From NCBI GenBank assembly GCA_023212695.1, contig JALCCG010000014.1, forward strand, positions 102,220-166,219: 64,000 nucleotides of DNA, in the 5' to 3' direction. The DNA is from Sporisorium sorghi. Lineage: Eukaryota > Basidiomycota > Ustilaginomycetes > Ustilaginales > Ustilaginaceae. The first letter of the stretch is position 1. Each line of letters begins with the position of its first letter. The notes under the pieces are model-generated. The model was not told the DNA's origin, made no database searches, and saw only the letters and a program-made list of their open reading frames with translations. Below, piece by piece: positions 1-64,000 of this stretch. Both the position numbers and the translations under genes were made by a program.

Positions 1-225
1 CGGTAAGCCGGCATGTCGGATATTCTCGGCCAGCTCAAGGCCGTTGATGCCAGGCATCTCGATGTCGAGCAGGCATATATCCGGCTGATGATGCCGTATT
101 GCTTCCCATGCTTGTTCCCCGTCCGGCACTTCCGCCACCACCTCGATATCGTCTTCGAATCGGAGCAGCGAGGCGAAAGCGCCGCGAAGCATTTTCTGAT
201 CTTCGGCAATGATAATCCGAATCAT
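1..225 (-). CDS. NarL/DesR-type response regulator, N-terminal part (gene runs off the left edge)
   Basis: The minus-strand reading from the ATG at 225 gives 75 residues of a receiver domain. It starts MIRIIIAEDQKMLR, with the acidic pair at residues 8-9, and carries the phospho-acceptor Asp in the CLLDIEMPG motif. The ATG overlaps the TGA of the upstream kinase in an ATGA junction, so the two proteins are translationally coupled. Pairing with a HisKA_3 kinase predicts a C-terminal LuxR-type HTH outside the window. Family knowledge places such pairs with DesKR (membrane fluidity) or LiaRS-like sensors. No desaturase gene is seen beside it here. Confidence 0.88.
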   Translation of the reverse strand, partial: MIRIIIAEDQKMLRGAFASLLRFEDDIEVVAEVPDGEQAWEAIRHHQPDICLLDIEMPGINGLELAENIRHAGLP

Positions 226-1343
226 GAATCGTCCTCCTTCTCGTGCTGGTGAATCGGAAGTTTCAGGGACAGAACCGTCCCTCCCGCAGGGGATGGGCAA
301 ATCGCGAAGGAGCCTCCTAAGATCTGCATTCGCTCCACCATTGACGGAATGCCATTCCCGCCTTCCTGCTGCGTAACCCCCTTGCCGTCATCTGTAATAT
401 GGATGACGTAGGATTGCTCCTTGACTTCCAGCATGATCGTGCACCGCTTTGCCCCGCTGTGCTTGATAATGTTGGTAGTAGCCTCGCGGACGCACAGCGA
501 CAGCATCGTCTCTTCCACGCTGGATAACAGCGGTGTCTTGCCATGATATTCAATATAAAGTGCGATGCCTGCCGTTCGGAGCAGTTCTACCGAATGCTCC
601 AGTTCGCCGGGAAGAGAGATGAACTTCATCTCCGATACCAGTTCCCTCACCTGCTTGATCGCCGTTCTGGAGGTAGCCAGAATATCGCCTAGCTCCCGCT
701 TCGCCTGGGCAGTATCTTTATCTACCCACTTGGTGGCCAGCTCGCTTTTCAATTTAATCATCATCAAGGTCTGTCCCAAGATGTCGTGCAGATCTCTTGC
801 AATCCGCTGCCGTTCTTCCTGCTGAATAAATTTCGCAATCTGCTCGTTCGCAGCATCAAGCTCTCCTTGAAGGCTTTTGGATTTCTCCTTGATATAGATG
901 ACGATGGGGTACACCGTCTGGATGATCATCACCGGCAAGTACACGGCATTAGATATCTGGAGCAGCGGTTCCATCCGAATGATGAACACGAACATAAAGG
1001 AAAGGGCAATGCCCGCGCTGCCGATCGCGATGTGCCCTTTGGATCTGGACCTGCCAAGCAGGTCGGCAAAAATAAACCCGAACCATAGGATGACCGGACC
1101 GATATACACCGCGAGGACCGCAAGAACGAACAGGCCGGACAATACGGCCGCCAGCAGCCCGCCGTCCCGGCGCCACAACGCAAAATAAAAGGAGACGAGA
1201 AACAGCAGGAGCAGCATAAGGCTGCTCCATAGTCCCAGCGCCCCATCCAAACGGAGCACGCGGTAGAATAAAAACACGATCAGCACGAAATCTATGAGCA
1301 AATAATTTTTAATTTGGTCTTTCGGATACAGCTTGTCGAGCAT
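222..1343 (-). CDS. DesK-like sensor histidine kinase (HisKA_3)
   Basis: This 373-residue membrane kinase has about five hydrophobic segments in residues 12-155. A coiled stretch follows, then a HisKA_3 dimerisation motif (RQRIARDLHD) with the phospho-accepting His at residue 186. A C-terminal HATPase domain ends in GNGIPSMVERMQILGG. The architecture is that of DesK-type sensors, which detect membrane state through their transmembrane segments. Its end overlaps the response-regulator start by ATGA, and the DUF418 gene lies 13 bp upstream, so the three probably form one operon. The stimulus cannot be read from sequence. A LiaS/VraS-like role is an alternative to DesK. Confidence 0.88.
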   Translation of the reverse strand: MLDKLYPKDQIKNYLLIDFVLIVFLFYRVLRLDGALGLWSSLMLLLLFLVSFYFALWRRDGGLLAAVLSGLFVLAVLAVYIGPVILWFGFIFADLLGRSRSKGHIAIGSAGIALSFMFVFIIRMEPLLQISNAVYLPVMIIQTVYPIVIYIKEKSKSLQGELDAANEQIAKFIQQEERQRIARDLHDILGQTLMMIKLKSELATKWVDKDTAQAKRELGDILATSRTAIKQVRELVSEMKFISLPGELEHSVELLRTAGIALYIEYHGKTPLLSSVEETMLSLCVREATTNIIKHSGAKRCTIMLEVKEQSYVIHITDDGKGVTQQEGGNGIPSMVERMQILGGSFAICPSPAGGTVLSLKLPIHQHEKEDDS

Positions 1344-1356
1344 CCCTAACCCCCTG

Positions 1357-2490
1357 CTAATTTCTATCGAATAATCCTATTGCTGTTTTGCGGAATGTCT
1401 CCATGGGCCCCAGCCGGAAGCTTCGCAGCCACAAGGATGCAAATCCGAGAAGGGATACGGAGATCAGCAGCCAAACAACGATAATGGCGGCGGAATTCAG
1501 CTTGCCGGCCAGTCCCAACCCCCAGCCGTAGAAAACGGCGGATGCGATGAGGTTCTGGATCACATAACAACTCAAGGACATTTTCCCGGCATTCTCCAGA
1601 AGACGCCACAGCCCATCCCACTTCGTATATTGTATCATTTTGGCAATGATTGCTATATACCCTATCGACATCAGCGGGGCAAACAAGTATCGGACCGGCA
1701 GGTCGAATGCCCCACCCGGGATAAAAATGAACAGATTCAGAGGCAAACCGGCATATAGACCGATCTTCAACAGCTTCTCCCTCAGCTTTTTGCCATTCTC
1801 ATCCGGTGAGAACACCCCTGCGCGCATGAAACGAACACCCAGCAGGAACAGGAATATGTTCAGCGGGATGACGAAGATGGCCTCTATCCGGAGGGGAAGG
1901 AAGTTGGCCAGGCGGTAGCTGACTTGATCAAGCCACGTCCCTTCTTGATATAGTGTGATAACGGCTTCGAAGCTGCCCGGCGATAGACCGCCGCTTGTCA
2001 GCATCAGCGCAAGGAGGGCCAGAAACATCGCTGCGTAGAGGCAACCGATCACGTTCATCGTGCGGGCGATGAGACGGTCGCCGCCCTTCACGATAAAGGC
2101 TGCAATAACGGCCGTCACGCCATAACTCATTAAGATGTCATACTCCATGACCAAGATAAAATGCAGCAAACCTTCAACGAACAGAAACATGACGGCCCAT
2201 AAGTAAACGCCAGGCCATGGCTTTCCTATACGTTTGGCCTGACGGTACTTCATCTCCAGTCCGACGCCGAACATAATCGTCAGCAGGCCGAGCAGTTTCC
2301 CGTTCACCAGAAACAGCACGATCATGCGAAGCAAATCGTTCATCTCCCACCAGCCCTCGTAGTTAGAGGTGGTGATATAGTTCAGGTCTCCCGCATGAGC
2401 GAAAATCCAGATATTCGTCCCGAGCGTTCCCAGGATGGCGAAGCCTCTCAATATATCCAGCAGGCGGATGCGGTTCGTTTGTTGTTCCAT
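1357..2490 (-). CDS. DUF418 / YeiB-type multi-pass membrane protein
   Basis: This 377-residue polytopic membrane protein opens with IRLLDILRGFAILGTLGTN, the N-terminal signature of DUF418/YeiB proteins. These are related to the acyltransferase-3 membrane fold, and most have no proven substrate. About nine or ten hydrophobic segments are visible, with a typical C-terminal GPMETFRKTAIGLF. The ATG is preceded by GGGAAGG. It is the first gene of the unit that continues into the DesK/DesR-like pair 13 bp downstream, so it may be the target or partner of that sensor. Transport or membrane-lipid modification are both possible. Confidence 0.8.
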   Translation of the reverse strand: MEQQTNRIRLLDILRGFAILGTLGTNIWIFAHAGDLNYITTSNYEGWWEMNDLLRMIVLFLVNGKLLGLLTIMFGVGLEMKYRQAKRIGKPWPGVYLWAVMFLFVEGLLHFILVMEYDILMSYGVTAVIAAFIVKGGDRLIARTMNVIGCLYAAMFLALLALMLTSGGLSPGSFEAVITLYQEGTWLDQVSYRLANFLPLRIEAIFVIPLNIFLFLLGVRFMRAGVFSPDENGKKLREKLLKIGLYAGLPLNLFIFIPGGAFDLPVRYLFAPLMSIGYIAIIAKMIQYTKWDGLWRLLENAGKMSLSCYVIQNLIASAVFYGWGLGLAGKLNSAAIIVVWLLISVSLLGFASLWLRSFRLGPMETFRKTAIGLFDRN

Positions 2491-2616
2491 GGTTGCCTTC
2501 CCTTCTTCCCTCGTAGGTTAATCTCGCAGCTTTATTGTAAATGCGAACCGTGAGGAACAACATTCACACCTGTAAAGAAATCCATATGACACCTGTCATA
2601 AGTCTGGGCGCGCATG

Positions 2617-2666
2617 AAAAAAGGTCGAAGACAAGAACTCATATAGAGCCTGTCTTCGACCTTTTT
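2617..2666 (-). terminator. Rho-independent terminator after the cstA-like gene
   Basis: A 16-bp inverted repeat has arms at 2618-2633 (AAAAAGGTCGAAGACA) and 2651-2666, with A/T runs on both flanks. It can therefore stop transcription in either direction. It lies about 100 bp beyond the stop of the minus-strand CstA-family gene and before the DUF418 promoter region. Confidence 0.85.
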
Positions 2667-2762
2667 GGCCGTTCATGAATGAGAATTGGGGCTACGCCCT
2701 GTAGACTATCTACTATGGGGACAATTTCTTAGCTGTTGGCATCGCGGGATACGCGCTCTCGA

Positions 2763-4217
2763 TCATGATGCGATGTTGCGGTAATCGGAGATATCCACCT
2801 CCAGCGACAGCTCGGCTGCGCGAGATTTCTGCGCCGCTTTGAAGAATAGGATCACGAGCACGACACTGATAACCGCACCTGCAACATACGATACATTCAA
2901 GGACTGCCTGAAGCCGATTTCGGCGTTCAAAATATACACCGTGGTTGTATAGAGTATAAACGCACCCGGAATCAGAGCCACCCAGTAATTCTTACGGGCA
3001 ATGAACAGGTACATCGCACCGACGAACAGAGCAATGGCGGCTGTCGCCTGGTTGGCCCAAGAGAAATATCTCCACAGAATATTGAAGTCAATTTGCGTTA
3101 ACGCAATGGAGATCACAAAGAGCGGAACCGCAATGAGCAGACGTTTTTTCATGCTGAACTGAGGTAGCTTGATATAATCGGCAATGATCATCCGCGCACT
3201 GCGGAAAGCGGTATCACCTGACGTAATCGGCAATACGATGACACCCAGCACAGCCAGTGTGCCTACTACAGCACCTAACGTTACCTTCGCTACTTCACTT
3301 ACCACGAGACCTGTTCCTCCTGTAGCAAGCAGCTCATTCAAGCCGTTGGCCCCTTGGAACAAACTCATGGCAGCGGCCGCCCACACCATCGCAATAATGC
3401 CCTCGGCAATCATCATACCGTAGAAAATTTTACGTCCCTGCTTCTCGGTCTGCGTAGTCCGGGAAATGATCGGTGTTTGGGTTGCATGGAATCCGGACAG
3501 AGCTCCGCAGGTTATGGTTAGAAACAACAGCGGGAAGATCGGCATTTGATCAGGGTGAAGATTGGCTAGAGTCAATTCCGGTATGGGCACCTGCTGAATG
3601 ATCAGCATTCCGCCGACACCTAATGAGGCAACTAGCAGCAGTGCACCGAAAATGGGATAAAACCGGCCGATGATCTTATCGATCGGCAGCAGTGTCGCCA
3701 AAATATAATAACCGAAAATAAACAGGGTGATAATCAACAGGCTGACCTTGCCGTTCATCAGGTTGTGGAGCAAACTCGCCGGTGAAGTAACAAAGACTGT
3801 ACCCACCAGAATCAGCAGCAGGATCGCGAAAGCGTTCACAACATGCTTCATCACTTTCCCCAGAAACTTGCCTGCAAGCTCCGGCAAATGCGCGCCGCGG
3901 TTACGGATCGAGATCATGCCTGTCAGATAGTCATGGACGGCTCCGGCAAATATACATCCGAGCACAATCCAGATAAAAGCAACCGGTCCATACAGTGCTC
4001 CCATAATCGGGCCGAAGATCGGCCCTACACCGGCTATATTCAGGAGCTGAATAAGAGAGTTTTTATTGGAGCTCATGGGGAGGTAATCAACGCCGTCCTG
4101 ATTGACATAGGCTGGAGTGGCCCTCTCTTCTTTAACCCCGAACATTTTTTCAATGTATTTACCGTAAGTAAAATATCCGGCAACAAGCAGAATGATGGAT
4201 ATAATGAAGGTATACAT
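2763..4217 (-). CDS. cstA: CstA-family carbon-starvation transporter (probable pyruvate or peptide uptake)
   Basis: This 484-residue polytopic protein has the CstA signature regions: NQDGVDYLPMSSNKNSL near residue 40, IAGVGPIFGPIMGALYGP, and TCGALSGFHATQTPIISRTT. It is shorter than E. coli CstA (about 700) and matches the compact form of the family. E. coli relatives (BtsT/YjiY, CstA) import pyruvate or peptides. A LytTR/LytS pair of the BtsSR/LytST type sits immediately upstream on the same strand, and in E. coli such a pair controls btsT. A pyruvate role is therefore an inference from context. The start has a GAGGAGG site, and a cre site overlaps the promoter. Confidence 0.9.
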   Translation of the reverse strand: MYTFIISIILLVAGYFTYGKYIEKMFGVKEERATPAYVNQDGVDYLPMSSNKNSLIQLLNIAGVGPIFGPIMGALYGPVAFIWIVLGCIFAGAVHDYLTGMISIRNRGAHLPELAGKFLGKVMKHVVNAFAILLLILVGTVFVTSPASLLHNLMNGKVSLLIITLFIFGYYILATLLPIDKIIGRFYPIFGALLLVASLGVGGMLIIQQVPIPELTLANLHPDQMPIFPLLFLTITCGALSGFHATQTPIISRTTQTEKQGRKIFYGMMIAEGIIAMVWAAAAMSLFQGANGLNELLATGGTGLVVSEVAKVTLGAVVGTLAVLGVIVLPITSGDTAFRSARMIIADYIKLPQFSMKKRLLIAVPLFVISIALTQIDFNILWRYFSWANQATAAIALFVGAMYLFIARKNYWVALIPGAFILYTTTVYILNAEIGFRQSLNVSYVAGAVISVVLVILFFKAAQKSRAAELSLEVDISDYRNIAS

Positions 4218-4234
4218 GCCTTCGCCCTCCTCTA

Positions 4235-4258
4235 TTGGAATCGCTTACATTGATTATA
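4235..4258 (-). promoter_or_regulatory. cre site and -10 element of the cstA-like gene
   Basis: On the plus strand 4235-4249 reads TTGGAATCGCTTACA, which fits every fixed position of the CcpA consensus WTGNAANCGNWNNCW. On the minus strand a TATAAT -10 element lies at 4258-4253, so the predicted transcription start falls inside the cre site. This placement usually means CcpA repression. No good -35 is present, which fits an activator-dependent promoter such as one served by a LytTR regulator. Confidence 0.72.
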
Positions 4259-4413
4259 AACAATTCAGCAAGACGAGAGGTCGGTTTTGAGTTAACATGT
4301 CGTTCCCGCTCATCAAGATGCGCAAAATGAAGATTAACACGCATATCATGGCATGTACATCCAGCTCTATTTCTATATCATCCCTTACTGCATTGCTACC
4401 CAAACACCGCTTG

Positions 4414-5151
4414 CTATAACTCCATGGCTTCGCGAAACGCCTTGGCATAGTTTCGGCTCACAGCGAGTTTATCGCTGCAGTCCTTAAGCTCAAGCTGGAA
4501 TGCACCGTTAAACCAGGGAACCAGCCTGTTAACGTAATCCAGGTGAACCATGTAGCTTTTGTGGATTCGAAAGAACGGATACTTCTGCAGCTTCACCTCC
4601 AGCTCCTTCAACGGGGTTTTAACACGGTAATGCTTATGGACTGTGACGATCTTGGAATATGTATCCTCACGTGAGATATAGATAATTTCGTCCGGATCGA
4701 TAAAGAGAATCTCGCCGTTCTCTTCCAGCGACAGCTTGCCGCAGGATTTAAGAGGAAGATGTGCGGCGGAAGCTTCTTTATGAAAAGCTTTTTCCAGACG
4801 CCTTACGGTCTCTGCCAGTCGTTCCTCATCAATCGGCTTTAACAGATAGTCCAGCGCTTCGAATTGAAAAGCCTCCACGCCAAATTGAGGATACGCCGTT
4901 GCAAACACGATTTGGGGGGGATTCTTCAATCTCGTTAATGCTCTTGCCGTCTCAAGTCCGTTCATCCGCGGCATTTCTACGTCCAGAAACACCGCTTCCG
5001 GCTGCAGCTGCATCGTCCTTAACACCGCCTGTTCCCCGGAATCTGCTTCCCCGACAATTTCCAATGCCGGATGCTGCTTTAATAGAAAGATCAGTTCTTC
5101 ACGGCTGTAACGTTCATCGTCCACGATCAGTGTTCGAATACGTTCTATCAT
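4414..5151 (-). CDS. LytTR-family response regulator
   Basis: This 245-residue regulator has an N-terminal receiver (acidic pair at residues 11-12, phospho-acceptor Asp57 in FLDVEMPRMNG, CheY-like KPI). Its C-terminal LytTR DNA-binding domain contains EIIYISREDTYSKIV and the FFRIHKSYMVHLDYV motif. It follows the LytS-like kinase by 18 bp and precedes the CstA-family transporter on the same strand. Known relatives (BtsR in E. coli, LytT in B. subtilis) switch on pyruvate transporters when extracellular pyruvate appears. The transporter next door is the natural target. Confidence 0.9.
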   Translation of the reverse strand: MIERIRTLIVDDERYSREELIFLLKQHPALEIVGEADSGEQAVLRTMQLQPEAVFLDVEMPRMNGLETARALTRLKNPPQIVFATAYPQFGVEAFQFEALDYLLKPIDEERLAETVRRLEKAFHKEASAAHLPLKSCGKLSLEENGEILFIDPDEIIYISREDTYSKIVTVHKHYRVKTPLKELEVKLQKYPFFRIHKSYMVHLDYVNRLVPWFNGAFQLELKDCSDKLAVSRNYAKAFREAMEL

Positions 5152-5169
5152 GTGATGGGTCCCCTTCCT

Positions 5170-6921
5170 TCATGAATGGATTTTAACGTTAACGGCAGGC
5201 GGAATTCGGAAATTGATTTCGGTTCCTGCCGATTTGTCACTCTTGATGTTTAGTGATGCCTCGGGTCCATACATCAAGGTTAACCTTCGATTTACATTGT
5301 ACACGGCCATTCCGGTTCCCGATGCTGAATCGAGCATTTGGCGGCCCAGGTACTGAAGCCGTTCCGGCGTAATGCCCTCTCCATTATCCCTGATCGTGAC
5401 GGATACGCCTGAGGCAGGTTCACCCTCAACGAGGATATCGATGACACAGTTGTCCGTCTTGTCCCTGAAGCCGTGACGTATGCTGTTCTCCACTAACGGC
5501 TGCAAGGTCAGCGGCGGCACCAGCGCATGGAGCGCGGCATCCTCCACCTCATAGCGAATAAACAGTTTATCCTCGAATCGAGTCTGTTCAATGCTCATAT
5601 ATGAACGTATATGCTGCAACTCATCCTGAAGCGTCACCTTCTCAGAGGTTGCTGCCGACAGATTCTGACGGATATAATTCGATAGATTCCGCAATAGTTT
5701 TCTTGCCTTCTCTGCATCAATCCGCGTTAAAGAGAGTATGGTATTCAATGTATTAAACAGAAAATGCGGATGGATTTGGGCTTGCAGCGTCTTAATCTCA
5801 GCTTCTCTGGCAAGCTCCTTGGTTTCGGCCAACTGAGCGGCCTCCAGCTGGTAACTTAACAACATGGTAAGACCGGACATCAGTTCCTTCGTTACATGCG
5901 AGATATCCTTGGGACTGCTGAAATAGAACTTTAGGGTACCCACGGTGTGTTCCCCTTGTTTCAAGGGCCCGATGATCACCGCCCCAAGCGGACATTCCGT
6001 CTTCTGGCATTGAATATGATCCCGATCGGCGATCAATTGCTCCCCTTGTTCAATGACCCGGCGTGTTACTTCAGTCTGCAGCGGTCGGCCTGCTGCGTGG
6101 TGGTCATCCCCTGTCCCGATATGAGCCAGAATAACACGATCATCGGTCATGGCTATGGCACTGGCTTTGACTTCTTCGTATAAGATCCGGCATACCGCCT
6201 CCGCAGACTGTGGATTCATGCCCTGACGCATGTAGGCAAGCGTCCTGCGAGCGATACGAAGTGAGGTTTGGGCCTGCAGGGCAGCAATCCTCTCCTCTTC
6301 ATTCAGTACGGACCGGATAATCAGCAGAAATAAAGCACATCCGATCCCGTTTGCTACAATCATCGGAACTCCAATATATCCAACCAAAGACACGGCCTGT
6401 TCAAATGGCCTCGACAAGAGCAGGATGATCAGCATCTGAAGAGATTCTGCCAACGCCCCCATTAACAGTGCCGCTGAAAAAGAAACCTTCTCATTCTTCT
6501 TATGAAACAAGCTGGCCAAGAGTCCTGCTAATATGGTGGCCAAGCCACAGGCCAGACTCGTAAAACCGCCTAATGTAAAACGATGGAGTCCTGCTATCAG
6601 GCCTGCGCCGAGCCCGATTCTCCAACCTCCGAACATTCCGGCCATGACTACGCCGACAACCCGGGAGTTTGCAATCGCTTCTTCTCCGGCAACCTGCATC
6701 ATCCATTTGTTCACTTCAAGCGATTCGGTATTTACGGTTATGCCCGTATACGTTCCGACGATACCCAGAACGCCAAAAACCAATATGGCTTGCAGCTGCT
6801 GCACAGGCGCCAGCTTGTCCTGACTTATCATCGTCCGAAAAAATCTCAGACGGGTAACAATAAAGGCAATCGTCACAATGATCCCGATCCGCTCGGTCAT
6901 CGTGATCAGCAGTTCAAACAT
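5170..6921 (-). CDS. LytS/BtsS-type sensor histidine kinase
   Basis: The sensor has an N-terminal multi-pass 5TMR-LYT domain (GTYTGITVN, NSRVVGVVMAGMFGG), a GAF-like middle domain, and a His_kinase region with the phospho-accepting His in QAQIHPHFLFNTLNTI. A C-terminal ATPase domain follows (NSIRHGF, IRDNGEGI). The ATG at 6921 is chosen because GGGGTGA lies just upstream. A TTG at 6936 would add five residues but lacks a ribosome site. It is transcribed with the LytTR regulator 18 bp downstream and probably senses pyruvate or a related metabolite for the CstA-family gene. Confidence 0.9.
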   Translation of the reverse strand: MFELLITMTERIGIIVTIAFIVTRLRFFRTMISQDKLAPVQQLQAILVFGVLGIVGTYTGITVNTESLEVNKWMMQVAGEEAIANSRVVGVVMAGMFGGWRIGLGAGLIAGLHRFTLGGFTSLACGLATILAGLLASLFHKKNEKVSFSAALLMGALAESLQMLIILLLSRPFEQAVSLVGYIGVPMIVANGIGCALFLLIIRSVLNEEERIAALQAQTSLRIARRTLAYMRQGMNPQSAEAVCRILYEEVKASAIAMTDDRVILAHIGTGDDHHAAGRPLQTEVTRRVIEQGEQLIADRDHIQCQKTECPLGAVIIGPLKQGEHTVGTLKFYFSSPKDISHVTKELMSGLTMLLSYQLEAAQLAETKELAREAEIKTLQAQIHPHFLFNTLNTILSLTRIDAEKARKLLRNLSNYIRQNLSAATSEKVTLQDELQHIRSYMSIEQTRFEDKLFIRYEVEDAALHALVPPLTLQPLVENSIRHGFRDKTDNCVIDILVEGEPASGVSVTIRDNGEGITPERLQYLGRQMLDSASGTGMAVYNVNRRLTLMYGPEASLNIKSDKSAGTEINFRIPPAVNVKIHS

Positions 6922-6965
6922 GGCGTCACCCCGCAATCCACATCTATTCGGTACTCAACATCTTC

Positions 6966-7013
6966 ACTTCAGTATGAAGTATGCCGTTAAGCTGGCGATA
7001 CATACTAAAGTAT
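6966..7013 (-). promoter_or_regulatory. Two short dyads upstream of the LytS-like gene
   Basis: ACTTCA-GTA-TGAAGT at 6966-6980 is a perfect 6-bp dyad. ATACT-AA-AGTAT at 7002-7013 is a perfect 5-bp dyad. Both lie in the gene-free stretch upstream of the kinase start. They could be operators or chance palindromes. Confidence 0.25.
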
Positions 7014-7097
7014 CATGGCTGAAGCTCAAAAAACAAGAAACCTCCCGCTTCGAATTGGAATCGAAGCCGAAGGTCAGAAGGTCGTTCTCTTTCAAGA

Positions 7098-7709
7098 TTA
7101 TCTATTCAGGTTTAGGTTGAGGGGCTTACTCCACTCCATATAAATGCGTTCATGGAATCCTGAATCCTCCGAGTGCCCTTCGGGCTTGCGTTCAATCTCC
7201 CGAAATCCTAATTTCGGATACAGCCGAAGCCCGGCTTCGTTGCTGTTCGCCACTTCCAGGACATAACGCCTGTAGGGCAGCTCCTTCATCACATGCTTCA
7301 TCAACGCAGTAGAAACTCCTTTGCCGCGTGCTTTTTCCGTTGTGGCCACACATTCGATATAGCCGGTATCGTCATCGTATGGCAGCGCCAGATTAAATTC
7401 GTTTTTCATAACCTCATAAGCCAGTTTGCCCGTCTTGTCTCCAAGAGCATCCTGAAGCGGGGTTAATGCCACCGGCATCGCCCGCTGCCCGTTATGGCAA
7501 CAAGCCAGAATCCCGATGATTACGCCCTGCACCTCGGCCACATAAAACACCTCAGGACTGAACAAGTCTTGAAAGGCTGTTTGCAGCGTGTTCCTGTCCT
7601 GCGTGAAATAGGACAGCTCGTTATAGTACCCGTCAACAAATACCTCGGCCACTTCCCTGCGAACGTCACGATCATAATCTGCCATTCTTCGAATCCTGAT
7701 TGTATTCAC
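7098..7709 (-). CDS. GNAT-family N-acetyltransferase
   Basis: The 203-residue protein has GNAT features: a first strand with IRIRRMADYD, an acetyl-CoA binding loop in ATTEKARGKGVSTALM (R/Q-x-x-G-x-G/A), and a C-terminal ANSNEAGLRLYPKLGFREIE motif. Translation starts at a GTG (7709) behind AGGAGGAAAGCAGG. It is the last gene of a four-gene operon (YkoP-like, condensation-fold, zinc-ribbon membrane protein, GNAT) with a 15-bp gap to its neighbour. The substrate is unknown. The company of an acyltransferase suggests a small molecule rather than a ribosomal protein. Confidence 0.85.
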   Translation of the reverse strand: MNTIRIRRMADYDRDVRREVAEVFVDGYYNELSYFTQDRNTLQTAFQDLFSPEVFYVAEVQGVIIGILACCHNGQRAMPVALTPLQDALGDKTGKLAYEVMKNEFNLALPYDDDTGYIECVATTEKARGKGVSTALMKHVMKELPYRRYVLEVANSNEAGLRLYPKLGFREIERKPEGHSEDSGFHERIYMEWSKPLNLNLNR

Positions 7710-7724
7710 CCTGCTTTCCTCCTG

Positions 7725-8402
7725 TCAAAAATGTAATCTGCGCTTGATGTCCTGGCGGAATCCCTTGTCAGCGAGCAGGCACATCCCGCCAAAGGTGAGC
7801 AGCGCGTACAGCGCAGCCGCAACGGCTGTCCATAACACGTGCGACATGCCGACGGCATACAGCAGCAAGGGGATAAATCCAAGGAGAATCAGGGTTAGCA
7901 GGTATCCTGCGAACTCCCGCCAACGCATTTTTTTCGTGCTGCAGATCAGCGTTATGAAAAAGGTTGCCGCCATCATCAGGAACGGGATCACGTAGCCCGT
8001 CGACCAGTAATTTGTATCCGCCACCACATTGATCCACAGCAGCATGCCGGACAATCCGAGCAGTTGAACGATGACCTTGCCGCCAAGATGTGATCGGGAC
8101 ATCAAGGTATGTCTGATGAACAGCCAGGCATACAGCACACAGGGCATCAGATACAGACTCCACCAAACATCGCGATTTCCCAGCGCGTTAATTATGACGG
8201 AAACACTGATGACGGATACAACAATAAAGGCGAGCCAGTTGGAGAGAAGACTGCTGGCACGCTCCTCCTCCCGAACCGTATAGGCGGGATACCATCGATT
8301 ACCAGCTAATGATGCCGCGTCCTTGCCATGTAAGTTCCTACGGCACAAGGGACACGCTGCATGCACCGGATCTACGGTAACGCCACAGCTCTCGCATCTC
8401 AT
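7725..8402 (-). CDS. Zinc-ribbon multi-pass membrane protein (DUF6320-like)
   Basis: The protein opens with a zinc-ribbon MRCESCGV...CPLCRRNL, two CxxC pairs 13-15 residues apart, followed by about six hydrophobic segments. The ATG at 8402 is chosen because it overlaps the TGA of the upstream gene as ATGA and follows a GGGGG run. An ATG at 8417 is possible but less well placed. Translational coupling to the condensation-fold acyltransferase upstream suggests that the two act together at the membrane. Proteins of this kind are commonly annotated DUF6320 beside COG4908 genes. No enzymatic motif is visible. Confidence 0.7.
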   Translation of the reverse strand: MRCESCGVTVDPVHAACPLCRRNLHGKDAASLAGNRWYPAYTVREEERASSLLSNWLAFIVVSVISVSVIINALGNRDVWWSLYLMPCVLYAWLFIRHTLMSRSHLGGKVIVQLLGLSGMLLWINVVADTNYWSTGYVIPFLMMAATFFITLICSTKKMRWREFAGYLLTLILLGFIPLLLYAVGMSHVLWTAVAAALYALLTFGGMCLLADKGFRQDIKRRLHF

Positions 8403-9670
8403 GCCCCCATCCCCCAATCATTGCTGATAATCCTCACGTCCAGACCGCTTAAGCCGGAGAGCTGGCGGAAGAAGTGTTGGATCACATCGTTTTCGACGAT
8501 ATTCCGTGCAAAGGTGATTGTGAGCTGATCGTTAATGGAGCATACGGCACAATTCATCGGGCTTTTGGCTGTGGGATACATCGTTGTTTCCATCGCTTCG
8601 ATATGCGCTCCCATGCTGGCAGGAATATCGATTCGGCCGAGATTGGTAAGCGTGAGGGTTTTGGCTTCCTCACCGTAATGGTCGAATCCATACCGAATCG
8701 CGAGATCCTTCAACTTCAGGGGTGTAAATCTCGATAGAAGGTTCTTCTCGTACTTCATGCTGCTGGCCATCGCTTGAGTTAGATACGGCTTGGTTGTTTT
8801 TTCTTTCATCTGGGCTTGTACAATTTCGAGCACCTGCTCGAATGTCATGCCTGCTTCGATCCGCACGCCGATGTTGATAACCGCAAAAAAATTACGCAGG
8901 CTGCTGGAAGGAAAGATTTTTCTCAGATTCACCGGCATGCTGATCACAATAGGTCGGTTCTCGTTGTTCAAGGGAAGCGTGGAGTCATGAACCGCCATGA
9001 TCAGAAGCGCCGTCAAGTAAGCAGTAAGGGTTGCCCCGTGCTGCTTGGCTGCTGCATTCAGCCGGGAGGCGTGAATCATTCCGTGGATCACGTTGTGACC
9101 ATAAGGCGAAAAGCGCGTACCTGGAATCTGCAAGGCCTCCGGCGTCCTGATTTCCGAAACCGTGGAGGTATAGTGAGCCTTAAAGCTGTCCTGCGCTTCG
9201 GCATAACGGGCAAAGGAGGCGGGCGGCAAAATCAGCCCATCCCTGTCCTCCACACTCTCACCGATCCGATATAAATACTGGAATACCAGGGTTTTGAGAA
9301 ACTCAAGCGCCCCTCCACCGTCGGTCAGTGCATGGAATATCTCCACACTGATCTTGTTGCCGTGATATAGAACCCTCACCAGACTTCCGTTAGCTTCCGA
9401 TAAAGTGACAGGTGCACAGGGATAGGTGGATTCCGGCTCCACCATCAGACGTGTCTCCTTCTCCCTCAGGAATTTCCAGAACAGGCCGTTTCTCAGCTCA
9501 ACATTCAATAGCGGAAATCTCGATATGACCTCATCCAATGCCGTCTGTAAAACCTCTTCGTGAACGAGACTCGTCAGCATCATCGACAATCTGTAGGTCG
9601 AAGAATTCTCCCTTCCCGCCACCGCGGGGAACAGTTTCCCGGCGTGGTCCAGTTTATACCCATCCTCCAT
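8399..9670 (-). CDS. Condensation-domain-fold acyltransferase (COG4908, alcohol acetyltransferase-like)
   Basis: The 423-residue protein carries an HxxxDGGG catalytic motif (EIFHALTDGGGALEFLKT near residue 140) typical of the BAHD/condensation/PapA acyltransferase superfamily. It also has the later conserved IVISMPVNLRKIFPSSSLRNFF segment. It stands alone, with no carrier-protein or adenylation domains, so it is not an NRPS module. It is coupled by ATGA to the zinc-ribbon membrane protein and sits 23 bp after a YkoP-like gene. The likely reaction is acyl transfer from acyl-CoA or an acyl carrier to a hydroxyl or amine. Donor and acceptor are unknown. Confidence 0.75.
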   Translation of the reverse strand: MEDGYKLDHAGKLFPAVAGRENSSTYRLSMMLTSLVHEEVLQTALDEVISRFPLLNVELRNGLFWKFLREKETRLMVEPESTYPCAPVTLSEANGSLVRVLYHGNKISVEIFHALTDGGGALEFLKTLVFQYLYRIGESVEDRDGLILPPASFARYAEAQDSFKAHYTSTVSEIRTPEALQIPGTRFSPYGHNVIHGMIHASRLNAAAKQHGATLTAYLTALLIMAVHDSTLPLNNENRPIVISMPVNLRKIFPSSSLRNFFAVINIGVRIEAGMTFEQVLEIVQAQMKEKTTKPYLTQAMASSMKYEKNLLSRFTPLKLKDLAIRYGFDHYGEEAKTLTLTNLGRIDIPASMGAHIEAMETTMYPTAKSPMNCAVCSINDQLTITFARNIVENDVIQHFFRQLSGLSGLDVRIISNDWGMGA

Positions 9671-9693
9671 GTATGGATCTCCTCCTTCAACCT

Positions 9694-10395
9694 TTAACCT
9701 TCAATCGTAGCCGATACCAGACTTGCCCCATATCCATCTTCATGTGCCTGCCTTCTATCCGGCATTGAAAAGCGTTTCCTCAGCGAAGACCGGGTATGGA
9801 TCAGCATCATCGGGACAAGCAATTCGGTTCTTCGTTCGATGCGGCTTTTGCCCTCCGGGTGCATGACAGACAGCAGCATGCGGAGGTACAAAGTTGTTAT
9901 CTTCTGAAAAATGTCGGGTTTCATCTCTTGATGCTCGAATCCGAGTCCATGCGTCAGGCCGCGGTGCAGCAGCGTAATTCCGACCAAGGCGCTGACCTCG
10001 CTGAACTCGGTCTGGTTTTCGTAGGCACAGCTTATCTGCTTCATGGATTTTCTTCCAAGCCTCGCGATTTTCAGAGCCGCACGATCCGGTCCTTCCGACC
10101 GAATTAACCTCAGGATCGTTTCGTTGTCCAGATGAAGCTCACCGATTAAATCTCCATTATGTATGACTGTGGAATCCTCACAGACGATGGATTCCCCCTG
10201 ATGCTTCTTAATCATCACCGTGCATATGCCAAAGTGTGAGATATGCGAGCTGCGAAACCGGGATATGAATGCAAAGATGCGTTCCCATATCATCCAGGTG
10301 CTCTGCATGACGGATTTAAGCAATTTGTGCAGCAGCTGTAACACCACCTTACTTTTTTGATTGAATATTCCTTGCCATGAATCCCCCTGCAACAT
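9694..10395 (-). CDS. YkoP-like domain protein
   Basis: The 233-residue protein contains a stretch like B. subtilis YkoP: WERIFAF..., then HQGESIVCEDSTVIHNGDLIGELHLDNETI, where a basic entry strand is followed by GD-x-IGELHLDN. The rest is helical and unassigned. No ribosome site precedes the ATG at 10395, so the true start may lie downstream, for example Met29. It heads the operon with the condensation-fold enzyme. YkoP domains elsewhere are linked to polysaccharide deacetylases and glycosyltransferases, which hints at envelope glycolipid chemistry. That link is inference. Confidence 0.6.
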   Translation of the reverse strand: MLQGDSWQGIFNQKSKVVLQLLHKLLKSVMQSTWMIWERIFAFISRFRSSHISHFGICTVMIKKHQGESIVCEDSTVIHNGDLIGELHLDNETILRLIRSEGPDRAALKIARLGRKSMKQISCAYENQTEFSEVSALVGITLLHRGLTHGLGFEHQEMKPDIFQKITTLYLRMLLSVMHPEGKSRIERRTELLVPMMLIHTRSSLRKRFSMPDRRQAHEDGYGASLVSATIEG

Positions 10396-10579
10396 TCGTT
10401 AAACACATCATACCGGATATCCCGGCAGGGTCATACCGTCTCAGGTATAGCGCTGCACTCGGTCTCGAGGCGGAGATGCGGGCATAACTTGTTGCGATCG
10501 ATGATTGATGCGAACATCCCGAATCGCAATGCGTGCTGTCTTGGAATTACATATTGCTTTTGATGCTGTACACAAACCA

Positions 10580-10611
10580 AGACAACCTTTGGTCTTCACC
10601 AAAGGTTGTCT
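10580..10611 (-). terminator. Hairpin between the TetR gene and the YkoP-like operon
   Basis: Arms AGACAACCTTTGG (10580-10592) and CCAAAGGTTGTCT (10599-10611) form a perfect 13-bp stem with a 6-nt loop. The minus-strand 3' flank is T/G-rich rather than a pure T tract, so termination of the TetR transcript is likely but imperfect. Confidence 0.65.
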
Positions 10612-10637
10612 GCCTAATTCCTATATCAACAATCTCA

Positions 10638-11240
10638 CTAAGTTCTCTCTCCCCCAGAATGCTCCCCTCTCCCAATCAACCCATAGTAGAATAGTCGATC
10701 AATATCCCGAAGCATAGCTGGGCTTGCTTGTGCAATGAATCCCGGACGCGCTAGCGCATCCTTAAACACTTGAATATAGAACAAAGCCGCTTCTATCGAA
10801 ATATGGGGATCAATATCTCCTTCCTGCTTGCCTTGCTCAATCAATTTCACAAAAAAGGGAATCGTCCTTTCCTTGTAAAAAGCCTCGATATGCTCCCGAA
10901 CAGACGGTTCATTGCTGATTTGAATAAGATCCACATTGATTTGATCCACGCTGTTCATTCTTGACCCCAACAACAATTTTAATTTTTCTTGAAAAGGGAT
11001 AGGCTCTTCCAGGAGCTTCTCATACTCGTTCATGATTTTACTCATATAATCGATAAACGTCATACGTATAAGCTCTTCCTTACTGCCAAAATAATTATAA
11101 ATGGAGACGGGAGACACGCGAGCGTGTTTGGAAATTTCTGTAATACTTGTCTTATCCACTCCATATTTGCTTATCAAATCAAAGGCTGTCTTCATAATTT
11201 GTTCTTTTTTCTTCTCCGTGCGTAGTTGATAGCCGTTCAT
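10638..11240 (-). CDS. TetR/AcrR-family regulator
   Basis: The 200-residue protein has the N-terminal TetR helix-turn-helix (KYGVDKTSITEISKHARVSPVSIYNYFGSKEELI, residues 25-60) and a helical ligand-binding C-terminal half. It is divergent from the cytochrome P450 gene, with a 150-bp AT-rich region between the starts, so it most likely represses that gene and itself. The inducer, possibly a lipid or xenobiotic processed by the P450, cannot be read from sequence. Confidence 0.9.
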   Translation of the reverse strand: MNGYQLRTEKKKEQIMKTAFDLISKYGVDKTSITEISKHARVSPVSIYNYFGSKEELIRMTFIDYMSKIMNEYEKLLEEPIPFQEKLKLLLGSRMNSVDQINVDLIQISNEPSVREHIEAFYKERTIPFFVKLIEQGKQEGDIDPHISIEAALFYIQVFKDALARPGFIAQASPAMLRDIDRLFYYGLIGRGEHSGGERT

Positions 11241-11261
11241 CTTCTCACCTCTCGTATAAAA

Positions 11262-11298
11262 CTATACTGAATGTTTTGTAATAATGCAATTCATATAG
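11262..11298. promoter_or_regulatory. Candidate operator between tetR and the P450 gene
   Basis: CTATACTGAAT (11262-11272) faces ATTCATATAG (11289-11298), an imperfect inverted repeat with a 16-bp gap in the very AT-rich divergent region. It is the best dyad here but is not a textbook TetR palindrome. Confidence 0.3.
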
Positions 11299-11390
11299 TT
11301 CAAAAATACCTTGCTTAATTCTCTTTGTGAATTTATTATGAATTATATGAATCATTTCATTACAAATTATATAAAAAAGGAAGTGTGATC

Positions 11391-12791
11391 ATGAACCGAA
11401 TCCCTGGACCCCACTCCGCCTTCGGCTGGAGGATCAATATGTTTCATTTTTTTCGCAGCCCTTTCGCATTTCAACAAAAATTGTTAGAAGGGTATGGTAA
11501 ACTTTCGGCCCTGGGGCAAAGCGTCAAACCTTCAGCTGTATTTGCGTTTGGTCCTGAGCTGAACCGTCAAATTCTATCCAATCCGAACTTCTTTGAGATG
11601 AGCACGGCTCTTGTTAAAATACCCAAAGACACGGTTATGGGGGATTTGTTCTACCATAATCTGCTATTGATGAGCGGTGAAAAGCACAAAAAGCATCGTC
11701 GCCTGATACAGCCCGCCTTTCTGCACAGTCAAATTGAAAGATACGGCCAGGATATGACGTTAATAACGGAACAGTTGGCAGACGAATGGAGAGGTCGTAC
11801 CCTGATTGACATTAACACTGAAATGAAAAAGTTAACGCAGCGCATCGCCCTTAAAACGTTATTCGGTGTTCAAAATAGTGAAATGATGGATACGATGGGG
11901 ATGCTGATTAACCGGTTTACGGAGTCTTTTCTGCTTGCCACGCTTGCTCCACTCAATATTCCTTTCACTCCATATCGTCGCTCACTACGTAATGCACAGC
12001 AGCTTAATACTCAAATACGGTCCATGATTCATGAGAAACGACAGGAGTCTGATGCAACGGATGTACTAGCAGCACTTATTAGAGGATATGATGAGGAGGG
12101 CTCAGCATTATCGGATGAAGAATTAGTCGGACATGCATTCTCAATCTATACAGCGGGTCATGAAACCACTGCAAATGCTTTGACTTGGGCATTTTTTCTA
12201 CTGGTACAGCACCCGAATATATATGCAAACTTAATGGAAGAATTAAACGCCGTGATGGGTGGAAGCCATCTGACACAGGAGAAACTAAGCCGACTCTCCC
12301 TGCTTGACTATGTTGTCAAAGAGAGTTTACGTTTGCTTCCTCCAGCTAGCATCGGTACCCGCATTACAAATGCCCCTTGTGAGCTGGATGGTTACGCCCT
12401 TCCGGAGGGCACCAATGTATTTTTCAGCCAATTCATTACACATCGTCTCCCTGAGCTTTACGAGGACCCAAATTATTTCAAACCCCACCGGTGGCAGACC
12501 ATTAAACCATCTGCGTTTGAATTCTTACCATTTAGTGCAGGACCTCATATGTGTATAGGTTGGCACTTCGCCAAGCAAGAACTTAAGATCGTCCTCGCTG
12601 TTCTTCTTCAACGATTTAATTTTTCATTAGTGCGTAATGCAAAAATCACTCCGAATCTGATGATGCGGCCCGTTCACGGCATGCCCATGCATATAAGTCT
12701 GGATCATGGCACATTTGAACGAGTTGACGTACGTGGTACCATTCATCGGGTTATCGAATATGCAGTCGTACCTGCTTGCCTTAAAAAATAA
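11391..12791 (+). CDS. Cytochrome P450
   Basis: This is a complete P450 of about 466 residues. The I-helix motif AGHETTANAL is present, as are the K-helix ExxR in KESLRLLPP and the heme loop FSAGPHMCIG, whose Cys is the axial ligand (about residue 388). An ATG at 11391 follows AAGGAAG by 8 bp and is preferred over a GTG at 11385. No ferredoxin or reductase gene is nearby, so redox partners must come from elsewhere. A divergent TetR gene probably controls it. The N-terminal PGP and long A-region resemble fatty-acid or terpenoid hydroxylases, but the substrate is not predictable. Confidence 0.95.
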   Translation: MNRIPGPHSAFGWRINMFHFFRSPFAFQQKLLEGYGKLSALGQSVKPSAVFAFGPELNRQILSNPNFFEMSTALVKIPKDTVMGDLFYHNLLLMSGEKHKKHRRLIQPAFLHSQIERYGQDMTLITEQLADEWRGRTLIDINTEMKKLTQRIALKTLFGVQNSEMMDTMGMLINRFTESFLLATLAPLNIPFTPYRRSLRNAQQLNTQIRSMIHEKRQESDATDVLAALIRGYDEEGSALSDEELVGHAFSIYTAGHETTANALTWAFFLLVQHPNIYANLMEELNAVMGGSHLTQEKLSRLSLLDYVVKESLRLLPPASIGTRITNAPCELDGYALPEGTNVFFSQFITHRLPELYEDPNYFKPHRWQTIKPSAFEFLPFSAGPHMCIGWHFAKQELKIVLAVLLQRFNFSLVRNAKITPNLMMRPVHGMPMHISLDHGTFERVDVRGTIHRVIEYAVVPACLKK

Positions 12792-12954
12792 TAACTTAAC
12801 ACGAATCCAACATCGGTTCTAATCGTTTATTTTTGTAATATTAAAAAGTAAACGCTTCAAAATAACACATATTTGTATTTTTATGTTAGTAACGTCATTT
12901 CGGCTGCCGTTGAGTCAATTAGATTTACATCATACTGACAAGGATGTGAATAAA

Positions 12955-15279
12955 ATGATGCTTTCACATTTACGCAGGTGCGGGCTCTTGTTTCTGGCGG
13001 CAGTTCTGATGGCTACAATTGGTGTTCCAATCCCCCATGCTCAGGCCGCTGCATTGATTACGTTGGATTCTCATCAGGACGGGCAAACGCTGCAGCCGGG
13101 TGTGACTGAGTTATTCGGAACCTACTCCGGTGTATATGATCTCCAGCTCATCGTTAACGGTGAATGGGTAACGGACGTTCAGATGGATGATCCCAATGGG
13201 GATGACAGCGGGTCCTGGTCTTACTCACTCGATACAAGTCAGCTGGATGGCTCGGTCGAGATTGTCCTTAAAGCAAACGACGCGGTAACACGATATGGCA
13301 TCTGGTCTCCTTGGATCCACCTTAACATCGATAATCCTGCGGCTCATATTCCGGAAGTTCAGATTACCAGCCCTGCTGAGTTTACACAGCAGAACGACAC
13401 CATTGAGGTTGGCATATCAGCCGAGGGTAAAAACCCGATAGCCCTGGTTGAGCTCCGCATCGACGGCGGCGTATGGATGCAAATTCCTTCTGCACATAAT
13501 GGATACACATACGAATTTGACACGTGTCCATCCCCGCATCAGGTTCACAGCCTGGAAGCCCGCGCCACCGATACGTATGGCAATACAGGCTATAGCTTAA
13601 CGGTTTATGCAAGTTCCGGTAATCCATTACCCATTAACGAAGGTGATAATTCTGCTGCTGTTACCGATGCCGTGTATCCTGAAACGGTAACAAGCACCAC
13701 CTATGGTCCTGAGCCGCTGCCGGATCAGGACCGTGCAATCTGGATCTGGGAGAATGCCTCCTATCCCCTGGTGCTGAATCCGAATTCGCGAAGCGTGCTC
13801 TCTTCTATGGCCAAGGATACAACGACGTTTAATCAACGACCGATTACGACCCTTTATTTAGCTGTAGGTAAATATAACGGAGCTGCCATGCTGGAGGATT
13901 ACCGAGGCGAGGTTCAACAATTCGTAGAATGGGCACACGGCGAAGGTTTCTATGTTCAAGCATTAATCGCCGGCGGCACCACTCCACCTTATTTCGGAGC
14001 GTATAGTCGTTATCATCCTCATGCCGTCAAGGAATTCGAGCAAATCTTGAATTACAACCTGGCTTCCCCCGAATTGGCCCGCTTTGATGGCGTAAACGTG
14101 GATACGGAGCCGTATATCCTGCCCGATTTCAAAACGGCAAAACCTTCCGTCCAAATGCAATACCTGGATATGCTGAAACTACTGATGGAACGCAAGCAGG
14201 CATCTGGACTCACCTTGTCCGTCGGCGCGGCCATTCCAAGATGGTACGACACCTCCGCCGATGCCAGCAATATCGCATGGAACGGAGGAACCAAATGGCT
14301 CTCTGAGCATGTTCAGGACACGGTGGACTACATCTCGATTATGGATTACCGCGATCAGGCGGAGGGCAGTGCGGGCATTATTGCGCAAGCGCTGAATGAG
14401 CTGGCCTATGCCAATGCGATTGGCAAACCGAAATCGGTTGTGATCGGGGTTGAGACAAAAGATATCGCGGATGGCGGAGATCCTGAGACCATCAGCTTTC
14501 ATGAAGAAGGACGCATCTACATGGAACAGGAGTTAAACAAGGCGTACAACGCTTTTCAGAACGACCCGGCGTTTGGAGGAATCGCCCTCCATCATTACTC
14601 GTCCATCGTTGATTTTCCAAGCGAGTGGGGACCGGGCGGCTACACATGGCAGCCTCCTTCGGATCAAGAACCGCCGAGTACGGTCAGCGGGGCAGAAGCA
14701 GTTACTTTTGATTTTCAACGGATTAACATATCCTACGATATGGCAACGGATAACTCTGCCGTGAATGAGTATCGTGTCTACAGGGGAACCGATGCCGCTT
14801 TTAACATTGGGCCGGATACTTACGCAGGGACTTCGAAAGGGCTCAATTACACAGATACGGGGCTCCTGCCGGATACGACCTATTATTATAAAATCACGGC
14901 CGTGGATATTAGCGGCAATGAAGGAGCCCCCAGCGCAGCGACCACCGCAACGACGGCTCCCTCCGCGATGAAACCCATGGTCATCGACCACATGACCATC
15001 GTCTATTCCGCCGGTACGGCCAAAGTAACCGTGAAGATGGTGGATATGGAAACAAGACTGCCGGTAACCGCCAAAATCAGCGGACGCTTCACTCATATGG
15101 CCGGCAAGTACGTGAATGCCGCGGCGAATGCGGCTGGCGTGTTCCAATCCCAATCCGAATCGGTCCCCGTATCCCGAGGCCAGATCGGCTTCCTGCCGCG
15201 GCGAATCATGGCAGACTCCTATTATTGGGCCAGCGCCTACGATCAGCTTCCATACCCGAGGGTGATATGGGGGCCTTGA
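12955..15279 (+). CDS. Secreted multidomain putative glycoside hydrolase with Ig-like and FnIII domains
   Basis: The ATG at 12955 follows AAGGATG and opens a clear signal peptide (LRRCGLLFLAAVLMATIG, cleavage near AQAAA). An upstream ATG at 12883 would spoil it. Two beta-sandwich/Ig-like segments follow (LITLDSHQDGQTLQPG and AHIPEVQITSPAEFTQQ). Next comes a TIM-barrel-like region with FDGVNVDTEP, DYISIMDYRD and GIALHHYSS, then a fibronectin type III domain (NEYRVYRGTD, DTTYYYKITAVD) and a short C-terminal beta domain. The acidic residues of VNVDTEP are candidate catalytic groups. Substrate and GH family were not recognised. It is a monocistronic gene ended by a strong hairpin. Confidence 0.75.
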   Translation: MMLSHLRRCGLLFLAAVLMATIGVPIPHAQAAALITLDSHQDGQTLQPGVTELFGTYSGVYDLQLIVNGEWVTDVQMDDPNGDDSGSWSYSLDTSQLDGSVEIVLKANDAVTRYGIWSPWIHLNIDNPAAHIPEVQITSPAEFTQQNDTIEVGISAEGKNPIALVELRIDGGVWMQIPSAHNGYTYEFDTCPSPHQVHSLEARATDTYGNTGYSLTVYASSGNPLPINEGDNSAAVTDAVYPETVTSTTYGPEPLPDQDRAIWIWENASYPLVLNPNSRSVLSSMAKDTTTFNQRPITTLYLAVGKYNGAAMLEDYRGEVQQFVEWAHGEGFYVQALIAGGTTPPYFGAYSRYHPHAVKEFEQILNYNLASPELARFDGVNVDTEPYILPDFKTAKPSVQMQYLDMLKLLMERKQASGLTLSVGAAIPRWYDTSADASNIAWNGGTKWLSEHVQDTVDYISIMDYRDQAEGSAGIIAQALNELAYANAIGKPKSVVIGVETKDIADGGDPETISFHEEGRIYMEQELNKAYNAFQNDPAFGGIALHHYSSIVDFPSEWGPGGYTWQPPSDQEPPSTVSGAEAVTFDFQRINISYDMATDNSAVNEYRVYRGTDAAFNIGPDTYAGTSKGLNYTDTGLLPDTTYYYKITAVDISGNEGAPSAATTATTAPSAMKPMVIDHMTIVYSAGTAKVTVKMVDMETRLPVTAKISGRFTHMAGKYVNAAANAAGVFQSQSESVPVSRGQIGFLPRRIMADSYYWASAYDQLPYPRVIWGP

Positions 15280-15285
15280 TACAAA

Positions 15286-15315
15286 AAACCGCCCGGGCAT
15301 AAGCTCGGGCGGTTT
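15286..15315 (+). terminator. Terminator of the secreted glycosidase-like gene
   Basis: CCGCCCGGGC (15289-15298) pairs with GCTCGGGCGG (15303-15312), with A and T runs on either side. It starts about ten bases after the stop codon. Confidence 0.85.
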
Positions 15316-15356
15316 GGCATATTCACATTTGTATCGTGGATGAGAATATCGTGACA

Positions 15357-15467
15357 TCATAGGGGCATAGTTGAACGCAGCAGCACATCCACTTTTTCGT
15401 CAACAGATACAGACCCAATAAGCCTCGTGCAATTACCGAATAATTCCTCCACTCTGATCGGGTCGTA
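15357..15467 (-). pseudogene. Remnant resembling the C-terminus of a LacI/GntR-type regulator
   Basis: Minus-strand translation gives about 36 codons after an in-frame TAG: YDPIRVEELFGNCTRLIG, then DEKVDVLLRSTMPL and a stop. The tail of LacI-fold regulators commonly reads like this (helix, basic stretch, VLLPT-like strand). No body of the gene is present upstream, where the structured repeat begins. The assignment rests on a short similarity from memory and is weak. Confidence 0.28.
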
Positions 15468-15495
15468 CTAATTCAAATCTTTGTTTTGTAATCCA

Positions 15496-15615
15496 TCACT
15501 ACGCATGCGGATCATACTTCCGATCCCTGTTGCCCCCAGATTTCTGATTATCCTATGATATGGTTGAAAACCGGGGACAAAGGGGACCGCTTTCGCTTCT
15601 CCAGCATGATTCCGC
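15496..15615 (-). repeat. Diverged copy of a 121-bp structured repeat
   Basis: Read on the minus strand, this stretch aligns along its whole length with the two copies near 53.3 kb. Shared blocks include GGCGGAATC, CTGGAGAAGCG, GATCGGAAG and GATCCGCATGCG. Outer arms GCGGAATCATGCT and AGTATGATCCGC pair, as do inner arms TTGTCCCCGGTTTTC and GAAATCTGGGGGCAA (13 of 15 positions including G-U). Several differences from the other copies keep base pairing. Together with the LacI-like remnant, the repeat fills the 15316-15763 gap, where no intact gene is seen. The 91-codon ORF over it appears to be a by-product. Confidence 0.8.
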
Positions 15616-15763
15616 CTTCTTCGATGAAGTACAAATATCTTCACATGAAACATTGGATTATTATCCGCATATAGATAATTTCTGACAAGGCTGTTCACTA
15701 ATATTCCCTTTTTAAAATCAATCTTTGTATTTTTCGGGTACATATTCTATGTTGATAAGGTTT

Positions 15764-16795
15764 TTAATCAAATTTTATCGATATATTCCTCATTTCATAA
15801 ATTTTTTGCAAGGTATCAAGGTGCATGGATTTATCCTCGGGCGACTCCGCGGAAGTATACCATTCCACAAGCCTGTATCCGAACATAGTAAGGATTAGTT
15901 CATGGACACAATGATCGGTGATATGGGACACATCCACATATTCCGAAAAACCCCTGTAATAAGCCGGAATGCATTTTTGGTAGTATTCAACCATATGACA
16001 GACGTCTGCTTCGTCCGCTATTAAACTCGCAATGTCCTCGCCCATGTACCCCCATCCAGCGGTATCCCAGTCAATCAGTGCGATTTTCCTGTCCGAGCAG
16101 AATAGGTTTGCCACCCAAAAATCTCTGTGGCAAAACACGATTGGCAGCTGCTCTATGCGACTAAATATTTCGTCCGCATGGCTATCTACGTCTATGAGCA
16201 TTTTACATAGATGTTTCGGAATTTCGCAGTCGTCGGAGCGTATATAATCATACAAAACTTTCCACGACTGATACCGCAGATAGGAGCTTTTTACGAAGTC
16301 AACCTCGCTTACATTGATCAGATTCAGTGATACATCCGATTGCTTAGCATATAGCTTGCCTTGAAACCGCCCCAATTCCTCGGCTGCACGTTCATACATT
16401 TCGGGGGTTAGATTTAAGCCTGACACCCCATCAATATATTCCATCCATAACTGTATCTCATCACCGTTCATTTCCCCGTAATAACATTCTGGCCAGCGGA
16501 GAGAATCCGTGAAAAACTTTGCGAAATCCGATATATAGAGGTCGTATTCCCTGCGCCATGAATCAGGGTCGCCGTGGCGTTCCCATTTTTTCTGTGTTTT
16601 CCACACCACCTTATACGGCACACTCTCGCCATCGAAGGTTTCAGCCATCCCCGTTACAAGCCTAACATCCCCTAATGTCCCGCCTTGCAGCTCTTTAAGT
16701 TGAAAATCTGCGCGGACTACCGTCTTGTCGAGCATTTTACTCAAAACAAGCACCAGTATTTGGGGATTTACGAATTTTTCATCATGGTTGTTCAT
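15764..16795 (-). CDS. APH-fold phosphotransferase
   Basis: The 343-residue protein is an aminoglycoside-phosphotransferase-fold kinase. It shows the catalytic loop VFCHRDFWVANLF (HxDxxxxN type) and the metal-binding IDWDTAGWG, with an N-terminal lobe containing GGTLGDVRLV. Family members phosphorylate aminoglycosides, choline, homoserine or other small alcohols. Nothing here fixes the substrate, and resistance should not be assumed. The ATG follows GGGAGG by 9 bp. A 48-codon ORF ends 23 bp upstream, suggesting a two-gene unit. Confidence 0.85.
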   Translation of the reverse strand: MNNHDEKFVNPQILVLVLSKMLDKTVVRADFQLKELQGGTLGDVRLVTGMAETFDGESVPYKVVWKTQKKWERHGDPDSWRREYDLYISDFAKFFTDSLRWPECYYGEMNGDEIQLWMEYIDGVSGLNLTPEMYERAAEELGRFQGKLYAKQSDVSLNLINVSEVDFVKSSYLRYQSWKVLYDYIRSDDCEIPKHLCKMLIDVDSHADEIFSRIEQLPIVFCHRDFWVANLFCSDRKIALIDWDTAGWGYMGEDIASLIADEADVCHMVEYYQKCIPAYYRGFSEYVDVSHITDHCVHELILTMFGYRLVEWYTSAESPEDKSMHLDTLQKIYEMRNISIKFD

Positions 16796-16818
16796 TTAAT
16801 TGTAGCCTCCCTTTACCC

Positions 16819-16965
16819 TTATGTCGCATGGCAATCGCCTTTTGCCACGCGAGGCAGCAATTTGACAATGCGCGAAACTCGCTGAAGTTCCGTAACCCTT
16901 CCGGGTATTACACCTATCGGCAGCGGTTCCGCTTCGATATAGGCGTATGGTTTCAAATCAGTCAT
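16819..16965 (-). CDS. Small 48-residue ORF upstream of the APH-fold gene, unknown
   Basis: The ORF starts with an ATG at 16965 behind an excellent AGGAGGGGAT site and ends 23 bp before the kinase start. It encodes MTDLKPYAYIEAEPLPIGVI followed by a basic helix (RVTELQRVSRIVKLLPRVAK). It was not recognised. The strong ribosome site and conserved spacing argue for translation, either as a small protein or as a leader that couples expression of the kinase. It could instead be the surviving N-terminus of a longer lost gene. Confidence 0.5.
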   Translation of the reverse strand: MTDLKPYAYIEAEPLPIGVIPGRVTELQRVSRIVKLLPRVAKGDCHAT

Positions 16966-17015
16966 TGAACCGATCCCCTCCTATAAAATCAGAGTTGTTT
17001 TCGGGCATAAAAATA

Positions 17016-17055
17016 CCGCGAACACGCAGCCTCCTAAGAAGCTGCTGTTTCGCGG
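17016..17055 (-). terminator. Hairpin terminator, minus strand
   Basis: CCGCGAACACGCAGC (17016-17030) faces GCTGCTGTTTCGCGG (17041-17055), a 15-bp imperfect stem. On the minus strand it is followed by TATTTTTATG. With the next hairpin it ends minus-strand transcription before the 48-codon ORF unit. The surrounding 16966-17458 interval holds no gene I can support. Confidence 0.6.
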
Positions 17056-17087
17056 CGAAAAGCCAAAAGTCGGCTTATAATCAAAAA

Positions 17088-17111
17088 GGGATACGACCGT
17101 CATCGTATCCC
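17088..17111 (-). terminator. Second hairpin terminator, minus strand
   Basis: GGGATACGA (17088-17096) and TCGTATCCC (17103-17111) form a perfect 9-bp stem with a 6-nt loop and a TTTTTG tail on the minus strand. It is the probable end of transcripts coming from the YdcF-like gene about 350 bp upstream. Confidence 0.75.
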
Positions 17112-17458
17112 GCTTAACAGCAGTATTCACGAAAGGTTACTGATTACGGCATAGTAACAAAACACGGTGGTGTTCCCGATGGTTCTCATTCCAAGCTATA
17201 ATCAAGATTGGAACTTACTATGCCTGATATTCGGTTAAGGGAAAACCACCATTACCATATTAGCAGTCATTTAAAACATCTCCTTTCATAAGAAACAAGA
17301 ATTGAAATGCCCTTACACATCCATAGTTTGGCATAATCACTTACGGTTACTCAATGTAAAATATAAATATAAACAAACTTTATTTGGTAAGCTGCTCTCC
17401 AACAAGTTCGAACCTTCATCGAAGAACCGCATACACACAGCGAAAATCCTGACATTTT

Positions 17459-18067
17459 TCAAATATCAATTTCCGCATCCATAAAATATCGGCCCGTTAC
17501 GCCACTGATCACTTTATGGAGTTCACCCATCGCTCGTTTCACTTCAACAGGCTCGGTCCACCAATTATCTCTTCTCCCTTTGGCACGATGGTCCGGGCTC
17601 CAGACAAACTCATACCAAGGCGGCATGAAGGTCTTGAGCAGGAGCTGGCATCGGCGCATATGACTGGGCGCACTGACAAACAACAACCGCTGGATTTGCT
17701 GTAATCCAAGGGCCCGGTCGAGTACGATCAGGGAAGCTATCACATTCTCTTTGGTATGGTTAGACATCGTTTCAATGAAGATGGACTCCGGTGGAACGCC
17801 CATCTTCACGGCTTCATCTCGCATCATGGTCGCCTCTGGTTGATCCCATTCACCGAATCGGTCTCCGCCAGCAAATAAAATATAGGGTGCGCGACCATCG
17901 TTGTACAGTTCAACCGCTTTCCACACTCGATCCAGATTTTTGCCTCCAAATACAAAGATGATATCTGCCAACTGTGTGCCGTCATCAACTTCGGATTCCA
18001 CTCCAAACACCGCTTTGGTAATCTGTTCTCTCGATAATGCCTCTGGTTTCATCTGTGAGATCAGCAT
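17459..18067 (-). CDS. YdcF/SanA-like DUF218 protein
   Basis: About 202 residues with the DUF218 core: ADIIFVFGGKNLDRVWKAVELY, ILFAGGDRF, the acidic MMRDEAV segment, TKENVIASL and VSAPSHMRRCQLLLKTF. The ATG at 18067 follows GGGAGGTG, whereas the longer reading from 18082 has no ribosome site. Unlike many relatives it lacks a membrane anchor, so it is probably cytoplasmic. DUF218 proteins bind S-adenosylmethionine or act in envelope biogenesis, and the function here is unknown. Its first codons overlap the tail of a broken GNAT gene. Confidence 0.8.
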   Translation of the reverse strand: MLISQMKPEALSREQITKAVFGVESEVDDGTQLADIIFVFGGKNLDRVWKAVELYNDGRAPYILFAGGDRFGEWDQPEATMMRDEAVKMGVPPESIFIETMSNHTKENVIASLIVLDRALGLQQIQRLLFVSAPSHMRRCQLLLKTFMPPWYEFVWSPDHRAKGRRDNWWTEPVEVKRAMGELHKVISGVTGRYFMDAEIDI

Positions 18068-18457
18068 ACGAGCACCTCCCATTTGTTATGTTGATGGCAA
18101 ACCATGCCTGCTATATCTGTTGCATTTCCCTTTCCCCAGTACTCTTCACCAATCCAATAAGCAATTTCACCATTATCATAGCGCTGATAATTAGTTAATG
18201 CGATCGCACCATATACCGTCCCTGTTTGCCTGTCACAAACAGCAAATTCATATGACTTATCCGCATCAATTTTGTATATGATGTTCTATCCATGACAAAG
18301 CACAATCAAGTATATAAGGGTATGGCAGCGTGAGTGTGCTTTTATATATATTGTAGTTATTGCATAGCCTGACAACTGTTTCAGCATCCGATTCCCTGAA
18401 TAAGCGAAGCAATAATCTCTCCGTCGTCATCGTTTTATTGATCTCGTCATATATCAT
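18061..18457 (-). pseudogene. Frameshifted and truncated GNAT acetyltransferase (RimJ/RimL-like)
   Basis: The first frame reads MTTERLLLRLFRESDAETVV... to ALSWIEHHIQN and stops. The following bases, one frame over, continue the same protein with DADKSYEFAVCDRQTG, ALTNYQRYDNGEIAYW and GEEYWGKGNAT. The reading then ends after about 20 unrelated residues, where the final alpha-beta part of the fold should be. So there is one frameshift near 18265-18275 and a lost C-terminus. It is RimJ/RimL-like by its opening TERLLLR. Confidence 0.75.
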
Positions 18458-18593
18458 TTCACTTCGCCTCTTTCATAAAAAAGTATTGAACTGCCCTGGA
18501 TCCCGGTCGTCACTCTCTATTGTCACTCGCTCCTCGGCGCAATACTGGTTATTTTCGCCTATCATACCATAATCATCTATGGCTAAACATGAC

Positions 18594-18621
18594 AAAAAAG
18601 GCCGGATTTCTCATCCCGACC
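18594..18621 (-). terminator. Terminator of the adaptive-response operon
   Basis: On the minus strand GGTCGGGA pairs with TCCGGCC across a short loop and is followed by TTTTTTG. It lies about 80 bp after the stop of the radical SAM gene that ends the operon. Confidence 0.65.
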
Positions 18622-18698
18622 AAACAGATAATTTCTATGATCTTACAAACTAGCGAATCCACGAAGCCATCACCCGCAGACTCGCCAACCCCGGCCTC

Positions 18699-19526
18699 TT
18701 AAGGCTCAAACCCCTGTTGGCTCACGAATAACTGCTCCTTCGGAAACGCCTGGCTAAACCGATCATAAACGATCTGATAGGCAGCTGGATCGTACCATTC
18801 CTCAAGTCCAAGCTCTTCATACAGCACCTGAACAGGCAGCCTCTTCGTCCGTTTCCCGCCGCTGCCGTCGCCCATGAAATAATCGTCGATGCACACGCGA
18901 TTCACAAGCGGCCGCAGGATCTCGGGAAAAGCCGCCGTGCTCGGAAGCACGGGAGCGATCGCTGCCTGAGTGGGAATCCCAGCGTCTCTCAGCAGCTCGA
19001 GTGTTTTCAGTCTGGCTTGGACCGGCGGTGCAGATGGCGTAAAATGCTTGCGGATGTCCTCACGGTCGGTCTCAACCGTCATGCTGACCCGCACCCGATC
19101 TCCTAACTGCTGCAGCAGATCGATATCCCGCCGGACTAAGGGACTTCGTGTCTGCACGAACAGGAAATCCGGCGGTTCGCCGACCATGACCTCAAGCAGC
19201 GCGCGAGTTACTTGTTCCTTGGCCTCGACCGGCTGATACGGATCGGTGCTGGAAGACATGAAGATCGTAACGGGCCCCTTCGTTTTGGCACGTTTCAGTT
19301 CTTTGCGCAGAATGGCTGCAGATTCCAGCTTAACGTCAACCCAGCTGCCCCACTCCCCATTGCGAAAGATCGATACCGGCATTTGCCGGACATAACAATA
19401 AGAACAAGCGAAGGTACAGCCTGTGTACGGATTTAAAGTATGGCTGTATCCGTTCAGAAATCCCGTTCCTTTATTCAACAGGGTCTTGGGGGTCTTATAG
19501 AGCACTTCACTTTTAATATCAAACAC
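18699..19526 (-). CDS. SPL-family radical SAM protein
   Basis: The protein carries a radical SAM iron-sulfur motif CTFACSYCY (CxxxCxxC) preceded by HTLNPYTG, and the family segments IFMSSSTDPYQPVEAKEQVTR and SMTVETDRE. These are typical of COG1533, the spore photoproduct lyase-like group. I chose a GTG start at 19526 (275 residues) because a TATAAT sequence lies at 19553-19548, inside any longer reading. ATG 19571 or GTG 19589 would give up to 296 residues. It follows the 2OG-Fe(II) oxygenase on the same strand. A DNA-lesion or nucleic-acid role is suggested only by context and family. Confidence 0.8.
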   Translation of the reverse strand: MFDIKSEVLYKTPKTLLNKGTGFLNGYSHTLNPYTGCTFACSYCYVRQMPVSIFRNGEWGSWVDVKLESAAILRKELKRAKTKGPVTIFMSSSTDPYQPVEAKEQVTRALLEVMVGEPPDFLFVQTRSPLVRRDIDLLQQLGDRVRVSMTVETDREDIRKHFTPSAPPVQARLKTLELLRDAGIPTQAAIAPVLPSTAAFPEILRPLVNRVCIDDYFMGDGSGGKRTKRLPVQVLYEELGLEEWYDPAAYQIVYDRFSQAFPKEQLFVSQQGFEP

Positions 19527-19606
19527 CCCGTTTCTGCACTTTCTTCTATTATACCATGTCTCTCCAGGCATCCTGGCCGGGGAATCCACCCCACTTATGA
19601 ACCCTT

Positions 19607-20320
19607 TTACTTCGCATCATGAAAAATAATCCCTAGGCTGTACCTGGTCCCTGCCGTGATGGTGCTAACGCCGTGCCGCAGCGTGGTTCGGTAATACCCT
19701 CGGGTCCCCTGAACGGGCCGATGGTTGGTCGGAAAAATCAGTCCCGCGCCCTGTTCCAAAGTAATGACATGCCCCCGGCTCTGTGCCCGCGGCCGCTGTT
19801 CAACCAACAGAAACTCTCCGCCCGCGTAATCGACTTCCTTCTCATTCAGAACGAATACCACTTGGAACGGGAAGAATTCATCTCCATACAAATCCTGATG
19901 CAGACAGTTGTAGCCGCCCTTCTCATATTTCAAAATGAGCGGTGTAGAGCGCCCCTGCCCTTGCGAATGGCACATCTCAAGGAACTCAGCCAAGGTCCCA
20001 GGGTACCGCTCCTCGCTTCCCAGCTGCGTCAGCCAGCGGTTGGCTGTCAGTGCAAGCTCAGGATAGAAGCCTTCCCGAAGCTGTTGCAGGAGTCCTGGCA
20101 GCGGGGCCTGATAGTACTTGTACTCCCCAACCCCAAAGCGGTGTCTAGCCATGTTAATGGTATTGCGAAACCGCTCCTCTTCCGAATAGGTATTTATGAT
20201 CCCTGTACATTCCTCAGGCAGCAGAAGCTTTGGAATGACAGCATATCCCTGCTCATCCAAAGCTCCCTGTATCCCTTCCCAATGTAGTCCCGAGATTCGC
20301 TCCTGCAACGATCTAGACAT
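19607..20320 (-). CDS. 2OG-Fe(II) oxygenase (COG3826-like) in the ada operon
   Basis: The 237-residue protein has the iron-binding triad: His141 and Asp143 in NCLHQDLYGDEFFPFQVV, and His216 in TTLRHGVSTITAG. Arg226 is the probable 2-oxoglutarate ligand. Its start overlaps the adaB stop by 8 bp and has GGAG six bases upstream. AlkB dioxygenases remove alkyl groups from DNA, but this is not a canonical AlkB by motif. Linkage to adaA and adaB makes oxidative dealkylation of DNA or nucleotides a reasonable hypothesis. Confidence 0.85.
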   Translation of the reverse strand: MSRSLQERISGLHWEGIQGALDEQGYAVIPKLLLPEECTGIINTYSEEERFRNTINMARHRFGVGEYKYYQAPLPGLLQQLREGFYPELALTANRWLTQLGSEERYPGTLAEFLEMCHSQGQGRSTPLILKYEKGGYNCLHQDLYGDEFFPFQVVFVLNEKEVDYAGGEFLLVEQRPRAQSRGHVITLEQGAGLIFPTNHRPVQGTRGYYRTTLRHGVSTITAGTRYSLGIIFHDAK

Positions 20321-20861
20321 ACTCCGCGGTCTCCTTCACCGGGACACGCCCGCGCTCCAGCTGAAGCAGCCAGGTCTTCATCTCAAGCCCTCCGCGATAA
20401 CCGGTCAAAGCCCCGCTCTTGCCAATTACCCGGTGGCACGGCACGGTTATAAGCAATGGATTGGCTCCGATAGCCGCTCCAACGGCACGAACCGCGGCCG
20501 GCTTTCCAATCTGGTTGGCGATGTCCGTATACGTATAGGTCTCGCCATACGGAATATGGCATAACGCATTCCATACAGCCGATTGAAAGGCGGTACCTTT
20601 GTAATCCATAGGCATTTCGAACCGGTCTCTGTTCCCCTGAAAATACTCGGCTAACTCTTCCGAATATACCTGCATTTTCGCATCATCCCGCACAAGCTCG
20701 CTGCCAGGGAACCTGGCGTTCACCCAGTCCGCTAACTCTTCTAACGGCTTATCCTGCGAGCCGACATAACATAATCCTTCCTTCGTAGCCGCCAGATATA
20801 CATTCCAGTTGTCATGAGTCAGTCGAGTCCAGTAGATTATTGTATTATCGGATTTCATCAT
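20313..20861 (-). CDS. adaB: Methylated-DNA--protein-cysteine methyltransferase (Ogt/AdaB type)
   Basis: This 182-residue suicide repair protein transfers O6-methyl from guanine to its own Cys142 in the ITVPCHRVIG motif. The family helix-turn-helix region QSAVWNALCHIPYGETYTY and the asparagine-hinge-like IGANPLLI are present. The ATG at 20861 has GGAGGTG upstream and overlaps the adaA end by 17 bp, as in the B. subtilis adaA-adaB operon. Its length is normal for the family. The symbol adaB is used because of this operon structure. Ogt would be the alternative. Confidence 0.92.
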   Translation of the reverse strand: MMKSDNTIIYWTRLTHDNWNVYLAATKEGLCYVGSQDKPLEELADWVNARFPGSELVRDDAKMQVYSEELAEYFQGNRDRFEMPMDYKGTAFQSAVWNALCHIPYGETYTYTDIANQIGKPAAVRAVGAAIGANPLLITVPCHRVIGKSGALTGYRGGLEMKTWLLQLERGRVPVKETAEYV

Positions 20862-21447
20862 GATCCTGCACCTCCATGCTTGTATTATTCAACACATATT
20901 GCCCGCGATAACGGAGTGGAGTAACCCCCGTCTTCTTCTTAAACAAGGTGATAAAATAAGCCGTATTGTCCAAACCCACCTTATGGCCGATATCCGAAAT
21001 GGTTAATCCGGAATCCCTAAGGAGCGCCTTGGCTTTGTCCATCCGGTAATCCTGGATGTACTCCATCGGGGTCAACCCTTTTACGCGTTTAAATATCCGG
21101 TGCAGATGATACGGGCTGCCGTGGCTCACATCGGCCAATACATCGAGTGTCAAATGCTCCGTGTAGTGGTTGTCGATATACTCCGTAACCAGCTCAATCC
21201 ATTCATGGTCCGGTAGACGTTCTCCTGTCGGCTTGCACCGTTTGCATGGTCGGAAGCGTTCGGCCCTCGCTTCATCCGGGGATTGGAACACGCGCACATT
21301 TTCAAATTTCGGGGGTCTGGATTTACAGGATGGCCGGCAGAAAATCCCGGTTGTCTGCACCGCGTAGAAAAACTTGCCGTCACTCTCTTTATCATTGCTG
21401 ATGATGGCCTTCCACTGTGCTTCGGTTGGCTGAATTCGGTTTGCCAC
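20845..21447 (-). CDS. adaA: AdaA: DNA methylphosphotriester methyltransferase and AraC-type activator
   Basis: The 200-residue protein has the Ada zinc domain, with four cysteines at residues 37, 41, 68 and 71 (TTGIFCRPSC...RFRPCKRC). Cys37 corresponds to the acceptor that takes methyl groups from phosphotriesters. An AraC-type double HTH follows (LTLDVLADVSHGSPYHLHRIF and DIGHKVGLDNTAYFITLFK). Methylated AdaA activates transcription of the adaptive response genes. It is divergent from alkA over 146 bp, so one activator can serve both sides. Confidence 0.95.
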   Translation of the reverse strand: MANRIQPTEAQWKAIISNDKESDGKFFYAVQTTGIFCRPSCKSRPPKFENVRVFQSPDEARAERFRPCKRCKPTGERLPDHEWIELVTEYIDNHYTEHLTLDVLADVSHGSPYHLHRIFKRVKGLTPMEYIQDYRMDKAKALLRDSGLTISDIGHKVGLDNTAYFITLFKKKTGVTPLRYRGQYVLNNTSMEVQDHDEIR

Positions 21448-21467
21448 GTTTCCTCACCTCCGCTAAC

Positions 21468-21501
21468 ATTATAACCACAGGATGGATTCGCTGTACGCTT
21501 T
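21468..21501 (-). promoter_or_regulatory. adaA promoter with candidate Ada box
   Basis: On the minus strand a TATAAT -10 lies at 21473-21468. AAAGCGTACAGCG lies at 21501-21489, overlapping the -35 position. The AAAGCG core resembles the E. coli Ada box (AAAGCGCA). The placement fits activation by methylated AdaA. Confidence 0.5.
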
Positions 21502-21593
21502 TTGGAATAGAAGAGCAAGATAACAAAATTATACGATCCGCATTTATGTTACAACTAGTATAGATAATCTTATGAACGAAAGGAACCGTGAAC

Positions 21594-22553
21594 ATGCGAG
21601 ATTCAAAACCTATGCCAAGCGGCACAATTCCTGCGCACAGCTGGGAGGATCTTCAGCATTCGTTAAAGCTGCACGTGCCGAAGGAATTCAGTTTTACCGA
21701 GAACCTCCATTATTTGCAGAGATCGCCAAACGAATGTCTCTATCATATTCAACATGACGCGATATACAGAGCGCTTTCTCTCGATTCAGGGATGGTGGTC
21801 ATTGAAGTTACCGAGCTGCCTCAAGAACAGGCTATCCTTGTAAGGTTTCTGGGCGATACTGCCCCAACGGAATGGAGCAAGCGTGCGGAAGTGGCGATTT
21901 ATGTCCGGGACTGGTTTGATCTGAACACCGATCTGGTTCCCTTCTACGCCATGGCACAGAAGGATCCTCTGCTCAGTCGAGCCCTTCATTCCTTCTATGG
22001 ACTGCGCAACATGGGCATCCCCGACCTGTTCGAGGCGCTGTGTTGGGGTATTCTGGGACAGCAGATTAACCTGACTTATGCTTATACGTTAAAAAGACGA
22101 TTCGTCGAGGCTTTTGGCCGCCGCGTGGAATGTGAAGGAGAGATTTACTGGTTATTCCCCCGGCCCGAGGACATTGCACATCTAAACGTGCAGGACCTGG
22201 AGGGGCTCCGTATGACCGTGAAAAAATGCGAGTACCTCATCGGGGTGGCACAGCTTATGGCGGAAGGAGAATTGACGAAAGAGCAGCTGCTTGATACGAA
22301 TAGCTTAAAAGAAGCGGAGAAACAACTTGTAAGCATTCGCGGCATCGGTCCGTGGACGGCCAACTATGTGCTGATGCGCTGCCTCCGGATGCCCGCGGCA
22401 TTCCCCATCGACGATGTCGGGCTGCACAATGCCATCAAACATCTGCTGGGTTCGGAGAAGAAACCGACAAAGAAGGAGATTCTGGCACTATCGGCAGCAT
22501 GGGCGAATTGGGAATCCTACGCTACCTTTTACCTCTGGAGGTTTCTCTATTAA
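21594..22553 (+). CDS. alkA: AlkA-type DNA-3-methyladenine glycosylase
   Basis: The protein of about 319 residues is a helix-hairpin-helix glycosylase with RGIGPWTANYVLMR followed by FPIDDVGL, whose second Asp (about residue 274) is the expected catalytic residue. It also has ALCWGILGQQINLTYA. It excises alkylated purines and starts base-excision repair. The ATG at 21594 is 8 bp after AAAGGAA, whereas a GTG at 21588 would be too close. It is divergent from adaA and presumably induced with it. A shared terminator follows. Confidence 0.93.
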   Translation: MRDSKPMPSGTIPAHSWEDLQHSLKLHVPKEFSFTENLHYLQRSPNECLYHIQHDAIYRALSLDSGMVVIEVTELPQEQAILVRFLGDTAPTEWSKRAEVAIYVRDWFDLNTDLVPFYAMAQKDPLLSRALHSFYGLRNMGIPDLFEALCWGILGQQINLTYAYTLKRRFVEAFGRRVECEGEIYWLFPRPEDIAHLNVQDLEGLRMTVKKCEYLIGVAQLMAEGELTKEQLLDTNSLKEAEKQLVSIRGIGPWTANYVLMRCLRMPAAFPIDDVGLHNAIKHLLGSEKKPTKKEILALSAAWANWESYATFYLWRFLY

Positions 22554-22565
22554 TCGCAGATAGAA

Positions 22566-22616
22566 AAAGGGATATCTCCCACAACTGCGGCGCAGTCTGT
22601 AAGGAGACATCCCTTT
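22566..22616. terminator. Bidirectional terminator after alkA
   Basis: AAAGGGATATCTCC (22566-22579) pairs with GGAGACATCCCTTT (22603-22616) with A/T flanks on both sides. It serves convergent alkA and the minus-strand secreted protein gene. Confidence 0.75.
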
Positions 22617-22643
22617 CTTAGCGATGATTTCTATCTAGAATAC

Positions 22644-23117
22644 CTATTCGATGAAATATAATTTGCCGTCAACCTCAAGCGAGATCGCGGATTGTGCCAG
22701 ATCGTACTTCAGCTTTTTGGCATAATCCACCACTTGATTGAGCGAATCCTTGTCGAGCTTTTCGGCAAAAGCATACACAATCGTAACCTTTTCCTTGATC
22801 AGGGTTTTATTGTTGTCCACCCATGCGCCTTCACCCGGAATCGCGGTAGCACCGCCAAACCAACCGGACAGTTTCGTCAAGGTCTGATCAACAAACTTCT
22901 GATGTGCCGCATCTGTAATCGGAATGTCCCCTTTCACGGTGGAAGGGACATAAATTTTCACCACATGATCCAGATGGAATTGATCGTTCAGGGCACTTTG
23001 TGTAATGGCAGTAGCCGTCGGGTTCCCCTCCGCACTGAAAGACTGCTGAACCGGTACCACGATAAGCGTTAACAACAACGCTGCAGCGAATGCAATAAGC
23101 CAACCTTTTCTCTTCAT
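22644..23117 (-). CDS. Small secreted protein, DUF3574-like
   Basis: The 157-residue product has a signal peptide (MKRKGWLIAFAAALLLTLIV, cleavage near SFSAEG). Its mature domain contains KIYVPSTVKGDIPITDAAHQ, KLSGWFGGATAIPGEGAW and KVTIVYAFAEKLD. The layout (opening strand, small GG-containing turn, long helix, closing strand) resembles DUF3574, but I am not sure. The ATG at 23117 is 8 bp from GAGGAG. Longer readings from 23213 would bury the signal peptide. No neighbour suggests a function. Confidence 0.65.
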   Translation of the reverse strand: MKRKGWLIAFAAALLLTLIVVPVQQSFSAEGNPTATAITQSALNDQFHLDHVVKIYVPSTVKGDIPITDAAHQKFVDQTLTKLSGWFGGATAIPGEGAWVDNNKTLIKEKVTIVYAFAEKLDKDSLNQVVDYAKKLKYDLAQSAISLEVDGKLYFIE

Positions 23118-23280
23118 CTTCATTTCTCCTCTATGTATGGTCTCGTTCTCCCCGCACGAACCGCTGGCAACCTTTCCTATGCTGGCCGCCAACCGGACGG
23201 TGCAAACTAGCACATATTATATAATGGACTTAACCTGCCAGCTATGGGGCATACGGATTATATTATGCGGATTCATGCAA

Positions 23281-23324
23281 AAAAGCCGATATTCCCGATG
23301 TAAAAACTCAGGAAAATCGACTTT
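23281..23324 (-). terminator. Terminator of the HTH/F1-beta-like gene
   Basis: Minus strand: AAAGTCGATTTTCC (23324-23311) faces GGAATATCGGCTTTT (23295-23281), followed by T residues and GCATG. The position, 27 bp past the stop codon, fits the end of that transcript. Confidence 0.6.
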
Positions 23325-23350
23325 ATGCTGAAACAGAGCTTATTCTACCG

Positions 23351-24397
23351 TTATTTGATCGTACCGATCCAGGATAAACTCTCCACCGATCGATGATCCA
23401 TACTGCCATTTAGGATAGCCTGAACGTCATCTAGTGTTTCTAGCAGCGATACCCGCTCGCCCTGTAATCTGGTATATGCTTCCGCAACGTAAAAAGGCTG
23501 CGTAAGATAGGCTTCCAGCCGTTCTCCCCGCTCATATACTTCCGTCTCGGATGCCGGAATGGCTTGCAGGCCTCGCACTTGAACCAGCGAACGCAGCTCA
23601 CGGTAACGCCGCAGCAGTTTCTGGGCACGCTGCTGAACCGACAGGTGATGCTGATCCAGATGGACTCCTTCCAATACGGAAGATGTGGAGTATAACGGAT
23701 TTACGGCCGGAAACATATGTCTGGCAGCCAGGTCCGCATCAAAATACCACAGCGTCTCCAGGGGACCGTAAGGCAAATCCTCATCAACAGCTGCACCTTT
23801 TAGATCCACAAGAAAAGTCGTGACATTCTCAATGCCTTCTTGTTGAAAACGTTCCTGAAGATCATAGATCTTCCCGGTTAAGACGTGCTCCCGGTCTGCT
23901 GCAAATACAATCTCCTTCTCCCTACTTGTATTCGCCACGATTGAATAAGTTTCTTCTATAGAGTTGGCCACCCGCTGTACATCATTAAGCATGTCCTGCA
24001 GCTCCGGATATTCACCTTCCGGCTTCAGCAGAATCGTCACATAACCTCCCGCCTTGAAGTGGTGGAACAATTCCCCCAGCAGCACAAGCTGACCCATTCC
24101 GGGACGGGCGACTAAACCGACGGTGCCGCCTTTTGCCAGCGGAGCAAATAAATCGAGCGGCTTGATGCCTGTTTCGATCATATCCACCCTTTCCCCGCGC
24201 AGGATCAGTTCATCTAAACTGCATTTCGCCAGGGATGCCAGTGCGGCAATGGTGCGGACTTCCGCCCGTCCCACGGGGATTTTTCCCGTGCACAGATTGG
24301 AGACCGTAGCAGGCCGCAGTCCAACGGATTTGGCTGCGCTAGTCAGGTTCGGAACCCTTTGTCGTAACAGTGATACATTGAGCTTCAGATTATCCAT
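23351..24397 (-). CDS. HTH domain fused to a degenerate F1-ATPase beta-subunit-like body
   Basis: The 348-residue protein starts with an XRE-like HTH (NLTSAAKSVGLRPATVSNLC, residues 17-36, LDELIL near 62). From residue 74 it follows the F1 beta subunit: IETGIKPLDLFAPLAKGG, a P-loop position reading ARPGMGQL (97-104) instead of GGAGVGKT, a Walker-B-like TTFLVD, then FPAVNPLYSTSS (229-240), LLRRYRELRSLVQVRG, YLTQPFYVAEAY and ETLDDVQAILNG. The beta-barrel N-terminus and about 60 residues after Walker B are missing. The loss of the P-loop Lys and Thr argues against ATP hydrolysis. It stands alone, away from any atp operon. A DNA-binding regulator built on a dead ATPase fold is the likely reading. 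Confidence 0.85.
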   Translation of the reverse strand: MDNLKLNVSLLRQRVPNLTSAAKSVGLRPATVSNLCTGKIPVGRAEVRTIAALASLAKCSLDELILRGERVDMIETGIKPLDLFAPLAKGGTVGLVARPGMGQLVLLGELFHHFKAGGYVTILLKPEGEYPELQDMLNDVQRVANSIEETYSIVANTSREKEIVFAADREHVLTGKIYDLQERFQQEGIENVTTFLVDLKGAAVDEDLPYGPLETLWYFDADLAARHMFPAVNPLYSTSSVLEGVHLDQHHLSVQQRAQKLLRRYRELRSLVQVRGLQAIPASETEVYERGERLEAYLTQPFYVAEAYTRLQGERVSLLETLDDVQAILNGSMDHRSVESLSWIGTIK

Positions 24398-24412
24398 GTG
24401 CGTGCACCCTTT

Positions 24413-24694
24413 TTAATAGTGGATTGATTTTGTGCTTTTTTCCATAAAAGAATCTGCTGTGCAGACAAACAACCCCTCATCCGGTTCAAAAATGTTGTGA
24501 TCAAACTGCTCGAATTCCGCGATTTTGGCCTGAGGCAGTGATTGTTTGTATTGTTTCCACTGCTTCTAATGAAACCTAGGACTTGGTTTTATGCCACGGA
24601 TCATAAGGACTGGGCAAGACAACAGCGTCAGATCGTTCCACAGTTCTACTTTCGCTGTTACAGAGCATGTAAGGCAGAGGGCTTCATCCATCAT
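24413..24694 (-). pseudogene. Alpha/beta-hydrolase C-terminal remnant with an in-frame stop
   Basis: A single minus-strand frame of 94 codons encodes ELWNDLTLLSCPVLMIRG, the strand-and-turn before the catalytic acid in alpha/beta hydrolases. A TAG follows, then in the same frame YKQSLPQAKIAEFEQFDHNI (the catalytic-His region, HN) and FVCTADSFMEK. The N-terminal two thirds, with the nucleophile, are absent. This accounts for the 24398-24705 interval, where nothing else is seen. Confidence 0.6.
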
Positions 24695-24705
24695 TAGCCC
24701 CCCTC

Positions 24706-25662
24706 TTACCTTAATGCGCCAAAAGGCAAAAATGCGTGCACGCCCTTGGCCGTATTCACGATCTGAGTTACGCGCAGATCTACTGCCAATGTGGCGTAAG
24801 CGTACGCCTCTGTTCGCGTGATGGAGTAGAGTTCCGTCATGAGGTCAAGCATCCCGCTTAGAGCCATCCACATCGCTTCGTCCAGATCCTCATGGAACCC
24901 CATCGTTAGCCAACCGGTGCTCGTCTTCGCTCTTGGCATCGTAATCGGCATATCGTCCCGGATATGAAAGGTCAGACTCACCTTCTCCATGGGACATTCC
25001 AGGGCAGGCCCGCTAACTTCGCCGTCCCCCTGCACGGCGTGACCATCCCCTGTAGAGAACAATCCGCCATCGACCGGAATCGGCAAATACAGGGTGGAAC
25101 CGGCGGTTAACTCTTTGCAATCCAGGTTACCTCCATAGGGCCGCGGCATAAAAGTCGTATGCTGGCCTTCTTCCCCGGGCGGCTTTCCCATTATACCCAT
25201 AAAAGGTTTCAGACCCACGCTGTACTTGAAGGTTCCGAATTGACTCCGGCCTATCAAAGTCTTGGTGTCCAATTCAAAATCCAGCATGATTTCTTGAACA
25301 TCACGCATCCCCAGCTTCTCGTTCCAATAACTTGGAAAACCTCCGGCGGAGGTCCAACCCCATGATCCGGGAATAATCTCGTTGATCTGGATCTCCAATG
25401 TGTCACCAGCTTTTGCACCTTCGATATGTACCGGCCCCACCAATGCATGCCCAAACTGTTTCTCCTGCCGCCCCGGTTTACGCTCAGTGAACTTCGTTCT
25501 TGGCGCACCTGGCGCAGAGCGCTTCGCAAGCCCCCAGGAAGCATCCAACGTTTGATACACGACAGTGTCTCCCGACTGGATATACAGAGCCGGTTTCAGC
25601 TCTTTGCTGAAAAATCCATGCAGCGTGTGAATATCCGGTTTTAGCCTGTGAATGTTCGACAT
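24706..25662 (-). CDS. Acetamidase/formamidase family protein
   Basis: The 318-residue protein belongs to the FmdA/AmdA family. Recognisable segments are GPVHIEGAKAGDTLEIQINE, LKPFMGIMGKPP, PRPYGGNLDCKEL and the conserved DGHAVQGDGEVSG. It would hydrolyse formamide or short amides to ammonia and the acid in the cytoplasm. It is monocistronic, with a remnant hydrolase just downstream and a 540-bp gene-poor stretch upstream. Length is normal for the family's bacterial branch. Confidence 0.9.
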   Translation of the reverse strand: MSNIHRLKPDIHTLHGFFSKELKPALYIQSGDTVVYQTLDASWGLAKRSAPGAPRTKFTERKPGRQEKQFGHALVGPVHIEGAKAGDTLEIQINEIIPGSWGWTSAGGFPSYWNEKLGMRDVQEIMLDFELDTKTLIGRSQFGTFKYSVGLKPFMGIMGKPPGEEGQHTTFMPRPYGGNLDCKELTAGSTLYLPIPVDGGLFSTGDGHAVQGDGEVSGPALECPMEKVSLTFHIRDDMPITMPRAKTSTGWLTMGFHEDLDEAMWMALSGMLDLMTELYSITRTEAYAYATLAVDLRVTQIVNTAKGVHAFLPFGALR

Positions 25663-25857
25663 CGGTTCTTCTCCCCCTCACACCCATAATCAGAATAGCG
25701 CCGCACCTAGGCAGGCTACATACCCTGTTACGTTATAAAGTATTTTATATTACTCTGAAAGTCAATACACATTTACTCTACAAAGTAATTATAATTACGT
25801 GTTAAGATGTGCGTTTAGTTGATGCTAGGAATCGACATTCAAGCTGAACAACATAAA

Positions 25858-25900
25858 AAGTCCCCAGCCTCCGTTATATAAACCGCATGGTTGGGAACTT
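25858..25900 (-). terminator. Minus-strand terminator in a gene-poor stretch
   Basis: AAGTCCCCAGCC (25858-25869) and GGTTGGGAACTT (25889-25900) form an imperfect 12-bp stem followed on the minus strand by TTTTTATG. It may end transcripts of the APH-like gene 300 bp upstream. Confidence 0.6.
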
Positions 25901-25950
25901 CTACTTAGACGGCATGTATTACCGTTTGTTATGCTGTGGTGGAAAAATAG

Positions 25951-26151
25951 CTCCATCGACATGAGCCTTATGAGTCCATTGCATCATTATTCCAGCAGCG
26001 TGCCGTGTTCAAACGAACCGAGCAGACGTTATACCATAAATATTTGCCCCATTCATCCTATTTTGTATCGATTAAGGCGGCTGAGGTCCGTTATCTTTCT
26101 CAAATGTTACTTTTGGAGCAAATAGCGTCACCTGTGTCCGTTAAAGTGTAA
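25951..26151 (+). pseudogene. Orphan open stretch, possible gene remnant or dispersed repeat
   Basis: After a TAG at 25948-25950 the plus strand stays open for 66 codons. It reads LHRHEPYESIASLFQQRAVF, then LYHKYLPHSSYFVSIKAAEV and LSQMLLLEQIASPVSVKV, and stops. The composition looks protein-like, but there is no start codon or ribosome site and I recognise no family. Similar segments may recur in related genomes, which a nucleotide search could show. Apart from this and the terminator, 25663-26201 holds nothing I can support. Confidence 0.25.
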
Positions 26152-26201
26152 GAAGCGTTCGATCACGCGGCCTCTCGTTCTCAGGTATTAAGAGGTACAT
26201 C

Positions 26202-27062
26202 TCACAGTAGCTTGTCATGCAAGTACTGGTTTGTCGCTAATATGGACCTGAGCCTTGAGATTATATCATGCCTAATCGGCTGACTATTCGCCCTTAACAA
26301 CAGAATGCCTCGTAAACAAGCAATAGCTTCGAATAGTTCCAGTTCATCCTCCCCGTATCGGCTCTCGGCACAGTATGCAGCACGGTAGAAAGAGGCCCGC
26401 TTCTCGCTTGCATACATCCATATCAAGATTATGGACCAGGCTATGTCGTATCTAGGGTCACCTATTTGGACGTTAGTCCAATCGATCACCGTGAGCTCGC
26501 CTTCTGATTCAAGAATATTGCCCAGATGGTAATCGCCATGAATCATGCACGCAGGATTGAAGTCCGCACGCTGAACCAGCTCCACCAATAAATCCTGGAT
26601 ATCGGGGTGCTGATCCACTTGCGGATAAAAATAATCAATGAAGTCGTAGCTTGGTAATGCCGCGTCACTCAGACGATCAAGCGGAAACCTGTGCACATCA
26701 TTTAAAATCTTCGCAAGCTTCTTAAGTTTGGGCTGATCCACTTTATGTATAGGTGTTCCGTCGTAACTGGTTAGCAAGACTTGATGGCCATTCCCCTCAT
26801 AACCCCAGCCAGCAGGTTTCGAGACCGCACTTCCATGCGTGTATAAGGCATTTAAGATTTGATATTGGAATTGCACATTAGGCTGGGACTCTTTGTTCCA
26901 AACCTTTAAGACATAATCAGACTCGGGTGAGCTGATTTTCATGACCTCAGCCTCCAAACCGGAATCCAGCGGGGTTACGCTGATTGTGGCTTCATCTTCC
27001 AGCAATGACTCCATACGGTCGCTTTTCTCGACCCAGTTTATTTCACGCATTTGAAGATCCAT
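26202..27062 (-). CDS. APH-fold phosphotransferase (second, unrelated copy)
   Basis: The protein of about 286 residues has the APH catalytic loop CMIHGDYHLGNIL (HGDxxxxN) and metal-binding VIDWTNVQIGDPRYDIAW. The N-lobe includes SDYVLKVWNK. It differs markedly from the one at 15.8 kb. Start ATG 27062 is chosen. A GTG at 27071 is closer to AAAGGCA and cannot be excluded. Substrates of such single-gene kinases range from antibiotics to sugars and are not predictable here. A small lipoprotein-like gene lies upstream on the same strand. Confidence 0.85.
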   Translation of the reverse strand: MDLQMREINWVEKSDRMESLLEDEATISVTPLDSGLEAEVMKISSPESDYVLKVWNKESQPNVQFQYQILNALYTHGSAVSKPAGWGYEGNGHQVLLTSYDGTPIHKVDQPKLKKLAKILNDVHRFPLDRLSDAALPSYDFIDYFYPQVDQHPDIQDLLVELVQRADFNPACMIHGDYHLGNILESEGELTVIDWTNVQIGDPRYDIAWSIILIWMYASEKRASFYRAAYCAESRYGEDELELFEAIACLRGILLLRANSQPIRHDIISRLRSILATNQYLHDKLL

Positions 27063-27139
27063 CCTGTTCACTGCCTTTCACTAGGATTTGGTTTCACGCA
27101 CTTCGACCAGCTTTCAATATCCCTTCCTCATAATCACCT

Positions 27140-27667
27140 TCATGGCTGCAGCGATTCAATCGTTGTAAAGATTCGGGAATAGACATCCTGAATATTGGAC
27201 TCATTTCGTACATCGTTGTATAACCCATATTCCCAGTAATGAGATTCCTCGCCATAGTAACCCGTGGCATAAGCGTAAGCTGAAAGATCAGGAACATCGG
27301 CATACGATAACTCCTCAATTGTAAAGGGGACGTGTGATTTCTTAGACTCGATATAGAAAAAAGGGAGGTCCGAATGTTGATAGACTTTTGCATATTGTGG
27401 ATTGGAAGCCTCCACTAGAAACTCTTTCGTAATGAAAATAGCGTCAAGGTCAGACGATAACCCCTCCTCTAATTGTTTGAACGTGACTTCCTTAAAATTT
27501 ATATTCTCTTCCCTTATGTTCGGAGTTTCTCCAATCAAACCAATAACCAGGCTCCTGCCCTCATAGGGTGGACCCACATAAGGTGGAGTATCAACGCTAT
27601 CGACGTTAGATTTACAGACCATTAACATCAAACATATACAGAATAGGACCATGGCATTTTTCATCAT
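27140..27667 (-). CDS. Small lipoprotein-like protein, unknown function
   Basis: The 175-residue product starts at ATG 27667, 9 bp after GGAGGAG. It opens with a hydrophobic leader ending in a lipobox-like LMVCKS, so it is probably a lipoprotein. The mature part (SLVIGLIGETPNIREENI, DLDAIFITKEFLVEA, DLPFFYIESKK) resembles small Bacillales proteins with a Rossmann-like start, but I do not recognise the family. Downstream is the APH-fold gene, 78 bp away. The region upstream (27668-28315) is decayed. Confidence 0.6.
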   Translation of the reverse strand: MMKNAMVLFCICLMLMVCKSNVDSVDTPPYVGPPYEGRSLVIGLIGETPNIREENINFKEVTFKQLEEGLSSDLDAIFITKEFLVEASNPQYAKVYQHSDLPFFYIESKKSHVPFTIEELSYADVPDLSAYAYATGYYGEESHYWEYGLYNDVRNESNIQDVYSRIFTTIESLQP

Positions 27668-27728
27668 TATGGAAAGCTCCTCCGGCAGATATAGGATAAA
27701 TTCGCTCACCAGACTTAACGGTTATCTC

Positions 27729-27866
27729 TTATGGCAATTTGGCCTCGGCTTTCACATCCGGCACCTTAATGACCTTGTAGGTATTGATCGCTTTCTTCAG
27801 TTCCCCCTTCTCAGTTGCCTTGTACTCCACCGCCTGCAGAGACTCACCGACTTTTCCAATAACTCC
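27729..27866 (-). pseudogene. Short coding remnant
   Basis: One minus-strand frame reads IGKVGESLQAVEYKATEKGE, then LKKAINTYKVIKVPDVKAEA, KLP and a stop, with no start codon and no upstream continuation. It looks like the tail of a secreted or lipoprotein gene. Confidence 0.28.
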
Positions 27867-28031
27867 ATATTATGTGTATTTCTCCACTTCGTAAATACTT
27901 ATCTCCGCTATGGCCAACTATCCGCACAACACAAAAACCGCGATATACGCGATTTCTGCGATCTACGTTTGCCTTCTCAACCTTGTTGACAGCTCGTGTA
28001 TTTAGCTTCATCTCATGCAATACCGCAAGTT

Positions 28032-28109
28032 GAAATCTGGGCAGATGCGTTCTCGTTCACCTTCCTTGTTGTAATGGCAGTGTCCATTGTTGGGGTTGTC
28101 ATGGGGTGA
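28032..28109 (+). pseudogene. C-terminal membrane-segment remnant (MFS-like)
   Basis: The plus-strand frame reads EIWADAFSFTFLVVMAVSIV, then GVVMG and a stop. This is a terminal transmembrane helix like those ending drug-efflux MFS proteins, with no body of the gene upstream. It and the previous remnant show that 27668-28200 is decayed DNA. Confidence 0.28.
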
Positions 28110-28207
28110 TGAACCCATTAACCCACCAGCGGCAGGAGGTTTTGAATCCTGATTTTATAGTTGATTAGGTATAACGGCATTGCATCTGTTCTGCTATACT
28201 ACGTTCA

Positions 28208-28222
28208 ATGTAAACGTTTCCT
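28208..28222 (+). promoter_or_regulatory. cre site upstream of the first GH43 gene
   Basis: ATGTAAACGTTTCCT matches all fixed positions of WTGNAANCGNWNNCW. It lies about 94 bp upstream of the TTG start, just after a TATACT (-10-like) sequence. That position predicts CcpA repression of this secreted enzyme when glucose is present. Confidence 0.75.
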
Positions 28223-28315
28223 ATATTAAAGAAACGGAGGTGAACTTCATAACAGTCCATACTTTGATTTCCGAGTTCTCAGCTATATATTCTTCTGATT
28301 GGAGCTGATCAAACA

Positions 28316-30808
28316 TTGAAATTCGTGAAACTGCTGCTTGGGACGGCTGCGCTTGCAACAGCGTTCCTGTTCCCGGTACAGGCTTTTGCCTACAGTAATC
28401 CATTTCATTTAACGGATTCCTGGCGTTGGAACAATAACGATTTCTACGGCGAAGGCGACCCTTACATCCTCAAATTCAATGGAACGTATTATTTGTATGT
28501 CAGTACGGTTGACCACCAGTCTGGCATCAAAGTGTGGTCTTCCCCCGATCTTGTCAATTGGGCATACCGCGGTCTATGCGCAACAGATCCGATCACCAAA
28601 GCTGCTTATGCGCCTGAGGTATTCTATCATGTGGACGGAAATTTCTATATGTACACCTCACCGGGAGGAGGAGGACATTATGTGCTGAAAAGCGACAGTC
28701 CCCTCGGTCCGTTCGTTCCGGTTACTGGCAATGTAGGCATGGGGATCGACGGATCTGTATTCGTTGACGACAACGGACAGTGGACCTTTTATGCAACCGG
28801 GTCCAATCAGATCATGGCCTGGCCGATGAACAGCCCTACTTCCTTTGGTTCTGTGGTGTCAACCGGTCTCAGCATGAACGGCTGGACTGAGGGTCCTACC
28901 GTCCTTAAGCGCAATAACAAGTATTACATGACCTATACCGGCAATCATGTATGGAGTACGGCATACCGGGTCGATTATGCTGTCAGCAGCAACGCAACTC
29001 ACGCATTCGCGCCCGCATCCGGCCAGAATCCCGTGCTTCTTGAAACGGAAGGCAATCATGTCGGTCTTGGACACAACTCCATTGTGCGCGGGCCTGATCT
29101 GGATTCGGACTATATGGTTTATCACAGCCATGCGCATGAAGGAAATTCGGTTTATCCGGGACGAAGGATGAATCTGGATCGAATCGTGTGGAACGGGGAC
29201 CGAATGCTTGTGCTCGGACCGACGTCATCGGAGCAAACCAATCCGGAGCTGCCGTTGTTTGCAGATCGCTTTAACCGGACAACGATCGGAAACCAATGGA
29301 TCAATGTTGGAGGGGGGACCTGGGGGATCTTTAACCAGGAGCTCATGTGGCAGGATACCATCGGCAATGCTTCTTGGTACCGGCAAGTAACGGCCAATGC
29401 TACGGAAGCCGATTATACGGCCGAGTTCCATACCAAACAGATGAAGCAAGGCTCGGGCAATACGCCTGTGTACGGCGTCGTATTTTCATACCAGGATGAA
29501 TCCAACTACGGAACGGCCGTCCTGAACCGAAGCTTAAACCGGCTCGAAACCAACTTTGTCATTGGCGGCGTGAGTCAGGGATGGGAATATGCTTCCCTAC
29601 CTTCGGGTTTCAATTATACGAAATGGCATCAAATCCGCGTGGAGAAAAAGGATTCCAGCTTCTCCATCTTTGTTGATGGCATGAAGAAGCAGACCCGGAA
29701 CATCACCGGTCTGGCCGGAGGCAAGATCGGGTATGCCACGTCGAATGTCCATGCCGATTTCGGCTATGCTGCCTTTAGCAACAAAGTCGGTGGCAGCAGT
29801 GCATGGAATGCCTATAAGCCCGTTGCCGGCACCATCGAAGCCGTTCATTACATGCAGGGCGGCGAAGGAACAGCATACCATGATCTCAGTCAAGGAAACA
29901 CGGGCGGCGCTTTCCGGAATGAACATGTTGACATTCGATCTTCGGCGTCTGAAGGGAAGTATGTCATCGGCTGGAACCAGCCGGGCGAATGGCTCAAATA
30001 TCGTGTCGACGTTGCGGAGACCGGGTATTATGATCTGAGTCTGCGGGCAGCCACGACGTTCTCCAATGCACAGTTCCGTCTCTGGAATGGAGCCGAAGAT
30101 CTTACCGGGCCCGTTCCTGTCCCCAGCACGGGAGATTGGGAGAACTGGCGGTTAACCAGCGGCAAGCGTATATATTTAACTGCCGGCCATCATGAATTGC
30201 GGCTTGAAACGGTCAGCGGGGAATTCGATTTGAGCTCGCTCACCTTCTCGCGCGCGGACGCAGTCACCTCCATCAACGATAATTTCAATGACGGTAACGA
30301 CAATGGATGGACTCGCTACGAGGGCGACTGGTCGGTTGTTAACGGAGAGTATGCAGGAACCGGGGCAGGCTCCTTTGGCAAAACGGTAATCGGCAGCAGC
30401 CTCTGGAGTGATTATTCGGTTGAGGCGGATATCAAACGGCTGACCTCAACAGGAGACGCGGGAATTCTTGTTCGTGTCAACAATCCGGCGAGCGGCAAGG
30501 CCTTTGTTAACAACCCGGATTATCTGCAGGGTTACTATGCTCATATCACTGCCCAGGGCGTGCATCTAGGCAAAATGAATTACGGTTACCAAGCGCTCGA
30601 CTTTGCGGCCATGAGCCTGCCCGCCGATAGCTGGCATCATCTGAAGGTTGTCGTCAACGGAACCTATATTAAAATTTATGTTAATCATGGTGTATCTCCT
30701 GTTATCGACTATACGGATACCAGTATGAATCCATTTACCCACGGCAAAGTCGGACTCCGTGTAATGAACAGCAATGCCCGTTTTGATAATGTTAAGGTAA
30801 ATCCTTAA
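28316..30808 (+). CDS. Secreted multidomain GH43 enzyme (arabinan/arabinoxylan type) with carbohydrate-binding tail
   Basis: The 830-residue product begins at a TTG with a signal peptide (LLLGTAALATAFLFPVQAFA). The GH43 five-blade catalytic domain has Asp48 (GEGDPYILKFNG), Asp145 (GIDGSVFVDD) and Glu192 (WTEGPTVLKRN) as the base, pKa-tuning and acid residues. A LamG/DUF1080-like beta-sandwich follows (residues 320-500). Then comes a CBM6-like domain (AVHYMQGGEGTAYHD, YVIGWNQPGEWLKYRVDVAE) and a second laminin-G-like domain to the end. It acts outside the cell on arabinan or xylan side chains. It is the paralogue of the enzyme at 34-36.4 kb. Controlled by a cre site. Confidence 0.92.
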   Translation: MKFVKLLLGTAALATAFLFPVQAFAYSNPFHLTDSWRWNNNDFYGEGDPYILKFNGTYYLYVSTVDHQSGIKVWSSPDLVNWAYRGLCATDPITKAAYAPEVFYHVDGNFYMYTSPGGGGHYVLKSDSPLGPFVPVTGNVGMGIDGSVFVDDNGQWTFYATGSNQIMAWPMNSPTSFGSVVSTGLSMNGWTEGPTVLKRNNKYYMTYTGNHVWSTAYRVDYAVSSNATHAFAPASGQNPVLLETEGNHVGLGHNSIVRGPDLDSDYMVYHSHAHEGNSVYPGRRMNLDRIVWNGDRMLVLGPTSSEQTNPELPLFADRFNRTTIGNQWINVGGGTWGIFNQELMWQDTIGNASWYRQVTANATEADYTAEFHTKQMKQGSGNTPVYGVVFSYQDESNYGTAVLNRSLNRLETNFVIGGVSQGWEYASLPSGFNYTKWHQIRVEKKDSSFSIFVDGMKKQTRNITGLAGGKIGYATSNVHADFGYAAFSNKVGGSSAWNAYKPVAGTIEAVHYMQGGEGTAYHDLSQGNTGGAFRNEHVDIRSSASEGKYVIGWNQPGEWLKYRVDVAETGYYDLSLRAATTFSNAQFRLWNGAEDLTGPVPVPSTGDWENWRLTSGKRIYLTAGHHELRLETVSGEFDLSSLTFSRADAVTSINDNFNDGNDNGWTRYEGDWSVVNGEYAGTGAGSFGKTVIGSSLWSDYSVEADIKRLTSTGDAGILVRVNNPASGKAFVNNPDYLQGYYAHITAQGVHLGKMNYGYQALDFAAMSLPADSWHHLKVVVNGTYIKIYVNHGVSPVIDYTDTSMNPFTHGKVGLRVMNSNARFDNVKVNP

Positions 30809-30823
30809 GGCTTAAGGGTAAGG

Positions 30824-31075
30824 TCATCCATCAAGCGAGAAATCCCAAAGCGGAGACACGCCTGCCACGAAGGTACCTTTTCCCTTTATGCGGGTGACTA
30901 CGCCCTCCTCGGCCAGACCGGCGAGCGCATTCCTGGTCGTGATGACACTGACATGAAACCGCATGGCCAGTTCTTTCTCGGACGGGATGCGGTCGCCCGG
31001 ACGCAGATTGCCCTGCTGGATCTGTTCTCTGATTTTATATTGTATTTGCTGGTATAAAGGAAGCTCCTTCACCAT
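30824..31075 (-). CDS. Very short GntR-family protein (wHTH only, AraR-like N-terminus)
   Basis: The 83 residues are almost exactly one GntR winged-helix domain: LYQQIQYKIREQIQQGNLRP, DRIPSEKELAMRFHVS, GVVTRIKGKGTFVAG. They end in SPLWDFSLDG and a stop. Regulators with this HTH, such as AraR, normally carry a 250-residue LacI-like or UTRA sensor domain, which is absent. The protein may be a truncated remnant or a stand-alone HTH. Its ATG has GGATGAG upstream. It sits between two convergent GH43 genes, which suits an arabinose-responsive role. Confidence 0.7.
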   Translation of the reverse strand: MVKELPLYQQIQYKIREQIQQGNLRPGDRIPSEKELAMRFHVSVITTRNALAGLAEEGVVTRIKGKGTFVAGVSPLWDFSLDG

Positions 31076-31123
31076 AGCTCATCCTCTCCTCAACATCTTA
31101 AATGAACACATTGTAATTAAAAC

Positions 31124-31151
31124 CCCGGCCAGGCTCCAATGCCTGGCCGGG
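31124..31151 (-). terminator. Terminator of the arabinan operon
   Basis: A perfect stem CCCGGCCAGGC (31124-31134) / GCCTGGCCGGG (31141-31151) is followed on the minus strand by GTTTTAATT. It lies 16 bp past the stop of the last GH43 gene. Confidence 0.9.
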
Positions 31152-31167
31152 ATCATGTTTAGCTGTT

Positions 31168-32133
31168 TTACTCTCCAGAAGGCAGGGGAAGCAAGCTATG
31201 CTCCGATAATGGAAGCCCAAAATCGGGCAAGCCGTCCTCTTTCCAGCCGAAGCGTTGAATCCGCGTACTGCGTGGACTGCCAGCCGAACGCTGCTGCTCG
31301 GCTTCCGAGTAAGAATACGCATGGTAAACGATCCAATCTTCCGAACCGTCGGGTGAGACGGTAAAGCTGTTGTGCCCGGGGGCGTACACGCCCTGAGCGG
31401 GATTCTTCGCAAACACGGGCCCTGCATGCTTGGTCCAGGCTGAAGCATCAAGCACATCATCCGTCTCCGAAATCGTAATCATTCCAAGACTATAATCATC
31501 GGACCAGGTCGCGCTTGCCGAGAATACGAGGAACAAGCGCCCATTCCGCTTCAAGAACACCGGTCCTTCGTTAATCGCCATCCCGCCTTGCTTCTCCCAT
31601 GATTCCGTAGGCGCCGATAGAAGCACATTCGGACCCGTTAAGGTCCAGGGATTAACCATTCGAACCGCATAAATGGCCGAACCGTAGTCCGGAAAAAAAC
31701 CATATCCGGAATAGAAAAAATACAGCTCTCCCTTGTGCTGGAGCACGGTTCCATCCAATCCCGGATGCTCCGTGTTTATTACACCCCGAAATATCCACTC
31801 ATCGTTCACCGGATCTTCGCCTATGAGCTCTAGCACGCATATTCTTCGCGTATCATCGCCGCCCCCATCGTTCGCCGTATAATAGATGTACCATCGATCC
31901 TCAATGTAGTGAAGCTCCGGTGCCCATAAATGATAGGAATACGGCCCGTCCAGTTCGGGGGTCCATATCGTTGTCGGGTTCGCCGCAGCTAGCCCGGTCA
32001 TGGTATGGCTCCGCCAAAGGGCGATTCGGTCACCTAACGTCACCGTCAAATAATAATATCCATCCGTATGTTTGATAATCCAAGGGTCGGCACCATTGGG
32101 GAGTATCGGGTTCCTGAACGTTTGTTGAGTCAA
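31168..32133 (-). CDS. GH43 glycosidase, cytoplasmic (alpha-L-arabinofuranosidase-like)
   Basis: The 321-residue single-domain GH43 lacks a signal peptide. Catalytic signatures are NGADPWIIKHTDGYYY (Asp16), GLDGTVLQHKGELYFFYSG and INEGPVFLKRNGRLFLVFS. It resembles the subfamily of exo-acting arabinofuranosidases that release arabinose from imported arabino-oligosaccharides. Translation starts at a TTG 9 bp after AAGGAGG. It is the last gene of the operon, 21 bp after the GH2 gene. Confidence 0.9.
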   Translation of the reverse strand: MTQQTFRNPILPNGADPWIIKHTDGYYYLTVTLGDRIALWRSHTMTGLAAANPTTIWTPELDGPYSYHLWAPELHYIEDRWYIYYTANDGGGDDTRRICVLELIGEDPVNDEWIFRGVINTEHPGLDGTVLQHKGELYFFYSGYGFFPDYGSAIYAVRMVNPWTLTGPNVLLSAPTESWEKQGGMAINEGPVFLKRNGRLFLVFSASATWSDDYSLGMITISETDDVLDASAWTKHAGPVFAKNPAQGVYAPGHNSFTVSPDGSEDWIVYHAYSYSEAEQQRSAGSPRSTRIQRFGWKEDGLPDFGLPLSEHSLLPLPSGE

Positions 32134-32154
32134 TTTATTTTCCTCCTTCCAAAC

Positions 32155-33915
32155 TTAAGAAAGATTAATCCCGCGAATGATATCCAGCGGAAACTTCGGT
32201 TCGCGCTCCTCTGTTAATAAACCGTTCATCTCTTGCTGCACGTCCGTTAGCTGAGTGTAACAATATCCTACAATATATTCCGTATCCTTGATCGCTTGGT
32301 GGATGCTGCGGAACCTCGAGAGGAATTCCTCCTCCGATGACTCCTGCTTGCCATAACCCCAGCCGGATTCCGATTGAAAGGCAATCCCCCCGAATTCGCT
32401 AACGATAATGGGCTGTCCTCCGTAATGGTATCCCTCTGCGTAAGCATACTTCCACTGGTTGAACGATCGTTCGTTATTCACGATCACATCTTTATTCGCA
32501 TAACGCTTCTTGAATTGTTCCCCGGACTCGATATAATCGTGAAGTGTCAAAATATCGGACATGGTGTGCTCCCATCCGTCATTCGTGATCACCGGACGGT
32601 TCGGATCGAATGACTTCGTCAAGTGATAAATGGATTCGGTAAATTTCTGCTGCCTGCGGTCCTTGGCAATTTGCGCGATTCCCCACGATTCATTAAACGG
32701 AACCCAGGTAATAATGCTGGGGTGGTTATATTGCTGACGGACGATTTCCATCCATTCGTTGGTGAATTTCTGGATGGCATTGTCATTGAATTCAAAGGCA
32801 GCCGCCATCTCCGACCAGACAAGCAGCCCCTTTACATCACACCAGTACAAGAACCGGGCATCCTCCACTTTCATATGTTTGCGGACACCGTTATACCCCA
32901 TTTCCAGAATTGCATCGATATCCTCAATGATGGCTTCCTCGGATGGCGGAGTGAGATGACTGTCAGACCAATAACCTTGGTCCAACACGAGTCTTTGATA
33001 GATCGGAACGTTATTAAGCAGGACTCTGCCCTTCTCAATCGATATCTTCCTCATGCCGAAATAGGAATAGACGTGGTCGAGCTTCTCCTCCCCTTGATGC
33101 AGTATAAATTCAACATCGTATAAATTCGGATGAGCCGGAGACCACAGGCAGTGCTTCCACGGACCGTTGGCTTCGTGAACCAGATCGACGTCCAATTGGA
33201 GCCACGGACGATCAATCGTCAAACTCACTTTCTTAACTTGCTTCCCTTTCAAGCTGATAATCGTCTCCAGTCTGGTCTCCTTCGTCGTGAAATCACCCTT
33301 CACCTGGTATTCGAAACGCACGGAGCGCGTATCCATATTCGGTGTTATTTTGACAGAATCGACATGGACCGGTTCTACAACTTCCAGCCAGACCGACTGC
33401 CAAATCCCGGTTGTCTGGACGTAAAAACACTCGAAATTATGCTCAACCCACCTCTGCTTGCCTCGTGGCTGGGTTGCATCCATGCTGTCCTCCGCTTTCA
33501 CCGTTAATTGATTGGCAGCACCAAAGGATATGTACGGGGTAATATCAAATGAAAATGCCGAGTATCCCCCTTGATGACTGCCAACGTAGGTACCATTAAT
33601 CCAGATTTTCGCCAAGTAGTCTACTCCTTGAAAATGCAGGACAACTCGCTTGCCCTCATCCTCCTGAGGGATATCAAGCGTTCGGTTATACCATATGAAT
33701 GGATGGTGCTCCTCTCTGCCGATCCCGCTGGCCTTCGTCTCATAAGTAAAGGGCACCGTGATCTTCAATTCACCGCCAAAATCATCCTGCCACCGATCAC
33801 GCTCACCTGTATTGTCATCGTCAAACCCGAAACTCCACTCCCCGTTCAGATTAACCCAATGTTCTCTCACGAATTGAGGTCGCGGATAATCTTTGCTATA
33901 CATTTTTGTTGTCAT
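32155..33915 (-). CDS. GH2-family glycosidase, cytoplasmic
   Basis: The 586-residue protein has the GH2 order of jelly-roll sugar-binding domain (NLNGEWSFGFDDD, HFQGVDYLAKIWINGTYVG), Ig-like domain and TIM barrel. The acid/base Glu409 lies in VPFNESWG and the nucleophile Glu507 in IIVSEFGG. It is shorter than LacZ-type enzymes and lacks a signal peptide. GH2 activities include beta-galactosidase, beta-glucuronidase and, in some loci, arabinosidase. In this operon, removal of a galactose or arabinose residue from arabinan side chains is likely. ATG 33915 is preceded by GGAGAC. Confidence 0.9.
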   Translation of the reverse strand: MTTKMYSKDYPRPQFVREHWVNLNGEWSFGFDDDNTGERDRWQDDFGGELKITVPFTYETKASGIGREEHHPFIWYNRTLDIPQEDEGKRVVLHFQGVDYLAKIWINGTYVGSHQGGYSAFSFDITPYISFGAANQLTVKAEDSMDATQPRGKQRWVEHNFECFYVQTTGIWQSVWLEVVEPVHVDSVKITPNMDTRSVRFEYQVKGDFTTKETRLETIISLKGKQVKKVSLTIDRPWLQLDVDLVHEANGPWKHCLWSPAHPNLYDVEFILHQGEEKLDHVYSYFGMRKISIEKGRVLLNNVPIYQRLVLDQGYWSDSHLTPPSEEAIIEDIDAILEMGYNGVRKHMKVEDARFLYWCDVKGLLVWSEMAAAFEFNDNAIQKFTNEWMEIVRQQYNHPSIITWVPFNESWGIAQIAKDRRQQKFTESIYHLTKSFDPNRPVITNDGWEHTMSDILTLHDYIESGEQFKKRYANKDVIVNNERSFNQWKYAYAEGYHYGGQPIIVSEFGGIAFQSESGWGYGKQESSEEEFLSRFRSIHQAIKDTEYIVGYCYTQLTDVQQEMNGLLTEEREPKFPLDIIRGINLS

Positions 33916-33976
33916 GTTGTCTCCTGCTCCTTTGTCGCACGTTGGCTTGTGCTATGTTTATGTTGTCGGTATGCAG

Positions 33977-36424
33977 TTACTGCATTTCGATCGGTTCAAC
34001 CGTTAGCGGCGAGAAGGTCCATCCCTTCGAGGAGGTACGCAGACCGACACGGCCGTTCAGGAAGGCGTTGGGGTCCAGCCAGCTCACAATCGGATCTTCA
34101 CCGCCGTTGGCGTACACATGTATAGCGGCTCCTTCAAGTCTTACTTTAATCTCTGCTGGCTGATGTTCCTCCAGCTCAAGGAAGCCCGAAGCCATCTCCT
34201 CATTCACTTCATAACTGATCCGCTTTAAGATCACCCTTCCATTACGGAAAGACAGCTCATAACCCATGAAGGAGTCCCTGACCTGGTCCGGAAAATCCGA
34301 TTCGTTGGATGTTCTTAACAACACGGACGCCTCCCCTGACGCTTCTTCAGTTGCGGTTAACTGAAAGCTCACTTCGTAATTGCTCCATCGCGGGTCCCCG
34401 CCGAACAACTTGCCCTCTTGGCCTTCCGACAGAAGCTCGGCCTGACCGTTTGCAAGGTTCCAGCTGCCGTATACGTCGGTGAATTCGACGTCATGACGTG
34501 GCGCTACTGGGGAAATTAAGCTGGACTCGATATAACGTATCGAGACATCTCCCTTTTTCCTCGTTAACGATAGCCATTGAGGCCCCTTACGCAGTTGAAC
34601 CGACCCCAGGGGAATCTTCGTCCATTCGGATTCTTCGGAGAACCATGAAGGATCCAGCAGGATTTCCTTTCGTTCTCCCCCGGCATCCAGGACAAGCCTT
34701 GCACCGGCCGAAGCGTTCGATACCATCGCAGATAACAGATAACTGCCGTCTTCTTTTACATATACCGGAAACGTTAGTCCCTTGTGATCTTGAAGCACGG
34801 TTACCGCATAACTTCCGTCCGGTGTTTCCTTGTCACTGATTGCGTATTCGTTACGCTCAACTGAATCTTGGACACCATGTATGGCCTCCATCGTACCAGG
34901 CACCTGCTTCAGCACATCTTGGTCGCTGCTGCCGTTCGCTTCGTTTGAAAAGGCGGTATATCGCAGTTCCGGCTTCAGCGCTGGTGACCAGCTATATCCG
35001 ATCCGTCCTGCCGTACCCTTCATTTCCTTATCGCTCAGCAGAAGGATCCCATCCCAATAAACTCGGGTTCCATGGTCCCCTGATTCGATGCGCAGCGCGT
35101 GATGCTTGGTCATATCCATTCCGTTAGGGAGACTGACGGATTGAGTTATGACTTCTTGTCCCCCAGCTCTTTCAAACATTGACATGGACATATCCTTGCC
35201 ATCCACGCGAATGCCTCGGTAATGATCTCCATCCTCATAGGAAAACAAAGCCTCGAAATCCGCATCTTCCGAACCGGCAGGGACGTTCCCATCCGTGAGC
35301 ACAGCATTGAACTCTGCCGTAAACCTGTTGTCCGTGCTTAGGCTGCTGATCCATGCTGCTGATCCATTTACAAGCTTCTGATGTTCCCAGCGCTCGCCTT
35401 GCGGCTCCGCTCCTCCGAGCACATCATGAAAGACCGGAAGTGCTGGTGCTTGCACCGGTATCCCATGCGTAGGTCCTGCAAGCGACATTTTGTCCCCATT
35501 AAAAATCAATCGGTCCATGTTCAACATCCGTACCGGCGGGCCTTCCGCCGAACGCCCCGCAAGATTGTGGTACACAATGTAGTAGGAATCCATGTCAGGT
35601 CCTAATACGGTTGCGCTATGCCCCAGCCCGTTAAACTCATCGTTAGTCGAGATGATGATGGGGTTATTCTCCGGAATTGAGTAGATTCCGTTAGGCGAAT
35701 CATGGGCAACCGCATAATTGACGCGGTATCCGCGGCTGAACACATGATTGCCTGTATACGTCATGTAATACCGGTCTTGACGCTTGATGATCATGGAGCC
35801 TTCCGTCCAGTGGCCTAAAGACGTATTCAGTTTAGAGCCAACGTCAATGGAATACGGGTCCTTCATGGTGCTTGCCATGATGCCGCCTGATGCGGCATAA
35901 GTGAAATACCACTTGGCATCATCGTCTATGAACACCGAACCATCGATATTCAGTCCCAAATTATCGGTTTCTATTTGGAATGGACCCGTCGGATTGTCGC
36001 TTCGCAGAACATAATGTCCTTTGCCCCCAGGCGAGGTGTACATGTAGAATGATCCGTTCCAGTAGACTACCTCCGGCGCATAAGCCCCCTCGGTAAGCGG
36101 CTCTTCCGTAACAAGTCCTTCGTATTGCCAGCTCACAAGATCCTCGGAGCTCCATGCCTTAATGCCGACACGCCAGTCCTTTGTACTGCAATATAGATAA
36201 TATCTTCCATTAAAACGCAGTACATAAGGGTCACCTATTCCATAATCCTCCCATTCCTGATCCAGCTTCATCGGGTTCAGATAGGTATGTTCCATTGTTA
36301 TCTCCCCTCCGTATGCCTGCTTACCCTTGGTCGCATCCTGTATGACTGCAAGCGTAACGGCCACAGCCGCAACCGATGCCAACGAAATCCCTAACAGCCT
36401 CCACGGTTTCCGAAATCGTGTCAT
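33977..36424 (-). CDS. Membrane-anchored or secreted multidomain GH43 enzyme
   Basis: The 815-residue product has an N-terminal hydrophobic segment (LLGISLASVAAVAVTLAVIQ) that may be a signal peptide or anchor. The GH43 domain has Asp65 (IGDPYVLRFNG), Asp161 (NIDGSVFIDD) and Glu208 (HWTEGSMIIKRQ). Laminin-G-like and CBM-like beta domains follow, ending with SWNLANGQ, SNYEVSFQLTA and NGRVGLRTSS. The domain order matches the enzyme at 28.3-30.8 kb, so the two are paralogues. The start is 3 bp after the permease stop, so it is co-transcribed with the ABC importer. Confidence 0.9.
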   Translation of the reverse strand: MTRFRKPWRLLGISLASVAAVAVTLAVIQDATKGKQAYGGEITMEHTYLNPMKLDQEWEDYGIGDPYVLRFNGRYYLYCSTKDWRVGIKAWSSEDLVSWQYEGLVTEEPLTEGAYAPEVVYWNGSFYMYTSPGGKGHYVLRSDNPTGPFQIETDNLGLNIDGSVFIDDDAKWYFTYAASGGIMASTMKDPYSIDVGSKLNTSLGHWTEGSMIIKRQDRYYMTYTGNHVFSRGYRVNYAVAHDSPNGIYSIPENNPIIISTNDEFNGLGHSATVLGPDMDSYYIVYHNLAGRSAEGPPVRMLNMDRLIFNGDKMSLAGPTHGIPVQAPALPVFHDVLGGAEPQGERWEHQKLVNGSAAWISSLSTDNRFTAEFNAVLTDGNVPAGSEDADFEALFSYEDGDHYRGIRVDGKDMSMSMFERAGGQEVITQSVSLPNGMDMTKHHALRIESGDHGTRVYWDGILLLSDKEMKGTAGRIGYSWSPALKPELRYTAFSNEANGSSDQDVLKQVPGTMEAIHGVQDSVERNEYAISDKETPDGSYAVTVLQDHKGLTFPVYVKEDGSYLLSAMVSNASAGARLVLDAGGERKEILLDPSWFSEESEWTKIPLGSVQLRKGPQWLSLTRKKGDVSIRYIESSLISPVAPRHDVEFTDVYGSWNLANGQAELLSEGQEGKLFGGDPRWSNYEVSFQLTATEEASGEASVLLRTSNESDFPDQVRDSFMGYELSFRNGRVILKRISYEVNEEMASGFLELEEHQPAEIKVRLEGAAIHVYANGGEDPIVSWLDPNAFLNGRVGLRTSSKGWTFSPLTVEPIEMQ

Positions 36425-36427
36425 CGG

Positions 36428-37267
36428 TTATCCCTTAATGCCCGTAATGGCCAAGGATTCAATGAAGTAGCGCTGAGCCATGAAGAATACAATAACGACT
36501 GGCAGCAATGCCACGATGGAGGCAGCCATGAGCGACGGATAATTGGAGGTCGAGATGTAATTGGACTGCATACTTGCGATTAACACCTGAATAGTCTGCC
36601 TTTCCGGTGTGTGCAGATAAATCAAGGGGCCCATAAAATCGTTCCATATCCCCATAAATCCAAGGGCGGCCTGTGCAGCAATCGCCGGTTTCACGATGGG
36701 AAGCGCGACGGTCGTAAATGTCCGGAAATATCCGCAGCCATCTATTTTCGCCGCATCGATGAGGTCCGTCGGAATAGAGCCTTGCATAAATTGACGAAAG
36801 AAGAAGATCGTCACAATATTCCCGAAGAGACCAGGCACGATGAGCGGAAGCAGCGTATCCACCCACCCAAGCTCAGAGAAACCGATATATTGGGGGATCA
36901 TGACCACGGAATATGGAATCATCATCGTGCCAAGCAGGGCCATGAAGATCCCTTCTTTGAAGGGAAAATCAAACTTGGAAAAGGCATAAGCTGCCATGGC
37001 TGCCACAAACAGACCTATTGTCAGTACCGTCACCACCACGATGGCACTGTTCATAAAACCATACAGGAGCGGGGCTTTGGCCCAGACATCCTTGTAATTC
37101 AGCCATGTCAGCGGATCGGGAATCCACTGCGGCGGTATATCAAAAACATGCTGCTGGCTCTTCAATGACGTTGACAACGTCCAGACTAGCGGTCCAAGCA
37201 TGATGAAAGACCCCGCAAGCAGCAGGATATAGATCATCGAATGGATCAAACGGCGTTGTTTAACCAT
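36428..37267 (-). CDS. Sugar ABC transporter permease, MalG/AraQ type
   Basis: The 279-residue protein has six transmembrane segments and the EAA loop DLIDAAKIDGCGYFRTFTTV near residue 180, which docks to the ATPase. It ends AITGIKG, as MalG-type permeases do. It is downstream of the MalF-type permease by 34 bp, and both serve the binding protein at 38.3-39.7 kb. Given the enzymes downstream, arabino-oligosaccharides are the likely cargo. No ATPase gene is present, so a shared MsmX-type ATPase probably energises it. Confidence 0.92.
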   Translation of the reverse strand: MVKQRRLIHSMIYILLLAGSFIMLGPLVWTLSTSLKSQQHVFDIPPQWIPDPLTWLNYKDVWAKAPLLYGFMNSAIVVVTVLTIGLFVAAMAAYAFSKFDFPFKEGIFMALLGTMMIPYSVVMIPQYIGFSELGWVDTLLPLIVPGLFGNIVTIFFFRQFMQGSIPTDLIDAAKIDGCGYFRTFTTVALPIVKPAIAAQAALGFMGIWNDFMGPLIYLHTPERQTIQVLIASMQSNYISTSNYPSLMAASIVALLPVVIVFFMAQRYFIESLAITGIKG

Positions 37268-37301
37268 AATATCTAATTCCTCCTATATAAATGGCATGCG
37301 T

Positions 37302-38195
37302 CTATTCTTGGTAAACCCACCGCTTGGAGAAGCGGAACTGGAACAGCGTGATGATAAAAATGAGAATACCCAGCACCCATGCCACCGCGCTTGCGTAACC
37401 CATATTGAAATATTTAAAGGCTTCCTGGAAGATGTAATACACGATGGTCGCTCCGCTGTATTCAGGCCCTCCATCTGCTGCCAGAATGTACATCTGGCTG
37501 AAGGATTGGAAGGTGCCTATGATGCCCATCACAACGACATAGAAGTGAATCGGCGACAGCAGCGGAAGCGTAATATGCTTGAATTGGTGCCAGCGCGAAG
37601 CCCCATCAACCTGAGCCGCTTCATAATAACTTGAGGGTATCCCTTGCAATCCTGCAAGATACAGCACCATAGTGCCGCCAACGCCGCCCCATAAACCCAT
37701 CAGGATGAATGACGGTTTTACCCAATTCGGGTCTCCGAGCCAGTTCGGACCCTGCACCCCGAATACATTCCAGATAAACTCATTGATAATGCCGTAATCG
37801 TAATTAAGAAGCCACTGCCAGAGTAATGAAACGGCAATAATAGGGGATATCACCGGAATGTAATAAATGGTACGAAAGAATGAAATACCCTTTAGCGGCC
37901 GATTCATCATGATCGCCAGGATCAGAGCTATGATCATGCCGAGCGGAATACCGAGCAGCAGATAGAACGTGTTATAAAGCGACTTGTAGAATTTCTCGTC
38001 CGCAAACATGTACTGAAAATTGTCCGTACCCGTGAACTCGGCGGGCGTGAACATATCCCATGACATGAAGCTTAATCCAAACGATGTCAGAAGCGGTGCC
38101 AAGCCGAATATCAAGAAACCCAATATCGGCGGTGTGACAAACAGCAGTGACCATATGATTTCTTTGCGCCGATATCCCGGGGTTGTATTCTTCAT
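37302..38195 (-). CDS. Sugar ABC transporter permease, MalF/AraP type
   Basis: The 297-residue product starts at ATG 38195, 8 bp after GGGAGG. Reading from 38282 would add unrelated residues. There are six transmembrane segments and the EAA loop SSYYEAAQVDGASRWHQFKH. The long periplasm-side segment FTGTDNFQYMFADEKFYKSL is typical of AraP/LplB relatives. It pairs with the MalG-type permease downstream. A hairpin separates it from the binding-protein gene. Confidence 0.92.
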   Translation of the reverse strand: MKNTTPGYRRKEIIWSLLFVTPPILGFLIFGLAPLLTSFGLSFMSWDMFTPAEFTGTDNFQYMFADEKFYKSLYNTFYLLLGIPLGMIIALILAIMMNRPLKGISFFRTIYYIPVISPIIAVSLLWQWLLNYDYGIINEFIWNVFGVQGPNWLGDPNWVKPSFILMGLWGGVGGTMVLYLAGLQGIPSSYYEAAQVDGASRWHQFKHITLPLLSPIHFYVVVMGIIGTFQSFSQMYILAADGGPEYSGATIVYYIFQEAFKYFNMGYASAVAWVLGILIFIITLFQFRFSKRWVYQE

Positions 38196-38227
38196 CAATT
38201 TTTCCTCCCTGGCTGCAGCGGGAAAAA

Positions 38228-38266
38228 GCAAAGACGCTGCAAGCCGGGTTCCCCCGTCGTCTTCGC
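38228..38266 (-). terminator. Intercistronic hairpin between binding protein and permeases
   Basis: On the minus strand GCGAAGACG (38266-38258) pairs with CGTCTTTGC (38236-38228), with inner CGGG/CCCG pairing and a following TTTTT. Such attenuators usually let the binding protein be made in excess of the membrane subunits. Confidence 0.6.
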
Positions 38267-38294
38267 CTCTCCACCGCAGCATGTGCTGCCCTGC

Positions 38295-39662
38295 CTACTT
38301 ATTGCTTTCGTCGTAAAGCTTCTGCAGCTTCGGCTGCTCCTCTTTGACAAATTCAGCTGCGGATTTCTTGCCTGTCCACACTTGACTGGCATCCTGCCAG
38401 AACGTATCCAGCCATTTGGTGTTTTTGGAGGTAACTTCAACTGGCGGACGTCCATAATCTTCAATGATATCGAGGAATACCTGACGAGTCTGCGGGGCCT
38501 TCTCCATGTCCAGGAATTCGCCCTTTGCCATATCCATCAAATTCGGAACCGCCTGACCCAGCATGTAATTTTCTTTTTGCGATTCCGGATCCAGGCTCAA
38601 GTACGCTGCCAGGGCAAATGAATCTTCAGGATACTCCGTTTTCTTTGATACAACGAATCCAAGCGAACCCAGCCACGTTGCGGTTTTGCCCGTATTTGGA
38701 CTTGCCGGCCATGCGGCGATATCCCACTCAAACGGCAGATCCCAGAAACCAGGCTGATCCCACGGACCCATTGGGAACATGGCCACTTTACCGGCAACGA
38801 AGCGAGCATAGGCGTTCTGGGCCTTCTCATCGTCCGGTGACGGACTGACTTTATGTACCAGGCTCAAATCGGCTACAAATTGCATCGCTTCTGCGAATTC
38901 AGGCGTATCAATTGTAATCTTGCCGATAGCGGGATCGAGCCAGTCGGCTCCATTGGCCCACACCGCGGATTCGGTGGAGTAGCCCGCAACACCGAACGTA
39001 TCGATCTTTCCGCGCTCATTCACAACGGTGATGGCTTTTGCATCTGCGACCATGTCATCCCATGTGTATTCGCCAGCCTTGGCGCTAGGGTATGGAAGGC
39101 CCGCTTTATCAAACAACGCTTTATTGTAAGCAAATGCCCACGGACCTACGTCTTTAGGCAATCCGTACAAATCTCCGGAACCCACATTGCTTCCATCGTA
39201 ACGATAACGATCGAGTCCCTGCTTCCACACGTTGTCGGGGTTCACGTCGCTGTTGGAGTTGAGCTGGGATTCCAGATTTAACAGAACATCACTGGAGACC
39301 AGCTTATTGAAGTGGGCTCCTCCGGCATAAAAAACATCCGGTGTCTTGTTCGCCGCAATCAATGTATCCAGCTTCTGATAATATTCCGCAGGCGGAACGA
39401 CAGTATATTTCACTTTCTTGTTCGGATTCTTTTTCATATAGGAGTCAATCAGCTTCTGGAATACGGCTTTCTCGGTATCGCCTCCCCATCCCATGAATTC
39501 AATCTGGGATTTTGCGTTTTCACTCGCTTCTCCCGTCCCACCATCCGATTTCGGGTCCTCCGGTGCAGCGGTATTATTGCTGGAACCACAACCTGATAGT
39601 ACAAGCATGAAACTTAACACCATTGTCAATGAAAGCTGAACCCACTTTCCTTTCCAAACCAT
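38295..39662 (-). CDS. Sugar-binding lipoprotein of the arabino-oligosaccharide ABC importer
   Basis: The 455-residue extracellular solute-binding protein (family 1) has signal peptide and lipobox LVLSGCGSS (Cys near residue 25). The mature part has the fold motifs IEFMGWGGDTEKAVFQKLID, TPDVFYAGGAHF and WAFAYNKALFDKAGLPYP. It captures sugar oligomers released by the secreted GH43 enzymes and passes them to the two permeases downstream. The GGGGGA ribosome site is a little far from the ATG. Promoter region 39663-39951 holds operator-like palindromes and a near-cre site. Confidence 0.92.
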   Translation of the reverse strand: MVWKGKWVQLSLTMVLSFMLVLSGCGSSNNTAAPEDPKSDGGTGEASENAKSQIEFMGWGGDTEKAVFQKLIDSYMKKNPNKKVKYTVVPPAEYYQKLDTLIAANKTPDVFYAGGAHFNKLVSSDVLLNLESQLNSNSDVNPDNVWKQGLDRYRYDGSNVGSGDLYGLPKDVGPWAFAYNKALFDKAGLPYPSAKAGEYTWDDMVADAKAITVVNERGKIDTFGVAGYSTESAVWANGADWLDPAIGKITIDTPEFAEAMQFVADLSLVHKVSPSPDDEKAQNAYARFVAGKVAMFPMGPWDQPGFWDLPFEWDIAAWPASPNTGKTATWLGSLGFVVSKKTEYPEDSFALAAYLSLDPESQKENYMLGQAVPNLMDMAKGEFLDMEKAPQTRQVFLDIIEDYGRPPVEVTSKNTKWLDTFWQDASQVWTGKKSAAEFVKEEQPKLQKLYDESNK

Positions 39663-39794
39663 AATGGATGCTTCCCCCTTCGATTGATTTGCTGATAAAC
39701 AAACTACTGCTCAAAACAGCGCTTCCATGAGTACATCTGGAGCCATGAACTAGTTTTCTCTGCCCATGTTCACAACTCTTCAATACTCATTCGT

Positions 39795-39866
39795 TTGTTT
39801 TATTACAATTAATTTGTTTATAAACAGAATAATATATGGTCATTAAATGTTTTGTCAACGCTTTCT
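39795..39866 (-). promoter_or_regulatory. Operator-like elements and near-cre site upstream of the sugar-binding protein operon
   Basis: TTGTTTTATTACAA at 39795-39808 recurs in reverse orientation upstream of the HTH regulator gene (40952-40965). TGTTTATAAACA at 39815-39826 is a perfect 12-bp palindrome. TTGTCAACGCTTTCT at 39852-39866 matches the cre consensus with one fixed-position mismatch. These suggest control of the importer operon by the neighbouring regulator and CcpA. Confidence 0.5.
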
Positions 39867-39897
39867 TTCGAAATTATTGTTTTATTCAATAAAAAAA

Positions 39898-39933
39898 GTT
39901 TCAGAATGTTTTGTATTACAAAACATCTGAAAC
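39898..39933 (-). terminator. Terminator of the ArsR-type regulator gene
   Basis: A long dyad has arms GTTTCAGAATGTTTTGTA and TACAAAACATCTGAAAC. On the minus strand it is followed by TTTTTTT. It lies 18 bp past the regulator stop codon. Confidence 0.88.
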
Positions 39934-39951
39934 CTTAACATTTAATATGGA

Positions 39952-40875
39952 TCAATCATACTGCAGCTTCATCACAATGCCCTGCGCGTAATCGCCAAAT
40001 CCTTTTCCGAACAAATTGATACCGCCCTGATGCTTCGCATCGGGCTTGATCCCGATCCGAAACGTTATAAACGGCTTGTCCTCCAGATGAAGATCCCGAA
40101 GGGTAACATCCGAGCATTTCTCTTTATCCACCATGCTTCGGTTCAGATCGGTAGACCAGGTTTTCAGCAGACCGTGCTGTGTGCTGTTGTCATACCACCA
40201 TGAAGGATTAAGCTTGCCGCGGTAATCGCCGAAATCTCCTGGCGAAATCCATGACCCCACCTCTATGTCGTTAATCCACACCGTAATTTCCGATGGCCAA
40301 TCATTATTGAAGTTTGGCGCCTCGGAGCATATCTCGAGGGAGAATTCCAGTGACTGGATCTGTGCTCCTGCTGGAAGCTTTCGGGGAAACCGATATTCGA
40401 TCCAGCCTTTACGGAACCATATGATCTCTGCGGTTCTGCTCTCTGGAAGATAGAAATTAACCGGATCGTCCTCTTGAAAAACCATCCCTGTCGCATTGGC
40501 CATTCCACAGGTAGGAACGATATCAAAATTAATGAAATGACCAATGGGCATTTCGATTTCCTCAACCTTGCTTGTATTTTGGTCATAGGCCTTGGGGTTC
40601 AAAATCATGCGTACATCGTCAAAATTTCGGCTGCACACCTTCATGGCCCCTCTTGTCGCAGGCTGAAGCTCTGTGACGATTAATTCGGCTTCTTCCAATA
40701 CTTTGACGTTGTTTGCCGCTGTTGATACGGGAATATCAAGCTGTTCCGCGATTTCCAAGATATTAAGATTAGCTTTGGCCAGCAGCAGCTTAATAATGCC
40801 TATTCTGGTCTGCGTGCTGAGTGCATGAGCCACTTTTACCAATCGGTCAGAATCATTAATGGACAGTTCCAGCAA
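39952..40875 (-). CDS. ArsR-type HTH regulator with a long beta-rich C-terminal domain
   Basis: The first 90 residues are an ArsR-like winged helix (ALSTQTRIGIIKLLLAKANL, EIAEQLDIPVSTAANNVKVL). The remaining 200 residues are beta-rich and full of aromatic residues: GHFINFDIVPTCGMANATG, EITVWINDIEVGSWISPGDF, GKLNPSWWYDNSTQHG, GGINLFGKGFGDYAQGI. They look like a jelly-roll sugar-binding module, not a metal sensor. ArsR proteins are usually about 100 residues, so this is an unusual fusion. Translation starts at a TTG behind AAGGTGA. Its place beside the importer suggests that it senses an arabinan-derived sugar. Confidence 0.85.
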   Translation of the reverse strand: MLELSINDSDRLVKVAHALSTQTRIGIIKLLLAKANLNILEIAEQLDIPVSTAANNVKVLEEAELIVTELQPATRGAMKVCSRNFDDVRMILNPKAYDQNTSKVEEIEMPIGHFINFDIVPTCGMANATGMVFQEDDPVNFYLPESRTAEIIWFRKGWIEYRFPRKLPAGAQIQSLEFSLEICSEAPNFNNDWPSEITVWINDIEVGSWISPGDFGDYRGKLNPSWWYDNSTQHGLLKTWSTDLNRSMVDKEKCSDVTLRDLHLEDKPFITFRIGIKPDAKHQGGINLFGKGFGDYAQGIVMKLQYD

Positions 40876-40951
40876 TGTACAGTCACCTTCTCGTCATATT
40901 TCTTTATCTTACAATAATATAAACAACATCATGCGTATTTGTCCAGTTTTT

Positions 40952-40965
40952 TTGTAATAAAACAA
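40952..40965 (-). promoter_or_regulatory. Repeated 14-mer upstream of the regulator gene
   Basis: TTGTAATAAAACAA is the exact reverse complement of the 14-mer at 39795-39808 upstream of the binding-protein gene. It is a good candidate for the regulator's own operator, implying autoregulation. Confidence 0.5.
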
Positions 40966-40993
40966 TGATACCATAATACTAGAACGCAAAAAG

Positions 40994-41050
40994 AAGCTTT
41001 CACTCCTCACCGTTTAGATTTCCATCTAAAACAAGAGAAATATGAAAGCT
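40994..41050 (-). terminator. Double hairpin after the GH127 gene
   Basis: Outer arms AGCTTTCA / TGAAAGCT (40995-41002, 41043-41050) enclose an inner hairpin TTTAGAT-TTCC-ATCTAAA (41013-41030). On the minus strand it is followed by TCTTTTTG. The rest of 40876-41184 holds no gene. Confidence 0.6.
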
Positions 41051-41184
41051 CCTAAACATGCCAGTAACGTTGAACAGCTTGGTATGCAGTTCTAAGAAAC
41101 AAACGAAAATTCCGTCTGGCTACGATACTCCTGCCCTGCTCAGCTTGCGTTAGCTTTTCAGTCCCCGTCATCCTTACCTTAAGA

Positions 41185-43050
41185 TCATTTCTTTCGCTTC
41201 CCGATCAGAGGAAATTCGCCAATTCGAAGCCTCGCGCTTCCATACGGAACTAACTCTAATTCCGTAATGGGCTGTCCATCCGTATTCGGATGCAGCGGTG
41301 GAGTTCCTGCGTTGTTGCCTTCCATTTTCCAATCCCGGATTAACTGTCCCTGCGCCTTCACCCTGACCGGTGACTCTGAAGCCAAGAACGGCTGCCGAGC
41401 CATATCCTGCTCCAGCACCTCGAATGACGTATCGGCAATCAAACCATATTTCCATGGCGATGCAGGATATACCTCCCAATCGTGAAACATATCCCGCTGC
41501 TGGATCATCTGCCAGTTCTCCTTCACAGGCAGCACATAAACCAGCGGCCCCCTTTCGATGCTTGCAGCGTACATGCTCCGCGACGAGGTTCTCACTTCCA
41601 TCGGCAGGTGAATGTCCAGGCGGTCACCGCTCTGCCAGTTCTGAACGAGCCTTGCATAACCGGATGTAACCTGGAACTCCAATTCGTGCCCGTTCAGCGT
41701 AATGACGGGATGATCGCACCATGCCGGGATACGCAAGGAGAGAGGAAACGATTCCGGTCGTTCCAATGACAGCTTGATCTGGACGCGATCCTTAAACGGA
41801 TATTCTCCGCTTACCTCTACAGCTGCGGCAACCCCTTGACCTACCGTTGTTCTCACGGTGCATGGCGCGTAGGACACGGCTGCAAGCCCCTCCTCCCGAT
41901 CCTTCATCCAGAGATGTGAAGTCAGCTTGGGCCAGCCCTGGTGCATGTTGGCCGTGCAGCATCCGAAATTCGGTTCCAATCCGAACAGGTTGGCATCCGG
42001 ACCATTGCTCCATGGCCGCGGAGCGACATTGCACACCATCTGATTGACCTGCTGGTCATACTGATGGGATGTCCAATCCGGAGAGATTGCGGCAGGCAGC
42101 GCATTAAAGGCAACCTTCTCCAGAATGTCCCCAAAGCGTCCGTCTCCGAAAATACGCGTCAACTGCTCCATAGAGAACATATACTCCACGACGGCACACA
42201 ATTCCACGCCCTGACTCGGATGGGTACCGGACAACCATTCATCTCCCGAGAACATGCCGTGCGCTTGACCATGATAATTCATCAACGAGTCGATGCCTCG
42301 CAGCACGCTTTCCCGCTCTTTGACGTTGCCGTTTAATTCAAACAGCACGCCCGGCGTTTTGATTCCCATGGCTACGTTGACAACATGGGTCGTCCAATCC
42401 CACTCCTCAACCTTTCGCCAGAATGGGAAATCATGAAAGATATCGCTCCAGTCCGTCGTTTGTCCGGCAACGATATCGGCAAGCTCTAACAGGAAGGATA
42501 ACGACGTGCGTTTATACAACCAGACAATGCACAGCAGCATTTCCGCGCCTCTTGTCTGAGCCCAGCCCCGAAGCGGCTGTTCCTTAATAACCGAATGGAC
42601 ATAAGCAAAAAATTTCGTGAGAAACGGGATGATTCGTTCATCCCCTGTTGCTTCTTCATGCTGCATCATCACTTTCAGCATGATCATGTAATGCCACCAG
42701 TCCTGCTCCTTGTCGATATCCTGATTTACCGATGTAATACGCGCCGGACCGAACATGCCATTCTCCTGCTGGCTGGCAAGCGACCACTCGACCCAGCGGT
42801 TCGATTTGGCAATTAACGACTCATCTTCAAGCAAATAAGCTAAAGGAAGCAACCCATCCACATAATACGGTCCCCGTTCCCAGCTCTCCCCCTGTCCACC
42901 CAGCCAGCCATTGTCAGCCCCAACGTCCTTCCACTGTTCCTCCAAATGTCCGGTAAGCTCGTTTGCCTGAATCTCAAGCTGATCCTTAAGCCAGCCAGCC
43001 GGCTTTATGGCTCCTAATGGAAGGTTGCTAAACGCAGTCTCATGCAGCAT
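41185..43050 (-). CDS. GH127-family glycosidase (beta-L-arabinofuranosidase type, DUF1680)
   Basis: The 621-residue protein has the alpha/alpha-barrel of GH127/GH146. The zinc and catalytic residues map to Glu283 and Cys285 (GVELCAVVEYMFSM) and the Cys364-Cys365 pair (NFGCCTANMHQGW), which match the Glu/Cys set of HypBA1, where a zinc-held Cys is the nucleophile. There is no signal peptide, so it acts on imported oligosaccharides, releasing beta-L-arabinofuranose. It is transcribed alone, divergent from an AraC regulator, with which it shares a promoter region. Confidence 0.92.
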   Translation of the reverse strand: MLHETAFSNLPLGAIKPAGWLKDQLEIQANELTGHLEEQWKDVGADNGWLGGQGESWERGPYYVDGLLPLAYLLEDESLIAKSNRWVEWSLASQQENGMFGPARITSVNQDIDKEQDWWHYMIMLKVMMQHEEATGDERIIPFLTKFFAYVHSVIKEQPLRGWAQTRGAEMLLCIVWLYKRTSLSFLLELADIVAGQTTDWSDIFHDFPFWRKVEEWDWTTHVVNVAMGIKTPGVLFELNGNVKERESVLRGIDSLMNYHGQAHGMFSGDEWLSGTHPSQGVELCAVVEYMFSMEQLTRIFGDGRFGDILEKVAFNALPAAISPDWTSHQYDQQVNQMVCNVAPRPWSNGPDANLFGLEPNFGCCTANMHQGWPKLTSHLWMKDREEGLAAVSYAPCTVRTTVGQGVAAAVEVSGEYPFKDRVQIKLSLERPESFPLSLRIPAWCDHPVITLNGHELEFQVTSGYARLVQNWQSGDRLDIHLPMEVRTSSRSMYAASIERGPLVYVLPVKENWQMIQQRDMFHDWEVYPASPWKYGLIADTSFEVLEQDMARQPFLASESPVRVKAQGQLIRDWKMEGNNAGTPPLHPNTDGQPITELELVPYGSARLRIGEFPLIGKRKK

Positions 43051-43244
43051 TCACTTCCACGCTCCTTGTTTCTGTCTTGTAGGTGTACACTCTGATAGAA
43101 ATATATCATGTCATCAGACGGCGCCCTATACACAGAAGCAACCTGTTTTTATCCAATTACAACATCATGCGTCTTATTGAATTCTGATCAGAAAAGAGTA
43201 TATTATGGAGAAAAAGTTTGGATGACAGGAGGTCAGACAAGCAT

Positions 43245-44111
43245 ATGCTCTTCCAATTCACGGCACCGCCGCTTCCTCACTATATTATTTGTGGAGAAGA
43301 TACCTATCAGGAAGGACACCAGCATCCGAATCGGTTTAATATCGGTGTCTTTGATCTGATTCTGGTTACAAGAGGCGCTTTATATCTGGAGGAGTCTGGC
43401 GCTCCGTATCGCGTTTCCGCAGGCTGTTACCTGATTCTGAGACCGGATGCCGCGCATCGCACCTTTTTGCCATGCCAAGAGGAGACGCATTTTTATTGGC
43501 TGCATTTCCAGACGCTCGGCCAGTGGATCGAAGCAGAGGAAATAACCCCATTTGCCTTATCGCAATCGGAGCAGCCATATGTACATATCGAGAACTTCAC
43601 CTTCTATATACCGAAATACGGACAGTTATCATCGGGAGAGCAGGCCGAACTGTTCATCGAACAATTGCAGCTGCTGGAGCAATCCCTTTCTTCCGCAGCG
43701 CGTTGGAAGCAGCAGCAGGTATTGCAGGAGCTTCTATTGTTGCTTCAAGCTGAAGAACAAGGAATTCAGAAGAGACAGAACCCTCATTATGTCATTGCCG
43801 AGAGAACGGCCAACTATCTCAGGAAACACTACAACGAACCCATGAGTTACGGGAGGTTATCCGATGCCATGCACTTTCACCAGAACTACCTTTCCATATG
43901 CATGAAAAAGACGTTTGGCTGCACTCCCCTGGAATTTCTTACACGGCATCGAATCGAACAAGCCAAACAAATGCTGATTCATACCAATGATCCCATTGGG
44001 CATATTGCCGAAGAATCCGGGTTCGGCTCATTTCCTTATTTTATACGATGCTTTTCCCGTTATACTGGCCTCAAACCCAAATCCTTCAGGCAAAAATACC
44101 GTTCACCATGA
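43245..44111 (+). CDS. AraC-family transcriptional regulator
   Basis: The protein of about 288 residues has an N-terminal cupin (HQHPNRFNIGVFDLILVTRG, sensor pocket for a sugar). Its C-terminal AraC double HTH reads MSYGRLSDAMHFHQNYLSIC and DPIGHIAEESGFGSFPYFIR. I chose ATG 43245, 12 bp after AGGAGG. ATG 43218 would add nine residues. It is divergent from the GH127 gene and is likely its activator, responding to a sugar from the same locus. Confidence 0.9.
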   Translation: MLFQFTAPPLPHYIICGEDTYQEGHQHPNRFNIGVFDLILVTRGALYLEESGAPYRVSAGCYLILRPDAAHRTFLPCQEETHFYWLHFQTLGQWIEAEEITPFALSQSEQPYVHIENFTFYIPKYGQLSSGEQAELFIEQLQLLEQSLSSAARWKQQQVLQELLLLLQAEEQGIQKRQNPHYVIAERTANYLRKHYNEPMSYGRLSDAMHFHQNYLSICMKKTFGCTPLEFLTRHRIEQAKQMLIHTNDPIGHIAEESGFGSFPYFIRCFSRYTGLKPKSFRQKYRSP

Positions 44112-44134
44112 GCTTATCGTTCCATTGCCCTGGC

Positions 44135-44932
44135 CTAGAACACACTTCGGACCAAGCCCCCGTCTACACGGAGTGCTGAACCGTTGATGGCCGAGGACTT
44201 GGGGCTGCTGAGATAGGTAACAAAATCCGCAATCTCCTCGGGTCGAATCAATCGCTGAATAATGGACGTCGGCCGGTTTTCCTTCATAAATCGCAGCTCG
44301 GCTTCTTCGATGGTAAGCTTCTCATGAGGGTACAGAGTATTCAGCATCGTCTCCACACCTTCGGTCAGGGTGGATCCGGGCATGACGGTATTCACCGTTA
44401 CGCGTGTGCCTGTTGTCAGCTCGGCCAAACTCCGGGAGAGGGACAGCTGCATCGTTTTGGTTGCACTGTAATGTGCCATCTCTTGCGATGGCATGACGGC
44501 AGCTTCACTGGCAATAAAGATGATTCGGCCTTCATTGCGACTCAGCATGTTTTTCAGATAATGCCGCGTTAACCGAACACCACTCATAATATTCGTCTCA
44601 AAGAACCTGAACCAATCCGCATCCGAAATATCGAAAAATTCAGCAGGCTCAAAGATCCCCAGATTGTTAACCAGAATATCAAGCACCGGAGCTGCTTCCC
44701 TAACCTGATGGCATCCTTCCTCCGTGCCAAGATCCGCAACGACAAAACGCACCTCGGCATCCGGGTGCTTCGAGTGAATATCATGGATCGTCTGTTTCAC
44801 TTTATCCTCATGTCTGCCATTAATAATGACCGAAGCTCCCTCAGCTGCAAGAGCCATGGCAATAGCTTTGCCAATGCCGGACGTCGAGCCTGTTACCAAT
44901 ACGACTTTGCCTTGTAGATCCAGATTCATCAT
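44135..44932 (-). CDS. Short-chain dehydrogenase/reductase
   Basis: The 265-residue SDR has the cofactor motif TGSTSGIG (15-22), NNLG (89-92) and the catalytic Ser142, Tyr155 and Lys159 (HYSATK). The C-terminal SSAINGSALRVDGGLV closes the fold. It would reduce a carbonyl or oxidise an alcohol with NAD(P)H. It converges on the AraC gene and is followed upstream by an aldo/keto reductase 117 bp away, so both may be stress or detoxification enzymes. The substrate is not predictable. Confidence 0.92.
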   Translation of the reverse strand: MMNLDLQGKVVLVTGSTSGIGKAIAMALAAEGASVIINGRHEDKVKQTIHDIHSKHPDAEVRFVVADLGTEEGCHQVREAAPVLDILVNNLGIFEPAEFFDISDADWFRFFETNIMSGVRLTRHYLKNMLSRNEGRIIFIASEAAVMPSQEMAHYSATKTMQLSLSRSLAELTTGTRVTVNTVMPGSTLTEGVETMLNTLYPHEKLTIEEAELRFMKENRPTSIIQRLIRPEEIADFVTYLSSPKSSAINGSALRVDGGLVRSVF

Positions 44933-45049
44933 TTCTCTCTCCTTCCAGGTTATGTAGAAAATGGACTCTCCTTGTTTCCGAAGTGCAGCTGGAAATGAAG
45001 GAGAGCCGTAATATTTATTACACTTATATTGTTACCTCAAACGGATTTC

Positions 45050-45895
45050 TTAAAAGTCAAAATCGTCCGGGTCGGGACCAACTCTGAGGTCCTCATTCAA
45101 ACTGTCGATACGCTGCATATCCTCATCAGACAACTCAAAATCGAAGATAGCCGCATTCTCTATAATCCGATGTTCCTTGGTTGATTTTGGAATGGTAATC
45201 ACGCCGTTCTGCAGATCCCAACGCAGAATAATCTGGGCAATGGATTTATGATGCTTCGCGGCAATGCCTTGAAGATCCTCCTGATCCAGCAGCTGGCCCT
45301 GCATCAAGGGGGACCAGGCCTCGAACTGAATTCCGTTCGCTTGGCAGTACTGCTGCAGCTCCTTTTGCGTCAACCGCGGGTGATATTCCACCTGGTTCAC
45401 CATCGGTTTGATTTCAGTTTCCTTCATTAACTGCTCCAGATGATGGATGTGGAAATTACTCACGCCAATGGCTTTTACCCGCCCTTGCTTGTACAGCGTT
45501 TCTAGCGCTTTCCATGCTTCTTCATATTTCCCTTCAACCGGCCAATGTATGAGATACAGGTCCAAATATTCCAGTCCCAGCTTCTGGATACTTGTTTCAT
45601 AAGCCTTTAGTGTCGATTCATACCCCAGGTCAGCATTCCACACTTTAGATGTAACAAACAGATCTTCTCGCTGGATTCCCGCGGCTTCCAGACCCTCACG
45701 TATTCCCTGTCCGACACCTTCTTCATTTTCGTATATGGCTGCCGTATCCACGCTACGATAGCCGTGCTGGATTGCCGTGCGAACCGCATTTACCAATTCC
45801 GGTCCTTCTTCTACTTTAAATACGCCAAGTCCAAACCATGGCATATTAACGCCATTAGATAAAGTGGTTGTATCCTGTAAGTTTTTTGCTGTCAT
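45050..45895 (-). CDS. ytbE: Aldo/keto reductase, YtbE/YvgN-like
   Basis: The 281-residue NADPH-dependent reductase has the complete catalytic tetrad Asp50, Tyr55, Lys84 and His117 (VDTAAIYENE, TSKVWNA, LIHWPVEG) and the C-terminal IPKSTKEHRI cofactor loop. It follows an MFS transporter by 67 bp, with a divergent HxlR regulator beyond. This is the B. subtilis ytbD-ytbE/ytcD arrangement. It probably reduces reactive aldehydes or methylglyoxal in the cytoplasm. The symbol is given on gene order and family. Confidence 0.88.
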   Translation of the reverse strand: MTAKNLQDTTTLSNGVNMPWFGLGVFKVEEGPELVNAVRTAIQHGYRSVDTAAIYENEEGVGQGIREGLEAAGIQREDLFVTSKVWNADLGYESTLKAYETSIQKLGLEYLDLYLIHWPVEGKYEEAWKALETLYKQGRVKAIGVSNFHIHHLEQLMKETEIKPMVNQVEYHPRLTQKELQQYCQANGIQFEAWSPLMQGQLLDQEDLQGIAAKHHKSIAQIILRWDLQNGVITIPKSTKEHRIIENAAIFDFELSDEDMQRIDSLNEDLRVGPDPDDFDF

Positions 45896-45962
45896 GTTGG
45901 TAAAACCTCCGATTATTTGTGAGAATGTTAGAAAGCTTCCCTTCTTGCTTACAATTAATTGA

Positions 45963-47168
45963 TCAAGCTGCTTGGTCTCGATGCCCTTGCTGATCCTTCC
46001 GTTCCAGCTTCAAACTCCAACCGGTGAGCACAACAGCGCCCAGCACCATCAATGCGCCGATCCAGGCTGTATGAATCATGCCAAGTGAATCCGTAATCAA
46101 GCCGCCCATAAAAGCCCCGATTGCAATACCAGCATTGAAGGCGGCAATATTCATCGCGGAAGCCATATCGACAGCCCGGGGAGCAAACCGCTCAGCCAAC
46201 ATCACGACATAAACCTGAAGCCCTGGCACATTCATAAATGCAAGAAAGCCCATGAGAATGATTGTGATTAAACCGGCGACTTTGAACGGTGCAGTAAACA
46301 GCAGAATGAACAGCACCACCGCTTGAGCGATAAACATATAGAGCAGGGCTTTAAGCGGGTTTCGGTTTGCTGCCTTCCCGCCGATAACATTACCAATTGC
46401 AATGGCAATTCCGTATACAAGCAGGATGACCGCCACCGTGCTTTCCTTGAACCCTGTTACATCCTGAAGTAATGGAGACAAATAAGTGAAGACAACGAAA
46501 GTACCTCCATAACCCAATGCAGTGATCAAGAGCATAAGAAGCAGTCTGCCGTTTGTCAACAATTTAGCCTGATCACGGAATGTAGTGCGCTCTCCCTTGG
46601 GCAAATCCGCAGGGACTAGAATGCTGTTGGCAATGAAGGCGATAACACCAACTACAATAATTGCCACAAAAGCAAGCCTCCAGCCCAACTGCTGGCCGAT
46701 AAATGTTCCAAGCGGAACACCCGTAACCGTAGCTACCGTAAGCCCCGTAAACATAATGGAGATGGCGGATGCTCTGCGATTCTCAGGTACGACGCTTGCT
46801 GCAATGATCGAGCCGATGGACATAAATACGCCATGCGAAAAGGCCGAAAGCACGCGGGCGGCAAGTAGAATGCCAATCGAAGTTGCACTGGCAGCCACGC
46901 TGTTACCGATGATAAAAATAATCATAATCCAGAGCAGCAGCGCTTTTCTGGGCATCCTGGATGTAAGTGACGTAAGAATCGGTGCGCCGAAGGTAACGCC
47001 CAGCGCGTACATCGAAACGGTTAAACCGGCGGTTGTCACCGAAATATTCATATCCTCTGCAATAAGAGGAAGCAGTCCCACGCTTATAAACTCTGTAGTG
47101 CCGATAGCAAAAGCACTGACCGCAAGGGCTAACAGTGCAAACAAACTTCTCTTTTTGTTAACGATCAT
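45963..47168 (-). CDS. ytbD: MFS efflux transporter, YtbD-like
   Basis: The 401-residue, 12-helix DHA1-type transporter opens with FALLALAVSAFAIGTTEFIS, the AraJ/YdhP/NepI subgroup signature, and carries RVLSAFSHGVFMSIG and TGVPLGTFIGQQLGWR. ATG 47168 is used. The reading from 47246 adds residues with no membrane logic. It is divergent from the HxlR-type repressor across operator-like dyads and forms an operon with the aldo/keto reductase. Export of a toxic aldehyde or a drug is plausible. Confidence 0.9.
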   Translation of the reverse strand: MIVNKKRSLFALLALAVSAFAIGTTEFISVGLLPLIAEDMNISVTTAGLTVSMYALGVTFGAPILTSLTSRMPRKALLLWIMIIFIIGNSVAASATSIGILLAARVLSAFSHGVFMSIGSIIAASVVPENRRASAISIMFTGLTVATVTGVPLGTFIGQQLGWRLAFVAIIVVGVIAFIANSILVPADLPKGERTTFRDQAKLLTNGRLLLMLLITALGYGGTFVVFTYLSPLLQDVTGFKESTVAVILLVYGIAIAIGNVIGGKAANRNPLKALLYMFIAQAVVLFILLFTAPFKVAGLITIILMGFLAFMNVPGLQVYVVMLAERFAPRAVDMASAMNIAAFNAGIAIGAFMGGLITDSLGMIHTAWIGALMVLGAVVLTGWSLKLERKDQQGHRDQAA

Positions 47169-47302
47169 GATGTTAATAGTTCCCCCTATCAAGTGTATAA
47201 CTTGTATTTTGTGAAAATATTCTGTATGGTGTAATCCAGCTGGCAAATGCTATTATGATTGATATCATCTTTTGTGTGAAGAACGTACTTTTTAGTAAGG
47301 TA

Positions 47303-47326
47303 GGTACCACAGAGTACCCTAGGTAC
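47303..47326. promoter_or_regulatory. Overlapping GGTAC/GTACC dyads, candidate HxlR operator
   Basis: GGTAC (47303-47307), GTACC (47314-47318) and GGTAC (47322-47326) form two overlapping inverted repeats, GGTAC-N6-GTACC and GTACC-CTA-GGTAC. They lie between the divergent MFS and HxlR genes, about 32 bp before the regulator start. Confidence 0.55.
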
Positions 47327-47358
47327 TTATTGGTGCCTATAAATTAAGGAGGATGTAT

Positions 47359-47757
47359 ATGCAAGCAAAGAAATACAACATAGCAGTAGAGGCAACCTTG
47401 GAGGTTATCGGAGGTAAGTGGAAATGCGTGATCCTCTGTCATCTGACCCACGGCCGCAAACGAACGAACGAATTGAAGCGGCTCATGCCTCATATCACGC
47501 AGAAAATGCTCACTCAGCAGCTGCGGGAGCTTGAAGATGACGGCGTGATCAATCGGATTATCCATAATCAGGTACCACCGAAAGTGGAATATGAGCTGAG
47601 TGAGTACGGTATGAGTCTGTGCGGAATTCTGGACATGCTCTGTGCATGGGGGGAAAGGCATATTACGAAAGTATACGGAGACAAGTTCAGTGTGCTTGAG
47701 GATAGCATACTGAACGACAAACTGAAGACAGGCGATGCACCATTAGATGTACTTTAG
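47359..47757 (+). CDS. ytcD: HxlR-family regulator, YtcD-like
   Basis: The protein of about 132 residues has the HxlR winged helix VIGGKWKCVILCHLTHGRKR, then MLTQQLRELEDDGVINR and PPKVEYELSEYG. ATG 47359, 6 bp after AAGGAGG, is preferred over the ATG at 47353, which touches the ribosome site. A cysteine in KCVILC near the N-terminus could serve redox or aldehyde sensing, as in other HxlR proteins. It probably represses the divergent MFS/aldo-keto operon. Confidence 0.9.
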   Translation: MQAKKYNIAVEATLEVIGGKWKCVILCHLTHGRKRTNELKRLMPHITQKMLTQQLRELEDDGVINRIIHNQVPPKVEYELSEYGMSLCGILDMLCAWGERHITKVYGDKFSVLEDSILNDKLKTGDAPLDVL

Positions 47758-47836
47758 ACTTAAATCAAGCGGACCTGCTCCCTTCTGTAGTCCAGGATTA
47801 GGATTCAGATGATGTTATGGACGCGATCCAATGCCA

Positions 47837-47875
47837 AAAGGGCGAAGTCAGATATCACTGACTTTGCCCTTTTTT
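47837..47875 (+). terminator. Terminator of the HxlR gene
   Basis: AAAGGGCGAAGTCA pairs with TGACTTTGCCCTTT, with an 8-nt loop and a trailing run of T. It also lies downstream of the siderophore operon in the opposite direction. Confidence 0.88.
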
Positions 47876-48029
47876 AAGTTACTCTATATGTTCACCGCGG
47901 TCAAAGACGGTCTATCTTGTCCATTCACCAAATGTTGAATTCGTCCGCACTACTGCCATTAAATCTCCAGATGTACCCATCCCAAATTTCATCTCATTCG
48001 TCACGCGAATCATTCATACGCCACGTTTT

Positions 48030-49028
48030 TTATTTCGCGTTTTCCTTCTCTTTTTTGGCAACGATCATATCCGTCACTTCTTGTGCTTGAGCCAGGACAG
48101 CTATGGGGTCATACGGCCAGAATCGTTTGGCGTCCAAATAGAACACGCGATCTTGCTTGACAGCCTCAAGGGAGCTCCATACCTTGTCATCCTTGTCTAA
48201 GGTACCACCTTTCGACTCATCCAGGAATATGTAATCGCCAGCATAATCTTTAAGGACTTCCATAGAAACCTCCTTAAAGGTTTCCCCTGTGTCGATTAAT
48301 TCCGTTTTAATGCGTTCGGGCGGGGTTAGTTTCAGCTCCTTGTAAATCGCCAAACCTCCACGATAGATGCCGTCTCCATACAGATAAAACCCTTTTCCGA
48401 AGGCACCGAAAATCGATACCGTTTCTCCCTCTGCCATAACACCGTTCATGCGGATCCGAAGCTCTCCGATCTTCTCATCAAAGCTGGCGAGCCATTTCGT
48501 TGCTTCTTCTTCCTTGCCCAGCATGGCCCCAAAGCCCTCGACTTCCTCATGTACGCTTCGGTAGGTCTCATATGGAATAATAACCGTTGGCGCAATTTTG
48601 GATAACTGCTCGTATATTTCGGGTTCCGAGTTAGCGCTTATGATTAAATCCGGGCTTAATTCCAGAATCTTCTCCGTCGCGCTCTCTCCTGTGCTCTCAA
48701 TTCCTTCAATCAAGTCTTGAATATGCACGTTGCCGAGATCTCTTTCGGTCGCACCTACCGGCTTCTCACCAAGCAGCAGTAACGTAGGCAAGTAAGCATC
48801 GACCACAATTCGCTTAGGTTCAGCCGGGATCTCTATTTCTCCATGAATCGTCTCTATTACTCTAGTTGCTGGTGCTGAAGCTTCGCTCTTCTGATTTTCC
48901 GCGCCGACCGCAGTTTCCCCGGCAAATCCGGCACTGCTCGTGGTATTCTCTGTCCCGCTACAAGCTGTAATCCATAAAGAACATAGTACGAACATATATA
49001 AAAGCACTCGGAATTTCGTCTTGTACAT
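48030..49028 (-). CDS. Iron-siderophore binding lipoprotein
   Basis: The 332-residue periplasmic-binding-protein-fold lipoprotein has a leader LLYMFVLCSLWITACSG (lipobox TAC). The mature part shows the TroA/FepB fold: RIVVDAYLPTLLLLGEKPVG, LSPDLIISANSEPEIYEQLS, and a long linking helix. It delivers a ferric siderophore to the FecCD permeases. It is the last gene of the Fur-boxed operon, 34 bp after the ABC exporter. It clusters with carboxylate or hydroxamate siderophore receptors only by general resemblance. Confidence 0.9.
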   Translation of the reverse strand: MYKTKFRVLLYMFVLCSLWITACSGTENTTSSAGFAGETAVGAENQKSEASAPATRVIETIHGEIEIPAEPKRIVVDAYLPTLLLLGEKPVGATERDLGNVHIQDLIEGIESTGESATEKILELSPDLIISANSEPEIYEQLSKIAPTVIIPYETYRSVHEEVEGFGAMLGKEEEATKWLASFDEKIGELRIRMNGVMAEGETVSIFGAFGKGFYLYGDGIYRGGLAIYKELKLTPPERIKTELIDTGETFKEVSMEVLKDYAGDYIFLDESKGGTLDKDDKVWSSLEAVKQDRVFYLDAKRFWPYDPIAVLAQAQEVTDMIVAKKEKENAK

Positions 49029-49062
49029 AATATGAATCCTCCAGAATGGTTAATGAGTTCTA

Positions 49063-50778
49063 TTAAGCGCCAAACTGTGCACGATGCAATCGGCTGTATA
49101 GGCCACGGGCCTCGAGCAGTTCCTCATGCATGCCTTGTTCTGCAATCCCCTGATCTGCCACTACTACAATCCGGTCTGCATTCTTGATGGTTGCCAGCCT
49201 GTGAGCGATCACCAGCGTTGTGCGGCCCTCGGAGAGCTCGGCCAGTGATTGCTGAATCGCAGCTTCGGTCTCCGCATCCAGGGCGGACGTTGCTTCATCC
49301 AGGATCAGAATCGGCGGGTTCTTCAAGAACATCCGCGCAATCGACAGACGCTGCTTCTGTCCACCGGACAGTTTAACGCCTCTCTCGCCTATCAACGTAT
49401 CAAGCCCCTCCGGAAGCGACGCGACCAAATCCTCAAGCTGAGCACGACGGACGGCTTGCATGATTTCGCTATCTGCAGCGCCCAGTTTGCCATAGGCAAT
49501 ATTTTCACGGATGCTGCCATCGAACAGGAACACATCCTGCTGCACAATGCCGATATGGGAACGAAGGGATTGCAGCGTCATTTTTCGTATATCCATCCCG
49601 TCAATCGTAATCCGGCCCGCCTCTGTATCATAGAAGCGAGGCAGCAAGGAACACAGCGTCGTTTTGCCTGCTCCAGACGGACCCACAAGGGCAACCGTTT
49701 CTCCTGCTCGAATGGACAGATTCACATCCTGAAGCACTTTATCCTTGTTCTCATACCCGAATGAAACCTCGTGGAATGCAATATCTCCCCGCAGATGCTG
49801 GACCGGCTTCGCATCCGGCGAATCCGCAACATCCGGCTCGGTCGCAAGCAGCTCCAAATATCGCTTGAAGCCGGCAATTCCTTTTGGATACATCTCAATG
49901 ACCGCATTGATCTGTTTGATCGGACCTAAGAATACGTTGGACAGCATCACAAACGCAATAAATTCTCCGTTGGTCATCCGTCCTTGGATCACGAACCAGG
50001 TACCGCACACCAGAACGAACAAGGAAATGAATTTCATCAGGATAAAACTGATCGAAGAGTTCCAAGCCATAATGCGATAGGCAATCAGCTTGGTCACACG
50101 GAAGCGGTTGTTGTTTTCAGCGAAACGTGCGATTTCATGATTCTCATTCGAGAAAGCTTGAACCACGCGAATGCCACTGACATTGTTCTCCACCCGCGCA
50201 TTATAATCGGCGATATCTGAGAACATCCGCTTGAACGCCGCCGACATTTTGCTGCTGAAATACAGGGATAAATAAATCATCAATGGCACAATGACAAACG
50301 TCATCACCGCCAGCTGCCAGTTAATACTGAGCATGATGCCCAGCGCTCCGGCAAGCGTCATAACGGCAATAAACAGGTCCTCTGGACCGTGGTGAGCGAT
50401 TTCCCCGATATCCATCAGGTCATTGGTCATTCGCGAAACCAGATGCCCTGTTTTGTTGTTGTCAAAAAAACGAAAAGATTGCTTCTGAACGCGGTCAAAC
50501 AGCTTCTTGCGCATGTCCGTCTCAATGTTGATCCCCAGCTTATGCCCCCAATAGGTAACTACATAATGCAAGAAAGAGCTGATGACATAAATGCCCAGAA
50601 GACCCAGGCAAGCATATAGAATCCACTTCCAATTACCGCTCGGGAGCAAATCGTCGATGACCCGGTTCACGGCAAGAGGGAATATCAATTCCAACAATGC
50701 TGCAAAAATGGCACAGCAAAAATCAAGGATAAACAGGCCCTTGTAGGGCTTGTAATAAGAAAAAAATTGGCGCAGCAT
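49063..50778 (-). CDS. Half-size ABC exporter (membrane domain plus ATPase) in the iron operon
   Basis: The 571-residue protein has six transmembrane segments, then the ATPase: Walker A VGPSGAGKTTL, Q-loop GIVQQDVFLFD, signature LSGGQKQRLS and Walker B PILILDEATSALD. It would act as a homodimer. It resembles lipid or drug exporters of the MsbA/BmrA kind. Its place between the FecCD permeases and the binding protein suggests siderophore export or an exporter-fold importer of the IrtAB kind. The AAGGAGG site precedes the ATG. Confidence 0.9.
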   Translation of the reverse strand: MLRQFFSYYKPYKGLFILDFCCAIFAALLELIFPLAVNRVIDDLLPSGNWKWILYACLGLLGIYVISSFLHYVVTYWGHKLGINIETDMRKKLFDRVQKQSFRFFDNNKTGHLVSRMTNDLMDIGEIAHHGPEDLFIAVMTLAGALGIMLSINWQLAVMTFVIVPLMIYLSLYFSSKMSAAFKRMFSDIADYNARVENNVSGIRVVQAFSNENHEIARFAENNNRFRVTKLIAYRIMAWNSSISFILMKFISLFVLVCGTWFVIQGRMTNGEFIAFVMLSNVFLGPIKQINAVIEMYPKGIAGFKRYLELLATEPDVADSPDAKPVQHLRGDIAFHEVSFGYENKDKVLQDVNLSIRAGETVALVGPSGAGKTTLCSLLPRFYDTEAGRITIDGMDIRKMTLQSLRSHIGIVQQDVFLFDGSIRENIAYGKLGAADSEIMQAVRRAQLEDLVASLPEGLDTLIGERGVKLSGGQKQRLSIARMFLKNPPILILDEATSALDAETEAAIQQSLAELSEGRTTLVIAHRLATIKNADRIVVVADQGIAEQGMHEELLEARGLYSRLHRAQFGA

Positions 50779-50866
50779 AAGGACCTCCTTAATCCATATT
50801 TCCGTTCATTGGGAGCAAGTCCATTTTTTAGCAAAAATCACTTGGTCCTGCAGCACACCTCGGTTT

Positions 50867-51901
50867 TTAGCCTTTCGACCTGGACAACAGGTACAGGAAA
50901 TAGGGAGCTCCGATCACCGCAACAACGATCCCCGTCGGAATCTCTGACGGTTGAATGATCCAGCGGCCCAGGGTATCCGCCGTTATGACGAGCAATGCCC
51001 CCACCAATGCCGTTATCGGCAGCAGCATCTGATGTTTTGCACCCACCAGTTTCCTTGCTAAATGGGGTGCTATGAGCCCGACAAATCCGATCCCTCCACT
51101 TACAGCGACACAAGAGGCCGCCAAACCAACTGCCGCAGCCAGCAGCTTCAGCTGCTCCCTAGTTACGGAAGCACCGAGTCCGGTCGCCATCGACTCCCCG
51201 AGATTAAGAACATTCATCACCTGTGCTTTGTACATGACATAAGGCAAAAGCACAACAATCCATGGAAGCAGGGCAAACACAAACTTCCAGCTTGACCCCC
51301 AGATGCTTCCGGCAAGCCAAGTTGCAACAAATTGATATTTTTCCGGACTTAGCTTGAGGGTCAACACGATCATCGCCGCACTGATCCCTGCCGCCACAGC
51401 AATTCCCGTCAACAGAAGTCCGGTTGGCTTGAAACCCTCATTCTTTTTGTAAGCCAGTACGCAGATTATAGCAGCGGTTAAGCCAGCACCTATCAGCGCC
51501 AGAACCGGCAGCAGATATATCGGGGCCGATGTCGTGCTTGGGAAGAATGAAATGAACAGCATCACCATCAAGCCGGCACCCGCATTGATGCCTAAGATCC
51601 CGGGATCAGCCAGCTCATTTCGGGATATTCCCTGCATAATGCAGCCAGAAATCGCTAACCCTGCACCAATGAGCAGAGAAATCACAATGCGCGGCAAGCG
51701 GAATTCGAATAGAACCAGATTCTGCTTGTCTGTGCCGCTGCCAAACAATGTTTTTATTACCTCAAGGGGGGATAGACGGATAACTCCCGTGTTCATACTG
51801 ATGAGAAAAACGAGAACGATGAATATCCCAAGTACAGACAGGACCACCATCTTGCGCTTCCTGTCTTTTCGCTCGTGGATGTCATTTGTTATTGCCTCCA
51901 T
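50867..51901 (-). CDS. FecCD-type siderophore permease, second subunit
   Basis: The 344-residue polytopic permease of the BtuC/FecCD family has LPRIVISLLIGAGLAISGCI, MQGISRNELADPGILGINAG and GGIGFVGLIAPHLARKLVGA. Its ATG directly follows the TAA of the partner permease, with GGAGGGG inside the upstream gene's end. The two form a heterodimeric channel for ferric siderophore. No dedicated ATPase (FecE type) is in the operon. Confidence 0.93.
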   Translation of the reverse strand: MEAITNDIHERKDRKRKMVVLSVLGIFIVLVFLISMNTGVIRLSPLEVIKTLFGSGTDKQNLVLFEFRLPRIVISLLIGAGLAISGCIMQGISRNELADPGILGINAGAGLMVMLFISFFPSTTSAPIYLLPVLALIGAGLTAAIICVLAYKKNEGFKPTGLLLTGIAVAAGISAAMIVLTLKLSPEKYQFVATWLAGSIWGSSWKFVFALLPWIVVLLPYVMYKAQVMNVLNLGESMATGLGASVTREQLKLLAAAVGLAASCVAVSGGIGFVGLIAPHLARKLVGAKHQMLLPITALVGALLVITADTLGRWIIQPSEIPTGIVVAVIGAPYFLYLLSRSKG

Positions 51902-52957
51902 TTACAGTCCCCTCCTTTCTTTACGCGCCAGGTAGAGGAAGAAAGGTACCCCGATCAGCGCAACAACCGCGCCCACAGGTGTCTCATAAGGAGGATTCAC
52001 CGTTCTTGCTGCAAGGTCCGCAAGGACAACAAGCAAACTTCCCAGTACTGCCGAGCAAGGGATGATCAGACGATAATCCACACCTACCAGCTTGCGGGTT
52101 ACGTGTGGAATAATAAGACCGACAAACCCTACCGCACCAACGACCGAGACCGCAGCCCCTGCCAGCACAAGGACAATGACCGTCCCCGCTAATTTCACCA
52201 GACCCGTTCGTTGTCCAAGTCCTTTCGCAATGTCATCTCCAAGACTGAGCATTGTAATGGAACGCGACAAGGCAATCGCGCCCAGAATAGCAGCTCCGAT
52301 CCACGGCAGCATAATCTTCAGGTGAATCCACTTAATTCCCGCCGCACCGCCGGCATACCAGAAGGCCATATCCTGTCCGACCTGAAAATATAATGCTATG
52401 CCTTCACTGAGCGCACTTAACAAAGCGCTTAGCGCAGCACCTGCCAGTACGAGGCGAACCGGTGTCAACCCCCCTTTTGCCATGGAGCTAACCCCATACA
52501 CAAGTACTGCCCCGAGCCCAGCGCCAAGGAATGAGAACAGAATCAGATACATGTACGGTAAACCCGGGAAAAATGAAAAACAGATGGCAATGACAAAGCC
52601 CGCTCCCGCATTTAATCCGAGCAAACCCGAGTCGGCGAGCGGATTCCGGGTCATCCCCTGCATGATCGCGCCAGATACCGCGAAACAGGCACCAACCATC
52701 GCCCCGCCGAGCACCCTCGGCAGACGCAGCTCCTGTATAATCTGATGCTCAGTCACAGACGGATTAAAGAAGAACACTGCTTCCCATACGCTCCTCAAAT
52801 CAATCTCGGCTGCGCCCAGCGATATGGATACGGCGATCCCAAGAACAAGTGCTGCCACACCACCAATAAGAATATAGGTTGCTGCCCATGGCCGCCTTTG
52901 GAGGTTGACGCTGGTCTTGGAATCTGTAAGACTTGTATTCGAAGTGTTTGCTGACAT
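51902..52957 (-). CDS. FecCD-type siderophore permease, first subunit
   Basis: The 351-residue permease carries LRLPRVLGGAMVGACFAVSG, MQGMTRNPLADSGLLGLNAG and GFVGLIIPHVTRKLVGVDYR. It is the first gene of the operon, with GAGGGG 8 bp before the ATG and a Fur box starting 21 bp upstream. It pairs with the downstream FecCD protein. Confidence 0.93.
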   Translation of the reverse strand: MSANTSNTSLTDSKTSVNLQRRPWAATYILIGGVAALVLGIAVSISLGAAEIDLRSVWEAVFFFNPSVTEHQIIQELRLPRVLGGAMVGACFAVSGAIMQGMTRNPLADSGLLGLNAGAGFVIAICFSFFPGLPYMYLILFSFLGAGLGAVLVYGVSSMAKGGLTPVRLVLAGAALSALLSALSEGIALYFQVGQDMAFWYAGGAAGIKWIHLKIMLPWIGAAILGAIALSRSITMLSLGDDIAKGLGQRTGLVKLAGTVIVLVLAGAAVSVVGAVGFVGLIIPHVTRKLVGVDYRLIIPCSAVLGSLLVVLADLAARTVNPPYETPVGAVVALIGVPFFLYLARKERRGL

Positions 52958-52977
52958 CGTTTACCCCTCAATATTTT

Positions 52978-52996
52978 GATATTGATTATCATTATC
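52978..52996 (-). promoter_or_regulatory. Fur box of the siderophore operon
   Basis: GATATTGATTATCATTATC agrees with the 19-bp Fur consensus (GATAATGATAATCATTATC) at 17 of 19 positions. It is placed just upstream of the first permease, so the operon should be repressed by iron-loaded Fur. Confidence 0.88.
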
Positions 52997-53095
52997 ATCT
53001 GTAACTATAAAATAGAGCCTGTTCTTTCGTCCATGGACATCTTGAATTTCTCACCTGAAAAAAGTCCATGCCCAAGTCAAGCATTTTCTTCCAAA

Positions 53096-53133
53096 AAAAG
53101 CCCGCTTTCCGGATCATCGGAAAGCGGGCTTTT
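53096..53133. terminator. Strong terminator between the ugp-like and siderophore operons
   Basis: A perfect 15-bp stem AAAAGCCCGCTTTCC (53096-53110) / GGAAAGCGGGCTTTT (53119-53133) has A and T runs on both sides. In the minus direction it ends the UgpB-type operon, placing the two 121-bp repeats in that operon's 3' untranslated region. Confidence 0.9.
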
Positions 53134-53198
53134 AAATGAGTTTCAGCGCGATTTGCGCCGAGTTATGCAAATTTACATCCAATCTTGTAAGTACTCCA

Positions 53199-53319
53199 GC
53201 GGAATCGTTCTGGAGAAGCGCAGCGGCCGCCTTTGCCATCGGATTTCACCCCTATTCATATCCATTCATAGAAATCCGGGGACAACAGCGATCGGAAGAA
53301 CGATCCGCATGCGCAGCGA
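53199..53319 (+). repeat. 121-bp structured repeat, copy A
   Basis: It starts GCGGAATCGTTCTGGAGAAG and ends GATCCGCATGCGCAGCGA. It differs from the copy 200 bp downstream at four positions. Outer arms GCGGAATCGTTCT / AGAACGATCCGC and inner arms TTGCCATCGGATTTC / GAAATCCGGGGACAA form a long two-part hairpin. The 52997-53586 gap holds this element, its twin and a terminator, and no gene I can support. Confidence 0.85.
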
Positions 53320-53398
53320 TGTCACCTCTTCCCCACCATCATGCAGGGTACATGTTATCGCTTGCGAGATTAACATCCCATGACCTCCAGTGGAGAAG

Positions 53399-53519
53399 GC
53401 GGAATCGTTCTGGAGAAGCGCAGCGGTCGCCTTTGTCGTCGGATTTCACTCCTATTCATATCCATTCATAGAAATCCGGGGACAACAGCGATCGGAAGAA
53501 CGATCCGCATGCGCAGCGA
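53399..53519 (+). repeat. 121-bp structured repeat, copy B
   Basis: Same boundaries as copy A. The inner stem here is stronger: TTGTCGTCGGATTTC pairs with GAAATCCGGGGACAA. About 80 bp of non-repeated sequence separates the two copies. Reading frames over both copies are interrupted and have no ribosome site, so the element looks non-coding. Confidence 0.85.
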
Positions 53520-53586
53520 CGCCTTTATTCAATAACTCCCTTGCTGCTTAAAAGCATACGCTCAAAACATGAACCCTGATTGTTCC

Positions 53587-54486
53587 TCACTTTATTCCCG
53601 CATGCATAAAACTATTGATGAACCGCCGCTGGAAAATCATGAACAAAACAAGCAGCGGAGCAATAACCAGCAAGGTCGCCGCGCTGACATCAGCCCATTG
53701 GGCGCCCGTCTCGAAGGATTGAGCGAAGATGGCAAGACCAACCGTGAGCGGACGGTTCTCCACTGAGTTCGTAATGATCAGCGGCCACAAGAAATTGTTC
53801 CATTGATGACTAATGGATACAACGGCAAACGAGACGTAAACCGGAATCGATAAGGGTACATAAATGCGCGCTAGCAGACCAATCTTGGAGCAGCCCTCCA
53901 TGACCGCCGCCTCTTCCAGTTCAGCTGGAAGCTGCTTAAACATTTGACGAAGCAGAAAGACGCCAAATGCCGAGACAAAGAAAGGAGCCATGATACCAAG
54001 CTTGGTGTCGAGCAAATTCAATTCCTTGATCACATGATAATTGGGGAAAATCAATACATCGGCTGGAATCATAAGCTGGACAAGAAACAGGACAAAGATG
54101 ATGTCCCTGCCCCAGAAATTCAACCGGGCAAAAGCAAACGAAGCCAAGGTGACCGTCACGAGCTGTACAGCCAGCACACCTCCAGCAATCAACAGCGTAT
54201 TGAGATAATATTGGGCAAACGGCGCGGCCTGCCACACATGAGCAAAATTCTCCAGCGTAAAATTCCAGCTCCAGCCGTTTAAAGTTTCGCTTTTGGGCAT
54301 AAAGGCTGCCCAAACCATCCATAACAATGGAATGACCCACAGCGCGGCCAGCAGATACATAACGCCATAACCGATCAGCATCGCTGGACTTTCCCGGCGC
54401 AGCCTTCGGGCGAAACGGAACCCTTGTCGAGACGAAACGGAGGACTCAGCCGCTCCCACGGTGATAGGCAAACTTTGATCTTTCAT
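53587..54486 (-). CDS. UgpE/MalG-type ABC permease
   Basis: The 299-residue, six-helix permease has EAA loop LEEAAVMEGCSKIGLLARIY and a C-terminal RRFINSFMHAGIK. ATG 54486 follows GGAGG by 7-8 bp. A longer reading from 54537 is not supported. It is the last gene of the UgpB-type operon and lies 19 bp after the other permease. Its partner ATPase is not in the operon. Confidence 0.9.
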   Translation of the reverse strand: MKDQSLPITVGAAESSVSSRQGFRFARRLRRESPAMLIGYGVMYLLAALWVIPLLWMVWAAFMPKSETLNGWSWNFTLENFAHVWQAAPFAQYYLNTLLIAGGVLAVQLVTVTLASFAFARLNFWGRDIIFVLFLVQLMIPADVLIFPNYHVIKELNLLDTKLGIMAPFFVSAFGVFLLRQMFKQLPAELEEAAVMEGCSKIGLLARIYVPLSIPVYVSFAVVSISHQWNNFLWPLIITNSVENRPLTVGLAIFAQSFETGAQWADVSAATLLVIAPLLVLFMIFQRRFINSFMHAGIK

Positions 54487-54505
54487 CGATGTTCCTCCAT
54501 TTCTT

Positions 54506-55396
54506 TTAACGATAATGAATCCGCTTATCCAAGCCAAAGAACTGTGCGCAGGAGAGAATCAGCAGAATGCCTATCATAACGACGGTCAGCGCGCCGGCCA
54601 TCCCTTGATCGTAGAAAGAAAATGCCGTCTCGAAAATATAAAACAACAGCAGGCTGCTAGAGTTGTCGGGCCCGCCCTTGGTCATTATCCACAGATGATC
54701 TACCAGCTTGAAGGAATTCGTCAGCGCTATGATCATCACGAACAGTGTCGTGGGCATCAGGAGCGGAAAGGTAATCCGCCGGAAAACAACAAAGCGACTG
54801 ACACCGTCAACATTCGCCGATTCATACAGATCCTTCGGAATGTTTTGCAGGCCGGCCAGATAAAAGATCATGAAGTACCCTGCTTCCTTCCAAATCATCA
54901 TGAAGGCCAGCGCACCCATCACCGTATCCGGATTTCCGAGTAAATTCATGCCCTCGGCATTGAACCAGACCGTAATCCGGCTTAGCAGCCCATATTGCGG
55001 TGTGTAAATAAACAACCATACGTTCGCCGCCGCTATCATCGGTATCAGGTTCGGGTAGAAAAAAGATACCCGCACCCACGACTTGGCGTGGATAGCCTTA
55101 TCCGCAAATATAGCCATGACCATCCCAAGCAGTATGGAGGCAGGCACCGTTGCCAAGGCAAACCACAGGTTGTTGCCAATCACCTGCCGAAATACGGAAT
55201 CGTCCAGCATGCGGGAATAATTATCCCATCCGGTAAACGTCGGAATCGGTGTGGCCAGATCCGATTGATAGAAGCTGATCTTCCCCGTCTTCCACATGGG
55301 ATAAAGCGTAAAAAGCGCGAGAAACACCAGAGACGGCAAGAGCAGCAGCCAAGCAAAGCCATTCTCCTTTAAAGTAGAACGTACAGATGAAGACAT
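54506..55396 (-). CDS. UgpA/MalF-type ABC permease
   Basis: The 296-residue, six-helix permease carries EAA-type DLYESANVDGVSRFVVFRRI and the conserved IWKEAGYFMIFYLAGLQNIP. It forms the channel with the UgpE-type subunit downstream. Cargo is set by the UgpB-like binding protein 140 bp upstream, from which a hairpin separates it. Confidence 0.9.
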   Translation of the reverse strand: MSSSVRSTLKENGFAWLLLLPSLVFLALFTLYPMWKTGKISFYQSDLATPIPTFTGWDNYSRMLDDSVFRQVIGNNLWFALATVPASILLGMVMAIFADKAIHAKSWVRVSFFYPNLIPMIAAANVWLFIYTPQYGLLSRITVWFNAEGMNLLGNPDTVMGALAFMMIWKEAGYFMIFYLAGLQNIPKDLYESANVDGVSRFVVFRRITFPLLMPTTLFVMIIALTNSFKLVDHLWIMTKGGPDNSSSLLLFYIFETAFSFYDQGMAGALTVVMIGILLILSCAQFFGLDKRIHYR

Positions 55397-55484
55397 CCTA
55401 ATCTCTCCCTACTTATCGTTAAGGCTATTAGTCAGCGATCACTTTAACTTTCGCCTCACTTATCACCCGCGTAACATGTGAAAA

Positions 55485-55509
55485 GCAGACCGCCCGATAA
55501 GCGACCTGC
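55485..55509 (-). terminator. Intercistronic hairpin after the UgpB-like gene
   Basis: Minus strand: GCAGGTCGC (55509-55501) and GCGGTCTGC (55493-55485) form a stem with two central mismatches, followed by TTTTC. Like the hairpin at 38228-38266 it lies between a binding protein and its permeases, so it is probably an attenuator. Confidence 0.5.
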
Positions 55510-55536
55510 CCCTTTCAAATGGAATGAACATGAAGG

Positions 55537-56895
55537 TTACTTATTGAATGGCTCCAATGCTTTGTTTGCTTCTTCCTGCGCTTTTTTCAGTGCACCTGCC
55601 GGATCGATCGTACCTGTTAACGCAGCCTGAACCTGATCAGACAGAGCCTTGGACACGCGTCCATTGTTATGTGTGGACAATTCGGCATGCGCATGCTCAA
55701 GCTGATCCCGGGCAACAACAGCGAGTGGGAAATCCTGCGTATACTGCTTCATTACATCGGTTTCATAGGCAGACTTTCTTACCGCTACATACCCTGTATC
55801 AATGCTCCACTGCGCAGCGCGCTCGGGCTCTGTCATGAACTTGATGAATTTCCATGCGGCTTCCTGTTTCTTTGGTTCAATATCTTTGAATACATAGAAA
55901 TTGCCGCCGCCTGTCGGGCTTCCGTACTGCTTGTTCATCGGCAGGAAAGCTACCCCGAAATCAAATGCAGCCGAATTCTTGATATTGGTCAGGTTTCCGG
56001 TCGTATGTATGATCATCGCTGTCTTCTCGGCCAAAAAGTCCGAGGGTACCGTTGCCCAATCCAGTATGCCTTCCGGCATGACTTTGTGTTTTTTCGTCAG
56101 GTCTACCCAGTACTGCAAGGCTTCCACATTCTCAGGCGTATCGAAGAATACCTTCTTGCCATCCGGTGACATCAAATTTCCGCCGTCCGGACTGTTCTGC
56201 AGAGACAACAGCTGGAACATCCAATAAGCAAAACCGCTGCCCGGAATCTCGATCCCGGATTGACCGTTCTGGTTCAACTGCTTCGCGGCAGTAACCAGCT
56301 CATCCCAGTTCGCAGGAGGCTTCTCCGGATCCAGCCCCGCCTTCTTAAAGGCATCCTTGTTATAGTACAGCACAATGGTGCTGCGCTGGAACGGAATGCT
56401 GTAGGTTTTGCCTTCGCTCTGCGCATTGGACATGAAGGCAGGATAGAAATCTTCAATATAAGACGGATCTTCTTTGGCAATAAAATCATCCAGCGGAATA
56501 ACGGCATTGCTGTCAATCATGCTGTATAGCTCCGTTGTCAGCAGAACGGCCACATCCGGCGGCTGTTTAGCCTGCACACCAGCCTGCACTTTGGTGGTGG
56601 TATCCGCGTAACTCCCGGTATAAATCGGCTTCACCTTGATATCCGGGTTCTCTTTTGTGAACTCCTCCGTCATTTTCTCAATAACGGACGTTAACGGACC
56701 GCCCACAGCAATCGGGTAATAAAATGAAAGCTCCGTCTGCTCACCCTCGGAAGCCACCTGTTCGGTGTTAGCCCCCGACTCCAGTTTCGGCTGCTGTGTA
56801 TCCCCTTGTCCTGTCTTTGACCCCGATGTTCCGCAACCAGCCACGAACAGTACGCACATGCATAGTACCAACATTAATTTCGCTCTGAATTTCAT
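55537..56895 (-). CDS. ugpB: UgpB-like solute-binding lipoprotein (glycerol-3-phosphate type)
   Basis: The 452-residue family-1 binding protein has lipobox LFVAGCGTS. Its mature part follows UgpB closely in layout: KPIYTGSYADTTTKVQAGVQ, YSIPFQRSTIVLYYNKDAFK, GLDPEKPPANWDEL and HTTGNLTNIK. UgpB captures glycerol-3-phosphate and its diesters for phosphate scavenging. A PhoP-type box lies upstream, which supports that role. The operon is ugpB-ugpA-ugpE-like without UgpC or UgpQ. Another sugar-phosphate substrate is possible. Confidence 0.85.
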   Translation of the reverse strand: MKFRAKLMLVLCMCVLFVAGCGTSGSKTGQGDTQQPKLESGANTEQVASEGEQTELSFYYPIAVGGPLTSVIEKMTEEFTKENPDIKVKPIYTGSYADTTTKVQAGVQAKQPPDVAVLLTTELYSMIDSNAVIPLDDFIAKEDPSYIEDFYPAFMSNAQSEGKTYSIPFQRSTIVLYYNKDAFKKAGLDPEKPPANWDELVTAAKQLNQNGQSGIEIPGSGFAYWMFQLLSLQNSPDGGNLMSPDGKKVFFDTPENVEALQYWVDLTKKHKVMPEGILDWATVPSDFLAEKTAMIIHTTGNLTNIKNSAAFDFGVAFLPMNKQYGSPTGGGNFYVFKDIEPKKQEAAWKFIKFMTEPERAAQWSIDTGYVAVRKSAYETDVMKQYTQDFPLAVVARDQLEHAHAELSTHNNGRVSKALSDQVQAALTGTIDPAGALKKAQEEANKALEPFNK

Positions 56896-56976
56896 TCCCC
56901 TTCATCCTCCATCTATGGGCTTGTCTGTCACCTTCTACAAATTACCATAGGAAAATACAGGGAATTACACGATCTA

Positions 56977-56993
56977 TGTAAATCGATTGTTAA
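56977..56993 (-). promoter_or_regulatory. PhoP-type box of the UgpB-like operon
   Basis: The minus strand reads TTAACA-ATCGA-TTTACA: two TT(A/T/C)ACA-like half-sites with the 5-bp spacer typical of Bacillus PhoP boxes. They start about 82 bp before the ugpB ATG. It predicts induction under phosphate starvation. Confidence 0.55.
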
Positions 56994-57015
56994 ATTTATT
57001 GCAGGGAATGTGCTA

Positions 57016-57044
57016 TTGACGGCAAACCTGTATTCCATTACAAT
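57016..57044 (+). promoter_or_regulatory. Promoter of the fluoride-responsive unit
   Basis: TTGACG (57016-57021) and TACAAT (57039-57044) are separated by exactly 17 bp. Transcription would begin near 57051, just ahead of the riboswitch aptamer. Confidence 0.75.
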
Positions 57045-57060
57045 AAATGCTAATTAAATG

Positions 57061-57143
57061 AGGCGATGGAGTTCGCCATAACCGCTTGCAAAAAGCTAAT
57101 GACTCCTACCAGTGGTCGCTTCCCTGGTAGGAGTCTGTTTGTG
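57061..57143 (+). ncRNA. Fluoride riboswitch (crcB motif)
   Basis: GGCGATGGAGTTCGCCATAA followed by CGCTTGC...AGCTAATGACTCCTACCAG reproduces the conserved core of the crcB/fluoride aptamer, including the GGCGAUGG-GUUCGCC stem and the AAUGACUCCUACC end. The last part, GACTCCTACCAG (57101-57112), also pairs with CTGGTAGGAGTC (57124-57135) to form a terminator hairpin ahead of a T-rich stretch. Fluoride binding should stabilise the aptamer and prevent termination. The downstream gene is a CLC-F antiporter, the expected target. Confidence 0.95.
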
Positions 57144-57187
57144 TATTGAGGGGTTAGCGGCGAATAATAAGAAACGGGTGAACGGGA

Positions 57188-58519
57188 ATGACTAAGAAAT
57201 GGATCGAATCAAATCAAAAGTGGCCCTTAGTATCGCTGTTCGGGTACGTAATCAAATGGATCGTACTGGGTAGTATTGTGGGATTCATGACGGGCAGCGC
57301 TTCTGCCTTCTTCCTCTACAGTCTGGATTATGTAACCCAGCTGCGTATGGAAAGTCCTTGGCTGTTATACTTCCTTCCTCTGGGGGGCGCAGCCGTCAGT
57401 TTCCTCTATTATAAGTTTGGCAAGAGTTGCTCCAAGGGAAATAATCTCATCATTGAACAAATTCATGGTAGTGGCGGTACGGAATCCGTTCCCTTACGAA
57501 TGGCGCCATTGGTCTTGGTCGGGACACTGATCACACACCTGTTTGGAGGATCTGCGGGACGGGAAGGGACAGCCGTGCAGATGGGGGGGAGTTTGTCCGA
57601 GTGGTTGGGGAAGCTGCTTCACGTGAATCGGTTGGATCGAAAAATACTGCTTATCTGCGGGATAAGCGGCGGTTTTGGATCGATTTTCGGCACGCCGCTG
57701 GCGGGGACGCTGTTCGGACTTGAAGTCCTTGCGATCGGACTCATCTCGCATCAGGCGCTATGGCCTGCATTCGCGGCCAGCTTGATCGGGAATATAACCG
57801 CCACATCCCTATGGGGGGTGAGCCACCTGCACTATCCGATCGGCGAGATTCCCGTTCTGAGCTTCGTGGTGGTCCTTAAAGTCATCGTGGTGTCCATACT
57901 CTTTGGACTGACAAGCCGGTTCTTCAGTGAACTTACCCATGCGCTGAAGCGGTGGTACAGTTATGGGTTCAACAATCCGATGGTCAGAAGCGCAGTCGGC
58001 GGCGTCATCATCATTGGGCTGGTCTTTTTACTCGGAACACGGGATTACTTGGGGCTGGGCATCCCGCTCATCGAGGAATCATTCGCCAGCGAAGTTTCAC
58101 CGTTCGCTTTTCTCGGCAAACTGATTTTCACCTCGCTGACGTTAGGCGCAGGCTTTCAAGGCGGCGAAGTCACTCCGCTGTTTGCCATAGGGGCAACGCT
58201 GGGCAACGCGTTATCGGGATGGATCGGATTGCATGCCCCTTTTCTTGCCGCGTTAGGTTTTATCGCTGTTTTCTGCGGTGCCACAAACACTCCGCTTGCA
58301 TGCTTCATTATGGGAATCGAACTGTTCGGTGGCGAGGGCGCGGTGTATATGTTTATGGCCTGCGTCATCAGCTATCTGTTCTCGGGTCACTCCGGCATAT
58401 ACACATCGCAGCAGATCGGCACATCCAAGCACCCGCTGCTCTCATTTCCACAGGGAACAACGCTTGCGGAGACCAAAACTTTATACAAACAGAAGAACAG
58501 ACGAAAAGACGTCCGATGA
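57188..58519 (+). CDS. eriC: CLC-F type fluoride/proton antiporter (EriC-F)
   Basis: The 443-residue CLC protein has GNNLI at residues 84-88 and GREGTAVQMGG at 124-134. In the CLC-F branch these replace the chloride-channel selectivity and gating motifs. IFGTPLAGTLFGLEVLAIG and GAGFQGGEVTPLFAIGATLG are also present. It exports fluoride from the cytoplasm using the proton gradient. It lies directly behind a fluoride riboswitch, which fixes the substrate. A terminator overlaps its stop codon. Confidence 0.95.
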   Translation: MTKKWIESNQKWPLVSLFGYVIKWIVLGSIVGFMTGSASAFFLYSLDYVTQLRMESPWLLYFLPLGGAAVSFLYYKFGKSCSKGNNLIIEQIHGSGGTESVPLRMAPLVLVGTLITHLFGGSAGREGTAVQMGGSLSEWLGKLLHVNRLDRKILLICGISGGFGSIFGTPLAGTLFGLEVLAIGLISHQALWPAFAASLIGNITATSLWGVSHLHYPIGEIPVLSFVVVLKVIVVSILFGLTSRFFSELTHALKRWYSYGFNNPMVRSAVGGVIIIGLVFLLGTRDYLGLGIPLIEESFASEVSPFAFLGKLIFTSLTLGAGFQGGEVTPLFAIGATLGNALSGWIGLHAPFLAALGFIAVFCGATNTPLACFIMGIELFGGEGAVYMFMACVISYLFSGHSGIYTSQQIGTSKHPLLSFPQGTTLAETKTLYKQKNRRKDVR

Positions 58520-58534
58520 TTAGTCGGACGTCTT
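58506..58534. terminator. Terminator overlapping the eriC-F stop
   Basis: AAGACGTCCGA (58506-58516) and TCGGACGTCTT (58524-58534) form a perfect 11-bp stem. The loop includes part of the stop codon. It works for convergent transcripts on either side. Confidence 0.85.
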
Positions 58535-58549
58535 ATAATTTGATCGGAA

Positions 58550-59233
58550 TTACACAGTAGATTGGCGCAGACACTGACGGGAACACAGCGCAATGATCAG
58601 AACGACCGGAATGAACCACAGTGACAAACCGAGTGCAGTATGCCCGGCAAACCATTTAATGATCGGCCCCCACCACTCGTATCGGGTAGCGACCAAACTC
58701 ATCCCCGAGAGAAATATCATAACGGCCGCAAGCATAACAAAAGTTCTAATCCCCCTGAATCTTAGGAAGAAGGCTCCGATTCCATAACCGAGCATCGAAA
58801 ATGTAACGAGCAATATCAAATTCACAACGAACTGGGCCAGCCAGGATCCGTCACTCAAGTAAAGCAGATGAAAGAAATGCACCGTATTTCCCCAGGATCC
58901 CGTCCATACCTCTATATACGAGAGAAGAACTAGCAACGCAGATGTAATGATACTGATAAATAGGATAAATAAGAAGGTGCCTGAGAAAAAGTCCGTTCTG
59001 CGTATGCTAAAGCCCATGGCGAAAGAGAACAGCTGTATCGTTGTGGTTAAAGCGGTGACAAACATGAACACAAAAATCGTCGCCAGCCCCCCTGTATAAA
59101 TGGTATCGCCTCCTACCAATACGCTGACAAGTATATTTACCAGAAAACTGAACCCCATAATGGCCCAAGGCAGGTAAAACCATGTGAGCTTCAGTCTTAG
59201 CTGCATTTTAAAAACACTGTTCATTCCATTCAT
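58550..59233 (-). CDS. ABC-2 type membrane protein of a YtrA-type operon
   Basis: The 227-residue, six-segment membrane protein (FYLPWAIMGFSFLVNILVSV, VMLAAVMIFLSGMSLVATRY) lacks any ATPase motif. Its ATG overlaps the ATPase stop, so it is translationally coupled. With that ATPase it forms an ABC transporter of the type found in ytr/yhc operons, often linked to cell-wall antibiotics or lipid export. The cargo is unknown. Confidence 0.8.
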   Translation of the reverse strand: MNGMNSVFKMQLRLKLTWFYLPWAIMGFSFLVNILVSVLVGGDTIYTGGLATIFVFMFVTALTTTIQLFSFAMGFSIRRTDFFSGTFLFILFISIITSALLVLLSYIEVWTGSWGNTVHFFHLLYLSDGSWLAQFVVNLILLVTFSMLGYGIGAFFLRFRGIRTFVMLAAVMIFLSGMSLVATRYEWWGPIIKWFAGHTALGLSLWFIPVVLIIALCSRQCLRQSTV

Positions 59234-60120
59234 CAGCGGCTCGCCACCTTTCCGTTCTTCGTTAAATGAACAATTAATTGCTGCAGCGAGACTGGCGCCG
59301 TTTCCAATCCGGCTTGCTCTGCTGCCTGTTTCACTTCGGTTTCCGTTCTCCCCATAACCGTGGCTGACAGCGTCGATCCCAAGGATTCCAAATGGATAAC
59401 ATCCCTGCTCTTAATGAAGGATTCCACTGCAGATTGATGTCCGATGACGTTATGCGTGCGTCCGCGCAGTTCATCCGTATCCGTGTCGAGCAGTATTTTT
59501 CCGCTGTCGATGACAATGATATGTTCAAGCAAGCGGCTGACCTCGTCGATAAGATGAGTCGATAAAATAATCGTTCGAGGATTCTCAGTGTAATCCTCTA
59601 TCAGATGATCGTAGAACAGCTCTCTTGCCACCGCGTCCAGACCGAGATAAGGCTCGTCGAAGATGGTGATCGGCGCGCGGCTGGCAAGCCCGACTATGAT
59701 GCCTACAGAAGACAGCATCCCTCTGGATAACCTCTTCATGAGGCGTTTCATAGGCAGGCGGAATACCTCGATCAAGGCTTTGGCATATTCCGCATCCCAA
59801 TTCGGATATACACTTGCTGCGGTAACCATAACGTCCTTAACCGTAAATATATCCGGATATTTCTGTCCTTCCTTAATGAAGCAAACCTGCTGGATCACCT
59901 TTTTATTTTCATAGGGGTGTTCCCCAAATACACGAACCTCGCCGCTGGTCGAAAATAGCTGTGCCGTAATCATCTGCATGATAGTGGTTTTACCTGCACC
60001 GTTTCTTCCCAGCAATCCGTAAATCTTGTTCTCTTCGATTCGGAAGCTAACATGGTCGACAGCTGTAGTATCCTTATATTCCTTCGTCAAATTCCTGACT
60101 TCGATCACCGTTTGGCTCAT
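59233..60120 (-). CDS. ABC transporter ATPase, YtrB/YhcH-like
   Basis: The 295-residue ATPase has Walker A GLLGRNGAGKTT and LSRGMLSSVGIIVGLA as a divergent signature (LSRGM in place of LSGGQ), also seen in YtrB/YhcH relatives. Walker B is APITIFDEPYLGLD and the H-loop STHL. Its start overlaps the GntR stop as TGATG. Together with the ABC-2 protein it forms the transporter that the GntR repressor controls. Confidence 0.92.
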   Translation of the reverse strand: MSQTVIEVRNLTKEYKDTTAVDHVSFRIEENKIYGLLGRNGAGKTTIMQMITAQLFSTSGEVRVFGEHPYENKKVIQQVCFIKEGQKYPDIFTVKDVMVTAASVYPNWDAEYAKALIEVFRLPMKRLMKRLSRGMLSSVGIIVGLASRAPITIFDEPYLGLDAVARELFYDHLIEDYTENPRTIILSTHLIDEVSRLLEHIIVIDSGKILLDTDTDELRGRTHNVIGHQSAVESFIKSRDVIHLESLGSTLSATVMGRTETEVKQAAEQAGLETAPVSLQQLIVHLTKNGKVASR

Positions 60121-60488
60121 CAGTCTTTCTCCCCTCTGCGGATCATTTCCGATAATTGATCTTTGGTAATGCCCAGCTTTGCCGCTTCCTTAACCATGGC
60201 AACAACATACTGCTCATAAAACTCTGTCTTGCGTTTCTCCATCAGCCGTTCACGAGCTCCCGAAGCTACAAACATGCCAATCCCCCGTTTCTTGTACAGA
60301 ATTCCTTGATCCACCAGCAGATTGACGCCCTTGGCAGCTGTAGCCGGATTGATCTGGTAAAAGGCTGCAAACTGATTCGTTGATGGAACCTGTGTCTCTT
60401 CAGGCAGTCGTGCTTCTATGATGTCGTCTTCTATTTTGTCTGCGATTTGCATGAATATCGGTCTGCTGTCATCAATCTGAAATGCCAT
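60120..60488 (-). CDS. GntR-family repressor, YtrA subfamily
   Basis: The 122-residue protein has a GntR winged helix (PIFMQIADKIEDDIIEARLP, EETQVPSTNQFAAFYQINPA, GILYKKRGIGMFVASGARE) and the short two-helix C-terminus of the YtrA branch. YtrA-type repressors respond to cell-wall-active antibiotics and control adjacent ABC genes. It is the first gene of the three-gene unit, and a fitting palindrome lies upstream. Confidence 0.92.
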   Translation of the reverse strand: MAFQIDDSRPIFMQIADKIEDDIIEARLPEETQVPSTNQFAAFYQINPATAAKGVNLLVDQGILYKKRGIGMFVASGARERLMEKRKTEFYEQYVVAMVKEAAKLGITKDQLSEMIRRGEKD

Positions 60489-60527
60489 TCCCTCACCACT
60501 TTCGTTTATAACCTAGGTTGCATCATT

Positions 60528-60551
60528 GGTTAGTTACTCATGTAATTAACC
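60528..60551 (-). promoter_or_regulatory. Candidate YtrA-type operator
   Basis: GGTTAGTTAC-TCAT-GTAATTAACC is an inverted repeat with nine of ten arm positions matching. It starts 40 bp upstream of the GntR ATG. It is the expected size for a YtrA-subfamily operator. Confidence 0.6.
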
Positions 60552-60728
60552 ATACAAGAGAAGAAGCATTCTGTCAACGGGCGAATGGGGAGCATTTACA
60601 AAAATCAAGAAAAAAACTGGACTTTTGTCCTAAATAAATGGTTCCTGTCGTCCGATATAGTATAGGCACAAATTTTGTATCACCTGAACCAACTACAGAC
60701 AAAGAGAAAAAGGAGTTTGAGGGGAAAC

Positions 60729-61862
60729 ATGAAGAGAATAATTGCAATCGTAGTGCTTGCTATGCTTACAGTAATGACGCCGCTGTATGCCGCATCCACT
60801 CCAAAAAACTTGGCCTATGTGGACAAGAACAGCCAGTCGTATGTTCCGGTCGGGGTACTCAAGACCTATGAAGACATACAGGTGATGTATACAGCTGCAG
60901 AAAAGAAACTCAACATCAGCCGTGGAGATAAAGCTCTGACACTATACCTGGGCAGCCGAAATGCCTATGTAAACGGCAAAAAAGTTCAAATGAAGGCAGC
61001 TCCGTTCTCTGAGAACGGGTCCACCTATGTGCCGCTGCAATTTGTCAGCCAACATCTGGGCCTGGATCTATCGTGGAGCAACAACCGATCGACTCTGAAA
61101 ATTACGGACGGAAACATGGTAAACACCCTGCCTGTTCTATCAGGAAATCTCATATCCAGCCAGTCCAAGCCGGTTACCACGGCTAGAAAAAGCTTCAAGG
61201 TTGGTTCAAGATCCTTTAGCGCGCAGGTCGTTACGGTTTCGCTTCTCCATCCGAAGGTAGAACTGGACGTCGTTCTTGCAGGCAATAAGGCAGGTAAAGT
61301 CGAGGATCTGCGCAGTATAGCCAAACGAAGCCATGCCGTGGTGGCCATTAACGGGACGTTCTTCGATGCCTATACTTCTGGTGCCTACAAGGCGCCGTAT
61401 GGCTATCTTGTCAGCAACGGCAATATTTTTCACAAGGCCTCGGGAGATAATCGGACCATCTTCACATATGACAGCAACAATCTGGCCTCGATGATTCCCG
61501 GGCTTGATTTCAAATCCGTATACGATAGCGGTCATATGGACGGCGCACTTCAAGCTGGCCCGCGTCTATTGACGGATGGCAAGGTGACCCTTGACGTGAA
61601 GAAGGAAGGATTTAAAGATCCGAAGATTCTTACGGGCGGCGGTGCGCGAAGTGCACTTGGTATCACGAAGGATCACAAGCTGATTTTGCTTACGACAGGC
61701 GGAGCAACCATTCCTCAACTCGCTGAAATCATGAAGCAGGCAGGTGCATACCAAGCGATGAATTTGGATGGTGGTGCGTCAAGCGGCTTGTACTACAACG
61801 GCTCTTACTTGACAACCCCGGGCCGTCAGATCAGTAATGCCATTGTCGTGAAATATAAATAA
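60729..61862 (+). CDS. Secreted phosphodiester glycosidase-domain protein with copper amine oxidase-type N-domain
   Basis: The 377-residue product has a signal peptide (MKRIIAIVVLAMLTVMTPLY, cleavage near AAS). A copper-amine-oxidase N-terminal-like stalk domain follows (NAYVNGKKVQMKAAPF, TYVPLQFVSQHLG, a surface-binding module common in Paenibacillus). The C-terminal half is a NAGPA/phosphodiester glycosidase domain with AINGTFFDAYTSGAYKAPYG, ALQAGPRLLTDGK, GGGARSALGITKD and MNLDGGASSGLYYNG. It probably acts on wall-linked glycophosphates. ATG 60729 sits behind GAGGGGAAAC. The reading from 60675 is unlikely. Confidence 0.88.
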   Translation: MKRIIAIVVLAMLTVMTPLYAASTPKNLAYVDKNSQSYVPVGVLKTYEDIQVMYTAAEKKLNISRGDKALTLYLGSRNAYVNGKKVQMKAAPFSENGSTYVPLQFVSQHLGLDLSWSNNRSTLKITDGNMVNTLPVLSGNLISSQSKPVTTARKSFKVGSRSFSAQVVTVSLLHPKVELDVVLAGNKAGKVEDLRSIAKRSHAVVAINGTFFDAYTSGAYKAPYGYLVSNGNIFHKASGDNRTIFTYDSNNLASMIPGLDFKSVYDSGHMDGALQAGPRLLTDGKVTLDVKKEGFKDPKILTGGGARSALGITKDHKLILLTTGGATIPQLAEIMKQAGAYQAMNLDGGASSGLYYNGSYLTTPGRQISNAIVVKYK

Positions 61863-61901
61863 TGGGTTGGGACCTCTCTCCTCTGGTTATTCGGATTACT
61901 T

Positions 61902-61931
61902 CTTCCGGGTACCCGGGGGAGTTTTCTTTTT
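61902..61931 (+). terminator. Terminator after the glycosidase-domain gene
   Basis: A GC-rich palindrome around CCGGGTACCCGG (61905-61916) is extended by CT/AG pairs and followed by TTTTCTTTTT. Confidence 0.65.
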
Positions 61932-62069
61932 ATTCAGCAATACCTTCGCTTCGAAGTGCATATGCTGGTCAAAGAAATGTTTCACTATGAAGACCAGATG
62001 TGTAAATATATAGCAAACTGTCTATCGAGTGTGTACGTAATCCACTGGTTCCGAGGATTATACTGCGGG

Positions 62070-64000
62070 GGTGAATTCCATTACAGCTTCTACAGCGACT
62101 ATCCGGACGAGAATTAGGGATATGGTCGAGAGTGTTATGAGTGCGTGGCGGGAATGGATAAGAAAATACCCTATTATAGCAAAGGTATATCACTTATTTA
62201 CCTGGCTTTCCCTGCTAGTGCTCGTTATAAGCCTGATTCTGATCGAAGAGTCTCGTACCATGCTTGTCCAATATTTGTGGTCATTCTATGTGCTGGTGCA
62301 GTTCTGGCTGTTATGCCGGAGTAAAACGTTGGCCTGGAAGCAGGTCAGCTTGTTTGTTCTTTCAGGTGTTCTTTTGGTCATTCCTTTGACCAATTGGACC
62401 ATGCAGGGTCTTCATTTGATTTTTGGAGGACGGACAACCGACACATGGTCCTTCGCCGTAATGACACCTGTCATTGAAGAAGTTTACAAGCTGCTGCCGC
62501 TCGCATTGTTCCTGTGCTTCTCTAGAAGAGCCACCTCCCTTAGCCTGAGTGATTACGTACTTTTGGGCGCTGCCCCGGGTATTGGGTTTCAATTCATGGA
62601 GGAGTTATCAAGACGCCTGGTCCAGAACAATTATGGCGTCACTTGGCTCGGTGGAAAAACACTTCATTGGGAGTTCTTCGATCTATTCCCCGGATACTTC
62701 GAGGAAAGCTTTCTTCCTACCATGATGAATGTTACGCATCCTGTACAAAGCGCCATGACTGCGCTTGGCATCGGAATCGCTATCCGGTACTCCAAACAAC
62801 TGACGCGCTGGGTCTATGTTTTTCCTGTGCTGCTGCTGCTCTGGACAATCCTGAATCATGCAGCCTGGAACGGTCAAAATCGGCTGCCTGACTGGCTTCT
62901 TGCCATTCATGATTGGACCGGGGAGGGTTACCGAACCGAGAGCTTCTTCCTGATCCTGCTGGCAGCGGGATTGTTCATCGACTATTTGGATCTGCACCGA
63001 ATTCGTGAGCGGCTGCCTGTCCTGAAGGGTGAAACCCTCATCAATCCTTTTACGGAGCTTTGGCAGATGACGACGGCCTTTTTTACAGACCGGAAACGTC
63101 TTGGCTATCTGATCGGATTCTATCGTGATCGACGGGAACTCGGATTCTCGCTGCTGTACGGTAATGATGAAGCAGCTGGCCAAAGGGACCAGGTTCAGGA
63201 AAATGTACGGAGATACGCTGCCGTACTGGGAGCAATCGGACTCATTATTGTTGCTGCGGGGATCTTCTCCAATATGGGCATTCCAGGTCTCGCAAGTGAG
63301 TCCTCGTGTTTTGCATGCCTGTTTGACTCGCTTCAGAATTGGTGGGATGGGCTCAACGGCTGGGAGCAAGCGGCTATTATACTGGGCGCCTTCGCCCTTT
63401 CCATGCTGTTTGTCAGCTTCTGGCCGGCCCTTGGCATCGCCATGACCGGGGCAGGCATTGCAGGTGGAGGACATGAAATTGCCGGATACATCCGCGATCC
63501 GAAGAAGCTGTTATCCCCTCAAAATGCTGCAGCTGCCGTATTAGCCGTTGTTCTCAGCCGAATACCGTTCGGTAAAGGTTTGTCTTGGCTGTCCAGGAAG
63601 CTGGGTCCCCGTGCGAGAAAGTGGCTGGATAACCTCGCCGAGAAAGTCGGGTCGAAGCCGCGCCAAGAACCGGATGCCCCATCTGGAGGAAGTCGTGATC
63701 ACCCCCCGGACCACGAGCGGCCGCCTGAGAAGAAACCGGAGCCAAACAAATCTGATGATGAAAAACCGGACGAAGCCGGCAACGCTCCACAAGATGCGCC
63801 GCGATATTCTGGTGGGCTGCAGAAGGTTAACAAGCCGGATGCAGCCGCAGATGCACTTGCCGAGCGACTTGGCGGCGAATCCAGAATGAAGTTTGATAGC
63901 GATCCGATCGGCCGGGAATTCGATGCCATCAGCGATGAATACATTGCCCAGACAAAGCCTGCGCTGCAGCAGGTCAACAAAAAGGTGCGTGACCAAATGA
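62070..64000 (+). CDS. PrsW-like membrane protease fused to a probable polymorphic-toxin tail (partial, runs off the right edge)
   Basis: The frame is open for 643 codons to the window end. The first 310 residues form a multi-pass PrsW-like domain with EEVYK (136-140), MEE (176-178), His223 in THPVQSA and NHAAWN (262-267), the conserved glutamates and histidines of that protease family. More hydrophobic segments follow (384-399, 433-465, 485-502), then a Pro/Lys/Glu-rich linker (530-578). The last visible part is GESRMKF...GREFDAISDEYIAQTK, like a restriction-endonuclease-fold toxin domain of secreted polymorphic toxins. The GTG at 62070 is a tentative start. ATGs at 61998, 62121 and 62136 are alternatives. 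The toxin reading is inference, since the domain is cut off. Confidence 0.72.

Follow-up and report, generated by a model that had tools for sequence, protein, structure and literature searches.

A putative autoregulated HTH regulator of Bacillales with a sensor-like body derived from the F1-ATPase beta subunit

What a protein may do that carries a DNA-binding domain at one end and the body of a rotary-motor subunit over the rest of its length is the question raised by one gene of the window, as the whole 64,000-nucleotide stretch of DNA analysed is called here. The gene and the parts of its product are the following:

23351..24397, minus strand: gene P0001, HTH/pseudo-F1-beta protein, 348 aa
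24203..24349, minus strand: Cro/C1-type HTH, residues 17-65
23354..24193, minus strand: pseudo-F1-beta body, made of the nucleotide-binding and C-terminal domains, with the F1 N-terminal beta-barrel missing, residues 69-348
24083..24109, minus strand: degenerate P-loop ARPGMGQLV (F1 counterpart GGAGVGKTV), residues 97-105

The Cro/C1-type HTH occupies the position of the beta-barrel crown of F1-beta, the rest being retained as a pseudo-ATPase. In the structure model, the five helices expected of a Cro/C1 domain are found at residues 8-14, 18-25, 29-37, 47-56 and 61-64, and helices spanning residues 8-64 thus stand where the barrel would be. The barrel family PF02874, carried by the F1-beta comparison proteins, is missing from the Pfam matches of the window protein. 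HTH_26 (PF13443) is found in 11 of 11 rows, two of them added XRE proteins, and the window protein alone scores below its gathering threshold. For the nucleotide-binding and C-terminal domains, the F1-beta fold was recovered both in the model and in a fold search whose rows spanned residues 69-348 only, so that the HTH lies outside the latter test. The first-pass annotation had recommended a structure prediction, and the F1-beta core indeed appears in the good model, which was built from an alignment including 32 F1-beta rows; a model built without F1-beta sequences was of too low quality for use. The protein is nevertheless no AtpD, as it scores 117.1 bits with the atpD profile (TIGR01039) against a curated cut-off of 462.85.

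A search of 5.8 billion proteins, in which 7997 candidates were scored, returned 809 clusters at E-values up to 0.001, among which some true ATP-synthase beta subunits may be present; identity is at least 66% for all 120 clusters among the matches listed. In genomes taken one per species, 282 stretches matched the search pattern, 256 of them with a relative, and 80 loci were retained. Nearly all come from named Bacillales, three being metagenome-assembled genomes named only as Bacillota or Bacillaceae. Full-length members occur in 12 of 299 evenly drawn Bacilli genomes. Among 30 members, full-length identity ranges from 66 to 89%, and conservation is highest in the HTH (mean share of the majority residue 0.93 for residues 17-65 vs 0.77 for 69-348). 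The earlier remark that no atp genes lie nearby extends to the family, neither atpA nor atpD being found in the 80 loci. No conserved neighbour was found either, the biggest shared ORF clusters covering 12 of the 80 loci. In six of these loci, all from Sporosarcina (L040, L045, L049, L054, L057 and L058), a nucleotidyltransferase-like gene lies directly downstream of the regulator; the L040 protein, the one of the six that was scanned, matches Pfam Aminoglyc_resit.

Carriage by mobile elements was also considered. Phage or plasmid cargo was rejected. Nineteen phage records match, all below 60% identity, apparently through F1-beta genes that are probably host sequence. Seven records named as Listeria or Enterococcus phage (H1-H7) carry F1-beta-like proteins of about 25% identity that are likewise likely bacterial. 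Two stretches of viral contigs matched the pattern and neither holds a relative, and the protein has no match in the defence library. A single plasmid record was retrieved at E-values up to 1e-20, an 897-kb Paenibacillus replicon whose protein is 53.6% identical and whose gene also has an operator-like pair upstream.

Such operator-like sites recur in the family. In the upstream regions (up to 300 bp) of the 80 loci and the window, 102 palindromes of the form TTAC-N8-GTAA occur, against 0-3 for each of the other spacers compared from 4 to 15. At least one is present in 65 of the 81 regions; the window's own 300-bp region has none, and in the window as in several Paenibacillus loci the sites are found at a greater distance, an additional 1.1-2.0 kb upstream, where they precede an acetamidase-like gene. 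When seven of the eight half-site bases and distances of 21-24 or 44-47 bp were required, 70 of 80 loci had two or more helically spaced sites in the 2.1 kb upstream, vs 0 of 80 in the downstream control, the remaining 10 loci failing the test. Spacings peak at 22, 23 and 45 bp, close to two and four helical turns. In several family loci, visual inspection places the second and third sites over a -35 (TTGACA or TTGC) and a -10 (TACTAT). The presence of the array tracks that of the gene: among the Bacilli genomes, 7 of the 12 that have a full-length member show the pattern (5 of 12 lack it) vs 1 of the 287 that have none. That sole array (L260, genome G104) consists of two identical TTACTTTGTAAAGTAA copies. 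In the Lederbergia loci L016 (5570-6010) and L017, the array lies between a divergent gene, TetR-like by eye, and the regulator side, a short ORF of some 60 codons separating array and regulator in L016. Elsewhere, at L131 (G290), a remnant of the first 28 codons of the gene persists with an operator-like site nearby.

In the window, the sites stand at the head of what is probably an operon:

25773..25788, minus strand: operator-like palindrome 1, TTACTTTGTAGAGTAA
25750..25765, minus strand: operator-like site 2, TTGACTTTCAGAGTAA, including a presumed -35 TTGACT (25760-25765)
25728..25743, minus strand: operator-like site 3, ATACTTTATAACGTAA, overlapping a presumed weak -10 (25737-25742)
24706..25662, minus strand: acetamidase/formamidase-like gene (FmdA_AmdA, 318 aa), probably in the same operon and a putative target
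24437..24658, minus strand: remnant of a decayed alpha/beta hydrolase gene, aligned over 74 residues with one stop

The three sites are thus followed by the acetamidase-like ORF, the hydrolase remnant and the regulator gene. At the position of the remnant, four other loci (L012, L013, L015 and L018) have an alpha/beta hydrolase frame that is open over 242-246 codons. The weak -10 was not called by a promoter scan of the window. A pattern combining the -35 with the operator array has a single match in the whole 23 Mb assembly, namely sites 2 and 3 (control, 0). This assembly holds eukaryote-like genes (one V-ATPase subunit B-like by eye) as well as contigs resembling Paenibacillus glucanolyticus/vortex; the record looks mixed or contaminated, since the window's contig belongs to its bacterial part, and the gene is that of a soil bacterium. 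Further along the window, 18699-22553 encodes radical-SAM repair-like, 2OG oxygenase-like, Ada/Ogt methyltransferase-pair-like and AlkA-like glycosylase ORFs (names given by eye), perhaps a DNA-alkylation repair cluster.

TTAC-N8-GTAA sites also precede genes other than the regulator, encoding acetamidase-like amidases, M3 oligoendopeptidases and an ABC exporter. The acetamidase-like subfamily (at least 64% identity) is present in 10 of 38 member-bearing genomes, a count that includes one broken gene (G019) and leaves out a 30-residue fragment in G044. A site lies upstream of the gene or its operon in nine of the ten, G131 being the one without. All four copies unlinked to the regulator (G010, G038, G039 and G040) have a site, although they lie on another contig or megabases away (G038), that of G010 being at least far outside the 6-kb flanks. 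In G040, the site is placed 291 bp upstream, between the acetamidase-like gene and a divergent hydrolase gene. No site accompanies the acetamidases of 47-52% identity (L144-L146); the loci inspected, L135-L147, are 13 of the 30 returned, matches of 37% identity or less being excluded. The alpha/beta hydrolase occurs in 10 of 39 genomes (E-values up to 1e-25).

Genome-wide scans added few places. Over 44 genomes, the array pattern fell 15 times at the regulator's own promoter and twice elsewhere (control, 0), once before an M3 peptidase gene and once at L108 (G025). The latter was set aside: its palindrome is a different one, present as three TTACTGTTTACGGTAA copies before a permease-like transport gene, and probably belongs to a different regulator. 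Over 45 genomes, all places were the regulator's own except two, both before M3 peptidase genes (G023, where the gene looks broken, and G025), against 1 in 45 for the control. A third M3 gene (L234) also has a site upstream. Overall, 4 of 30 M3 peptidase loci show a spacer-8 site, just upstream of the gene in two of them and away from the gene start in L233 and L243; L230 and L231 have no upstream site. A looser pattern gave two further places in 30 genomes (control, 2 of 30). One of them, in G042, precedes an ABC exporter gene and has a third site 45 bp off; the other (L268, G036) was set aside as probably due to chance. The best NCBIfam matches of the exporter, all under cut-off, are type I secretion, MsbA and SmdB-like exporters. 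At L133 (1444-1731, genome G325), a second, truncated copy of the regulator gene, reduced to the HTH and the start of the body, has its own operator-like site and is followed by a homologous ABC exporter gene, the exporter proteins of L267 and L133 being 37.8% identical.

Single sites behave otherwise. In five genomes, the single-site pattern showed no enrichment (12 places vs 12 in the control, six of the 12 at the gene itself), and the flanks beyond the first 200 bp upstream, 1.0 Mb in all, hold 41 sites with spacer 8 and 39 with spacer 14. As these counts match the controls, the regulon is probably small and a single site proves little; a large regulon of single sites was therefore rejected.

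Taken from comparisons of sequence, these observations make a one-component regulator of transcription the probable role of the protein. It most likely acts as a repressor, with the pseudo-F1-beta body as its sensor, and controls its own gene. The earlier proposal of a transcription factor derived from an ATP-synthase subunit is very likely right, given the conserved operator-like array and the putative target genes. Comparison of many genomes suggests a self-controlling switch acting on a pump and a small number of enzymes. An objection is that in most Bacillaceae searched the array stands at the regulator alone, where its benefit is hard to see. We infer the binding, the sign of regulation, the ligand and the role of the enzymes as follows. 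HTH dimers would bind each palindrome, neighbouring dimers cooperatively and on a single face of the DNA, and the bound protein would cover the -35 and -10 and block transcription, repression being suggested solely by the overlap with these elements as judged by eye. A small molecule lodged in the retained adenine-side pocket might then alter the dimer so that the operator is released, though the residues on that side may be retained for folding alone; the same molecule or one related to it would be broken down or exported by the induced hydrolases and exporter, with autoregulation resetting the switch.

The nature of the signal is best approached through the residues of this pocket, compared in bovine numbering between 69 family members and 32 F1-beta sequences, with nucleotide and aurovertin contacts as listed in excerpts of PMC9615146. 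The first-pass annotation had described the F1-beta fold as catalytically dead and advised inspection of the P-loop in homologues, where that description is borne out. Lys162 is replaced by Gln in 68 of 69 members and Thr163 by Leu in 67 of 69, the Tyr311 equivalent is Gly in all 69, and the GER catalytic motif is absent, the alignment column of its Glu holding D, N or E. The position of Gly157, which we take to be a nucleotide contact like A421, is Arg in 69 of 69. In the stretch between residues 130 and 190, where the alignment is unreliable, the invariant Asp168 could be the Walker B residue, judging from strand order in the model. Among the adenine-side residues, P346, Q416 and F418 are retained in all 69 and A421 in 68; position 345 is aromatic in 69 and position 424 in 68, and position 425 is Thr or Ser in 69. 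Contacts on the adenine side are thus retained and those on the phosphate side lost, and the nucleotide sensing suggested in the first-pass annotation is plausible.

This pattern gives some credit to an energy or purine sensor, in which the adenine cradle would bind AMP, ADP, NAD, SAM or a similar molecule and couple it to the expression of scavenging enzymes, a possible if tentative alternative. All adenine-side contacts have been kept though just 67 of 207 F1-invariant columns are, "invariant" being a generous label given how closely related the 32 F1-beta are. Arg98, a new invariant residue of the P-loop, could serve to hold a phosphate. The loss of the P-loop Lys and Thr and of the Tyr311 equivalent counts against such a sensor, as does the apparent loss of R189 and R260, although the alignment is poor between residues 130 and 190.

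Less probable, indeed rather unlikely, is a decoy role, whereby a whole Bacillales family of repressors would use its copy of the ATP-synthase beta subunit to bind natural products that attack F1-ATPase, freeing operators before genes for clearing hydrolases, peptidases and an exporter. Removal of a compound is suggested by the mix of functions that the putative targets encode (amidase, alpha/beta hydrolase, M3 peptidase and ABC exporter, the last with two associations, L267 and L133), and an F1-binding compound by the sensor's descent from F1-beta. The same enzymes could however serve nutrition, and the retained pocket suits a purine or energy signal at least as well. F1-binding natural products do exist, such as aurovertin (excerpts of PMC9615146) and ammocidin (excerpts of PMC9244403). 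Aurovertin itself was rejected as the probable ligand, because its three strongest residues, as named in the excerpts of PMC9615146, are not retained (Ala replaces R412 in 68 of 69 and Glu replaces Q411 in 69, and Y458 is mostly Asn or Thr); P350, L378 and Y381 of its site are kept.

Action on F1 at the protein level, as an assembly factor or as an inhibitor that competes for alpha subunits, with an HTH that serves only to limit the protein's own amount, would accord with the well conserved C-terminal domain and with an array confined to its own gene in most genomes searched. It is very improbable: the beta-barrel crown is missing, atpA and atpD are absent from the 80 loci, and the site-bearing genes are unrelated to ATP synthase. 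The suggestion that the protein senses the F1 complex or competes within it is accordingly not supported. Regulation of the atp operon is not supported either, since a test for spacer-8 palindromes only found three in 109,197 bp around atpB in 30 genomes, no more than with other spacers (1-8). Finally, a decaying atpD fragment fused to an HTH by chance would explain the lost catalytic residues and can practically be dismissed, as can a chance resemblance to F1-beta, in view of the F1-beta fold, the 66-89% full-length identity among 30 members, the invariant new residues and the conserved operator array.

Among known systems, the regulator would be classed with the XRE (Cro/C1-type) one-component regulators, which it resembles in its HTH (PF13443) and in palindromic operator-like sites at two-turn spacing at its own promoter, the F1-beta-derived sensor being the probable new element. 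Neither an XRE regulator with such a sensor nor a paper on the family or its operator was found in the literature searched, which did not include preprints and most subscription journals, and we know of no F1-beta-derived sensor in any other regulator. AtpD (TIGR01039; PF00006 and PF22919) differs in having the beta-barrel, the Lys/Thr pair and GER and in lacking an HTH. The G1-ATPase (MMOB1670) and MSC_0618 F1-like subunits of Mycoplasma are likewise F1-beta relatives outside ATP synthase, to our knowledge without an HTH; unlike the family protein, G1-ATPase is part of a gliding machinery according to the title of PDB 9io5. If the proposed regulator is real, a gene switch has taken a rotary-motor subunit as its sensor, a new use of an ancient motor part, and the system offers a readable operator and testable target genes. 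Were the decoy role true, it would point to unknown F1-directed antibiotics and to enzymes undoing them. BlaR1, with its penicillin-binding sensor, and MecR1 are beta-lactam sensors derived from the drug target, and induce a hydrolase. This logic might hypothetically be shared, although these sensors are membrane proteins with a protease relay, whereas the family protein is an HTH fusion. Among the matches listed, clusters are named "ATP synthase subunit B", "ATP synthase beta subunit C-terminal domain-containing protein", "F-type H+-transporting ATPase subunit beta" or hypothetical; many of these proteins, where they bear the first or third of these names, are thus probably not ATP-synthase parts.
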